In this document: one piece after another, positions 1 to 38,182 of the stretch
How the letters are laid out: each line of letters starts with the position of its first letter
Numbering within the stretch: the stretch's first letter is position 1
Source: a virus
Reading direction: 5' to 3' (one strand)
Virus record (IMG/VR): IMGVR_UViG_3300042922_000381
Span: 1-38,182 of that record
DNA length: 38,182 nucleotides
Translations under genes and position numbers: made by a program
The notes under the pieces: model-generated
Told to the model about the DNA's origin: nothing
What the model saw: only the letters and a program-made list of their open reading frames with translations
Database searches by the model: none

Positions 1-397
1 AAAATAACGGTTTAAACTTTTATATGGTGTTAATATTATTGTGGAGTATAAACATCAATGATGACTTAAGCCGTGGATAGACTAGATTCGTCTACCCTAT
101 ATCCCTACTCCTGACCCCGAATTTCATAGAGTTCTTCCATTTTACAGTCTAGCGCTACCGCAATATTCAAAGCCGTTTCATAAGACATGACAGACTGATT
201 GTTTACATAGCGTGAAATTGTCTGTTTTGACTTTTTTACCCGACGAGATAATTCTTGCTGTGACATTCGATTTCGCTGTAAATGGAATGAGAGTAGGCAC
301 TTACCGACTTTGTAAGTCACCACAACCCATCCTTTAGGAGCTGATGATTATGACAAAAGAAGTTATTAACATCTCCGAAATTATGTTGATTCTACAA
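1..397. repeat. Left copy of terminal direct repeat
   Basis: Aligns without gaps to 37786-38182. Positions 1-270 carry 22 mismatches to the right copy, while 271-397 are identical over exactly 127 bases, and the right copy ends with the window. The repeat contains the small XRE gene and the start of the region upstream of the main repressor. Mismatches change about seven of the 72 XRE residues. I infer an assembly overlap of a circular genome plus a variant allele; a true tandem or flanking prophage repeat is the alternative. Confidence 0.9.
105..323 (-). CDS. Small XRE-family HTH regulator (left copy)
   Basis: 72-residue protein that is almost entirely one Cro/CI-type helix-turn-helix. The recognition region reads QQELSRRVKKSKQTISRYVN at about residues 22-41, followed by an LDCKMEELYEI C-terminus typical of short XRE proteins. 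The start is GTG at 321-323 with AAAGGA upstream on the minus strand. It lies 93 bases downstream of the main repressor on the same strand, so it may be co-transcribed with it. A near-identical gene lies at 37890-38108 (differences include N/K in the first helix region and several C-terminal residues). Part of this copy falls in the variant 1-270 segment, so in the real circular genome it may be an allele of the right-hand gene rather than a second gene. Likely a DNA-binding modulator of lysogeny or integrase expression; the target is unknown. Confidence 0.8.
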   Translation of the reverse strand: MVTYKVGKCLLSFHLQRNRMSQQELSRRVKKSKQTISRYVNNQSVMSYETALNIAVALDCKMEELYEIRGQE

Positions 398-416
398 AAT
401 AAGAATAAAGCCGAAA

Positions 417-815
417 TTAAGACTCCTCATCCATCGAACGAAGAGAACGCACATAAGCAATAAATCCTTTTAATTCACGAGAAGATAAATCTTTCCCATC
501 TAATTGCATCCGATACTTTTCTTGTAACTCTTGGTCTGTCATTGTTTCTAAATCTTTTATAAACCCCAAGTTTTTTGCGGAATACATAGATTCAAGGTCA
601 ATCTCTTCCTGGTTATCAAAGAAAAAGCCAGGGTGAACCTCGTACACCTCGGCAGCTTTGATAATCAAATCAATACTTGGACTTTTTTTCCCTTTTTCCA
701 CTTTGGACAAAAAAGAAGGACTTACTTCTAAGGCTGCCGCCGCATCTTTTTGATCGTACCTCGTTCGACCTCTTGCTTTTAAAAACTTTTTAGCGAAATC
801 CTTTCCGTATAACAC
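417..815 (-). CDS. Main phage repressor, XRE family (CI-like)
   Basis: 132 residues. The N-terminal half is a classic XRE helix-turn-helix (YDQKDAAAALEVSPSFLSKVEKGKKSPSIDLI, split over residues 20-51). The C-terminal half is helical and charged, with no visible LexA-type Ser/Lys peptidase signature. The start is GTG at 813-815, preceded on the minus strand by AAGGCGGTG. It is transcribed away from the early genes, and a good promoter for it (840-868) lies inside an operator-rich region shared with the divergent early promoter. This is the standard repressor position of temperate Gram-positive phages. Lack of a self-cleavage domain suggests induction by another route, such as an antirepressor or partner protein. 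Role as lysogeny repressor is inferred from position and fold. Confidence 0.85.
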   Translation of the reverse strand: MLYGKDFAKKFLKARGRTRYDQKDAAAALEVSPSFLSKVEKGKKSPSIDLIIKAAEVYEVHPGFFFDNQEEIDLESMYSAKNLGFIKDLETMTDQELQEKYRMQLDGKDLSSRELKGFIAYVRSLRSMDEES

Positions 816-839
816 CTTTTTTCACCGCCTTCTATCGTT

Positions 840-881
840 AATGTACTATATCCCTAAAAGTTATTCAATTCGTCGGAATTG
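840..881 (-). promoter_or_regulatory. Repressor promoter with overlapping palindrome
   Basis: On the minus strand, -35 TTGAAT (863-868) and -10 TACATT (840-845) are separated by 17 bases and point at the repressor start. A perfect inverted repeat CAATTC-gtcg-GAATTG (866-881) overlaps the -35. A TAGGGATAT element (rc at 848-856) lies between the boxes and matches part of the operator at 880-897, which suggests autoregulation. Confidence 0.7.
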
Positions 882-1036
882 ACCTATAGGGATATTTTTT
901 ATAGGAATTATCCAAAAAACACGAAAAAATAATTGACTTATTGGAAATATAGGATTATTATGTACCTAGAGGTCAATAACATGTACGAAAAGTTGAGGAA
1001 ATTTTTTTCAAGCACGATTGACCTATAGGTACATCG
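880..1036. promoter_or_regulatory. Operator set and early rightward promoter
   Basis: A plus-strand promoter has -35 TTGACT (933-938), a 17-base spacer and -10 TATTAT (956-961). Three related 16-bp sites surround it: TTGACCTATAGGGATA near 880, TTGACCTCTAGGTACA on the minus strand (about 962-977, overlapping the -10/+1), and TTGACCTATAGGTACA near 1019-1034. The centre ACCTATAGGT is a perfect palindrome. Further TATAGGNAT half-sites occur at about 900 and 948. The arrangement is that of a CI/Cro operator array controlling the early operon. Confidence 0.7.
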
Positions 1037-1052
1037 AGGAGGTGAAAATATT

Positions 1053-1244
1053 TTGAAAAAAAATTTAGATTTGCCCCAAGTCATGAAGGCTCAAGACATT
1101 CAGGCTTTTCTAAACATCAGTCGAGGGAAAGCATATGGCTTGTTTAAAGAAGAAGGATTTCCTGCTCTTAATATCGGGGGAAGTAAAAGAGTGTACAAAG
1201 AGGATTTCCTTAAATGGGTGGACAAGCAGAAAAAAACATCATAG
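1053..1244 (+). CDS. Excisionase/AlpA-like HTH protein
   Basis: 63 residues matching the small excisionase-type (HTH_17-like) fold: MKAQDIQAFLNISRGKAYGL forms the winged-HTH helices, followed by a short wing containing G-G-S-K-R-V and a final helix DFLKWVDKQ. The start is TTG with AGGAGGTG nine bases upstream. It is the first gene after the early promoter, where Cro-like regulators and excisionases are usually found. It could act as an Xis for the integrase at the far end of the map or as an early regulator; sequence alone does not separate these. Confidence 0.7.
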   Translation: MKKNLDLPQVMKAQDIQAFLNISRGKAYGLFKEEGFPALNIGGSKRVYKEDFLKWVDKQKKTS

Positions 1245-1255
1245 GAGGTTAAACC

Positions 1256-1525
1256 GTGTTAGCTATCCAACTTGACGAGCAAGCTGTTGAAACCATGTTT
1301 TTGGAAGAGTTAAAAAAGCGGTTAAATCAATTAGAAAATCGACACACACTTTGGGACATGAAAGAACTTTGTCGGCAAACGTGCATGAGTGAATATAGCA
1401 TCAAAGAAAAATTGTTTGTAGATGAACGGTTCCCTAAATTTCGGTCAGGTGGAAAATGGTACTTTCCAGCTCGGGAGTGTGAAAGGTTTTTGCTCCAATG
1501 GGTACGGGAACAACCAAATTATTAA
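1256..1525 (+). CDS. DUF771-like phage protein
   Basis: 89 residues. The pattern LWDMKELCRQTCMS, then KEKLFVDERFPKF, then KWYFPARECERFLLQW resembles DUF771 proteins of Gram-positive phages, which are compact HTH-containing early proteins of unknown role. The start is GTG, with TAGGAGG ten bases upstream. It follows the excisionase-like gene by 11 bases in the same operon. A DNA-binding role is likely from the fold pattern; the target is unknown. Confidence 0.6.
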   Translation: MLAIQLDEQAVETMFLEELKKRLNQLENRHTLWDMKELCRQTCMSEYSIKEKLFVDERFPKFRSGGKWYFPARECERFLLQWVREQPNY

Positions 1526-1541
1526 ATAGGAGGAAACGAAA

Positions 1542-1895
1542 GTGGACAAAGAAAAAATGTTGTTGTTGATTTCTGAAGCAATGGATAAGGGAGCAAGTAT
1601 CAACATCCACGTTCCCCAATACCGTCACGATGAAAATTGGAGAAAGGTAACAAAGGTGGAAGCATCAGATTTTATCAACCGTTTCAATGAGTTAGTGGAC
1701 GGTGAAATTGGACACGACTTACATGAAAAAATCGGTGTGGAAAACTTGATTGTTGACAACGGTCAAATACGAGTGGTTGCCACTTACTTTCCGAGCAAAG
1801 GTGAACTGGTTAAAGACTTAACTCAAAAAATTGAAATGCTTAATCAAAAAGTGGTCTACCTTCAGGAAGATTCAGGTGGTGACAAAATTGCTTGA
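1542..1895 (+). CDS. Early phage protein of unknown function
   Basis: 117 residues, ATG-like GTG start with AGGAGGAAA upstream. The sequence is mixed alpha/beta with no cysteine pair, membrane segment or nucleotide-binding motif. The last 30 residues (KGELVKDLTQKIEMLNQKVV) form a short predicted coiled coil, so it may dimerise. The next gene starts inside its 3' end, indicating translational coupling. I do not recognise the family. Confidence 0.6.
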   Translation: MDKEKMLLLISEAMDKGASINIHVPQYRHDENWRKVTKVEASDFINRFNELVDGEIGHDLHEKIGVENLIVDNGQIRVVATYFPSKGELVKDLTQKIEMLNQKVVYLQEDSGGDKIA

Positions 1896-2100
1896 ACATC
1901 CAACAGTTACCGAAATCAATCGTTTTGGCTATCCGAAAGAAATGTTAGAACAACCTGAACATTTTGGAACAGACTTTTTCGGGGATGAAGTGTTAGTCGG
2001 TGACGATTACGTCGAGATTGATGGAGAAATCATTCTTATGGACAATCTAGATCGGTTTTTATCCGAGCAATTAGGGTTTGAATTTAAAACAGCAGAATAG
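1876..2100 (+). CDS. YqaI-like protein
   Basis: 74 residues from GTG 1876 (GTG 1879 also possible); AGGAAG at 1864-1869 is the ribosome site, and a longer upstream reading frame lacks one. The C-terminal half (DFFGDEVLVGDDYVEIDGE then NLDRFLSEQLGFEFK) closely resembles YqaI of the B. subtilis skin prophage-like element, a small protein of unknown function. The gene overlaps its predecessor by 20 bases and is the last before a terminator, closing the first early segment. In skin, yqaI sits just before recombination genes, as here. Confidence 0.65.
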   Translation: MVTKLLEHPTVTEINRFGYPKEMLEQPEHFGTDFFGDEVLVGDDYVEIDGEIILMDNLDRFLSEQLGFEFKTAE

Positions 2101-2129
2101 GGCAGTGCCGCCAAGCAACCTGCCCTTTT
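2100..2129 (+). terminator. Terminator after YqaI-like gene
   Basis: GGGCAG (2100-2105) pairs perfectly with CTGCCC (2120-2125), followed by TTTT. It begins at the last base of the stop codon. It may attenuate rather than stop early transcription, since no promoter is obvious before 2170. Confidence 0.65.
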
Positions 2130-2169
2130 GTAAAACTAATTACCCTCATTATACCAAGGAGGACGGAAA

Positions 2170-3003
2170 ATGAATAGCTTACAAACGCAATTTGAACAGC
2201 AAGAAACGCCAAGCGTGATGGCGCATGGAACTAAAAGCCGAGAAATGGCAGAAGTTCAGTCACAAATATTTTTAGCCAAACAATTTCCACGAAATGAAGT
2301 TCAGGCAGAAATCAAAATTTTGAATGCTTGCAAACGCAAGTCATTAGCTGAAACAGCTTTATATTCCTATCCAAGAGGTTCTACAACAGTGACAGGCCCA
2401 TCCATTCGTCTTGCTGAAGCAATCGCCCAATATTGGGGGAATATCAATTTTGGGATTAAAGAAGTGGAGCAAAAAAACGGAATATCCACTGTTGTGGCTT
2501 ATGCGTGGGATATGGAATCCAATACCCGTCAAGAGAAAGTATTCCAAGTTAAACATGAAAGATATGCAAACGGAAAAATTAAAAAACTTACTGACCCAAG
2601 GGATATTTACGAATTAACTGCCAATAACGGTGCTCGTCGTTTGAGAGCGTGCATACTTGGCGTAATTCCTGGAGACATCATCGACAACGCTGTGGCTCAA
2701 TGCCAACAGACTTTGCAGAATAGTTATACCGAACCGTTGAAAGACCGAGTGGTAAAGGTTTTGAGGTGGTTTAAAAACCAGTATGGCATTACACAAGAAA
2801 TGGTTGAAGCAAAGCTTGGCCACAACGTTGATTCATTTACGGAGCAAGACTTTGTTACTTTAAGCAGTATCAATCAATCATTAAAAGATGGAATGGCAAA
2901 AAGAGAGGATTTCTTTAAATTTGTTGAACACAAGGAAGTTCCTAAGACTTCTCTTGAACAACAATTCAAAGAAGGTGAACAAGATGAAACTCAACAAGGA
3001 TAA
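2170..3003 (+). CDS. Putative single-strand annealing recombinase
   Basis: 277 residues, ATG with AAGGAGG upstream. The central region (GPSIRLAEAIAQYWGN, then WDMESNTRQEKVFQVKHER, then DPRDIYELTANNGARRLRAC) is the pattern of a widespread phage family found beside RecB-type exonucleases. It resembles the Sak3/Rad52-like annealing proteins I recall, but I cannot confirm the family. The following exonuclease gene overlaps it by 20 bases, the usual arrangement of a two-component exonuclease/annealing recombination module (compare lambda Exo/Beta). It would bind single-stranded DNA made by the exonuclease and pair it with a partner. The C-terminal tail is acidic and Gln-rich, suggesting an SSB- or partner-binding tail. 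Confidence 0.6.
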   Translation: MNSLQTQFEQQETPSVMAHGTKSREMAEVQSQIFLAKQFPRNEVQAEIKILNACKRKSLAETALYSYPRGSTTVTGPSIRLAEAIAQYWGNINFGIKEVEQKNGISTVVAYAWDMESNTRQEKVFQVKHERYANGKIKKLTDPRDIYELTANNGARRLRACILGVIPGDIIDNAVAQCQQTLQNSYTEPLKDRVVKVLRWFKNQYGITQEMVEAKLGHNVDSFTEQDFVTLSSINQSLKDGMAKREDFFKFVEHKEVPKTSLEQQFKEGEQDETQQG

Positions 3004-3778
3004 TTATTATTCACTTGAAGCTGATCGTCACTATATGTCTGTGTCTCAATATAAAAACTTTTTAAAATGTGAGTCATCTGCCATGGCTCGATTGAACGGG
3101 TACCGAGAACCGAAAAGTGATGCATTGCTTTTTGGTTCCTATGTCCATTCTTGGTTAGATGGTTCTATTGAAGAGTTCAAAGGAGAAAATCCTGATTTGT
3201 TTAGCAGTAAAGGAGCATCAAAAGGGCAATTGAAATCCCAATATAAACTAGCTGATGAAATGATTGAAGTTTTGAAAGCTGACCCTTTTGTCATGATGGC
3301 TTTAGATGGTGAAAAGGAAGTTATCATGACGGGTGAACTTTTTGGAGCACCTTGGAAAATTAGAATGGATGTATACAATCCAACGTTTGGACGATTTGCA
3401 GATTTAAAAACAGTCAAAGGGATACGGGAAAAGTATTGGGTGCCTGGTGTTGGCTATTGCTCTTTCGTTGAATCATACGGATACATTACTCAAATGGCTG
3501 TTTATTCAGAAATTGAGTCTCAAAACAGAAATGGAGAATGGCTTGAGAGTTTTATAGTCGCTGTAAGTAAAGAAACACCACCAGATAAGGCGGTAATCAC
3601 AATAGACTATGAAAGTCTTGTGGAAGAATTAAATCAAGTAGAAGCCAATATGGAACGTATTATTGCGGTTAAGTCTGGTGAGGAACCGCCAAAACGTTGC
3701 GAAACGTGTGAGCATTGTCGAAGAACAAAGAAACTAAGTCATGTAGTTCATTATTTGGAATTAGTACAAGGGGCGTAA
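2984..3778 (+). CDS. PD-(D/E)XK exonuclease, RecB-like (DUF3799 type)
   Basis: 264 residues from ATG 2984, with GAAGGTGA upstream. Visible nuclease motifs are H55 (GSYVHSWLDG), D129 (KIRMD), D140-L-K142 (ADLKTV) and the Q170..Y174 motif (YITQMAVY), the order expected of RecB-family nucleases. C29 near the N-terminus (NFLKC) with C239, C242 and C245 at the C-terminus (CETCEHC) resembles the four-cysteine Fe-S layout of AddB/Cas4-like nucleases. It would resect double-stranded ends for the annealing protein encoded just upstream. Translational overlap supports a stoichiometric pair. Nuclease assignment is firm; the Fe-S cluster is inference. Confidence 0.8.
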   Translation: MKLNKDNYYSLEADRHYMSVSQYKNFLKCESSAMARLNGYREPKSDALLFGSYVHSWLDGSIEEFKGENPDLFSSKGASKGQLKSQYKLADEMIEVLKADPFVMMALDGEKEVIMTGELFGAPWKIRMDVYNPTFGRFADLKTVKGIREKYWVPGVGYCSFVESYGYITQMAVYSEIESQNRNGEWLESFIVAVSKETPPDKAVITIDYESLVEELNQVEANMERIIAVKSGEEPPKRCETCEHCRRTKKLSHVVHYLELVQGA

Positions 3779-3801
3779 TGCCCCTCTAGGAGGTGCCAAC
3801 C

Positions 3802-4041
3802 ATGTGGGTAGTAGTAGATTACCAAGAAGGATTAATCGGGGTCTATCCGTTTCGCAAGGATGCTGAAAAGGCATACAACAAACAAAAACAAAAAAATATC
3901 AGACAGTTTGACGGGGAATTTAATCACGAAGAAGATGTGATTTTGGCTAAAGTCGAAAATCGTTTTTATTCCGTGGATACTGGTGACTATGAACACGGTA
4001 AACCCGTTTGGGATTGGGATGAAATTAATAAGGGGGCTTAA
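3802..4041 (+). CDS. Small acidic phage protein, unknown
   Basis: 79 residues from ATG 3802 with TAGGAGGTG seven bases upstream. It begins MWVVVDYQEGLIGVYPFRKD and has an aromatic, acidic C-terminus (YEHGKPVWDWDEI). No catalytic, metal or membrane motif is visible. A hairpin AGGGGC-gtaat-GCCCCT (3769-3785) ends just before its ribosome site. It belongs to the recombination segment operon. Function unknown. Confidence 0.6.
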   Translation: MWVVVDYQEGLIGVYPFRKDAEKAYNKQKQKNIRQFDGEFNHEEDVILAKVENRFYSVDTGDYEHGKPVWDWDEINKGA

Positions 4042-4055
4042 CGGCTCCCGTTTTT
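4032..4055 (+). terminator. Terminator-like hairpin
   Basis: GGGGGC (4032-4037) pairs with GCTCCC (4044-4049) with one G-T pair, followed by GTTTTTA. It overlaps the stop codon of the 79-residue gene and lies just before the next ribosome site, so it may be a partial terminator or mRNA end-protecting hairpin. Confidence 0.5.
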
Positions 4056-4071
4056 ATAGGAGGGAATCACC

Positions 4072-4272
4072 TTGACATATATCTGCCAGTGTACCGTACA
4101 TGCACATGATGACTTGTTTGACATTACCGCAAGACCAATGGAGTTAGTGCAAGCTAACAGCCGGCAGGAGGCCTTAGAACGGGCGGAACAGAAAATCTTT
4201 GCGAGGTATAAAAGTTTGGGTTGTCAGGTGAACAAAATTACTTTTGCTTTTATCGATAAAATGGGGAGTTGA
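4072..4272 (+). CDS. Small phage protein, unknown
   Basis: 66 residues, TTG start with AGGAGGGAATC upstream. The sequence has a beta-rich N-terminus with cysteines in an ICQCTVHAHDD motif and a helix rich in E, R and A (SRQEALERAEQKIF). No membrane segment. The first residues could bind metal (C-x-C...H-x-H), but no partner cysteines follow except one. Not recognised. Confidence 0.55.
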   Translation: MTYICQCTVHAHDDLFDITARPMELVQANSRQEALERAEQKIFARYKSLGCQVNKITFAFIDKMGS

Positions 4273-4277
4273 ACCTA

Positions 4278-4376
4278 ATGGAAGAATACGAAAATTTTAA
4301 ACTGTGGCCGTACCTGTTTACTCTTGTGATTATCTTTATATTTGTGGTTTTTGCAGTGGGATTGGTAGACGGATGA
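4278..4376 (+). CDS. 32-residue single-span membrane peptide
   Basis: ATG 4278 with GGGGAG upstream gives a 32-residue peptide: a short polar N-terminus (MEEYENFKLWPY), then about 20 hydrophobic residues (LFTLVIIFIFVVFAVGLV) and a D-G end. Its stop overlaps the ATG of the next gene (ATGA), typical of coupled phage genes. It would sit in the cytoplasmic membrane. Such early micro-proteins often target host membrane complexes or block superinfection; that is speculation here. Confidence 0.55.
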   Translation: MEEYENFKLWPYLFTLVIIFIFVVFAVGLVDG

Positions 4377-4678
4377 TGGGACCAACGCCAATTCCCATTC
4401 CTGAATTTTTCACTGCTACCTGGTACGACCAACAAAAGCAGTTACGCAAAACCGACCCGGTGATCGCTGACGAGTTGTTGATTTCCAAACCACTACTGGA
4501 TAAATGGAAGCGTGTGGTAGGATGTAAGCCTTATCAGTATCGGCATATGAAAGGCATGAGTTGGGAGGAAAGACAAGAAATTATCACGCTGCGTAAACAA
4601 GGATTAACCCTGATACAGATCGCAGAGAAAGTCGGGAAAAGTCCCGGCACGATTAAATATCATGTTTATGCGAGTTAA
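4373..4678 (+). CDS. HTH-containing phage protein
   Basis: 101 residues from ATG 4373 (or ATG 4376). The N-terminus is proline-rich (GPTPIPIPEF). The C-terminus is a resolvase/sigma-like helix-turn-helix: SWEERQEIITLRKQGLT, then IQIAEKVGKSPGTIKYHVY. It starts within the stop of the membrane peptide upstream. A sequence-specific DNA-binding role is likely; a related minimal HTH appears again in the 10891-11151 protein. Longer in-frame starts upstream lack a ribosome site. Confidence 0.6.
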   Translation: MMGPTPIPIPEFFTATWYDQQKQLRKTDPVIADELLISKPLLDKWKRVVGCKPYQYRHMKGMSWEERQEIITLRKQGLTLIQIAEKVGKSPGTIKYHVYAS

Positions 4679-4690
4679 TGAAGCTTTGAA

Positions 4691-4707
4691 CCAAAATGTG
4701 TCGTAAA
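4691..4707 (+). repeat. Recurring intergenic motif, copy A
   Basis: CCAAAATGTGTCGTAAA, directly before a ribosome site. It matches 25589-25605 with one mismatch and 13314-13330 with four. Weaker relatives follow stop codons at 4914, 9939, 13726 and 13886. See findings. Confidence 0.5.
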
Positions 4708-4721
4708 GGAGGAATTGTATA

Positions 4722-4910
4722 TTGGCTATTTTTCATGAGAATGTTTTAGGTTATTGCTCTGATTGCGGTAATACATCTAATTCTTTAACTGTTATTGAGA
4801 TGGTAGATGATGGAGATTCACTGGCTTTTTGCCCTAAATGTTTATCTGAAATGGTTTTGAGACTAAATAATCGTTCTGCTGATAAATGGTTAGATGATGA
4901 AATGAGTTAA
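4722..4910 (+). CDS. Small zinc-ribbon protein
   Basis: 62 residues, TTG start with AAAGGAGGAATT upstream. Two CxxC knuckles (YCSDCGN and FCPKCLSE) separated by about 20 residues make a treble-clef or ribbon metal site. The acidic tail (DKWLDDEMS) may contact a partner. Bracketed by two copies of the recurring intergenic motif, so it may be a transferable cassette. Function unknown. Confidence 0.65.
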   Translation: MAIFHENVLGYCSDCGNTSNSLTVIEMVDDGDSLAFCPKCLSEMVLRLNNRSADKWLDDEMS

Positions 4911-4954
4911 TGTCACATTGCGAGAAAATAACGAATTAAGGAAGTGGAATAAAA

Positions 4955-5158
4955 ATGCAAAATCACTATTTTACTTTCGGCTCAGGACAAGTTAACTCAG
5001 GATGTTATATCATCATCCCTGCTCCTACACCTGACGAAGCAAGAGAAGAAATGATGAATCGTTTCGGTAGTAAGTGGTCTTTCCAGTATGACGAAAAGGA
5101 ATGGAATGAGAACGGGAAGCCATTGAATGAAATTTATCATTGGAAATTAATTGATTAG
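4955..5158 (+). CDS. Small phage protein, unknown
   Basis: 67 residues, ATG with AAGGAAGTGG upstream. Pattern: a beta strand region (HYFTFGSGQ, CYIIIPAPT), a helix (PDEAREEMMNRFGSKW) and an aromatic end (IYHWKLID). This looks like a compact ferredoxin-like alpha/beta fold but lacks known motifs. It is the last gene before a strong terminator and the divergent regulator pair. Confidence 0.55.
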   Translation: MQNHYFTFGSGQVNSGCYIIIPAPTPDEAREEMMNRFGSKWSFQYDEKEWNENGKPLNEIYHWKLID

Positions 5159-5165
5159 AAATTGA

Positions 5166-5205
5166 AAAGGATGCTCGGCATCATAACCTGGCATCCTTTC
5201 TTGTG
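5166..5205. terminator. Strong terminator between convergent genes
   Basis: AAAGGATGC (5166-5174) pairs perfectly with GCATCCTTT (5191-5199). It sits between the rightward early operon and the leftward XRE gene ending at 5238, so it can serve both directions. Confidence 0.8.
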
Positions 5206-5237
5206 TCGTTCTCTAGTGGCGAACCGTTGCATGCAGT

Positions 5238-5450
5238 TCACTCCTTTTCATTATCTAAATATAGTAGGTCATGCACTTCACAGTCGAACAACTGGCAGAG
5301 CGCAATGATTGTATCAAAACCGATTTTAGCCGACTTCTCGTTATACAGCTTAGATATTGTTGTGGCGCTTAAACCGGTTTTTTTATGCACATCCTGGATG
5401 CTTAGGCGATCACGAGCCATTAGGATGCGAAGATTGTTTTTCACTAACAT
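5238..5450 (-). CDS. Second XRE regulator (leftward, CI-like position)
   Basis: 70 residues forming one XRE helix-turn-helix: NNLRILMARDRLSIQDVHKK, then TGLSATTISKLYNE, then the FDTIIALCQLFDCEVHDLLY end typical of YozG/Cro-like short regulators. ATG start, with AAAGGAG upstream on the minus strand. It is divergent from another XRE gene at 5681, with a 230-bp shared control region. This makes a second genetic switch inside the early region, just before the replication genes. It likely controls the replication operon or the switch to replication. Confidence 0.8.
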   Translation of the reverse strand: MLVKNNLRILMARDRLSIQDVHKKTGLSATTISKLYNEKSAKIGFDTIIALCQLFDCEVHDLLYLDNEKE

Positions 5451-5471
5451 GATTGTATATACTCCTTTCTC

Positions 5472-5537
5472 TTAGATATTCAAAATGGATACTTTTGTAT
5501 CTAAAATCATTCTATAACAGTTTAGACACATATGCAA
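5472..5537 (-). promoter_or_regulatory. Promoter and operator for leftward XRE gene
   Basis: On the minus strand, -35 TTGCAT (5532-5537) and -10 TAGAAT (5509-5514) are spaced 17 bases. Downstream lies a palindrome GGATAC-tttt-GTATCT (5487-5502) nested in TTAGATA (5472-5478) ... TATCTAA (5498-5504). This is a likely operator for one or both XRE proteins. Confidence 0.65.
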
Positions 5538-5629
5538 GGGTAACATTCAAAAAAGTGTGATTTTTTTCACTGATAAATATAATTCAATATTAATTAAGTA
5601 TATTTTACTATAAAATAAACACAATTATG

Positions 5630-5658
5630 TTTACTTAAAATATGATTAGGTGTATAAT
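5630..5658 (+). promoter_or_regulatory. Promoter of Cro-like gene and replication operon
   Basis: -35 TTTACT (5630-5635), 17-base spacer, consensus -10 TATAAT (5653-5658), 22 bases before the TTG start at 5681. The surrounding 5540-5660 stretch is very A/T rich. It probably drives the regulator, the initiator and the helicase loader. Confidence 0.75.
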
Positions 5659-5680
5659 ATGAAGTATAGGAGGTGAAATC

Positions 5681-5887
5681 TTGGAAGTACAAGTGAAGCT
5701 TTTAGAGATGATGGCAAAGAACAACATTCGACGGATTGAAGATTTACACAACTTAACAGGCTTGTCCAGAACTACAATTCGCCAAATTTTAGATGGCGAT
5801 AAAAAATCATTGTACTTTGAAACGATCGGCATTCTGTGTAAAACACTGAATTGCAGAATTGAGGAACTGATCGTGATTAAGAAATGA
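5681..5887 (+). CDS. Cro-like XRE regulator (rightward)
   Basis: 68 residues. One XRE fold: LLEMMAKNNIRRIEDLHN, TGLSRTTIRQILDG, then YFETIGILCKTLNCRIEELI. TTG start with AGGAGGTGAAATC upstream. It resembles the divergent 5238-5450 protein in layout, as in a CI/Cro pair. First gene of the replication operon; the initiator follows by 14 bases. Confidence 0.75.
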   Translation: MEVQVKLLEMMAKNNIRRIEDLHNLTGLSRTTIRQILDGDKKSLYFETIGILCKTLNCRIEELIVIKK

Positions 5888-5901
5888 AAAAGGTGATTTA
5901 G

Positions 5902-6702
5902 ATGGGAGGGGCATTCCAAACAAGTCGGGATATATTCACTAATCCCATTTGGCAAGACATACCGAAATTCCGAATTTTCTTTTTCATTGTAGGTAATGCA
6001 GTTTTTTCTCAAGAAGGAGTCAGAATTGCTAACCTACATATCAAACGAGGTCAATTCCTCCGTTCCTATCGAAATTTAAGTGATGACCTTTCGTATATTG
6101 AGAATCGAAAAGTGAAGAAATATTCCGTTTCGGTCATATCGAGAAAAATTGAACAGTTAGTCCAAGAAAATAGACTAAAAGTCCAAGAGTCCGAACTTGG
6201 AACACTGTTCACAGTGGTAAATTATGAGTTATACCAAGGGTTTGACCACTATAAGAAAAAAGAACTTGGAACAGAGTTGGAACACTGTTGGAACAGTGAT
6301 GGAACAGAGTTGGAACAGAGTTGGAACAATAATAATAAAGATAATAAGGTTAAGAAAGAAAAAAAGGATAAAGAAAAGATATCTATACCCTTCTTGGAAA
6401 TTGTTTCTTACCTTAACGAAAAGACCAATTCCAAGTTCAAACCTACTTCAAAGAAAACTCAAGAGTTAATAAAAGCACGATGGAATGAAAGTTTTACCTT
6501 AGAAGATTTTAAAAGCGTGATCGACAAGAAAACTACAGAATGGCTCAATGACACGAAAATGAGCCAATACCTTAGACCAGAAACTTTATTCGGCACTAAG
6601 TTTGAATCTTACCTTAACCAAAAGGGAGGGAAAATAGTTGAAAAGTCTCAACGAGATTATGAAGGATACGACTTCGACAGAGAACGAGAACCAGCCTTTT
6701 AG
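5902..6702 (+). CDS. Replication initiator (O-like; TIGR02220-type C-terminus)
   Basis: 266 residues, ATG start. The N-terminal 110 residues form a winged-helix domain (FTNPIWQDIPKFRIFFFIVG, then VSVISRKIEQLVQENRLKV). Residues about 165-240 (FLEIVSYLNEKTNSKFK ... MSQYLRPETLFGTKFESYL) match the conserved C-terminal domain of phage replication proteins (Phg_2220_C) that recruits the loader or helicase. In between is a low-complexity linker with two 11-residue repeats (GTELEHCWNSD / GTELEQSWNNN), encoded by 11-bp DNA repeats that probably form the origin. This is analogous to lambda O, whose gene contains ori. The helicase loader gene overlaps its 3' end. Expected role: bind the iterons, melt the adjacent A/T-rich DNA and recruit host DnaB-type helicase through the loader. 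Confidence 0.8.
   Translation: MGGAFQTSRDIFTNPIWQDIPKFRIFFFIVGNAVFSQEGVRIANLHIKRGQFLRSYRNLSDDLSYIENRKVKKYSVSVISRKIEQLVQENRLKVQESELGTLFTVVNYELYQGFDHYKKKELGTELEHCWNSDGTELEQSWNNNNKDNKVKKEKKDKEKISIPFLEIVSYLNEKTNSKFKPTSKKTQELIKARWNESFTLEDFKSVIDKKTTEWLNDTKMSQYLRPETLFGTKFESYLNQKGGKIVEKSQRDYEGYDFDREREPAF
6266..6400. other. Candidate replication origin: six 11-bp iterons plus A/T-rich DNA
   Basis: TTGGAACA (one copy ATGGAACA) begins at 6266, 6277, 6288, 6299, 6310 and 6321, exactly 11 bases apart six times. A seventh, off-phase copy starts at 6197. Directly after the array comes a stretch of almost pure A/T with AATAATAATAA (from 6327) and purine-rich A tracts to about 6390, fitting an unwinding element. 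The array lies within the initiator gene. Confidence 0.75.
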
Positions 6703-7498
6703 AATGCCTAGAACGATTGGTCAAGTTAAATGCCCTGTGTGTGGAGAAGATAGCAATATTACGGAATATTGGCTTAAAGGAGAACGCCGAATAATTAATT
6801 ATGTTGAAAGTGCAGGCAAATGCTTTAGTTGCAATAGCCATGATGAAGCGCTAAAAGAATTTGAACGGCAAAGAGAAGAACATCGTTTAGCTAGAATCGA
6901 GAGAATAAAAGAAATATTCAATACAGACTCACTTATGAACCCTAAATTGCAAATTGCTACTTTCGAAAACTATCACCCTACTAGCGAAGAATTAAATAAA
7001 TCAAAAGAAATCACTAAACGATATGCGGAAAACTTTTCGAAAGAAAATCCTATTAGCCTTTTAATGATAGGAAACTACGGAACCGGGAAAAGCCATTTAA
7101 GTGTAGCTATTACTAAAGTTTTGATGGAAAAAAGTTTAAGCTGCATCTTCATTTCAACACCAAAACTCATGACAAAAATTCGCTCCACCTACAACAAGCA
7201 AAGTGAATACAGTGAAGAACAAATAATTGACCAACTGAGCAAAGTTGATTGTTTGGTACTGGATGACATAGGTTCTGAGTCTGTGAAACAAGGAGATTCA
7301 AATCAACACACATGGGCCACTAGTAAACTATTCGAAATTATAGACAACCGTATTGGGAAACATACCATCTTTACTACTAATTATGATGTAAACGAATTAC
7401 AAAAACGGTTAGGTGGTCGAAATTTCTCAAGGATGATGGAAAATGTCCATGTTATCAAAATGTATGGCGATGATTATAGATTAAAAGATTTTAAGTGA
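6638..7498 (+). CDS. DnaC/DnaI-type helicase loader ATPase
   Basis: 286 residues, TTG start with AAGGGAGGG upstream. Residues 32-65 hold a zinc-binding N-terminal module (C32-x2-C35 and C62-x2-C65). The AAA+ core has Walker A GNYGTGKSH (145-153), Walker B LVLDDIG (206-212) and a sensor-1 region IFTTNYD. A C-terminal R-rich helix NFSRMME carries candidate arginine-finger residues. This matches phage DnaC-like loaders, which place the host replicative helicase on the origin. The gene overlaps the initiator by 65 bases. No phage helicase or polymerase gene is present, so host enzymes must be recruited. Confidence 0.9.
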   Translation: MKSLNEIMKDTTSTENENQPFRMPRTIGQVKCPVCGEDSNITEYWLKGERRIINYVESAGKCFSCNSHDEALKEFERQREEHRLARIERIKEIFNTDSLMNPKLQIATFENYHPTSEELNKSKEITKRYAENFSKENPISLLMIGNYGTGKSHLSVAITKVLMEKSLSCIFISTPKLMTKIRSTYNKQSEYSEEQIIDQLSKVDCLVLDDIGSESVKQGDSNQHTWATSKLFEIIDNRIGKHTIFTTNYDVNELQKRLGGRNFSRMMENVHVIKMYGDDYRLKDFK

Positions 7499-7506
7499 GG
7501 TGCGAT

Positions 7507-7686
7507 ATGACTCAATATCAAGAGATTATGCCGGGTGTGTATCAAATCATCCCGGATTCTATAGTGGACATTCAAGCAGCAGACGAACGGTTAAAAAATT
7601 TGCGAGAGAAGTTGATTGCAGATTATGAAAAATTCTATTCGGGACAAACGAGCGATAGGTCAATTGGAACATGTACACCTTCTTAA
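7507..7686 (+). CDS. Small phage protein, unknown
   Basis: 59 residues from ATG 7507, with GAGGTG upstream; it follows the loader by 8 bases. Sequence begins MTQYQEIMPGVYQIIPD and has a helical middle (ERLKNLREKLIADYEKFY). No known motif. Probably co-expressed with the replication genes. Confidence 0.55.
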   Translation: MTQYQEIMPGVYQIIPDSIVDIQAADERLKNLREKLIADYEKFYSGQTSDRSIGTCTPS

Positions 7687-7909
7687 CAGACGATTAAACA
7701 TCTATGTGGCTCTAGAAGATGTAGAGGATACAAACTTCTTTTGGAGCCAAGAGGAAATTCAACGTTTTGACGAAATGTGGTTTGAAGATATGCCAATGAC
7801 AGATATAGCGAAGGAAATGAGAAGAACAGAACTAAGTGTTTTCCTTCTTGCAGTAGATCGGATGTTTCAAGGTAAAAATAAGCCGCGGAAAGGGTGGAAG
7901 TTTTGGTAA
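7664..7909 (+). CDS. Small HTH-like phage protein
   Basis: About 81 residues from TTG 7664; ATG 7625 (94 residues) is an alternative start, and neither has a strong ribosome site. The core FSQEEIQRFDEMWFEDMPMTDIAKEMRR pattern (as FWSQEEIQRF here) resembles a Myb/homeodomain-like helix-turn-helix, ending in a basic tail (KPRKGWKFW). Overlaps both neighbours. Possibly a DNA-binding regulator. Confidence 0.5.
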   Translation: MEHVHLLNRRLNIYVALEDVEDTNFFWSQEEIQRFDEMWFEDMPMTDIAKEMRRTELSVFLLAVDRMFQGKNKPRKGWKFW

Positions 7910-8286
7910 ACAAAATGGAACCAAACAAGCTATATAAGCATTACGAATGGGACAAACACACGATTGAACCCCTAGATTTTTCAGAGTTTCCTAGTGCGGA
8001 AGAAGTAGTTAACCATCCGCCCCACTGCACCATTGAACCGATAGAATTCGACACAGTAATCCAACCAAAACATTATCACGCTGGTAGCATTGACGTGATC
8101 GAATTTCTAGAAAGATATTACCCAGAACGAAAGTATACAGTTGCTGAAGGTTTTGCCATCGGCAGTGCTAACAAATATATAAATCGATACAAAGAAAAAG
8201 GTGGCATCGATGACCTAAATAAAGCAGTATTCTTTATTAATAAACTAAAAGGGTATGAGGCTGGTAGCGATGAAAAAGCGCAGTAA
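7903..8286 (+). CDS. DUF3310 (SaV-like) protein
   Basis: 127 residues from TTG 7903, with AAAGGGTGG upstream. The C-terminal 70 residues (QPKHYHAGSIDVIEFLERYY, then GFAIGSANKYINRYKEKGG, then DLNKAVFFINKL) carry the DUF3310 pattern found in many phages. Some members, including T7 gp1.7-related proteins, are called nucleotide kinases, but the motifs for that are not evident here. The acidic N-terminal 55 residues are variable. A role in nucleotide metabolism or host takeover is possible. Confidence 0.75.
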   Translation: MVNKMEPNKLYKHYEWDKHTIEPLDFSEFPSAEEVVNHPPHCTIEPIEFDTVIQPKHYHAGSIDVIEFLERYYPERKYTVAEGFAIGSANKYINRYKEKGGIDDLNKAVFFINKLKGYEAGSDEKAQ

Positions 8287-8298
8287 AGGAGATGCCCT

Positions 8299-8466
8299 AT
8301 GGCTAAAATGCTAGTTTCCGATGAATATCGCCAATACCGAAAAAACCTAGCTGAATTTGAACAGCATATTAACCCAAAACCCAGTGAAGCAGAACGTAAA
8401 GCAATGAAACAAGCTTACTTAGAAAAGAGGGAGGTTCATGAAACACCCGTTACCCCTGCTAAATAA
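8299..8466 (+). CDS. Small helical phage protein (55 aa)
   Basis: ATG 8299 with AAAGGAG eight bases upstream. The product (MAKMLVSDEYRQYRKNLAEF...) is charged and helical with no motif. Its 3' end overlaps the following gene by 29 bases. Coding is supported by the ribosome site and tight packing. Function unknown. Confidence 0.55.
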   Translation: MAKMLVSDEYRQYRKNLAEFEQHINPKPSEAERKAMKQAYLEKREVHETPVTPAK

Positions 8467-9046
8467 AATAGATAACTTGCTAAAAATCTGTAAATCATGC
8501 GAGAAAAAGGACTGGAAGAAACACTCACATGAGACTTGCGAAGGCTGTAAAACGTATTTGAACCTAAAAGAGATTGGAAACGAAATCGAAAGGGTGAGCG
8601 CAGTGGCAAAGTTGAGTTTAGCAGAATACAGAGATTACAAAGCAAAAGGAATGAAAGACAGAGATATTGCAAAAAGAAAAGGATTAACACCTAATCGTGT
8701 TAGTCAGCTTAAAAAGGAATGGAATGAGAAAGCACAGAAGCCTGTTACAAGCGCAAGCGAAACATCAGAAGGTAAAACTATGGAAGAAGAAATAAAAGCC
8801 GAAAGCGCCCCATTTGAAGAGGACAGAACCACCAAGCTAGAGTTTGAGAATGAACAGTTGCGTAAAGACAACAACAACCTAGTAACTAATTTAATGGACA
8901 GCCGAGATAAAGTAATTAAGCAAGATTATGTCATTGAAAATCAAAAACAAGCCTTAACCAATACTAGAAAAGTTTTGGAACAATATGAGGATGAAAATAG
9001 ATCGTTAAGAACCGTAGTTAGAGAGTTAGTGAAAATGTGGATGTGA
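8438..9046 (+). CDS. Zinc-finger, HTH and coiled-coil protein
   Basis: 202 residues, ATG with AGAGGGAGG upstream. Three parts are visible. A cysteine cluster ICKSCEKKDWKK ... CEGCKTY (residues 18-39) is a zinc knuckle. A helix-turn-helix AEYRDYKAKGMKDRDIAKR, then GLTPNRVSQLKKEW, lies at 62-95. An acidic linker leads to a long heptad coiled coil from about 130 to 195. This suggests a dimeric DNA-binding regulator or organiser. Similar zinc/HTH phage proteins occur in Bacillus prophages, but I cannot name a function. Confidence 0.65.
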   Translation: MKHPLPLLNKIDNLLKICKSCEKKDWKKHSHETCEGCKTYLNLKEIGNEIERVSAVAKLSLAEYRDYKAKGMKDRDIAKRKGLTPNRVSQLKKEWNEKAQKPVTSASETSEGKTMEEEIKAESAPFEEDRTTKLEFENEQLRKDNNNLVTNLMDSRDKVIKQDYVIENQKQALTNTRKVLEQYEDENRSLRTVVRELVKMWM

Positions 9047-9079
9047 ACCACATTATCCATTTTAGCGGAGGGGAAGCTG

Positions 9080-9610
9080 ATGTTTAAAGAAGTCCATTCT
9101 TACAGCAAAGCCGACCAACTAAAGGGACACCAAAAATCAAAGGACAAGCCTAAATTTAAAGAAAAACGCCCCAAAAAGAAAAAGAAAAAACTTGAGACTT
9201 TCAAAGGCCGCACCATTCCCCCAAAGAAAGTTAGAGGGAAGGTAACAACCGCAGACTATAAAAAGGCACAAGAAGAACATGGAGAGAGCTGTTTCTTTTG
9301 CGGTAGTCCATTTGTGGAATGTCATCATGTAGTGCCAAAGGGTTTTTCTAGGCACAAGAACGGTAGAGGTGTTTGGAGAAATTTATGCTTCCTTTGTACC
9401 GAGCACCATCGAGGTGATGCAGGAGTACATCAGGATAAAGAAAAAATGGAATTACTCCAAGAATTACACGAAATGAAGTATGGCCCCAATTTTTATAAAG
9501 ATCGTTTTGATTTATTCAAAGAAGGATTAACACCTAATACAGACAAAGACACCTTCGAATCCTTCATGGAAAGGGAGAGAGAACAATGTCTGATAGAGAA
9601 TCATGGTTAA
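9080..9610 (+). CDS. HNH endonuclease
   Basis: 176 residues, ATG with GGAGGGG upstream. A very basic N-terminus (about 40% Lys over residues 20-50) precedes an HNH module: C71-x2-C74, C81-H82-H83 (ECHHVVPKG), N101, C103-x2-C106 and H109-H110. The two CxxC pairs bind structural zinc; H82/H83, N101 and H110 are candidate catalytic residues. It lies among small genes, not beside the terminase, so it is either a free-standing homing-type nuclease or a recombination/packaging helper. No intron is evident nearby. Confidence 0.85.
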   Translation: MFKEVHSYSKADQLKGHQKSKDKPKFKEKRPKKKKKKLETFKGRTIPPKKVRGKVTTADYKKAQEEHGESCFFCGSPFVECHHVVPKGFSRHKNGRGVWRNLCFLCTEHHRGDAGVHQDKEKMELLQELHEMKYGPNFYKDRFDLFKEGLTPNTDKDTFESFMEREREQCLIENHG

Positions 9611-9735
9611 CCTGGCAAAAACAAGTGATTGCTGAAGAATACAAGGACATTAAACCAATACGGGATAAAGCCCAAACTAGCTTTGATAAAGCCGCCAAAA
9701 AATCCCTTGCGAGGGTGAAACGGTATGGCAACTAG
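9586..9735 (+). CDS. Small basic phage protein (49 aa)
   Basis: ATG 9586 with GGGAGAG upstream, overlapping the HNH gene by 25 bases. The product is helical and lysine-rich toward the C-terminus (DKAAKKSLARVKRYGN), so it may bind nucleic acid. No known family. Confidence 0.5.
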   Translation: MSDRESWLTWQKQVIAEEYKDIKPIRDKAQTSFDKAAKKSLARVKRYGN

Positions 9736-9910
9736 AAGAGTCGTTGAACACAAAGGATATTCGATTGACCGAGAGAAACTAGTCATTTTAACTTGTTTTG
9801 AAGAAGGAATCAGCAAAGAAGAAATCAAACAGCTATCACCTTACAGTAAAACCCATAAAGTATTGATTAATCGAAATGGATTTTATGAATATTTAAAGAA
9901 AAATGCGTAA
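9725..9910 (+). CDS. Small phage protein, unknown
   Basis: 61 residues, ATG with GAGGGTGA upstream and an 11-base overlap with the preceding gene. Contains DREKLVILTCFEEGISKEEI, a helix-turn-like segment, and an aromatic end (NGFYEYLKK). Possibly a small DNA-binding protein; not recognised. Confidence 0.5.
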   Translation: MATRRVVEHKGYSIDREKLVILTCFEEGISKEEIKQLSPYSKTHKVLINRNGFYEYLKKNA

Positions 9911-9972
9911 AATTCACCAGTTTATATTATAAGTCAAATCAAATACGAACATAAAGAGAACGGAGGAAAAAC

Positions 9973-10440
9973 ATGAGCAACTTAACAGATTGGGCAAAAT
10001 CTGAGTTAGATAGGTTGATAACAGGTGATTCGGACGGAGCAGAAATGCAACGAGCGATAACTAAAAATATTTTAGAAATTGTCGAAGTATTCTCGAAGCA
10101 AGGCCATAGCGGTTTTAGTGCTTCTTATGCTCTTAATATCATCAAAAGATTACTAGATTGGAAACCGATTACTCCACTTACAGGGGAAGATAGTGAGTGG
10201 ATTGACCAAACAGAAAGTAATGGTGGTAATAGCTTGCAACAGAATAACCGTTGTTCAGCGGTATTTAGACATAACAACGATAATTCAACAGCCTACTACA
10301 TTGATGGAAAGGTATTTTCTGATGATGGTGGAGAAAGTTGGTTCACAAACAAAGAAAGCTGTGTTCCAGTTATTTTTCCTTATGTTGTTCCTGAAAAACC
10401 TGAATACATCATTATTGACGGAGGTAATGAAAATGCTTAA
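9973..10440 (+). CDS. Conserved-type phage protein, unknown
   Basis: 155 residues, ATG with CGGAGGAAA upstream. The N-terminal 60 residues are helical. The second half has the pattern [13 protein letters not shown], then [10 protein letters not shown], then [20 protein letters not shown], then [16 protein letters not shown], which I recall from many Gram-positive phage genomes without assigned function. It lies immediately upstream of and overlaps SSB, so a role near replication is plausible. Confidence 0.6.
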
Positions 10441-10891
10441 TAGAGTCGTGCTTGTAGGTCGCTTAACGAAAGACCCGGATTTACGGTATACCCCAAACGG
10501 CGTGCCTGTTGCCACCTTCACTTTGGCAGTCAATCGCAATTTTAAAAATGCTAACGGAGAACAGGAAACGGATTTCGTGAACTGTGTCGTGTGGAAAAAA
10601 CCTGCTGAGAACACTGCTAATTTCCTTAAAAAAGGTAGTTTAGCAGGGGTAGATGGTCGAATCCAAACTCGACACTATGAAGGTCAAGATGGGAAAAGAA
10701 TTTATGTTACAGAAGTCGTAGCCGAATCAGTCCAGTTTTTAGAGCCTAAGAGAGACGGACAGCAACAATCTAATACAAATACATCGGGTAATAAACAAAA
10801 TCACTCACAAGTCGGCCAAACTCATGTAGAAGATGACCCGTTTGCAAATAACGGACAAATTAACCTATCAGATGATGAGTTGCCATTCTGA
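10433..10891 (+). CDS. ssb: Single-stranded DNA-binding protein
   Basis: 152 residues from ATG 10433, with CGGAGG nine bases upstream; longer in-frame starts are unlikely. The OB-fold signature is clear: [20 protein letters not shown], then [12 protein letters not shown], then [21 protein letters not shown] (split), then [23 protein letters not shown]-rich linker leads to the acidic tip DDELPF, which recruits partner proteins in bacterial SSBs. It would coat single strands during replication and work with the annealing protein. Overlaps neighbours on both sides. Confidence 0.95.
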
Positions 10892-11151
10892 TGACTATCT
10901 ATTTTGATTCCGCAACCAAAACACAACTAATTGCAGTATGCCTTTACGAAGATTGCCCGTTGGACTTCAAATACGAAGCCCTTCGGGAACTTCAACTTAG
11001 ATGGACAAACCAACTTTTGCCCGAACTGATTAAATTATACGGAACGGGAATGAACCTATCGTCGATTGCTGATGAATTAGGGGTTGACCCCTACACCGTA
11101 AGAAATAAATTAAAACAATTTAAGGTATACAAAAGGAGAGTTGGAGCGTGA
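10891..11151 (+). CDS. HTH protein, sigma region 4-like
   Basis: 86 residues, its ATG overlapping the SSB stop (TGATG). The C-terminal helix-turn-helix reads ELIKLYGTGMNLSSIADELG, then VDPYTVRNKLKQF, like sigma-70 region 4 or MarR-type HTH. A basic end follows (YKRRVGA). Probably a transcriptional regulator of middle or late genes, or an accessory DNA-binding factor. Confidence 0.6.
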   Translation: MTIYFDSATKTQLIAVCLYEDCPLDFKYEALRELQLRWTNQLLPELIKLYGTGMNLSSIADELGVDPYTVRNKLKQFKVYKRRVGA

Positions 11152-11768
11152 ATTTAACTAAATTATTTGAAACACAAAAACTCTTGCGTGACCGAATCAA
11201 CTACAACGAACCTGACCGATTTAATAAATTAATTTTAGCTTTACTGGTGGAATTAGGCGAATGCGCAAATGAATGGCGAGGGTTTAAGTTTTGGAGTAAG
11301 AATCAGGAGCCAAGGATTAAAGAGAAATGTACTCAGTGTAAAGGAAAAGGATTTTATGAATACTTTGATGCGTTTGAAATGTTTGAATCTCAATACTCCA
11401 CAGAACCATGTGCTGACTGTGAAGGAACTGGGTCAGCAAAAGATAAAAACCCACTCCTTGAAGAATATGCGGATTGCTTACATTTCGTTTTGGACTTAGG
11501 GATTGAGTTGGAATTTGAGGAATACAAGATTAATCCTTTCAGACCACGCAAAAACATTATTGAACAGTTTCAAGATATATGTATTCAAATAACTTTCTTG
11601 ACACATGAATACAGAACGGAAATAACAACCATAAAACACACTTACAAAACAATGTTCGGTTTATTTTTAGGTCTTGGCGAAATGCTAGGCTTCACATGGG
11701 AACAAATAGAACAAGCTTATTTTGAAAAGAACGCTATCAACCATAAACGACAGGAAGAAGGCTATTAA
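11148..11768 (+). CDS. Dimeric dUTPase with inserted zinc knuckles
   Basis: 206 residues, GTG start with AGGAGAG upstream. The all-alpha dUTPase_2 (MazG-like) signature is present: ALLVELGECANEWRGFKFWS (31-50), then LLEEYADCLHFVLDLGIELE (103-122), giving the acidic metal-binding residues. It would hydrolyse dUTP to dUMP, keeping uracil out of phage DNA. Unusually, two CxxCxGxG motifs (61-68, 88-95) are inserted between the two acidic helices, like half of a DnaJ zinc-finger domain. The neighbouring DUF1064 protein has the same kind of insertion. Function of the insertion is unknown. Confidence 0.85.
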   Translation: MNLTKLFETQKLLRDRINYNEPDRFNKLILALLVELGECANEWRGFKFWSKNQEPRIKEKCTQCKGKGFYEYFDAFEMFESQYSTEPCADCEGTGSAKDKNPLLEEYADCLHFVLDLGIELEFEEYKINPFRPRKNIIEQFQDICIQITFLTHEYRTEITTIKHTYKTMFGLFLGLGEMLGFTWEQIEQAYFEKNAINHKRQEEGY

Positions 11769-11769
11769 A

Positions 11770-11907
11770 ATGACCAATTTAAAGCTTGACCCTTTAGCAC
11801 GAATGGAGATTATCGCAGAATTGCAGATGAAAACAAAATATGCGTGGGAATATCTGAAGTCGTTAACGGATGAAGCATTAATTAAGTTGTTAAAGGAACG
11901 AGGGTAA
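11770..11907 (+). CDS. Small helical phage protein (45 aa)
   Basis: ATG 11770 with AGGAAGAAGG upstream, one base after the dUTPase stop. Product MTNLKLDPLARMEIIAELQM... is a single long amphipathic helix pair ending KLLKERG. Its last base is the first base of the next ATG. Function unknown. Confidence 0.55.
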   Translation: MTNLKLDPLARMEIIAELQMKTKYAWEYLKSLTDEALIKLLKERG

Positions 11908-12338
11908 TGGGGAAAATAAACGCAGTCAAAACAACCATTGATGGATATGAGTTTGATAGTTTGACAGAGGGTGAATTTTATAAGTATTTAAAAAACTTAC
12001 CGGATGTGGATTATATCAAGGTTCACCCTTCTTACACTCTGGTAGAACCGTTTATGATTCTGTGTGGACGATGCAAAGGAGGAAAACTTGCTTCTCTTAA
12101 AACAGGAAAACTTATCAAATGTCAAAGGTGTGGAGGTAAAGGCACAATCAAGCGGAAAGCTTGGACATACACCCCTGATTTTAAGGTGAAATGGAAAGAC
12201 GGGTATAGTTCTTTCTATGATGTCAAAGGTGGATTTAAAGATGCAAAATTCAATTACGTTAAAAAGATGTTCGAAAATACATTTTTTCAAGAATTATTAG
12301 TGGTGAAGCAAGTGAAAGGCCAATGGAAATACATGTAG
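11907..12338 (+). CDS. DUF1064 nuclease-like protein with zinc-knuckle insert
   Basis: 143 residues, ATG start. Signature of DUF1064 (a PD-(D/E)XK-like phage family): KTTIDGYEFDSLTEGEFYKY (8-27), YTPDFKVKW (88-96) and YDVKGG (104-109). The catalytic set would be E22, D91 and D105-x-K107. Between the first and second blocks lie CGRCKGGK (53-60) and CQRCGGKG (72-79), a DnaJ-like paired zinc knuckle. The family is thought to act in phage recombination or Holliday junction processing, but this is not proven. It starts on the last base of the previous gene. Confidence 0.75.
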   Translation: MGKINAVKTTIDGYEFDSLTEGEFYKYLKNLPDVDYIKVHPSYTLVEPFMILCGRCKGGKLASLKTGKLIKCQRCGGKGTIKRKAWTYTPDFKVKWKDGYSSFYDVKGGFKDAKFNYVKKMFENTFFQELLVVKQVKGQWKYM

Positions 12339-12351
12339 GAGCTGATAAAGG

Positions 12352-12654
12352 ATGACTAAATACCGCAAAAAGCCAGTAGTGATTGAAGCGGTTCAACTTA
12401 AATGGGATACATGGAATGAAATTTGCGAGTTTGTCCCTAAAGAACAGTTTGGCTATGGTGTATACCTTGATGATGAAACAAAAGAACCACTTTCAGATAA
12501 TAAAACCTCGACTACCATAGGTTTATATATTATTACGCTTGAAGGTACTATGTTGGCACAACAAGGCGATTACATTATCAAAGGAGTTAAAGGAGAGTTT
12601 TATCCTTGTAAGCCAGACATTTTCGAAGCCACTTACGAGAAGGTGAAACCGTGA
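12352..12654 (+). CDS. Conserved-type phage protein (YRKKPVVIEA)
   Basis: 100 residues, ATG with AGGAGCTGATAAAGG upstream. Opens with YRKKPVVIEAVQL and ends GDYIIKGVKGEFYPCKPDIF, a pattern I recall from many phages of Gram-positive and Gram-negative hosts, of unknown function. Predicted small beta-rich fold. Its stop overlaps the next start (GTGA). Confidence 0.65.
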   Translation: MTKYRKKPVVIEAVQLKWDTWNEICEFVPKEQFGYGVYLDDETKEPLSDNKTSTTIGLYIITLEGTMLAQQGDYIIKGVKGEFYPCKPDIFEATYEKVKP

Positions 12655-12797
12655 AAAAAGTAGTTGTCATTCGTGGCCCATGGAAAGGAATCGTTTCTCA
12701 CAACTTTGTCATACATGGCAAAGCAGTTGAAATCCAATTATCAGACAAGAAAAGAGCCATCACACACATAGATCATTGCGAGGTGATAGAGAAATGA
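12651..12797 (+). CDS. Small beta-rich phage protein (48 aa)
   Basis: GTG 12651 overlapping the preceding TGA, with AAGGTG upstream. Product MKKVVVIRGPWKGIVSHNFV... contains a KOW-like or SH3-like G-P-x-K-G turn. It overlaps the next gene by 4 bases. Function unknown. Confidence 0.5.
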   Translation: MKKVVVIRGPWKGIVSHNFVIHGKAVEIQLSDKKRAITHIDHCEVIEK

Positions 12798-12973
12798 TTT
12801 TACTAGCTTTGATTGTCGGAATATTTATGGGTATTGGAATTACTGGAATGTTTTCAGGAAAAGCCTACTCAAAGGGATTTAATAAAGGTATGGATTTTGG
12901 ATATGAAGAACGGATTAGGGATGAAAGGTTTTTTAGGGAGTTTAAGGATGCCTATATAGGTGAAGGCGAATGA
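12794..12973 (+). CDS. Small membrane-anchored protein (59 aa)
   Basis: ATG 12794 with GAGGTGAT upstream. The first 20 residues (MILLALIVGIFMGIGITGMF) form one membrane helix with a GxxxG-like face, followed by a charged cytoplasmic tail (YEERIRDERFFREFKD). It could sit at the inner membrane early in infection. Overlaps both neighbours by 4 bases. Confidence 0.55.
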   Translation: MILLALIVGIFMGIGITGMFSGKAYSKGFNKGMDFGYEERIRDERFFREFKDAYIGEGE

Positions 12974-13308
12974 AACCACAATACATTGAGATCACAGACA
13001 TTATCCGAGAAATGAAAAACGTGAAAGAACGGATGGATAAATGTATCACTGAGGTTTATAAGCAAGCCAAGTTAAAAGATAAAGCTGAGCGAGATTACCG
13101 CAAGAGCCTAGCACAAGAAATCCTTAAACTCAAAGCAGATGGAATGCAAGCGACTCTTATACCCGATACAGCGAGGGGAAACACAGCCGATTTAAAGTTT
13201 GCGAGGGATAGCGCTAAGAGTTTATATGACTCAGCTAGGGACAGCATGGAGACGTTGAGGACTAGTGCCTCGCTTCTTCAAACTATATCTCGTTATCAGA
13301 GTGAATAA
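12970..13308 (+). CDS. Coiled-coil phage protein, unknown
   Basis: 112 residues, ATG. Almost wholly helical: EITDIIREMKNVKERMDKC, then KDKAERDYRKSLAQEILKLK, then a serine-rich helix pair (FARDSAKSLYDSARDSMETL). The family is common beside recombination genes in phages but has no assigned role. Overlaps the membrane protein by 4 bases. Confidence 0.55.
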   Translation: MKPQYIEITDIIREMKNVKERMDKCITEVYKQAKLKDKAERDYRKSLAQEILKLKADGMQATLIPDTARGNTADLKFARDSAKSLYDSARDSMETLRTSASLLQTISRYQSE

Positions 13309-13346
13309 TAGAACCAAATTGCGACATAAACAAAGGAAGGTGAATT

Positions 13347-13721
13347 ATGAATAGCAGAATCTTTAAATCTAATAATGGCATTGAATTAATTGTCAAAAAT
13401 AGAAAGTCTGCGGTCATTTTTGAAATATTAGGACTTGAACATTACCAAGCTAATTTAGAATTTGCACCTTTAGAATTTGAAAATTTCATAGTTCATCTTG
13501 AAGATGTCTCTAATAAAGCATGGAACAATTTTGCTCCTAAAGAAGCAGATAGTTTAGGGTCTGATTACTATGAGTATTATGACAAGGAATTTGACAACAA
13601 CGGATATTTAACAGTTAGAGATGACTGGATTTTTATTGAACGACCAACTTTAGACAGTCCGAGATTTTACAAATTCAATAAACGGAAAATGGAATCTTTT
13701 ATTTATGATTTGAAAAGGTAG
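13347..13721 (+). CDS. Phage protein, unknown (accessory cassette)
   Basis: 124 residues, ATG with GGAAGGTG upstream. Acidic and aromatic: KEADSLGSDYYEYYDKEFD, then WIFIERPTLDSPRFYKFNKR. No metal or membrane motif. A recurring intergenic motif lies before it (13314-13330) and a relative just after it, suggesting a mobile accessory cassette. Acidic small phage proteins include DNA mimics, but there is no further evidence here. Confidence 0.5.
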   Translation: MNSRIFKSNNGIELIVKNRKSAVIFEILGLEHYQANLEFAPLEFENFIVHLEDVSNKAWNNFAPKEADSLGSDYYEYYDKEFDNNGYLTVRDDWIFIERPTLDSPRFYKFNKRKMESFIYDLKR

Positions 13722-13754
13722 TATGTCACAATCCGAAACATAGGAGGTATGAAA

Positions 13755-13883
13755 ATGAAAACCAAAGATAATTATTATCGTGTAATTTTAGAAACTGTCT
13801 ATAGTTATCCGAAAGAGGTTTTGTACGAAATGACAGATGATGAATGTGATGAAGAATACAGTATTATTCCTGCAAATTACTAA
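13755..13883 (+). CDS. Very acidic small protein (42 aa)
   Basis: ATG 13755 with TAGGAGG seven bases upstream. The C-terminal half (LYEMTDDECDEEYSIIPANY) is strongly acidic. Sits between two relatives of the recurring intergenic motif. Function unknown; it may be part of the same cassette as the preceding gene. Confidence 0.5.
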   Translation: MKTKDNYYRVILETVYSYPKEVLYEMTDDECDEEYSIIPANY

Positions 13884-13935
13884 GTCATCTTACGAGAAAA
13901 TAGAGCAACAAACCGGCAAAAAGTAGGAGGGGACT

Positions 13936-14346
13936 ATGACAACAGCTACCACTTACAACAAATATCAGATTTATGGCATCTTAAAAAACTATCATTGGAT
14001 GTTAAGAGAGATACAGCGAATTGATAAAGAGTTGTCGACTACAGATTTTAAAGGTACCGCCCAATATGGGATTGAAGCGACTATGCCAAGAGCACAAGGA
14101 ATCGTCAGCCGAGCCTTAGAAAACGAAGTCTTGCGCCGATGCGAGAAGTCTAAAAAACTAGTAAAATATTGTGAGCAGATAAATTTCATCAACGAGCGGA
14201 GTCCAAGAATCATCGAGGAAAAAGAAAAAGTCATCCTCGACTGTTTGCTGGATGGAATGGGCATTACAGCGATTAGCCACCACCTACGGACAAGCCGAAA
14301 ACACATTAACGAATTGAGAGATAATATCGTTGATAAATTAGCGTAA
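13936..14346 (+). CDS. ArpU-like late transcription regulator
   Basis: 136 residues, ATG with TAGGAGGGG upstream. The N-terminus is helical (YQIYGILKNYHWMLREIQRI). The C-terminal 50 residues are a sigma region 4-like HTH (INERSPRIIEEKEKVILDC, then LLDGMGITAISHHLRTSRKH). This is the layout of the ArpU/RinA-type activators that switch on late genes in Gram-positive phages. It is the last early gene, directly before the packaging and structural region, the expected position. Likely targets are the inverted repeats just downstream. Confidence 0.7.
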   Translation: MTTATTYNKYQIYGILKNYHWMLREIQRIDKELSTTDFKGTAQYGIEATMPRAQGIVSRALENEVLRRCEKSKKLVKYCEQINFINERSPRIIEEKEKVILDCLLDGMGITAISHHLRTSRKHINELRDNIVDKLA

Positions 14347-14350
14347 AAAG

Positions 14351-14419
14351 GTTACACAAGTTACACATGTAACACTTTTTGACGGTGGTGGTAGTGGTAG
14401 CTTACACTAATGGTGTAAG
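14351..14419. promoter_or_regulatory. Inverted repeats before the late region
   Basis: GTTACACA occurs at 14351 and 14360. The second copy forms a perfect palindrome GTTACA-ca-TGTAAC (14360-14373). A second palindrome CTTACAC-taatg-GTGTAAG spans 14401-14419. The shared half-site TTACAC suggests one dimeric protein binding both, most simply the regulator encoded immediately upstream. No clear -35/-10 pair was found. Confidence 0.6.
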
Positions 14420-14462
14420 AAAAATTCACTAATAGATTTCTAAAAGGTAAAGGCGAGGCGGT

Positions 14463-14484
14463 GCGATGGGGCATCGTCTTTTTT
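14463..14484 (+). terminator. Terminator before late genes
   Basis: GCGATG-ggg-CATCGT (14463-14477) followed by C and TTTTTT (14479-14484). It would stop early transcription, or be an antitermination point controlled by the late regulator. Confidence 0.7.
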
Positions 14485-14495
14485 CTATGAATAGA

Positions 14496-14527
14496 ACTCT
14501 ACACGCAAAATGCGGACCAAGTAGAGT
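14496..14527. other. Nested inverted repeat upstream of packaging genes
   Basis: ACTCTAC (14496-14502) and GTAGAGT (14521-14527) are perfect complements and enclose a small hairpin CGC-aaaat-GCG (14504-14514). It lies in the untranslated stretch 14485-14617 before the phosphoesterase and terminase genes. It could be a terminase recognition (cos/pac) site or leader RNA structure; the choice is open. Confidence 0.4.
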
Positions 14528-14617
14528 CAATATAACGGTCATGTGGGAAAAATCAGCTATATGGCGTAAGCCTCCCAAGGGGCGGGATGGGGCTGATTAT
14601 AAAAGGTGGGTGAGAAC

Positions 14618-15658
14618 TTGGAAAAGCATACTAGCTGGACAGAGGAAGAACACCAAGCGTTATTGCAACTACAAGAGCAAGGCTTATCATATCGGGAAAT
14701 GACTAATCAAATGACAAACCAATTTAAAATAGAATTTACTTGGAATAGTGTCCGCAACAAACTAAGACGGACAAAGAAAAATAAAATTGAATATGCCGAC
14801 AGAAAAAATATCGGAAACTCTATTGAGGATTACTTACTGCATCTTATCCAGCACCAGGAAGAACTGCAAAAGTTTGATGATCGGCAAACCTCCGTCACTT
14901 TAGACATTAAAGATGATAAACCGATTGGCATTGTCTTTAGTGGGGATTGGCACGTAGGAGGATTATATACAGCACATAAAGAGATGCTAGACGATTTTAA
15001 AATGATTAGCGAGACAGATGGCTTATACAATATCACCATGGGTGACTATGCCGACAACTACAACAGTGGTAGTCACAAGGGTGGATGGATAGAGCAAATT
15101 GATAATCCTGATAAGCAAAAGGATATTATTGAACATCTATTTACTACTTATCTAGGTAAAAGTAATATTGCAGTCCTTAAAGGCAATCATGATAACTGGG
15201 AGACAAGAGAGACAAGTGAGGACTTTGTAAAGCATGTAGCCCGGTTAATCGAGTCACCTTATTTATGGTATGGGGGAGAGATTAACCTAAGACTAGGCAA
15301 CCAAGTGTATAGAGTAATCGCTAGGCATACTTACATGGGCAATAGTGCGTTAAACACAACTAACAGCCAACGCAGACTCTTTGACGAGACACAAGGCGAT
15401 GTCATAGCGTTAGGGCATTTACATTATAATGAGGTACACTCAAAATCCAAAGCAGGCAAAGACACCGTTTGGATTCGAACAGGCACCTATAAACGGACTG
15501 ACGATTACACTCAATGGGTGATTGGTGGCAGTGGCAGAGGTGATATTCGCCAGCCGATGATTATTTTATTCCCCGGAACAAAGAAAATATTAGATTTTAG
15601 AGATATGTATGACGGGATTAAATATTTAAATATGCTCCGACAGGGCGTGACGGTATGA
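14618..15658 (+). CDS. Calcineurin-like metallophosphoesterase with N-terminal HTH
   Basis: 346 residues from TTG 14618, with AAAAGGTGGGTGAG upstream. Residues 1-55 are a Myb/SANT-like DNA-binding domain (WTEEEHQALLQLQEQGLSYR). Residues 100-320 carry all phosphoesterase blocks: GDWH (109-112), GDYAD (142-146), GNHD (189-192), RH (236-237) and GHLH (266-269), which bind two metal ions. The fold is that of Mre11/SbcD-type nucleases and related phosphodiesterases. It precedes the terminase genes; with its DNA-binding domain it may process phage DNA ends or concatemers during packaging. Substrate unknown. Confidence 0.8.
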   Translation: MEKHTSWTEEEHQALLQLQEQGLSYREMTNQMTNQFKIEFTWNSVRNKLRRTKKNKIEYADRKNIGNSIEDYLLHLIQHQEELQKFDDRQTSVTLDIKDDKPIGIVFSGDWHVGGLYTAHKEMLDDFKMISETDGLYNITMGDYADNYNSGSHKGGWIEQIDNPDKQKDIIEHLFTTYLGKSNIAVLKGNHDNWETRETSEDFVKHVARLIESPYLWYGGEINLRLGNQVYRVIARHTYMGNSALNTTNSQRRLFDETQGDVIALGHLHYNEVHSKSKAGKDTVWIRTGTYKRTDDYTQWVIGGSGRGDIRQPMIILFPGTKKILDFRDMYDGIKYLNMLRQGVTV

Positions 15659-15786
15659 GATACATCGAAGTCTATACTCAGTTTGATAAAAATGGCGTGA
15701 GTTTTATGGTGGGTGTATCCATTGATTATAACTTTCGGCAAATTGATATTTGTTTAGGATTATTTACGATTGTAATCGGATATTAG
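15655..15786 (+). CDS. Small phage protein (43 aa)
   Basis: ATG overlapping the phosphoesterase stop (ATGA). Product begins MRYIEVYTQFDKNGVSFMVG and ends with a hydrophobic stretch (ICLGLFTIVIGY) that could be a short membrane segment or beta hairpin. Followed by the AGGAGG of the small terminase. Function unknown. Confidence 0.5.
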   Translation: MRYIEVYTQFDKNGVSFMVGVSIDYNFRQIDICLGLFTIVIGY

Positions 15787-15802
15787 GAGGATGTGAGATG
15801 AA

Positions 15803-16171
15803 GTGAAACTGACAGAGAAACAACAAAGATTCGTTGACTATTATCTCACGAGTGGTAATGCAGAAGAAGCAGCAAGGCGAGCTGGCTACAACGCACGTGG
15901 AAATACTACAAAGTTACTACAGAATACTACAATTAGAAAAGCTATAGAAAAGCGCAATAAACAGCTTGAGAGTGAGAGAGTCGCCAACATGGAAGAGGTA
16001 AAATTGTTTTGGACTGCTACTATGCGCAGTGAGGAAACGGACTTAAAACACCGTTTGAAAGCATCTGAATATATAGCAAAAACAAACGCTGCCTTTATTG
16101 ATAAGCAAGAAATTGATTTAGGTATTACTGCCGAGGAAGCGGAAGAGTTGCTTCGTGAATACGATGAATAG
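15803..16171 (+). CDS. terS: Terminase small subunit
   Basis: 122 residues, GTG start 12 bases after AGGAGG (a long spacing, but no better start is in frame). The N-terminal domain LTEKQQRFVDYYLTSGNAEE, then AARRAGYNARGNTTKLLQN matches the Terminase_2-type small subunits. That HTH recognises phage DNA. The C-terminus is acidic (GITAEEAEELLREYDE) and probably docks the large subunit. Overlaps the large subunit gene by 17 bases. Confidence 0.9.
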   Translation: MKLTEKQQRFVDYYLTSGNAEEAARRAGYNARGNTTKLLQNTTIRKAIEKRNKQLESERVANMEEVKLFWTATMRSEETDLKHRLKASEYIAKTNAAFIDKQEIDLGITAEEAEELLREYDE

Positions 16172-17873
16172 AGCGTGGCAAGAAAAGCTTGATCGTGCTA
16201 ATCCCGAAGAAAGAAAATTACTCCTTGCTTATTTGCGCAAACGAGTAAAGCAAACAAAGGACTTAGCTTCCATAAACAGCGCTTATGAATGGATAACCAA
16301 AAATAAATTCGTCAATGAGAACGGAATCCCAATGGAATTTGAGGACCGTTCTTTTTTAATAGAGCCATTACGGGATGAAAGTCCGATTCTAGCAGTTATA
16401 AAATGCAGTCAGATAGGATTTTCAACGATTTCTATCTTTAAGAGCGCTTTTCACAATATTAAATACGGTCATAACATCATCTATACTTTACCAACTGATG
16501 ATGATGCAAGGGAATTCACTAAGGCAAAAACAAATATCATCATTGAGAATAACAAGAGTATTAAAGCTTCTCTAGTGGATGACAGCGTACATTTAAAGTC
16601 GTTTAAGACATTAGATGGCACAAACACAGGTTTTTGGTTTATGAAAGGTACTTACGGACAGTCGGCGGCAATCATGCAAACAGCCGACATTCTAATTAAG
16701 GATGAGTTTGACCGAAGTAATCCGGGGGTGCTCAACCAATATAAATCCCGTATCAAAGCATCAGCCTATAAAAGGGAGTGGGAATTCAGTAACCCATCCT
16801 TCCCAATGTTTGGAGTCGATGCCACTTTTGAGTTAAGCGATCAGAAACATTTTTTCTTTAAATGTCCATCATGCGGACATTGGAGTTATTTTACTTATGA
16901 ACAAGAATCATTCGATAGAGGCAACACTCATCATGTTTGCAAAGAGCGTAAAGCCTATGTGTGTGGGAGTTGCAACAACATCCTAGACCGCAAGTTAGCG
17001 CAAAAACAATGGGTACCTAAATGGACAGATAAAGATGGGATAAGCGGGTACTGGATTAGCCAGATGATGGCACCGTGGATTTCAGCGGCAGAATTAATAC
17101 GAGATGAAAAACTCATGCTGCCTGATGTATTCGCCAACTTTGATTTAGGCAGACCTTACGCAAGTGACAGTAATGCCCTTGACCCATCGAACATTATTAA
17201 AAATATCATGTACGATGAAAACGGATATGTACCAAAGATTACACCAGGACGATTCCGAGTCATGGGAATTGACCAAGGCGGAACACTGGACAGTCCAAAA
17301 TTTTATTGTGTAGCAGGCACCGAAGAAGGCATAAACAAGGTTATTCGCATCGAAGGAGAAGAAAAGCTTCACAACTTTATCAGGATGAACAACATCGACA
17401 TTGTGACAATCGATAACGCACCATATCCCGAGATAGCGATAAGACTAATGCAAGCATTCCCTGGCAGAATTTATCGTTGTGTTTTCGATTATAAGGATGA
17501 GCGCAAGCAAGTGTACGAGGTAGATTATAAGACTCGAGTCATCAACGTACACCGAACCCGTATCTTTGACAGAGTAGTGGATGGGTACATCACAAGTGAG
17601 CGCAAAGTTTATATCGATGGAAGTGAGCCTTCCTTGTCATCACTGGACAAGGGAACCGAATCACTTTGCAGACATTGGACAGCCCAACGGAAAGTTGGAG
17701 GGAACGGGGAAACACCCGAAGATAAGGCAAAAAACCGTTACATTAAATTAGATAAACAGGGAAATGTTCGGCCCGTGTGGGTAAATGAAGGAGCCGACCA
17801 CTTTTCCCTTGCAGATATATATTGTCAAGTTAGTCAATTGTTAGCGAAAAGGCAGGTGGAAGTGAGTGAGTGA
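16155..17873 (+). CDS. terL: Terminase large subunit
   Basis: 572 residues; GTG 16155 with GGAAGAG upstream (ATG 16164 possible). The ATPase part has a GpA-style Walker A KCSQIGFST (83-91) and Walker B ILIKDEFD (179-186) with the catalytic D-E. A zinc ribbon follows (C237, C240, C262, C270, C273), seen in the GpA group. The nuclease part begins at GIDQGG (371-376) with further acidic residues in VTIDNAPYPE. It pumps DNA into the prohead through the portal and cuts the concatemer. GpA-like terminases include cos-type enzymes. Confidence 0.9.
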   Translation: MNTMNRAWQEKLDRANPEERKLLLAYLRKRVKQTKDLASINSAYEWITKNKFVNENGIPMEFEDRSFLIEPLRDESPILAVIKCSQIGFSTISIFKSAFHNIKYGHNIIYTLPTDDDAREFTKAKTNIIIENNKSIKASLVDDSVHLKSFKTLDGTNTGFWFMKGTYGQSAAIMQTADILIKDEFDRSNPGVLNQYKSRIKASAYKREWEFSNPSFPMFGVDATFELSDQKHFFFKCPSCGHWSYFTYEQESFDRGNTHHVCKERKAYVCGSCNNILDRKLAQKQWVPKWTDKDGISGYWISQMMAPWISAAELIRDEKLMLPDVFANFDLGRPYASDSNALDPSNIIKNIMYDENGYVPKITPGRFRVMGIDQGGTLDSPKFYCVAGTEEGINKVIRIEGEEKLHNFIRMNNIDIVTIDNAPYPEIAIRLMQAFPGRIYRCVFDYKDERKQVYEVDYKTRVINVHRTRIFDRVVDGYITSERKVYIDGSEPSLSSLDKGTESLCRHWTAQRKVGGNGETPEDKAKNRYIKLDKQGNVRPVWVNEGADHFSLADIYCQVSQLLAKRQVEVSE

Positions 17874-19809
17874 TAAAGAAGTCAAACAGAGGTTTTTAAA
17901 AGATTTAGAGGTTGCTAAGAAGTTTATGGAGCCTTTGCATCAGAAGATGGATAAGTATTATGAACAATACCGCAACCGATGGAGTGAGGACGTTGCCTTT
18001 CAAATCAGCGATCTATACAGCTATGTAGAGACAGTGGTTCCTATCTTAACCAACAACCGCACTCGTTCGAATGTAAAAGCGGAATATCCTGACATTATCA
18101 AACATGCAGAGGGAATGAACTACATCCTAGACCATGTATTTGATACAAACAATTGGGATTACAAAGCACAGCGAGTCGCACGAATGGCAGAGATTTACCG
18201 TTCGTCTCTTGCTTATACTGGATATGACCCCGAAGCCAATAACGGGACAGGCAAGCTAACCATTACCGAGATTAATCCAAGATGGTGTTACCTAGACCCA
18301 GCCGTTACTGAGTTAGAGGATAGTTCCTTCTTTATCTATGCTGAGCCAATGAGAGCAAGCAAGGTAAAGAAGCTTTATCCGGATAAGAAAAAAGAAATTG
18401 GTGAGAAACAAGGTAGCGGCATGCTGACGAGCGAAGGAAATAAAACCAATTGGTTTAAGTCCTTTGTCAAGTCAATTGCTAACACACTAAATTTCACGAG
18501 TGCTAATGAAGCGGTCAAGTTTGAAGGGAATGTCTTGCCTGAGTTGGATGAAGCGGAAAAGCGCAAGAATGCAGTGGCTTTTATCCATTATTGGTATAGG
18601 GACGATGATGACAAGTGGCGAGTCGCTTACTTTGCAGATGAGGTATTCTTAGAGGATAGAGAGAACCCGTTTTGGCATGAACGATTACCATATGACATTT
18701 ACAATCCAACAGAGGATATTCTTTCGGCTGTCGGTATTCCAATGGCTGAGCATATCGAAAACTTGAACTTTGAAAAGAATGCTCTATTAAACACGATTGT
18801 TAAACACGCAGATAAAACAGTTAACCCACCAATGATGTATAACTCAACCATGGGTATAAAGGATACACGAGCCTTGCGTGATGGTGGACAAGACGGATTA
18901 ATCCCGATTGCTAATCCTGACTACATTCCGATGAGCGCAATTGCTCAATACATGAACCCTGCACCTATGCCGAACTTTGTAGACGGATTGCCCGAACGAT
19001 TTGACGGCATGATGGACAGGATTACCGGGGTAAATGATTCCTTCCGTGGAATGGCACAAGCGACGAGCGGGAAGGAAGTCCAATTAAAACAAGAAGCATC
19101 TTACACCAGGATTAAAACGAAAGTTGATAACTTTGAAAAGTTTGTTAAAAGCATGAGCGAGAAGATCATCGTTAACGCCATGCAGTTTTTAAATACTTCA
19201 ACCGCCTTCCGTGTGAAAGGTGATTATAGCCAATACGAGAATATCAATGCAGAAGAAACTCCGTTCGAAGTCGAACCAATTCAGCAGGGATTCAATCCCG
19301 AAACAGGCGAACCGGTATTTGATAAGAAGGAGTTTTTCTTATATGCCAATCCAAATGAGTGGACACAAATTGAAGGGGAACAAGCGGAAGAGGGCGCAGA
19401 AGGAACCAAGGACGCTTATCGAATCCTACAGTTAAGCGTAGAGATTGAAGCGGGCTCTTCTTTGCCAACATCACCAGCCGCACGAAAAGAGGAAGCGTTA
19501 GAACTCTTTACATCTGGCGCAATTGACCAAACCGCCTTACTCGATGCCTACGATTATCCGAAACGGGATGAAATCCTGAAACGGATGCAGGAAAAGGAAC
19601 AAATGATGGCTCAACAAGAAGCATTGATGCAGATGCCGACACAAGAACCTATACCAGGTGAGCCTATGACACAGGAACAACCTTCACAGGCTCCTGATGA
19701 GGTGGGAATGTCATTAGAAAACATTCGTCAATCCGTACCTGAGTTAGAAGGTATGAGCGACGAGCAAGTGCTTGAATTATTAGCCAATATGCAAAGCGGA
19801 GGGGTATAA
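17866..19809 (+). CDS. Portal protein, podovirus-like
   Basis: 647 residues, GTG start, overlapping terL by 8 bases. It begins with a helical region, has a WYRDDDDKWRVAYFADE stem-like segment, a long helix (QATSGKEVQLKQEASYTRIK, then VDNFEKFVKSMSEKII) and a C-terminal Q/M/E-rich tail (MQEKEQMMAQQEALMQ), like the barrel region of P22-type portals. Its length is close to P22 gp1 (725). Twelve copies would form the DNA channel at the capsid vertex. Assignment rests on length, position after terL and helix pattern. Confidence 0.8.
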   Translation: MSDKEVKQRFLKDLEVAKKFMEPLHQKMDKYYEQYRNRWSEDVAFQISDLYSYVETVVPILTNNRTRSNVKAEYPDIIKHAEGMNYILDHVFDTNNWDYKAQRVARMAEIYRSSLAYTGYDPEANNGTGKLTITEINPRWCYLDPAVTELEDSSFFIYAEPMRASKVKKLYPDKKKEIGEKQGSGMLTSEGNKTNWFKSFVKSIANTLNFTSANEAVKFEGNVLPELDEAEKRKNAVAFIHYWYRDDDDKWRVAYFADEVFLEDRENPFWHERLPYDIYNPTEDILSAVGIPMAEHIENLNFEKNALLNTIVKHADKTVNPPMMYNSTMGIKDTRALRDGGQDGLIPIANPDYIPMSAIAQYMNPAPMPNFVDGLPERFDGMMDRITGVNDSFRGMAQATSGKEVQLKQEASYTRIKTKVDNFEKFVKSMSEKIIVNAMQFLNTSTAFRVKGDYSQYENINAEETPFEVEPIQQGFNPETGEPVFDKKEFFLYANPNEWTQIEGEQAEEGAEGTKDAYRILQLSVEIEAGSSLPTSPAARKEEALELFTSGAIDQTALLDAYDYPKRDEILKRMQEKEQMMAQQEALMQMPTQEPIPGEPMTQEQPSQAPDEVGMSLENIRQSVPELEGMSDEQVLELLANMQSGGV

Positions 19810-19947
19810 ATGGCAGGTATAGTTACACCTTACTCTTATGATTATTTCCCAAGCTGGAATGTAGGTGACGGGATAACGTGGCAAGAATTCGGTAAATTGT
19901 TGCTTGATGATTACTTATTTGAATACAGAAAACGCATTTTGGGCTAG
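19810..19947 (+). CDS. Small protein between portal and scaffold (45 aa)
   Basis: ATG directly after the portal stop; AGCGGAGGGG lies eight bases upstream. Product MAGIVTPYSYDYFPSWNVGD... is aromatic and acidic, ending LLDDYLFEYRKRILG. Its stop codon lies in a terminator stem. Too short for a family call; it may be a virion or assembly factor. Confidence 0.6.
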   Translation: MAGIVTPYSYDYFPSWNVGDGITWQEFGKLLLDDYLFEYRKRILG

Positions 19948-19972
19948 GGATGAGACTTCCTTAGCCTTTTCT
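19942..19972 (+). terminator. Terminator after portal segment
   Basis: GGCTAGGGA (19942-19950) pairs with TTCCTTAGCC (19957-19966), followed by TTTTC. Its leak would lower or set expression between packaging and capsid genes; a separate promoter for scaffold and capsid may lie in 19975-20020, but I see no clear one. Confidence 0.65.
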
Positions 19973-20028
19973 ATTTGTATCGTTATTACTTGGAACAACC
20001 CTAACGGGATTCCATTGGAGGTTATACC

Positions 20029-20952
20029 ATGCACCAATTTTTATTAAAGCTAAACTTACAAACCTTTGCCGATGACTGGAGCAGTTATCTATCTGAATCT
20101 GTTACTGAAGAAGTTGCTGACGATCAACCCGAAACGGAATCCGAGACCAAAACAGTAGAGGAAACAGAAGGCGAGGAAACCACCGAACATGAGGTAGAGC
20201 CCGACGGTGAAGAAACAGCCGAAGAAACGACAGAAGAAACACCAGCGTTCGATGATGACACAGAAATCGAATTAGGCGAGGATAGACAACCGGTTAAGCT
20301 GTCCGAACTAAAAAGCGGTTATTTGCGTCAATCGGACTACACCAAGAAAACTCAAGCGTTAGCAGAAGAACGTAAAACGTTTGAAAGTGAAAAGGCAGAA
20401 ATGGAGCCAATCAAAGGATGGCTTGATTACATCAATGAGAACCCGTACTTGTTTAACCAGGTCAACGAAGCAATTAAAGCCTGGAACAACATTGGGGAGA
20501 TTGCTCCATTGGATGAAGTTTTAAACACTGAAGCTGGTCCTTATATCAATCGTTTAATGGCTCGTGTCAGTGAATTAGAAGGCGAACTTAACCGTGTGAG
20601 CGGAGAGTATCAGACCACTAAATTTGATTCTGACATGAAAGCCCTTGTCAACGATTTGAAAGCGGACTATGGCGATTTAATTACACCTGAGTATGAACAG
20701 TCTTTAATCACTCAAGCGAGGGAACAAGGATTGTCAACGGATGTTCTAAAACGTATTGCCAAAGGTGATTTAGCTGAACAAAAGCTTCAACAAGTATCAA
20801 AGGATAGTAAAAAGGTTGAAGCCAAAACGAAACAAAAGATTCGAGAAACTAAACTACCCCCACAGCCGAAGAAAGTCGCTCAACAGCCCGCAAAGGAAGA
20901 ACTTGATACTAGCGGGGATTGGTTGAGCATCTTTAAACAGGCGGGGAAATAA
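20029..20952 (+). CDS. Scaffolding protein
   Basis: 307 residues, ATG with TGGAGG upstream. Starts with LKLNLQTFAD, a common N-terminus of Gram-positive phage head proteins. Residues 20-85 are extremely acidic (repeats of E-E-T-x), then coiled-coil segments (LAEERKTFESEKAEMEPIKG) and a basic C-terminus (KQKIRETKLPPQPKK) that would contact the shell. This charge layout and the place directly before the capsid gene are typical of scaffolds. No protease motif. Confidence 0.8.
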   Translation: MHQFLLKLNLQTFADDWSSYLSESVTEEVADDQPETESETKTVEETEGEETTEHEVEPDGEETAEETTEETPAFDDDTEIELGEDRQPVKLSELKSGYLRQSDYTKKTQALAEERKTFESEKAEMEPIKGWLDYINENPYLFNQVNEAIKAWNNIGEIAPLDEVLNTEAGPYINRLMARVSELEGELNRVSGEYQTTKFDSDMKALVNDLKADYGDLITPEYEQSLITQAREQGLSTDVLKRIAKGDLAEQKLQQVSKDSKKVEAKTKQKIRETKLPPQPKKVAQQPAKEELDTSGDWLSIFKQAGK

Positions 20953-20967
20953 TAGGAGGAACCAACC

Positions 20968-21933
20968 ATGGCTTTAAATTTTGATAAAGTAACAGCTTCT
21001 CTATTACCGTTAATTCCAAAGAAAATGTACGACAATATTTCCAAGTCGTCTCCGATCATGTACCAATTAATGAAACAAAAGAAAGTATGGGATGAAGGCG
21101 GAGATACTATTCGCCCACACATCAAATACAAGCAAGCGGACAACCGCGGTTCATACAGCAAGTACGATACTTTAACGATCACACCACAAGACACTCGCAC
21201 TGCTGCTGAGTTTAAAATGAAACAGCTTTATGCTTCTATCGTGTTCAATGGCTATGAAGAAGCTGCGGACAAAGGGGAACTTGCTATTCACAAGCTAGTT
21301 GCTCAAGCTACAGAAGATGCCGAAGCTACTTTGAAAGATTTGTTTGCTATTCAGATTTTTGGTGACGGTACTGGAAACAGTGGGAAAGACCTTACAGGCT
21401 TAAAAGCATTAATTGACGATGGTGCCGCAGTTGCAACATACGGTGGAATTGATCGTGCTACTAATGCCTTCTGGAAAGCTAACGTGAAAAAGTCAGCTAA
21501 CTCTAAAGTGTTGACTATTGCACACATGCGCGAAGTGTTCACCAAATGTGTTCGTGGTGGTATGGAAAACAAGCCTGATTTCATTGTTACTGACCTTGCA
21601 ACATGGATTAAATATAGCGAGTTAATCGATGGCAAAACTAACATTCAGCAACCACTTGGAAAGATTGGTCAAGAGTTTGCTAACCTTGGCTTCACTCAAC
21701 TTAGCTTTATGGGTGTTCCTGTTGTGTATGATGAGTATTGCCCAGCCGATACAATGTACTTCATTAACAGCAACACATTCCAGCTTTACGGTAAGCCAGG
21801 TCGTATCTTCCAACCATCTGAGTTAGTAAAGCCTGCTAACCAAGATGCAAAGATTGGACAAATCTTCTTTGCCGGTGAATTTGTAGGTACAGAGCCTAGA
21901 GCAAATGGTCGCTTAGACTTGACAACTGCATAA
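20968..21933 (+). CDS. Major capsid protein
   Basis: 321 residues, ATG with AGGAGGAACC upstream. Alpha/beta sequence with regions like those of HK97-fold capsid proteins: a helical N-arm (ASLLPLIPKKMYDNISKSSP), a spine helix (LVAQATEDAEATLKDLFAIQ), a PDFIVTDLATW strand-helix and a C-terminal FVGTEPRANGRLDL. It is followed by a strong terminator and preceded by the scaffold. Synonymous use is more uniform than in neighbours, as expected of the most expressed gene. The exact capsid family cannot be fixed by eye. Confidence 0.85.
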   Translation: MALNFDKVTASLLPLIPKKMYDNISKSSPIMYQLMKQKKVWDEGGDTIRPHIKYKQADNRGSYSKYDTLTITPQDTRTAAEFKMKQLYASIVFNGYEEAADKGELAIHKLVAQATEDAEATLKDLFAIQIFGDGTGNSGKDLTGLKALIDDGAAVATYGGIDRATNAFWKANVKKSANSKVLTIAHMREVFTKCVRGGMENKPDFIVTDLATWIKYSELIDGKTNIQQPLGKIGQEFANLGFTQLSFMGVPVVYDEYCPADTMYFINSNTFQLYGKPGRIFQPSELVKPANQDAKIGQIFFAGEFVGTEPRANGRLDLTTA

Positions 21934-21955
21934 GCCGAACAATCCTAGCGGAACT

Positions 21956-21995
21956 CGGGCCCTTCTCTCATTCGTGGGGGATGGGCCCTATTTTC
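21956..21995 (+). terminator. Terminator after capsid gene
   Basis: CGGGCCC (21956-21962) and GGGCCC (21983-21988) with a 20-base loop containing CTTCTC/GGGGG pairing, followed by TATTTTC. Typical after a highly expressed capsid gene. Confidence 0.75.
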
Positions 21996-22016
21996 TGTTT
22001 ATAAGGAGGAAATCAA

Positions 22017-22277
22017 GTGAGTAAAATTTCGATGGATGAGATCGTGGAGCTTCATAACAATGGTGCTCAATTTAAAAGTATGTGGGATGGAAAAGAAGTC
22101 AAAATCAACAAAGGAAAACACATAAAAGTGGTGTATGGGTTAGCTTTGCATTTCCAAGAGCAAGATGCCGACTTAGAAATTAAGATGATTGAGAAAGAAC
22201 CGATTGAACCCCGGGAGCCTTCTAATCCCTTAGAGGATGTTAATCGGGGTAAAGCTTTCGAAGGGTTAGGTGATTAA
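22017..22277 (+). CDS. Small head-region protein, unknown
   Basis: 86 residues, GTG with AAGGAGGAAATC upstream. Contains a short beta region (KSMWDGKEVKINKGKHIKVV) and an acidic tail (KEPIEPREPSNPLEDVNRGK). Position right after the capsid suggests a head decoration or completion protein, but no motif supports that. The next gene starts one base after its stop. Confidence 0.55.
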   Translation: MSKISMDEIVELHNNGAQFKSMWDGKEVKINKGKHIKVVYGLALHFQEQDADLEIKMIEKEPIEPREPSNPLEDVNRGKAFEGLGD

Positions 22278-22278
22278 G

Positions 22279-22572
22279 ATGCCAAACAGACCACCAAATA
22301 CGGATTGGAATGTCGCGGTAACGGGAAATATTCTTGTAGAAACACAAACAGAAGCAGATGCAGTTGGTGGAGTATTAACTTTCGCTCAAGATATTCACTA
22401 TATTGAAATTTTGAATCGGGATGCTGTCAATGATGGAGTGTTTACGGTAAACGGGATAGATATTTTCGTACCGAAAGCAAGTCCGTTTAGTAGCACAGGA
22501 ATAGCGGGTACTGTCGGTAAAACAGTTACGGTAACTGGTTCAACGTCTTATGTTGTGAATCAGTATGTGTAA
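22279..22572 (+). CDS. Small beta-rich virion protein candidate
   Basis: 97 residues from ATG 22279 (GTG 22270 possible). Beta-rich with many T, V and G: WNVAVTGNILVETQTEADAV, then FTVNGIDIFVPKASPF, then GTVGKTVTVTGSTSY. Resembles small trimeric or head-decoration/tail-attachment proteins. No family recognised. It precedes the tail spike gene by 13 bases and may be its partner. Confidence 0.55.
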   Translation: MPNRPPNTDWNVAVTGNILVETQTEADAVGGVLTFAQDIHYIEILNRDAVNDGVFTVNGIDIFVPKASPFSSTGIAGTVGKTVTVTGSTSYVVNQYV

Positions 22573-22585
22573 GGGGGTGTAATAA

Positions 22586-24427
22586 ATGCCATATACAAGT
22601 AATCAAGGAACACAAATTATTCAAACGGATAACAAAGAAATCAAGGAACAACTGGCTGATGTTACGACGTCTTTGGCAGAAAAAGCGAGTAAAGACGAAG
22701 TACGTTTAAAGTCCGTAAAAAACGAATTAGAAGATATGTCGCCAACTGTTTTAGCAGCTATTGAAGGTGGTGAAGGTACAAGTTTTAATTTGTTATCTAT
22801 ACCACAAAACGGTAGTGTTGGGGATGAAAAAACTACTTTTATTACCATAGGTGAAAACATATTTGATGCCAGTAAAACAACAGATAATAAATACATTGAT
22901 AATACTGGTAATGAAAATTCTTCTGCAACTCTATGTTATTCGGATTACATTCCTGTTAATCCTGGTGATGTTTTAACCATATCAAGAGCTCTTACTTCTC
23001 CAGGTGCAACATACGACCAAAATAAAAATAGAATAGGTGTACCATATACAGTTGGAGCTGCCACGTCACCGTATACTTTTACCGTTCCTGATGAGGTTTA
23101 TTCTTTACGACTTAATCTATACATGGAAGGCGGTAATAGCAAATCGGTTTTTATGGTTGTAAAAGGAAGTAGTTTACCAGGTGCCTACGTACCATATAAA
23201 AAATTTATACCAAAGTTAGTAGTTACAAATGATAATTTAGAAAACGATTCCGTAAGTACGGATAAAATTACCCATGAATCAGTTACAACTGAAAAAATTG
23301 CACCTGAATCCGTTACCGCCGAAAAAATAAAAGGTAGTAAATTTGATAATATGTTTGATAAAACTACGGTAACAGCAGATAAATATGTTGATAATACTGG
23401 CGTAATAAACGATAGTGCATTGTTATGTTTAAGTGATTACATTCCGGTTACAGAATTCGAATCATTTACTGTTACAAAAGGGTATACTTCTCAAGGTGGA
23501 TATTACGACGTAAATGAAAATTGGATTGCAAAAATTGACGGTGCCGAAAGTGGTGTAATAGACGGGCTAACTTTCACAGTTCCATCAAACCGTGCTTATG
23601 TAAGACTTAATATACAAAATAACCATGTTGATGAATGGATGATGGTTCCTGGTGATACATTACCGGAAACTTATTCCTCGTTTGGTTGGAGTGTTGATGG
23701 GTTAAAAGGAAAAAAAGAACTAGTTACTTATAGTGATTTAGACGCTAATTTAAAGGGTGAAATAGATTCAATCGGAGTATTCTCTTCTAAATGGGCAGGC
23801 AAAAAAATCGTAACGTTTGGAACATCAATCTCTTGGTATGATGGACAACAATATAACGCTAATACAACCGAACCGGGAGTAACTGTTAAAGGTTATCAAA
23901 GCTTTATCCGAGAAAAGTTAGGAGTCATAGTAGACAATCAAGGGGTAAGTGGAAATACGACACCTCAGATTAATACACGAATACAAGTTTACGATTTTAC
24001 CGGCGTGGATGCCGTAATAATGGAAGCGGGTACAAATGACTTTAGGGATATGTCAACCGAACAAATAGGGACTATAGAACCGATTGGGAGCGCATTTGAT
24101 AACACTACCTTTATTGGTGCTTATCAAGAAGCAATAGAACATATTTTAGGTGAAAATCCTGAGATTAAAATTTTCCTATTTGCACCAATAAAGGGTTGGA
24201 AAGATGGCATAGGAATAATGCCAGAAACATATCCTCAAGCGGTTATGGATATAGGAAAGTTATATTCTTTGTCAGTGTGCAACCTTTATTATGATAGTGG
24301 AATCAATGACTTAACGAAGTCAGTTTATATTGTTGATACTGATGCAGTCTCATTTGATTTTCACCCCAGTACAAAGGGGTATGAACGAATGGCAAATATT
24401 ATCTTACCATTCTTGGAAAATCATTAA
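22586..24427 (+). CDS. Tail spike/fibre with two repeat domains and SGNH hydrolase
   Basis: 613 residues, ATG. Residues 1-70: helical, with KEIKEQLADVTTSLAEKASK. Residues about 95-210 and 250-370 are two copies of one beta domain (FDASKTTDNKYIDNTGNENS and FDKTTVTADKYVDNTGVIND open them), joined by a repeated linker (SVTTEKIAPESVTAEKIKG) like fibre beta-helix repeats. Residues 400-613 are an SGNH/GDSL esterase: GTS with Ser414, GVSGN (about 455), GTND with Asn484, and D591-x-H593 in FDFHPS. It probably deacetylates cell-wall or capsule sugars during adsorption. Position before the neck genes is unusual for a receptor-binding protein. Confidence 0.85.
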   Translation: MPYTSNQGTQIIQTDNKEIKEQLADVTTSLAEKASKDEVRLKSVKNELEDMSPTVLAAIEGGEGTSFNLLSIPQNGSVGDEKTTFITIGENIFDASKTTDNKYIDNTGNENSSATLCYSDYIPVNPGDVLTISRALTSPGATYDQNKNRIGVPYTVGAATSPYTFTVPDEVYSLRLNLYMEGGNSKSVFMVVKGSSLPGAYVPYKKFIPKLVVTNDNLENDSVSTDKITHESVTTEKIAPESVTAEKIKGSKFDNMFDKTTVTADKYVDNTGVINDSALLCLSDYIPVTEFESFTVTKGYTSQGGYYDVNENWIAKIDGAESGVIDGLTFTVPSNRAYVRLNIQNNHVDEWMMVPGDTLPETYSSFGWSVDGLKGKKELVTYSDLDANLKGEIDSIGVFSSKWAGKKIVTFGTSISWYDGQQYNANTTEPGVTVKGYQSFIREKLGVIVDNQGVSGNTTPQINTRIQVYDFTGVDAVIMEAGTNDFRDMSTEQIGTIEPIGSAFDNTTFIGAYQEAIEHILGENPEIKIFLFAPIKGWKDGIGIMPETYPQAVMDIGKLYSLSVCNLYYDSGINDLTKSVYIVDTDAVSFDFHPSTKGYERMANIILPFLENH

Positions 24428-24624
24428 TCCCTAGGAATAACTTTCCCATTTATAAGGATATTCAAAAATCTTGAGCGACATTCATTTGGGCAAGTGTCTT
24501 GCTCGTGCACCCATCCGCCTTCATCATAATCGTAGTACCCTTCAGAACGCCAAATAGCACCGCATTTTGGACATTTAAGGGTGTCTATATCTGGATTTGG
24601 CGATTGTATGATTTTGTTAGGCAT
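24424..24624 (-). CDS. Small zinc-ribbon protein, minus strand
   Basis: 66 residues, ATG with AAAGGAG upstream on the minus strand. C18-x2-C21 (LKCPKCGAIWRSEGY) and C45..C49 (QDTCPNECRSRF) give a four-cysteine site. Its stop overlaps the tail gene's stop tail to tail. It opposes the late transcript, so it is probably expressed in the lysogen as a cargo gene. Function unknown. Confidence 0.65.
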   Translation of the reverse strand: MPNKIIQSPNPDIDTLKCPKCGAIWRSEGYYDYDEGGWVHEQDTCPNECRSRFLNILINGKVIPRD

Positions 24625-24819
24625 ATTAATCTTTCTCCTTTAATTGTTTAATATACAAATTATGCAATTTAGAGTATGTAAAAACAATATATTTTTAAAA
24701 GATGGAAAACAATATTTAGTTCATACTTGGACAAAAGTATGTCTTAGTGTGTATAAATGTGTATTGATAAATATTTTTGTTTGATGGACAATATTACCAT
24801 CTAAATGGGGGTGGTATTG

Positions 24820-24987
24820 TTGGTTACATCCAGACATAATATTTCACTCGAAGAAGAAGTGTATGAGGAATTTTGCAAGTACGCCGGGAAGAAAGGCATT
24901 AAAATTTCAACTTGGATTAACATCAAAATGAAGGAATTCATTGAAGAAGAAAAGATGATCGAGGAAATGAAAAAGAAGCGCTCTTAG
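24820..24987 (+). CDS. Ribbon-helix-helix (Arc/CopG-like) protein
   Basis: 55 residues from TTG 24820 with GGGGGTGG upstream (ATG 24805 or TTG 24817 are alternatives). Pattern of an RHH repressor: strand SRHNISL, helix EEVYEEFCKYAGKKG, then ISTWINIKMKEFIEEE. A lysine/glutamate tail follows. Ends tail to tail with the minus-strand regulator, sharing a two-way terminator. Antitoxin or island regulator are both possible; no toxin partner is evident. Confidence 0.65.
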   Translation: MVTSRHNISLEEEVYEEFCKYAGKKGIKISTWINIKMKEFIEEEKMIEEMKKKRS

Positions 24988-25002
24988 CTGAGTGCTTCTT
25001 TT
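24971..25002. terminator. Bidirectional terminator in cargo island
   Basis: GAAGCGCTC (24975-24983) pairs with GAGTGCTTC (24990-24998), one G-T pair, with A-run before and T-run after. It contains both stop codons of the convergent genes. Confidence 0.8.
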
Positions 25003-25430
25003 GTTTCTAATTTTTCTTTGTAATTCTTTGCTTGCGCTTTCGTCCATAAAGGGGTTGAAGCAAGAATTTGAATTGGTTCTGGAAGAATTGGTCTAACTTT
25101 TTTTCCTTCACGTTGGCGAGAGTATTTAGTGCTTAATCGTGCTTTATCCCATCCGATTATTTCAGCAAACTCTTTAAGACCAACAAGCGTAGAAGTATCT
25201 CCTAAGATAAAAGGATGCTCAAGGAAGAATACAATAAACCCATGTAGCGTTTGTGGTTCGTCAGTTTCTTTAATGTGGTCATTATAACAGAGAGCAATGT
25301 CCATTTTAATTAAATCGTTATTTAACCACTTCTCGGCAATTTCGATTAGTTCTGGAAAATTACTAATTTCTGAATCCAAATCATCAACTAATTGGAATAA
25401 AGCAAACGTAACATCATTTAGATTAACCAT
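24984..25430 (-). CDS. Cargo protein with C-terminal AlpA/MerR-like HTH
   Basis: 148 residues, ATG with AAGGAGATG upstream on the minus strand. The N-terminal 100 residues are acidic and helical (VDDLDSEISNFPELIEIAEK) with no known motif. The C-terminal 50 residues resemble a winged HTH found in small prophage proteins: LKEFAEIIGWDKARLSTKYS, then LPEPIQILASTPLWTKAQA. The pattern 'GWD..R.S' then 'PEP...LAS.P.WT' is characteristic. Two direct repeats in its promoter suggest autoregulation. Possible roles are lysogenic conversion, superinfection exclusion or control of the island. Confidence 0.65.
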   Translation of the reverse strand: MVNLNDVTFALFQLVDDLDSEISNFPELIEIAEKWLNNDLIKMDIALCYNDHIKETDEPQTLHGFIVFFLEHPFILGDTSTLVGLKEFAEIIGWDKARLSTKYSRQREGKKVRPILPEPIQILASTPLWTKAQAKNYKEKLETKEALS

Positions 25431-25452
25431 TTAAAAAACATCTCCTTAGAGT

Positions 25453-25498
25453 GATAACTTTGTTATCTTTATTATAACAAATAAGATAACTTTGTAAA
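25453..25498 (-). promoter_or_regulatory. Promoter and operators of the 148-aa cargo gene
   Basis: Minus strand -35 TTTACA (25493-25498) and -10 TATAAT (25471-25476), spacer 16. GATAACTTTGT occurs at 25453 and 25485 (32 bases, about three turns apart). The first copy forms the palindrome GATAAC-ttt-GTTATC (25453-25467). Strong promoter with flanking operators, consistent with expression in the lysogen. Confidence 0.7.
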
Positions 25499-25588
25499 CA
25501 CTTTAAGACAACAATTTTATTTACTACTATCTAAAAGTGGTTAGAAATGCTGATATATAAACATTTTTGGATATATTGAGCACAAGGA

Positions 25589-25605
25589 CCAAAATGCGTC
25601 GTAAA
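25589..25605 (+). repeat. Recurring intergenic motif, copy B
   Basis: CCAAAATGCGTCGTAAA, one mismatch from copy A at 4691-4707, at the right edge of the cargo island. See findings. Confidence 0.5.
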
Positions 25606-25618
25606 CATTATTAAAAAC

Positions 25619-25645
25619 GAGGGACTGGAAACGGTCCTTTTTTTC
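25619..25645 (+). terminator. Terminator before adaptor gene
   Basis: GGAC (25622-25625) and GTCC (25634-25637) with an 8-base loop and TTTTTTTC. The stem is short, so moderate. It lies between the cargo island and the adaptor gene. Confidence 0.5.
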
Positions 25646-25666
25646 GTGGAGAAAGGAGGTTTTCTC

Positions 25667-26236
25667 TTGGGACGATCTAGTGTACAACAACTCATACAGC
25701 GAGCCAAAAACATGAACGAATATAATAACAGCGGTGTTTCAAAGGATAGCGTGTGGGTAGACCACTTTAACGCTGCTATGGTGGAAATGGTAGACGACTT
25801 GAATTTACAAGAATCGTTCACGATTGCCTACACGCCCGACACACGAACTTATATCCTACCTGATGATTACTATAGTCTGTTGATTTTAACAGCAGGAAAC
25901 AAGCAAAGAATCAATCAGAGAAGGGAATATGATTCGCAAGTACCAGGGTATTGGGTAGTGGACAAAGGCAGTCATTTTGAATTAGATATTGCGTTTTCTC
26001 AACCCACTGAATTAACGGTGGTTTATCAACGCTACCCTACGAATTTAGAAGTCGCTTTAATGGAAACACAGCATCCTGAAATTGCCACAGCAGGAGAAAC
26101 GGCACTTTGCTTTAAAGCGGTTTATTTTAGCTTACTCAACAACAATCAACCAGGACAAGCGAAATATTATAACGATCTCTTTACCGAACAACGAGGAACC
26201 ATTCGAATCGCCACTTCAAAAGCAAAGGGGGTATAA
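25667..26236 (+). CDS. Head-tail adaptor (neck) protein
   Basis: 189 residues from TTG 25667, with AAAGGAGG seven bases upstream. Helix-rich start (SVQQLIQRAKNMNEYNNSG), a mid beta region with DTRTYILPDDYYSLLILTAG, and a PTELTVVYQRYPTNLE strand followed by a helical end. This matches small adaptors (gp4/gp6-type) that seat on the portal. Its position before the beta-propeller hub in a podovirus layout supports that. Sequence motif evidence alone is modest. Confidence 0.65.
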   Translation: MGRSSVQQLIQRAKNMNEYNNSGVSKDSVWVDHFNAAMVEMVDDLNLQESFTIAYTPDTRTYILPDDYYSLLILTAGNKQRINQRREYDSQVPGYWVVDKGSHFELDIAFSQPTELTVVYQRYPTNLEVALMETQHPEIATAGETALCFKAVYFSLLNNNQPGQAKYYNDLFTEQRGTIRIATSKAKGV

Positions 26237-26239
26237 CCG

Positions 26240-27814
26240 TTGAGTCGAAATAATATTTATGGTTCGAAAACTGTAACCATTGACATACCTAAATTTAACG
26301 GAATCAATACCGCCCTAGCTTTTAGCGACATTGACGATACGGAGTCACGGGATATGTTGAACGCTTTGCCGAACAGTTTAGGCAGTTTAGCAAAACGACC
26401 AGGAACCATCCCTATTACAGATAATCCTTTAACAGGGGGAATTGGAACAATATGCAACCTTCGTAAAGGCACAGAAAACACCATTCTTGCGACAAGAGGA
26501 AGTACCTTATATAAATACTCAGCCGGAGCATTTACAGGGCAAACCATGACGAATACGCTTGTTACACCTAATATTGATGCAGCACAATTTCGGGATGCCA
26601 ACGGGAAAGAAGTTCTAGTCGTTTGTGATGGGGGTAATTTGAAAGAGTACGACGGAACAACTGTGAAAGATATTGTTCCAAGTGCTAATGATGCGGCCCC
26701 GTTGCCACAAAACGATTTAGCCAACATTAATACCCATAAGCCGACTGGGTGCCTGGTGCATAATACTAGAGTGGTGCTGTGGAATGGTTCAGAATACCTA
26801 TGGCATTCGAAAATTGGTTACTATGACTATTACCCTCAAGTGGATTATCAACGCTTTGTGAGGGAAAATGATGGTATTCAAGCGTGTGTTTCCTATCGTG
26901 GGGCTTTAATGGTGCTGATGCGGAGACACATTGGGGTACTGTTCGGACATGACCGTGATAATTGGGAACAAGATTTCATGGATACAAACGACGGATGCTT
27001 AGCGCCTAAAACGGTTCAAACCGTGACTTATCCGAACGGGAATCAAGAGGTGTTTTATGTTAGTGATGGCGGTGTATGCGCTATTTATGCGATTGATACA
27101 CTTTCCTTAGATAGTTCAGCCCGTTATTCCACTCGTTCGGTAACAGTAAAACAAGTCGATTGGCAAGGGTTAGGTGTGACAAAAGAAGAATGGTCAAAAG
27201 CGGTTGCTCACTTCCGTAACGGTCAATATTGGCTTATATACAAGAAAGGTTCCGTCTATAAAGGGTTAGTATTCGATACTCGTTTCAGTCAGTGGTACCC
27301 TGTTGGAAACATTAAGGCAACGTCCTTCTATTCGGATGAGGATGATTTTTATTTTGCGGGGGAAGATGGTCACATTAAAGAATTTAATCCTGACCTTTTC
27401 AGCGATTGGAACGATAAAGCTAAAACCGCAGGAACCCCAATCAATATGTTTTGGTATTCAAAACTCTTAACACCAAAAGTCACGGGTTTAGAACATTTTT
27501 GGGACGTTCTCATGGTGGAAGCTAAACAACAGGGTGTGAAGTCATCCATTGACATTGAAGTGAACACCTATAGAGGGCAGTGGAAAGTGGTAGGAGCCTT
27601 AAAAACTGAAATGTTTGTGTGGGGATTATCCAAGTGGGGAGAAGCCGAGTTATCCAATGCAAACTTTACCGATATGATTAACCATGCCAAGCCTTTAAGA
27701 ATTTTCTTGAAAGGTCAATATGTGCAAGTAAAAATAAGCAATGTTCGGGACGAGCCTATCGAGATTTATAATCTATCTTTTGAAGTTCGGCCGATGATAC
27801 GGAACGGAGGATAG
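26240..27814 (+). CDS. Tail hub/stabilisation protein (P22 gp10-like)
   Basis: 524 residues, TTG with AAAGGGGG upstream. Opens with IPKFNGINTALAFSDIDDTE, RDMLNALPNSLGSLAKRPGT, the layout of podovirus hub proteins that bind the adaptor. The body is a repeated beta pattern typical of a propeller (TRGSTLYKYSAGAF, VCDGGNLKEYDGTTV, YVSDGGVCAIYAID, YFAGEDGHIKEFN). The C-terminal 100 residues form a beta sandwich. It would plug the neck and hold tail spikes. Family assignment is by pattern. Confidence 0.7.
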   Translation: MSRNNIYGSKTVTIDIPKFNGINTALAFSDIDDTESRDMLNALPNSLGSLAKRPGTIPITDNPLTGGIGTICNLRKGTENTILATRGSTLYKYSAGAFTGQTMTNTLVTPNIDAAQFRDANGKEVLVVCDGGNLKEYDGTTVKDIVPSANDAAPLPQNDLANINTHKPTGCLVHNTRVVLWNGSEYLWHSKIGYYDYYPQVDYQRFVRENDGIQACVSYRGALMVLMRRHIGVLFGHDRDNWEQDFMDTNDGCLAPKTVQTVTYPNGNQEVFYVSDGGVCAIYAIDTLSLDSSARYSTRSVTVKQVDWQGLGVTKEEWSKAVAHFRNGQYWLIYKKGSVYKGLVFDTRFSQWYPVGNIKATSFYSDEDDFYFAGEDGHIKEFNPDLFSDWNDKAKTAGTPINMFWYSKLLTPKVTGLEHFWDVLMVEAKQQGVKSSIDIEVNTYRGQWKVVGALKTEMFVWGLSKWGEAELSNANFTDMINHAKPLRIFLKGQYVQVKISNVRDEPIEIYNLSFEVRPMIRNGG

Positions 27815-27816
27815 CT

Positions 27817-28362
27817 ATGAAAGTAGACCGCAGTATTTTAGAAGTGAACGACCAAAGCATGGGAATGGTAGCTGACCCAGACAAGTTGGAGTCCTCTATT
27901 ACCCATTTAGCTAATGTCATAGATTCCAACGACGATGGCAAGACGGATAAAACAGGGGACCATAATGGTACTTGGAAAGGTCACGAAATTGGTGATTTTG
28001 CGAGCCAAGATTTAACCCTGTATGCAAAAAAACTACAGCCCTCCTGGACAAATTTAACGCTTCAAAACGGGTGGGTAAATGATAGCGGTTTTTCCACTGC
28101 GTCATATAGAAAAAACGAGTTTGGTGAGATAGAAATACGAGGGAGAATAAAGACTGGTACCACCACAATCGGAACGGTCATTGCTGTTTTGCCGTTAGGT
28201 TACCGCCCAGCAACCAAGAAGTCGTTTGCTGTTGTCTGCCACATGGGTACCGGGATTAAATTAGGGCAGATTGACATTTTAACGAACGGAACAATCGAAT
28301 ATGTTTCAGGAGATAACTACTATTTGTCATTAGAAAACGTTCCACCGTTCGCAACAAATTAA
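27817..28362 (+). CDS. Tail appendage protein, probable receptor binding
   Basis: 181 residues, ATG with CGGAGGATAG upstream. N-terminal helix (DKLESSITHLANVIDSNDDG) looks like a trimerising attachment region. The C-terminal 120 residues are a beta sandwich (WTNLTLQNGWVNDSG, IEIRGRIKTGTTTIGTVIAV, GYRPATKKSF, YYLSLENVPPF) like the C-terminal domains of Gram-positive phage lower-fibre proteins. Short for a spike, so it may be a trimeric tip. Confidence 0.65.
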   Translation: MKVDRSILEVNDQSMGMVADPDKLESSITHLANVIDSNDDGKTDKTGDHNGTWKGHEIGDFASQDLTLYAKKLQPSWTNLTLQNGWVNDSGFSTASYRKNEFGEIEIRGRIKTGTTTIGTVIAVLPLGYRPATKKSFAVVCHMGTGIKLGQIDILTNGTIEYVSGDNYYLSLENVPPFATN

Positions 28363-28376
28363 AAGGAGGGGTCATC

Positions 28377-28649
28377 GTGAGACAAGTATATCGATTCGAT
28401 TCAGAACATTATTATAAAGAACCTGTTATTTTGCAAGATGATGAAGCGATTCCTTCTGATTGTGTGTATGATGCGCCGCAGGATGGAATGTATAAAGCTA
28501 AAAGAATGAATGGTCAATGGGTGGAAGCTTTGACAGATGAAGAAATTAACGCTCTTAGAACACCCTCACCCAAGTCAGAGGTAGAAATACTGCGGGAACA
28601 AGTGGAAGAACTAAGGAAAGAGATTGACACCTTAAAAGGGGTGATATAA
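28377..28649 (+). CDS. Small tail-associated protein with coiled coil
   Basis: 90 residues, GTG with AAAGGAGGGG upstream. Pattern VYRFDSEHYYKEPVILQDDE, then DAPQDGMYKAKRMNGQWVEA is common in small proteins encoded beside tail fibre genes of Bacillus phages. It ends in a heptad coiled coil (EVEILREQVEELRKEIDTLK). May chaperone or join the preceding appendage protein. Confidence 0.6.
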   Translation: MRQVYRFDSEHYYKEPVILQDDEAIPSDCVYDAPQDGMYKAKRMNGQWVEALTDEEINALRTPSPKSEVEILREQVEELRKEIDTLKGVI

Positions 28650-29354
28650 ATGGCACTTGAAGATCAAAAAAAAGCTGTGGAAAATGAATTGGCCCAAAAA
28701 CGGCAAACAATTAATAACAGCTTAAACGTGCAGAAGTTTGAAACAGATAACACCATCAACCGCAACAATCAATATTTGGATGAACAAATTAAGAAAATGA
28801 ATACAGATAAAATTGTGAATGATGATAAAATTGCCGCCCTTCAAAATCGAAGAGGTGGTTTTTATTCGGGCGGATTAGATTATCAGTTAGCGGAGAATTT
28901 ACGCAACACAACAGAAGGACAGACGGGTTTAAGACGGGACACAGGCACCAAGAACCAAGAATTATTAGGAAGATACAACCTGTTAGCGAGTCAAGCGGCT
29001 GAACAAATTAAACAGCTTGAAATGGAAAGCGCAGACACGATTCGGGCGTTAGTCAATGCGGAGTTAGAAAGACAAGCTGCGGCGGCAAGAAGTCGAGCGA
29101 GTAGCACAACCACAAGACAATCAACTTCAACGCCTGTCGCTCAACAATTTAGAGCGGACCAATCAGCTTCGCAGAAGTCCGCGTTAGATAAGTATTATGA
29201 ATCACAATCTCGTTTATTAAATGCAGGTCGTTCAGTTGCCCGTAGAAAATTAGAGGATATTTATCCAGGCACCATCCCAGCACCAAAGGATAATAAGAAT
29301 TTAAGCTTATGGGAACGGAATAAACTCATTATCGATAGCATGTCAGGAAAGTAG
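28650..29354 (+). CDS. Internal virion/ejection protein, small
   Basis: 234 residues, ATG with GGGGTGAT upstream. Strongly helical, Q/N/A-rich and low in aromatics: KQTINNSLNVQKFETDN-type heptads (as RQTINNSLNVQKF), QAAEQIKQLEMESADTIRAL, and an SRASSTTTRQSTSTP linker. This composition fits injected proteins that coat the channel (P22 gp7/gp20-like). It precedes the giant ejection protein by nine bases. Confidence 0.6.
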   Translation: MALEDQKKAVENELAQKRQTINNSLNVQKFETDNTINRNNQYLDEQIKKMNTDKIVNDDKIAALQNRRGGFYSGGLDYQLAENLRNTTEGQTGLRRDTGTKNQELLGRYNLLASQAAEQIKQLEMESADTIRALVNAELERQAAAARSRASSTTTRQSTSTPVAQQFRADQSASQKSALDKYYESQSRLLNAGRSVARRKLEDIYPGTIPAPKDNKNLSLWERNKLIIDSMSGK

Positions 29355-29363
29355 GGGTTCGCT

Positions 29364-32300
29364 ATGTTGAGAATCAATAAAAATATTCCAGCAAAAAAAA
29401 CGGGCTATGAAGCATGGAAAGAACAAAAGAGTCAGCCGAAAACAGAATCCAAGGCTCCTGTCCGAAAATTGCAGTTTGAAAACCCCCACTACATCGGCAA
29501 AAGCGATACGAATAAGACCTACCAATGGGAAACAGACACGCTCAAGCCTTTATCTGTAAAGAAGTATGGGCGAAGCTACAATGATAAGTTTGAAGCATGG
29601 GCCAAAGAGCAAGGTATTCAAGATCATGAAATGTCGGAGTTCCGTACTTGGATTGACTCCAAAGAAGACGGCCAAACTGTAAAAGGTAAGGGAACCGATA
29701 GTATTATTAAAAACATGGAAAAGCGAACACAAGAGAACGTAGGGAAGGTTAAGGAGCGATTGCAAAACCCACCCCTAGCGAAGGATAAACCGGAGAAGAA
29801 ACAAAAGCCTAAAAAAGAATCTGGCAACATGTTAAAGGCCGCAGGAAAAGCCGCATTGGAGTTTTTTAATCCACTTGATGATGTAAGCGGAGAAGAAGCG
29901 GTTAACAAGTTTTTAAATACAAAGCAGTCTAAAGGGTTCAAAGGTTTATCTCGTGGTGCTAACAGAGCGGTGGACAGTGCTTCTTTTGGATTAATGAGTA
30001 ACCTTGATAAAAAAGTAAATGATCGTACCCCTTATTACAACTCGGAGCGGGCATTCGGTGAAGGTGGAGGGACAGACATGCTAACATCGGGACTAGGTTA
30101 TTTAGTCCCGGGTGTGGGTGCATATAAAGCCTTGAACGCAACCAAAGCAGGAACCGCCTTGACTCAACTAGGTACAAAAGGATTAGGGAAACGACTCCTA
30201 TCAGAAGGGGCTAAAGGTGCCATTACAGGAGCGGCAACAGCAGGAGCAGAGGTTGGGGTTCGGGAAGCCTTAAACCCGAAAGACCAAAACTGGAAAGATA
30301 ACGCCAAATGGCTTGGGTTCGGTACGGTAACGGGAGCAGTTGCCGACCCTCTTATGTATGGTGGGGGTAAATTGATTGGCAAAGGTGCTGAAAAATTGGC
30401 GGGTAAAGCCATGCAAAAGCTTGTTCCTTCTAATCAAGAGGTAGCTAATACTATTTCTACTGTTATTGGCAAAGGGGAAAGATTAAAGCCAAGAGAATAC
30501 ACTATGCCTAATGGGGAAAAAGTCCACATTAAAAACCGGGTAACAGATGCTTTAAAAAATACCGAGACAAAATTAAATGAAGTTCAACCAAAAGTGAATG
30601 CTCAAAACCAAGAATTACAAGAAGCAGTTCAACAACAATACGATTATTTAAAAAACAGTATGAGCAAGGGCGTGGATACGGGAACCACAGGAAATGGGAT
30701 GACGGGCAATTTTAAAGAAGTTGATGGGCGATATACCATCAGCAAGAATGAAAAGTGGTACCAAGATTTCTTTTCTCAAAACGGGCGCAAGCCAAACGAG
30801 AAGGAATTATGGGAAATTGCCGAGCGACAAGTAAAGGAAGGTTTTCAAGACGAAGCAGTCGGAGACATTCCAGCATGGAACCCGAAAGAAGTCCAGGAGA
30901 TTGATAGCCAGATTGATGAATTGACCACTATGCTTAGGGAACAACCTGAACAAGAAGAAGTCATTCGACCTCTATTGGATGCTTTAGAAGATGATCGCCA
31001 AGCGGTGTTGAAATCTCTTGAAGAAACCCAAGCTGGTGCAAGTGAGCTGCAGAAACAAAAAGCCAACTTACAACGGACTTTAAATGGTGAAGATATTCAA
31101 CCGATGCGTGTAGGCGAATCCCTTCCTGGTGATGTTCAAGCTATGAAAGCCGATACGATTCCATTAAGGGAACCATCAAGAACCAAACAATTTAAGGACA
31201 TGGGTTTTTGGGAACAAGCCGTCAACAAAGTGAAGAAAGCGTTTGGCAGTGAAAACGTGTACGAACAACCTATTGCCCGCCAAGAAATCCTAGACAATAT
31301 GAGAAAAAATTTAGGGGTAACCATTCGTACCGGGCGATTAAATGCCGATGAATCCGTAAAAGGTTATTTCAAAGTGAAACCCGAAGTGATTCGCTCCCGT
31401 CAACATGGCGATATACAAGTTATCTCCCACGAGATTGGTCACAGCTTAGATAAGCAGTTTAACCTATCCAGTGGGGCATTTGACAACGAATTATTGACAC
31501 TAGGGGCAAATACATCAGGTAAAGATTACACGCCTGAGCAGGTCAGGAATGAAGGTCTAGCGGAGTTCATTCGTTTGTTTCTAACAGACCCAGACAAAGC
31601 AATTCAACAAGCACCTTTGTTCTCGAAACACTTTGATGAAGTCCTTCCGAAAAAGACAAAAAACTCTTTATTGAGAACGCAAGAGGACATAGATCGTTGG
31701 ATAGAACAAGGTCCTGCTTTACGCTCAAGAGGTAAAATTAACTTCACTGGTAAAGAACCAGAAACAGCATCCGAAAAAATTGACAAGGTTTATAGTCAAT
31801 TCATTGATAAATTTGACCGATTGAAAAAAGTAGAGAAACAGATTACAGGAAAACTAAATGATGCTGCACATTCTTTATATAAGAAGGCTCGTCTTTCTGT
31901 AGGGGCCCCTAAAAAAGCAGAATTGATTTTAAATGAAAAGTTAAAGCCTATCTTTAAAGGGATTGAAAATGAAGGTATTTCTATGAAAGACATTAGCCAA
32001 TACGCCAAAGATGTTCACGCTCAAGAGTTAGAAACGATGGGGGAAAAGGTAGCCTTGCAAGCGGGGGAAGAATTGAACCTATTATCTCAATCGGCTAAAG
32101 AACTAGACACAGATAGTCTATTAAAAGCGATTGATGATTTTCAAACTCAATATGAAGTGGAGTTGGATGAAGGACAAGTGACCTTGCTGGCTAAAGGGGA
32201 AGAATTAGAACTTAATGAAGATCAGTTATTCCAGATTGCTGAAGCAAATCGTATCGAAAGCGGTGTAACCAAGGAAGAGATGGAAGCAACCATCCGAGAA

Positions 32301-34331
32301 TTAGGCACACCAAAAATGCAAGAGATTCAACAAAAGCTAGTTGCCTATAACAATGATTTGTTGGATATGTTGGTGGAAGGGCAAATATTGACTAAAGAAG
32401 CAGTCGAAGCCATGAGACAAAAATATCCGAACTATGTTCCGTTTTTCAGATTCTTTGAAGAGGATATTTCCATGGGACTAAGCGGAAATAAAGGGTTTGT
32501 TAATGTAGCTAATCCAGTAAAACGTTTAAAAGGTTCTACTCGTGATGTTATCGACCCGTTAGAAAGTATGGTCAAAAACACCTTCGCGGTTGTGAATGCT
32601 GTCGAGAAAAACAAAGTAGGCTTAGAACTTTCGAGATTAGCAGACATTGAAGGAGCAGGGCAATTCATCGAACGGTTGGAAGGCAAAAATCCGATTCAAG
32701 GGGATGCAATTGTAACCGTTACGGAGAAAGGCCAAAAAGTCCAGTATCAACTTGACAAGGATTTATATGACGCTATTAAACAATTAGATGAGGATAGAGC
32801 CAACAAAGTGATTCAATTCCTATCCTATCCTACTTCCATGCTTCGAGCTGGCGCAACCTTAACACCTGAATTTATGTTGAGGAACCCGATTCGCGACCAA
32901 TTCCAGGCGTTTGTCGTATCCAATTACGGATACAATCCGATTATTGATTTACCGTTAGGGGCTTGGGAAGTCTTTAAAGGGAAAGCGTTCAAAAAGCATG
33001 CCATTTATAAAAAATGGGTGATGAATGGCGGAGGATACGGAAACTATCTTTCTCAAGACCGTAACTATTTAAGAGAAACTTTGCACACTTTGAAGAAAGA
33101 GGGTAAATGGTACCAAAAAGGCTATCGCACGATCACTAACCCGAAAGAATTAGGAAAGGTTACATTAAGGATTTTACAAGCCTTGTCCGAATTTTCCGAG
33201 GAAGCCACCAAGGTAGGAGAATTTAGAAAGGCATTGAAAAAAGGAGCAACGGAAGCGGAAGCAGCTTTCCAATCTCGTGACCTCATGGATTTTGGACGTG
33301 TGGGCTCAGATATGAGACAATGGAATAGAGCGGTTGCTTTCTTAAATGCTAACATTCAAGGTAAAGATAAAATTGCAAGGGCATTTAAAAGTAATCCGGT
33401 TCGGACAACTACTAGAGCGGTGGTAGGAGTTACGATTCCAGCCATGGGTGCATTGCTATCAATGGAGTATTTAGCTAATGACAAGCAAAAGGAAACGTAT
33501 GAAAACACTCCTAAATGGATGAAGGACACCTTCTTCTTGTTGCCGATTCCTGGCACGGATGAATTGGCCCGTGTTCCTAAACCATTTGACTTAGCACCTG
33601 TTTTTGCTAACCCGGTGGAGCAAATTTGGGATTATGTGAAAACCAACGATCCTGATGCGTGGGATGATTTTTTAAGTCGACAAGCTATGGAACTATTGAA
33701 AATTCCTCACATGCTGACAGGGTTAACACCAATTATTGAAAGTGTTACTAACTATAGTTTCTTCACAGGTGGTACAATAGTACCAAGACGAGACCAAGAT
33801 TTACTACCACAAGATCAGTATGGTGTATCGACAAGCCTAACGGCTCGAACAGTCGGAAATTTAACTAAGACTTCTCCGTATAAAGTAGATAACATGATTC
33901 GAGGATATGGAGCGGGATTAGGAAAATATGCCACGGCTGGATTGGATAAGATTCTTGAAAAGGCGGGTGCTGGTGAATTACCGCCACAAGAAGCGAAGAA
34001 GTGGAGTGAACTTCCTGTCGTGAATGCCTTTACGGTTGATTCAACGGGCGGAGGACAAGTGATGAACGACTTCTATGATACTCTTGATAGATTACGAAAA
34101 GAAAACAATTCTGCCAAGCGAAATGAGGCGGAATATGAAAGAAGTGAAGAGTACAAGTATTTAAACAAGGCGAGTAGTGAAATTAGCAAGTTGAGGAATG
34201 AATACCGTCAGATTCAAGGTTCTTATGATTTATCTCCGAAAGAAAAACGTAATCAGTTAGATGAATTGGATAGTCAAATGAATCAACTTGCAAGGGAGGC
34301 ATTAGTTCAAATTGGGGAAAAAACGAAGTAA
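29364..34331 (+). CDS. Giant multi-domain ejection protein with zincin domain
   Basis: 1655 residues, ATG. Basic, proline-rich N-terminus; glycine-rich hydrophobic segments at about 225-360 (GYLVPGVGAYKALNATKAGT, AITGAATAGAEVG) like channel-forming ejection proteins. Coiled coil at 400-600. A metalloprotease-like site H689-E-I-G-H693 with N-E-G-L-A-E (730-734) gives the zincin ligands. A helical middle follows, then a region around 1170-1240 (LRAGATLTPEFMLRNPIRDQ) like the domain seen in large polyvalent phage proteins. C-terminal helices end the protein. It would be injected with the genome, possibly cutting host proteins or wall-linked targets. Confidence 0.75.
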   Translation: MLRINKNIPAKKTGYEAWKEQKSQPKTESKAPVRKLQFENPHYIGKSDTNKTYQWETDTLKPLSVKKYGRSYNDKFEAWAKEQGIQDHEMSEFRTWIDSKEDGQTVKGKGTDSIIKNMEKRTQENVGKVKERLQNPPLAKDKPEKKQKPKKESGNMLKAAGKAALEFFNPLDDVSGEEAVNKFLNTKQSKGFKGLSRGANRAVDSASFGLMSNLDKKVNDRTPYYNSERAFGEGGGTDMLTSGLGYLVPGVGAYKALNATKAGTALTQLGTKGLGKRLLSEGAKGAITGAATAGAEVGVREALNPKDQNWKDNAKWLGFGTVTGAVADPLMYGGGKLIGKGAEKLAGKAMQKLVPSNQEVANTISTVIGKGERLKPREYTMPNGEKVHIKNRVTDALKNTETKLNEVQPKVNAQNQELQEAVQQQYDYLKNSMSKGVDTGTTGNGMTGNFKEVDGRYTISKNEKWYQDFFSQNGRKPNEKELWEIAERQVKEGFQDEAVGDIPAWNPKEVQEIDSQIDELTTMLREQPEQEEVIRPLLDALEDDRQAVLKSLEETQAGASELQKQKANLQRTLNGEDIQPMRVGESLPGDVQAMKADTIPLREPSRTKQFKDMGFWEQAVNKVKKAFGSENVYEQPIARQEILDNMRKNLGVTIRTGRLNADESVKGYFKVKPEVIRSRQHGDIQVISHEIGHSLDKQFNLSSGAFDNELLTLGANTSGKDYTPEQVRNEGLAEFIRLFLTDPDKAIQQAPLFSKHFDEVLPKKTKNSLLRTQEDIDRWIEQGPALRSRGKINFTGKEPETASEKIDKVYSQFIDKFDRLKKVEKQITGKLNDAAHSLYKKARLSVGAPKKAELILNEKLKPIFKGIENEGISMKDISQYAKDVHAQELETMGEKVALQAGEELNLLSQSAKELDTDSLLKAIDDFQTQYEVELDEGQVTLLAKGEELELNEDQLFQIAEANRIESGVTKEEMEATIRELGTPKMQEIQQKLVAYNNDLLDMLVEGQILTKEAVEAMRQKYPNYVPFFRFFEEDISMGLSGNKGFVNVANPVKRLKGSTRDVIDPLESMVKNTFAVVNAVEKNKVGLELSRLADIEGAGQFIERLEGKNPIQGDAIVTVTEKGQKVQYQLDKDLYDAIKQLDEDRANKVIQFLSYPTSMLRAGATLTPEFMLRNPIRDQFQAFVVSNYGYNPIIDLPLGAWEVFKGKAFKKHAIYKKWVMNGGGYGNYLSQDRNYLRETLHTLKKEGKWYQKGYRTITNPKELGKVTLRILQALSEFSEEATKVGEFRKALKKGATEAEAAFQSRDLMDFGRVGSDMRQWNRAVAFLNANIQGKDKIARAFKSNPVRTTTRAVVGVTIPAMGALLSMEYLANDKQKETYENTPKWMKDTFFLLPIPGTDELARVPKPFDLAPVFANPVEQIWDYVKTNDPDAWDDFLSRQAMELLKIPHMLTGLTPIIESVTNYSFFTGGTIVPRRDQDLLPQDQYGVSTSLTARTVGNLTKTSPYKVDNMIRGYGAGLGKYATAGLDKILEKAGAGELPPQEAKKWSELPVVNAFTVDSTGGGQVMNDFYDTLDRLRKENNSAKRNEAEYERSEEYKYLNKASSEISKLRNEYRQIQGSYDLSPKEKRNQLDELDSQMNQLAREALVQIGEKTK

Positions 34332-34554
34332 AAAAGAGATGGAAGAACTATTTGGGAAAGAAGGACCTTGGTGGTTAATGTACCTGTTCTTTATTCCTTT
34401 ATTTCTAATTGCCATTGTTCCCGAAGGATTTTTCACATGGCAAGTGATGGTTGTTTTTGCTGTATTAATGAGTACTCCATTTTTTGTCGGATGGTGGTTA
34501 TACAGTGATAACAGTCCAAAAAATAAGAATAAAACGGAAGAGGGCTCACATTGA
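34312..34554 (+). CDS. Two-span membrane protein, holin-like
   Basis: 80 residues from TTG 34312 (ATG 34339 is an alternative); AAGGGAGG lies 12 bases before the TTG. Two membrane helices: WWLMYLFFIPLFLIAIVPEG and WQVMVVFAVLMSTPFFVGWW, with a basic N-terminus and charged tail. It overlaps the ejection protein by 20 bases. First gene of the lysis group; may be a holin, antiholin or internal membrane protein. Confidence 0.6.
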   Translation: MGKKRSKKEMEELFGKEGPWWLMYLFFIPLFLIAIVPEGFFTWQVMVVFAVLMSTPFFVGWWLYSDNSPKNKNKTEEGSH

Positions 34555-34566
34555 GTCCTCTTTTTC
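34540..34566 (+). terminator. Terminator inside lysis group
   Basis: GAGGGCTCA (34540-34548) pairs with TGAGTCCTC (34552-34560), followed by TTTTTC. The stem overlaps the end of the preceding gene. It would reduce holin expression from upstream. Confidence 0.7.
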
Positions 34567-34594
34567 TATGCAAAAACAACGGTGGGGTGATCGC

Positions 34595-34888
34595 TTGGAA
34601 TTACAAGTTGGCGTGTTCATTGCAGTAGCATCATTGGTTATTAGTTACCTAGCTTTTAGTTTAAATAAGCAAAAAGAAACAAAAACAGAAACTCGTCAGG
34701 ATGCCAGAATACAGGCTCAACTAGAGTATATCGGAAAAGGGGTTGATGATATTAGGATTGATTTAAAAGCGAATAAAGATTCTGTCAGTGAGTTAAAAGT
34801 ATATGTCGCAAGGGTAGAAGAATCTAACAAATCACTTCACAAGCGTGTCGATAAATTAGAAGGAAAAGGAGAGGTTTTACATGGATAA
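34595..34888 (+). CDS. XhlA-like membrane-associated lysis protein
   Basis: 97 residues from TTG 34595 with GGGGTGAT upstream; an earlier ATG at 34568 lies in the terminator and lacks a ribosome site. One N-terminal membrane helix (VGVFIAVASLVISYLAFSLN), then a coiled coil (DDIRIDLKANKDSVSELKVY, ARVEESNKSLHKRVDKLEG). This resembles XhlA-type proteins that act with holins in Bacillus prophages, though there the membrane helix is C-terminal. Overlaps the holin by 8 bases. Confidence 0.6.
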   Translation: MELQVGVFIAVASLVISYLAFSLNKQKETKTETRQDARIQAQLEYIGKGVDDIRIDLKANKDSVSELKVYVARVEESNKSLHKRVDKLEGKGEVLHG

Positions 34889-35105
34889 AGCGAGTGTGAC
34901 AAGGTTTGCATTGTTAGTCGTAGCGGTATTAAATGCCGTATTAAATATGCTAGGATTTGAAACGATTCCTGAAACATTGGTCAATGACATTATTGCGGTG
35001 GGTTCAGGGTTATATATCCTTTATGTTGGATGGAAAAACAACTATCTATCTAAAAAAGGTTTGCTACAGAAAGAAATATTAAAACAAAATGGATTAACAA
35101 AATAA
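34881..35105 (+). CDS. Holin, SPP1 family
   Basis: 74 residues, ATG with GGAGAGG upstream. Begins MDKASVTRFALLVVAVLNAVL, the typical SPP1-type holin opening. Two membrane helices (residues 8-26 and about 38-52, IIAVGSGLYILYVGWKNNYL), and a basic tail. It would form the hole that lets the amidase reach the wall. Followed by a UUCG-loop terminator. Confidence 0.85.
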   Translation: MDKASVTRFALLVVAVLNAVLNMLGFETIPETLVNDIIAVGSGLYILYVGWKNNYLSKKGLLQKEILKQNGLTK

Positions 35106-35132
35106 GCTGCCTTCGGGTGGCTTTTCTTTTTT
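35104..35132 (+). terminator. Terminator after holin
   Basis: AAGCTGCC-ttcg-GGTGGCTT (35104-35123) with a UUCG tetraloop, followed by TTCTTTTTTT. Partial readthrough would give less amidase than holin. Confidence 0.8.
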
Positions 35133-35150
35133 TAGAGAGGATGAAAAAGA

Positions 35151-36095
35151 ATGCCAGATATTACGCAAAAATTTTTAACTAAAAACGATTGCTACAAAGC
35201 AGGTAGAAAAATCACGCCCAAAGGAATTATGGTTCACTCCACAGGGGCGAATAATCCTAAATTAAGTCGTTATATTCAGCCTGATGATGGAATCTTAGGA
35301 AAAAACCCTAACCAAAACGATTGGAACATGGGTGGGATTGATCGTTGCGTCCATGGGTTTATCGGAAAAGATAAAAACGGGAAAGCAAGAATCTATCAAA
35401 CCTTACCTTGGAATCATCGGGGGTGGCACGGTGGCGGGAAGTCGAACGATACGCATATTGGCTTTGAAATCTGTGAGGATGGATTAACAGACCCAATCTA
35501 TTTTAATGAGGTATATAACCTTGCTGTTGAGTTGTGCGCTTTCCTTTGTAAAGAGTTTAATCTAACTGTAGACACGGTTATTGGTCATTATGAAGGTTAT
35601 CAAAAAGGGATTGCGACTAATCACGGGGATCCAAAACATTGGTTTTCTAGACACGGAAAGAGCATGGATACTTTACGAGAGGATATAAAGAAAAAATTAA
35701 CCCCTGTGGTTCCATCGGTAATCTATGAAGCCCATGTGCAAAATATCGGATGGCAAGGGAAAAAGAGAAACGGAGAGACAGCAGGAACCACAGGGAAGTT
35801 TTTACGACTGGAAGCCTTGACAGTGAAGCTAGAAAACACCAACGCCCGATTAGAATTAGAGGGGCATGTCGAAAATAAAGGGTGGACAGCCTTACGAACA
35901 AATGGAGAAGTTATCGGCACTATTGGAGAAGGTTTGAGACTTGAAGCTGTTAAACTAAAATGTGCTACTCATCCTCTTTTATATCGGGTACATGTGGAAG
36001 GTACGGGATGGATGCCATGGGTAAAAAATGGTGAGGTTGCCGGAACGGTAGGCAGGTCTTTAAGAATTGAAGCGATTGAAATAAAAATAGCCTAA
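35151..36095 (+). CDS. N-acetylmuramoyl-L-alanine amidase (endolysin) with ChW repeats
   Basis: 314 residues, ATG with AGAGAGGATG upstream. Residues 20-165 are an Amidase_2 domain: MVHSTGANNP (zinc ligand H29), LPWNHRGWHGGGKSNDTHIG, FEICEDG, HYEGYQKGIATNHGDPKHWF (further ligand and catalytic residues). It cuts the lactyl-L-alanine bond of peptidoglycan. Residues 185-314 hold three ChW-type repeats (NIGWQGKKRNGETAGTTGK, NKGWTALRTNGEVIGTIGE, GTGWMPWVKNGEVAGTVGR), about 43 residues apart. These serve as wall-binding modules. No signal peptide, so the holin is needed. Confidence 0.9.
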   Translation: MPDITQKFLTKNDCYKAGRKITPKGIMVHSTGANNPKLSRYIQPDDGILGKNPNQNDWNMGGIDRCVHGFIGKDKNGKARIYQTLPWNHRGWHGGGKSNDTHIGFEICEDGLTDPIYFNEVYNLAVELCAFLCKEFNLTVDTVIGHYEGYQKGIATNHGDPKHWFSRHGKSMDTLREDIKKKLTPVVPSVIYEAHVQNIGWQGKKRNGETAGTTGKFLRLEALTVKLENTNARLELEGHVENKGWTALRTNGEVIGTIGEGLRLEAVKLKCATHPLLYRVHVEGTGWMPWVKNGEVAGTVGRSLRIEAIEIKIA

Positions 36096-36103
36096 AAAAA
36101 GAA

Positions 36104-36140
36104 GCCCTCACTCATTGCGAGTGGGGGATTTCCTTTTTTC
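36104..36140 (+). terminator. Terminator after endolysin
   Basis: CCCTCACTC (36105-36113) pairs with GAGTGGGGG (36119-36127), one G-T pair, followed by ATTTCCTTTTTTC. Ends the late operon before the att region. Confidence 0.8.
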
Positions 36141-36168
36141 TTCCTTATTATAATATTACAAATTTTCT

Positions 36169-36440
36169 GCCCACAAAAGAGATTAGATAGCGAAAGACAA
36201 ACCCTTTCCCCATTCCCCACAAGCTACCCACGAACTCCCCACAAAAGTTTAAAAAACTTCTATTTGTTTCTGTTTTCGAAATATCCAAAATGCTGATTTA
36301 ATAGGGTTTTTTAATCGTTTCTGTCCGTTTCTTTTTATCAAAATAATGTGAGTTCGATTCTCGCCGAGGGCATCAAAAACCAGTTATATCAAGGCTCTAC
36401 AGCTTTATCAAGTACCTCCTGCCCACGAACTCCCCACAAA
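36169..36440. other. Candidate attP: tRNA-like core with flanking arm repeats
   Basis: 36348-36372 matches a tRNA 3' half: GTGAG-TTCGATT-CTCGC is a T arm (36348-36364), then CGAGGGC plus A (acceptor and discriminator), then TCA rather than CCA. Repeats ending in CCCACAA flank it: GCCCACAAAA (36169), CCCCACAA (36215), CCCCACAA (36237), and CCCCACAA (36432). The 19-base CCCACGAACTCCCCACAAA occurs at 36227 and 36422, in the same orientation. This is a core with P and P' arm sites, right beside the integrase gene. Confidence 0.75.
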
Positions 36441-37591
36441 CTCATAAATTCGTTGATTTTTTCCATGTTTCTCTGCTCAGAAATATTGGACTTGTGGCCG
36501 TAGGTATTTAAGAGAATGGACTTGTCTTTATCACCTAATCTTCCTCCGATAAAGTTAATATCGGAAACACCTGATTCCCACATGATTGTTTCGTGTGTAT
36601 GACGGAACATATGTGGGGTATAATGGCGAAGGTTAAACCGATTGCAAAGTTTGTTGAGCCAGTCCCCATAATTGGAGGTTTTGACAAAACTTCCTGTTTG
36701 GGTTATAAAAAAGGTAGGAACATTTTCAGATTTTAGTCCGTGGCGCAGAATGATGGCGTTGCGGATTTTTTTATATTCTTTTAATTTCGCTAACGTGAAA
36801 TCATCTAGCCCAATAATTCGTTCCCCTGATTCTCCTGTCTTAGTCGTAGGCTTCACCTTCCAAACTAAATCCTCTTTGATGTACGTTTTATCTATGTTTA
36901 ATAGTTTCTCATTGAAATCCACGTCTTTTTCACTGACCGCACAAATTTCTCCGATTCTAGCACCTGTTCCAATCAAAGCATAGGTGATGTATTTATATTG
37001 ATAGAATTCATCGGTTGTATAAGATTCAATCGCTTTGATTAATTCCAGGCATTCATCTAGTTCAATATTCTTCTTTTTGTTCTTCACAGGTTTGCAGGTA
37101 CGAGGATATTTTGTTTTTTTGACTGGATTCTTTCGAATAATATCCGGGACAGCTTCCTCAAAGGCTTCGCTCAAACGGCTGTTATGGCGCTGTAAGGTGC
37201 TTTTCGTGTAGCTGGGGGCAATGGTATTGATAAAGCCCTGATACTTCTCCTTGTCCAAGTCCTTCATTTTCACATATCCTAGATGCTCGGTGCAAATTGT
37301 TATCGCTTGATTAATCGTTTTTTCCGTTCCCCAAGAAACGGTATTTTTTTTAAATGTATCAAACCAATATTGCAGATAGTCCTTCACAAACATTTCCTCT
37401 TTAGCAATGTCGATGCCAAGTCCTAGTTTCCGTTCCATTTCATCGGCTGCCTTCTTGCATTCTTTCGGTGATTTAAAATCTCCCTTTGACTTCTCTTTCC
37501 ATTTATTTGTTTTAGGGTCTTTGTATCGAATCCGATACTCATAAAAGTCGAGTTTGGAGTCCTTTTTTTGATATTTTTTAATACTTGCCAT
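36389..37591 (-). CDS. int: Tyrosine-type site-specific integrase
   Basis: 400 residues from ATG 37591, with AAAGGTGTG upstream on the minus strand; a longer start at 37633 is less likely. N-terminal AP2-like arm-binding domain (YEYRIRYKDPKTNKWKEKSK), SAM-like core-binding domain (62-160), catalytic domain from 175. Catalytic residues: R212 (GTGARIGEI), Lys in KPTTKTGESG, H327 and R330 (PHMFRHTHE), nucleophile Y364 (LNTYGHKS). The usual second His (LGH) is D354 here (RLGDKDK). It would recombine the tRNA-like attP immediately downstream with a host tRNA gene. Confidence 0.9.
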   Translation of the reverse strand: MASIKKYQKKDSKLDFYEYRIRYKDPKTNKWKEKSKGDFKSPKECKKAADEMERKLGLGIDIAKEEMFVKDYLQYWFDTFKKNTVSWGTEKTINQAITICTEHLGYVKMKDLDKEKYQGFINTIAPSYTKSTLQRHNSRLSEAFEEAVPDIIRKNPVKKTKYPRTCKPVKNKKKNIELDECLELIKAIESYTTDEFYQYKYITYALIGTGARIGEICAVSEKDVDFNEKLLNIDKTYIKEDLVWKVKPTTKTGESGERIIGLDDFTLAKLKEYKKIRNAIILRHGLKSENVPTFFITQTGSFVKTSNYGDWLNKLCNRFNLRHYTPHMFRHTHETIMWESGVSDINFIGGRLGDKDKSILLNTYGHKSNISEQRNMEKINEFMSLWGVRGQEVLDKAVEP

Positions 37592-37659
37592 TTTTTTCAC
37601 ACCTTTGTTGATTTTTATCATAGTATTACCCACATAAAATTCAATTATGGGGGAGTATT

Positions 37660-37725
37660 TCTATAATAGTTATGTTACTATAATATTATATACGAATGTT
37701 TGTTCTATTTCGAACTATTGGTTAC
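37660..37725 (-). promoter_or_regulatory. Integrase promoter region with LexA-like box
   Basis: On the minus strand a -10 TATAAT lies near 37684-37689, with a possible -35 TTCGAA 18 bases upstream. AGAACAAACATTCG (complement of 37693-37706) matches 12 of 14 positions of the Bacillus LexA box (CGAACRNRYGTTYG). Direct repeats of CTATAATA also occur (37660-37685). Weak evidence. Confidence 0.35.
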
Positions 37726-37785
37726 TCTTTTTTATGTCGAAACATGGGGAAAAGTATTTAGATGCTTGGTTTTGCAATAGTGACT

Positions 37786-38182
37786 AAACTAACGGTTCAA
37801 ACTTTTTTATGATGTTAATATTATTGTGGAGTATAAACATCAATGATGACTCAAGCCGTGGATAGACTAATTTCGTCTACCCTATATCCCTACTCCCGAC
37901 CCCAAATTTCATAGAGTTCTTCCATTGTACAGTCTAGCACTGCCGCAATATTCAAAGCTGTTTCGTATGACATGATGGACTGATTATTTACATAGCGTGA
38001 AATTGTCTGTTTCGACTTCTTCACCCGACGAGATAATTCTTGCTGTGACATTCGTTTTCGCTGTAAATGGAATGAGAGTAGGCACTTACCGACTTTGTAA
38101 GTCACCACAACCCATCCTTTAGGAGCTGATGATTATGACAAAAGAAGTTATTAACATCTCCGAAATTATGTTGATTCTACAA
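37786..38182. repeat. Right copy of terminal direct repeat
   Basis: Gap-free match to 1-397: 22 mismatches in the first 270 bases, none in the last 127 (38056-38182). Contains the small XRE gene; ends at the window edge inside a 16-codon opening of a rightward frame seen again at 350. Confidence 0.9.
37890..38108 (-). CDS. Small XRE-family HTH regulator (right copy)
   Basis: 72 residues, same architecture as the 105-323 gene, differing at about seven residues (RKRM for RNRM, QSIMS for QSVMS, and four or five near the C-terminus). GTG start with AAAGGA upstream. It stands upstream of the integrase on the same strand with a 298-base gap, so the minus-strand order in the circle is repressor, this gene, integrase. 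It may control integrase. If the circle is right, this is the genuine copy and the left one is an allele. Confidence 0.8.
   Translation of the reverse strand: MVTYKVGKCLLSFHLQRKRMSQQELSRRVKKSKQTISRYVNNQSIMSYETALNIAAVLDCTMEELYEIWGRE

What the first reader, a model, noticed from the sequence alone, without database searches (positions are those of the whole stretch)
6266..6400. Six 11-bp iterons inside the initiator gene followed by an A/T-rich stretch
TTGGAACA recurs six times with exactly 11-base spacing (one helical turn), followed by A/T-rich DNA. The initiator's own linker is encoded by this array, so protein repeats (11 residues) and DNA repeats are the same object. This mirrors lambda O/ori but with different sequence and shorter period.
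Basis: partly seen in the sequence, partly recalled or inferred. Interest (0 to 1): 0.7.

Follow-up and report, generated by a model that had tools for sequence, protein, structure and literature searches.

The report
Phage replication origin inside initiator gene
A bacterial virus carries its replication start site, a row of six 11-letter DNA repeats followed by an easily melted A/T-rich stretch, inside the gene for the protein predicted to bind it; this is a known arrangement (phage SPP1), and relatives here, including one that moved the repeats to a gene-free spot, show that selection acts on the DNA repeats themselves.

Summary
Six 11-bp units (five TTGGAACA, one ATGGAACA) lie at 6266-6328 inside an initiator gene (5902-6702), followed by 60 bp of 82% A+T, the least stable stretch of the initiator/helicase-loader module. 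A further TTGGAACA lies at 6197. The initiator is a full-length homologue of SPP1 gp38 (N-terminal winged-helix-like domain plus Phg_2220_C), which is known to bind direct repeats in its own gene (oriL). Best explanation: a replication origin. DNA-level selection is shown: 46 of 52 N-domain relatives keep the array; positions predicted only from neighbouring units always use the iteron codon (AAC 32/32, GAA 43/43, GGA 25/25); copy number changes by single units with compensating 1-nt shifts; unit sequence follows the N-domain (r=0.61), not the C-domain (r=0.07). One relative lost the array from its gene but carries it in non-coding DNA 8 kb away, with the same A/T tail. Origin activity itself is inferred. 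New here: the lone upstream unit is under the strongest codon constraint in the domain, suggesting a two-part origin; recognition-helix residue 81 may co-vary with unit base -1 (suggestive only). Verdict: new member of a known kind (SPP1 oriL / lambda ori-in-O).

The parts
5902..6702 (+). Initiator (replisome organizer) gene, 266 aa
   Evidence: PF09524/TIGR02220 C-terminus, PHROG 428 'replication initiation protein', PHROG 2514 'DnaD-like helicase loader'; full-length homologue of SPP1 gp38
5902..6267 (+). N-terminal DNA-binding domain (residues 1-122), winged-helix-like
   Evidence: AlphaFold2 on 52 relatives, mean pLDDT 88.7, with helix 76-88 followed by a beta-hairpin wing 92-105; only weak, generic winged-helix matches in the PDB, best E 0.024
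6127..6165 (+). Codes for predicted recognition helix, residues 76-88
   Evidence: residues 78 and 81 are the columns most associated with unit bases -2 and -1; tree-corrected signal suggestive only
6197..6204 (+). Distal single iteron TTGGAACA, 69 bp upstream of the array
   Evidence: Codons G100 (GGA 47/49, background 41%) and T101 (ACA 42/51) are the two most constrained of 31 conserved residues; spacing 66-69 bp in most relatives and 68 bp in the relocated non-coding copy
6266..6328 (+). Array of six 11-bp iterons, read in all three frames (GT/LEQ/WN)
6329..6388 (+). A/T-rich probable DNA unwinding element
   Evidence: 82% A+T; least stable 50 bp of the module starts at 6328; in the family the 60 bp after the array average 73.5% A+T against 61.4% for the genes, 48 of 53 higher
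6400..6618 (+). Phg_2220_C domain (residues 167-239), probable partner-binding domain
   Evidence: PF09524 E=1.7e-32; exchanged for DnaB_2 (PF07261) or unassigned C-termini in relatives
6638..7498 (+). DnaC/DnaI-like AAA+ helicase loader
   Evidence: PHROG 50 'DnaC-like helicase loader' E=1e-73, IstB/DnaA-type ATPase matches

Best explanation
This is the replication origin of a temperate phage, embedded in the gene of its own initiator, of the SPP1 gp38/oriL kind. The N-terminal winged-helix-like domain binds the 11-bp units side by side on one face of the DNA, with the distal unit at 6197 as a second contact. The protein-DNA complex strains and melts the A/T-rich stretch at 6329-6388. The C-terminal domain then brings in the DnaC-like loader encoded next door, which places the host replicative helicase on the open strands. 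Shown: the array, the A/T stretch, homology to gp38, and selection on the DNA units. Inferred: binding, melting, loader recruitment, origin activity.
For: (1) Array and adjacent A/T-rich stretch exceed chance and codon needs. (2) Homology over both domains to SPP1 gp38 (N-domain profile E=1.4e-8 at Z=100,000; PF09524 E=2e-20), which binds direct repeats in its own gene with nanomolar affinity next to an A/T-rich unwinding element (PMC6316719). (3) Positive control: SPP1 gene 38 and its relatives show an 11-bp array at the same place, and the SPP1-like phage 000TH010 has the same unit three times at 11 bp, plus A/T-rich DNA, in a non-coding gap among its head genes, where SPP1 has its second origin oriR. 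(4) 46 of 52 N-domain relatives, collected without reference to the array, carry at least 3 phased units in the linker; the strict four-unit pattern occurs in 36 of 50 records, its reversed control in 1. (5) Codon choice at positions predicted only by neighbouring units: AAC 32/32, GAA 43/43, GGA 25/25. (6) Unit number 4, 5, 6 or 7 with linker offsets 53, 54, 55, 53 nt. (7) L259/L066: no array in the gene; the same array, A/T tail and upstream unit in non-coding DNA. (8) Unit sequence tracks the N-domain, not the C-domain (partial r 0.61 against -0.06). (9) Staphylococcal phage 80alpha ORF20, which shares the C-domain, cannot be complemented in trans, as expected if ori lies in the gene (PMC5499656).
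Against: No binding or replication data exist for this phage. L281 (N-domain 49% identical) has no 11- or 12-bp array in its gene or elsewhere in its record, and L261, L290 and L306 have weak or 12-bp-spaced versions. GC skew shows no switch at the site. The rows of the codon and Mantel tests are related to one another, so the p-values are too optimistic. The PDB fold matches are weak.
Confidence: 0.9

Rival explanations
1. The array is mainly an operator: the initiator binds it to regulate its own operon or to act as a road-block to transcription, and replication starts elsewhere.
For: Initiators often autoregulate through iterons (general knowledge); the units look like protein-binding sites under DNA-level selection.
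Against: The array lies about 360 bp inside the gene, not at a promoter; it is coupled to the least stable DNA of the module; the homologous sites in SPP1 are origins (PMC6316719); in L066 the array sits about 8 kb from the initiator gene.
Confidence: 0.06
2. A protein-level repeat: a flexible linker that grew by slippage, with the DNA periodicity as a side effect.
For: The linker peptide is repetitive and the junction is variable.
Against: The iteron codon is always used at predicted positions; no synonymous recoding of the peptide reached the observed periodicity; single-unit copy changes are not multiples of 33 bp; the array occurs in non-coding DNA in L066 and as a second copy in 000TH010.
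Confidence: 0.02
3. The array is kept as a recombination junction that lets initiators swap C-terminal domains.
For: At least seven C-terminal clusters join the same N-domain directly after the array; Pony matches only up to residue 139, the end of the array.
Against: A homology patch does not explain the fixed 11-bp phase, the co-variation of the units with the N-domain, the relocation, or the constraint on the distal unit. Swapping is better seen as a consequence: binding domain and binding site travel together.
Confidence: 0.01
4. A centromere-like partition site for a plasmid-like prophage.
For: Fold matches include TubR, an iteron-binding partition protein; some Bacillus prophages are plasmids (PMC6669507).
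Against: The phage has an integrase (36389-37633); none of the window genes searched matched a partition family; the downstream partner is a helicase loader.
Confidence: 0.01

Closest known systems
SPP1 gp38 (G38P) and oriL/oriR (Bacillus subtilis phage SPP1 and its relatives)
   Same: Homologous over both domains; direct repeats of 11 bp in the middle of the initiator gene followed by A/T-rich DNA; a loader gene follows.
   Different: Unit sequence (AGAAACGACAC against TTGGAACAGAG); SPP1 has a second origin (oriR), the window has no second array; SPP1 brings its own helicase and a gp39-type loader, whereas here the next gene is a DnaC/DnaI-like loader.
Phage lambda O protein and ori in gene O
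   Same: Iterons plus A/T-rich stretch within the initiator gene; variable iteron number changes the linker length (4 in lambda, 6 in Stx phages; PMC7466680).
   Different: Described as unrelated to the gp38 type in PMC5499656; the 11-bp period here is shorter than lambda's (lambda's longer units are my own knowledge, not tested).
Staphylococcal phage 80alpha ORF20 and its embedded origin
   Same: Phg_2220_C C-domain (64% identity over 81 aa), DnaC-like loader next door, origin annotated or inferred inside the gene.
   Different: Unrelated N-domain by profile and a 15/30-bp repeat instead of 11 bp.
Bacillus phage Pony replication protein (gp37)
   Same: N-domain 71-73% identical and a TTGGAAC array of five 11-bp units at the same place.
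   Different: Different C-terminal domain.

Membership tests
SPP1 gp38/oriL-type origin (initiator with embedded iterons) | Initiator homologous to gp38 | tested here: met
   N-domain profile E=1.4e-8; PF09524 in both proteins
SPP1 gp38/oriL-type origin (initiator with embedded iterons) | Direct repeats inside the initiator gene | tested here: met
   Six units at 11 bp; the same period in SPP1 gene 38
SPP1 gp38/oriL-type origin (initiator with embedded iterons) | A/T-rich unwinding element next to the repeats | tested here: met
   Least stable 50 bp of the module starts at 6328; unwinding itself not tested
SPP1 gp38/oriL-type origin (initiator with embedded iterons) | Helicase-loading partner encoded alongside | tested here: met
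   DnaC-like loader at 6638-7498; a different loader type from SPP1 gp39
SPP1 gp38/oriL-type origin (initiator with embedded iterons) | Initiator binds the repeats | not testable with these tools
   Only indirect: unit sequence co-varies with the N-domain and, weakly, with recognition-helix residue 81
SPP1 gp38/oriL-type origin (initiator with embedded iterons) | Replication starts there | not testable with these tools
   GC skew uninformative
SPP1 gp38/oriL-type origin (initiator with embedded iterons) | Second origin (oriR) elsewhere; an SPP1 trait, not a defining one | tested here: not met
   No second phased array in the window
Lambda O / ori-lambda | Initiator homologous to lambda O | not tested
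   No lambda O sequence was compared directly; Pfam matched only PF09524
RepA_N / DnaD-type initiators | RepA_N or DnaD N-terminal domain | tested here: not met
   No RepA_N or DnaD Pfam match in the window protein, although PHROG 2514 'DnaD-like helicase loader' matches

The most novel reading that the evidence does not exclude
The origin is bipartite: a single distal iteron, written into the codons of the initiator's own wing and held 66-69 bp (about six turns) before the array, is an essential part. The binding domain, its site and the melting element form a unit that moves between C-terminal domains and can be relocated to non-coding DNA. Recognition-helix residue 81 may read unit base -1 (Arg with G, Lys with A).
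Probability: 0.35. Interest if true: 0.6.

Novelty: new member of a known kind. Interest (0 to 1): 0.45.

Why it matters
Origins hidden in coding DNA are usually named by eye. Here the DNA-level constraint can be separated from the protein-level one, because the 11-bp unit runs through all three reading frames and because nature has moved the array out of the gene in one phage. That gives a general way to find phage origins in sequence alone, and a family of several dozen matched initiator-iteron pairs in which DNA specificity can be tested by single substitutions. It also predicts a second, distal contact site that is not described in the papers I could read.

Tried and rejected
Literal search for TTGGAACA with 'iteron' in papers: nothing relevant. 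Collection scans for three phased TGGAAC returned many unrelated tandem repeats alongside real initiator arrays, so the unbiased protein-based set was used for the statistics. A first codon count was circular, because units were chosen by GAAC; it was replaced by the neighbour-predicted test. A second origin in the window was sought and not found. A relocated array for L281 was sought and not found. PDB sequence search of the N-domain: no significant match. GC skew: uninformative. Residue 81/base -1: strong by counts (K81 never with G-majority, 0/8; R81 22/30), but only about 5 independent pairs on supported branches, 3.6 concordant and 0 discordant, sign test p about 0.125, so reported as suggestive. 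SPP1 complete genome not held; the relative 000TH010 was used instead. Megablast of the structural region against named phages: no match. Whether the distal-unit spacing is fixed by DNA or by the conserved protein segment cannot be separated in coding copies; only the single relocated copy (68 bp) speaks for DNA.

Full report
Observation. In 6266-6328 there are six units at exact 11-bp spacing, five TTGGAACA and one ATGGAACA (6299); TRF finds the same array. Recoding the peptide synonymously 20,000 times never reaches the observed periodicity. The 60 bp that follow are 82% A+T, and the least stable 50 bp of the initiator and loader genes begin at 6328, the last base of the array. A seventh TTGGAACA lies at 6197.

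Gene and surroundings. The array sits in a 266-aa gene (5902-6702). Its C-terminus is Phg_2220_C (PF09524) and its best PHROG is a replication initiation protein. The next gene is a DnaC-like helicase loader. The N-terminal 122 residues are predicted with good confidence (pLDDT 88.7) to have a helix (76-88) followed by a beta-hairpin wing, as in winged-helix domains; PDB fold matches are generic and weak. The record is a 38,182-base virus contig with terminase, portal, capsid, endolysin and integrase genes.

Membership. SPP1 gp38 matches the N-domain profile (E=1.4e-8) and PF09524 (E=2e-20), so the window protein is a full-length homologue. SPP1 gp38 binds direct repeats within its own gene (oriL) and at oriR, both next to A/T-rich unwinding elements (PMC6316719). 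SPP1 gene 38 has an 11-bp array at the same place. In the SPP1-like phage 000TH010 the same unit recurs three times at 11 bp in a non-coding gap between head genes, followed by A/T-rich DNA, which is where SPP1 carries oriR. This serves as a positive control for reading 11-bp arrays as binding sites of this initiator type.

Is the DNA repeat itself under selection? A protein-based search that did not use the repeat gave 79 loci. Of 52 aligned N-domains, 46 have at least three phased units in the linker, and a strict four-unit pattern occurs in 36 of 50 records against 1 for the reversed control. At positions predicted only from units 11 bp before and after, Asn is always AAC (32/32, background 37%), Glu always GAA (43/43, 67%) and Gly always GGA (25/25, 43%). 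Unit number is 4, 5, 6 or 7, and the distance from the conserved NY motif to the first unit is 53, 54, 55 or 53 nt: one unit more is offset by one nucleotide, so single DNA units, not 33-bp protein repeats, are gained and lost. The rows are related, so the p-values overstate the evidence, but the effects are complete or nearly so.

Which part of the protein goes with the array? Unit similarity follows N-domain similarity (r=0.61, p<0.001) and not C-domain similarity (r=0.07; partial -0.06). The same N-domain is joined to at least seven C-terminal clusters, among them Phg_2220_C and DnaB_2. Conversely, other Phg_2220_C phages with unrelated N-domains, such as 80alpha, have other repeats (15, 22-24 bp).

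A natural relocation. In L259/L066 (64% identical N-domain) the linker has no array. The record's only array, four units followed by AATAATAATAAGG, lies in a non-coding gap between a repressor-like and an IrrE-like gene near the integrase, about 8 kb from the initiator gene. No ORF above 25 aa covers it. It keeps an upstream unit 68 bp before the array, against 69 bp in the window.

The distal unit. Among 31 conserved residues, G100 and T101, the codons of the lone TTGGAACA at 6197, have by far the strongest codon constraint (GGA 47/49; ACA 42/51), while other conserved glycines vary freely. L281, which has no array, has GGCACG there. The spacing to the array is 66-69 bp in most relatives, but in coding copies a conserved protein segment may fix it. 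A role in the origin is inferred.

Specificity. Residues 78 and 81 of the predicted recognition helix are the columns most associated with unit bases -2 and -1. Lys81 proteins never have G-majority units at -1 (0 of 8), Arg81 proteins do in 22 of 30. On the tree only about five independent contrasts exist, 3.6 concordant and none discordant, so this is a lead, not a result.

Counter-evidence and limits. L281 has no array that I could find; L261, L290 and L306 are weak or use 12-bp spacing. No experiment on this phage exists; binding, melting, loader recruitment and origin activity are inferred from homology and from the trans-complementation result for 80alpha ORF20 (PMC5499656). GC skew does not help.

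Verdict. An origin of the SPP1 oriL kind inside its initiator gene: a known arrangement, new member. The added value is the separation of DNA-level from protein-level constraint, the relocated copy, the distal unit, and a set of matched initiator-iteron pairs for specificity tests.

Noticed in passing
L066:12610-12725 (- strand): Array of a related initiator relocated to non-coding DNA, with two upstream units at 57 and 68 bp and the same A/T-rich tail.
   Followed up: yes
L538:5259-5296 (Bacillus phage 000TH010): Non-coding 11-bp array AGAAACGACAC x3 plus A/T-rich DNA, matching the array in its gp38-type gene: probable oriR.
   Followed up: partly
L022, L032, L037, L220: Initiator-like genes without detectable N-domain homology (L022, L032, L220) or Pfam match (L022, L037) also carry TGGAACC arrays at 11 bp in their middle: convergent or very distant relatives.
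   Followed up: partly
L458, L475, L480, L497, L501 and similar; L044, L470, L486, L508: Recurring three-unit GGAACA arrays with fixed upstream units at 63 and 55-56 bp, not in an initiator of this family; nature unknown.
   Followed up: no
L263, L265, L269, L274, L275: The first unit stays TTGGAACAG (TTGGAACAC in L265) while the following units have changed (GGGG, ACGC types): the unit nearest the N-domain may be special.
   Followed up: no
window 36214-36245 and 36422-36443: 11-bp repeats (TCCCCACAAAC / CCCACAAACTC) beside and inside the 3' end of the integrase gene; possibly integrase arm-type sites.
   Followed up: no
L281 (record G030): N-domain relative whose gene lacks the array and whose distal unit reads GGCACG; no 11/12-bp array anywhere in its record.
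   Followed up: partly
window 23264-23328: 30-bp imperfect tandem repeat inside a tail-fibre-like gene (22586-24427).
   Followed up: no
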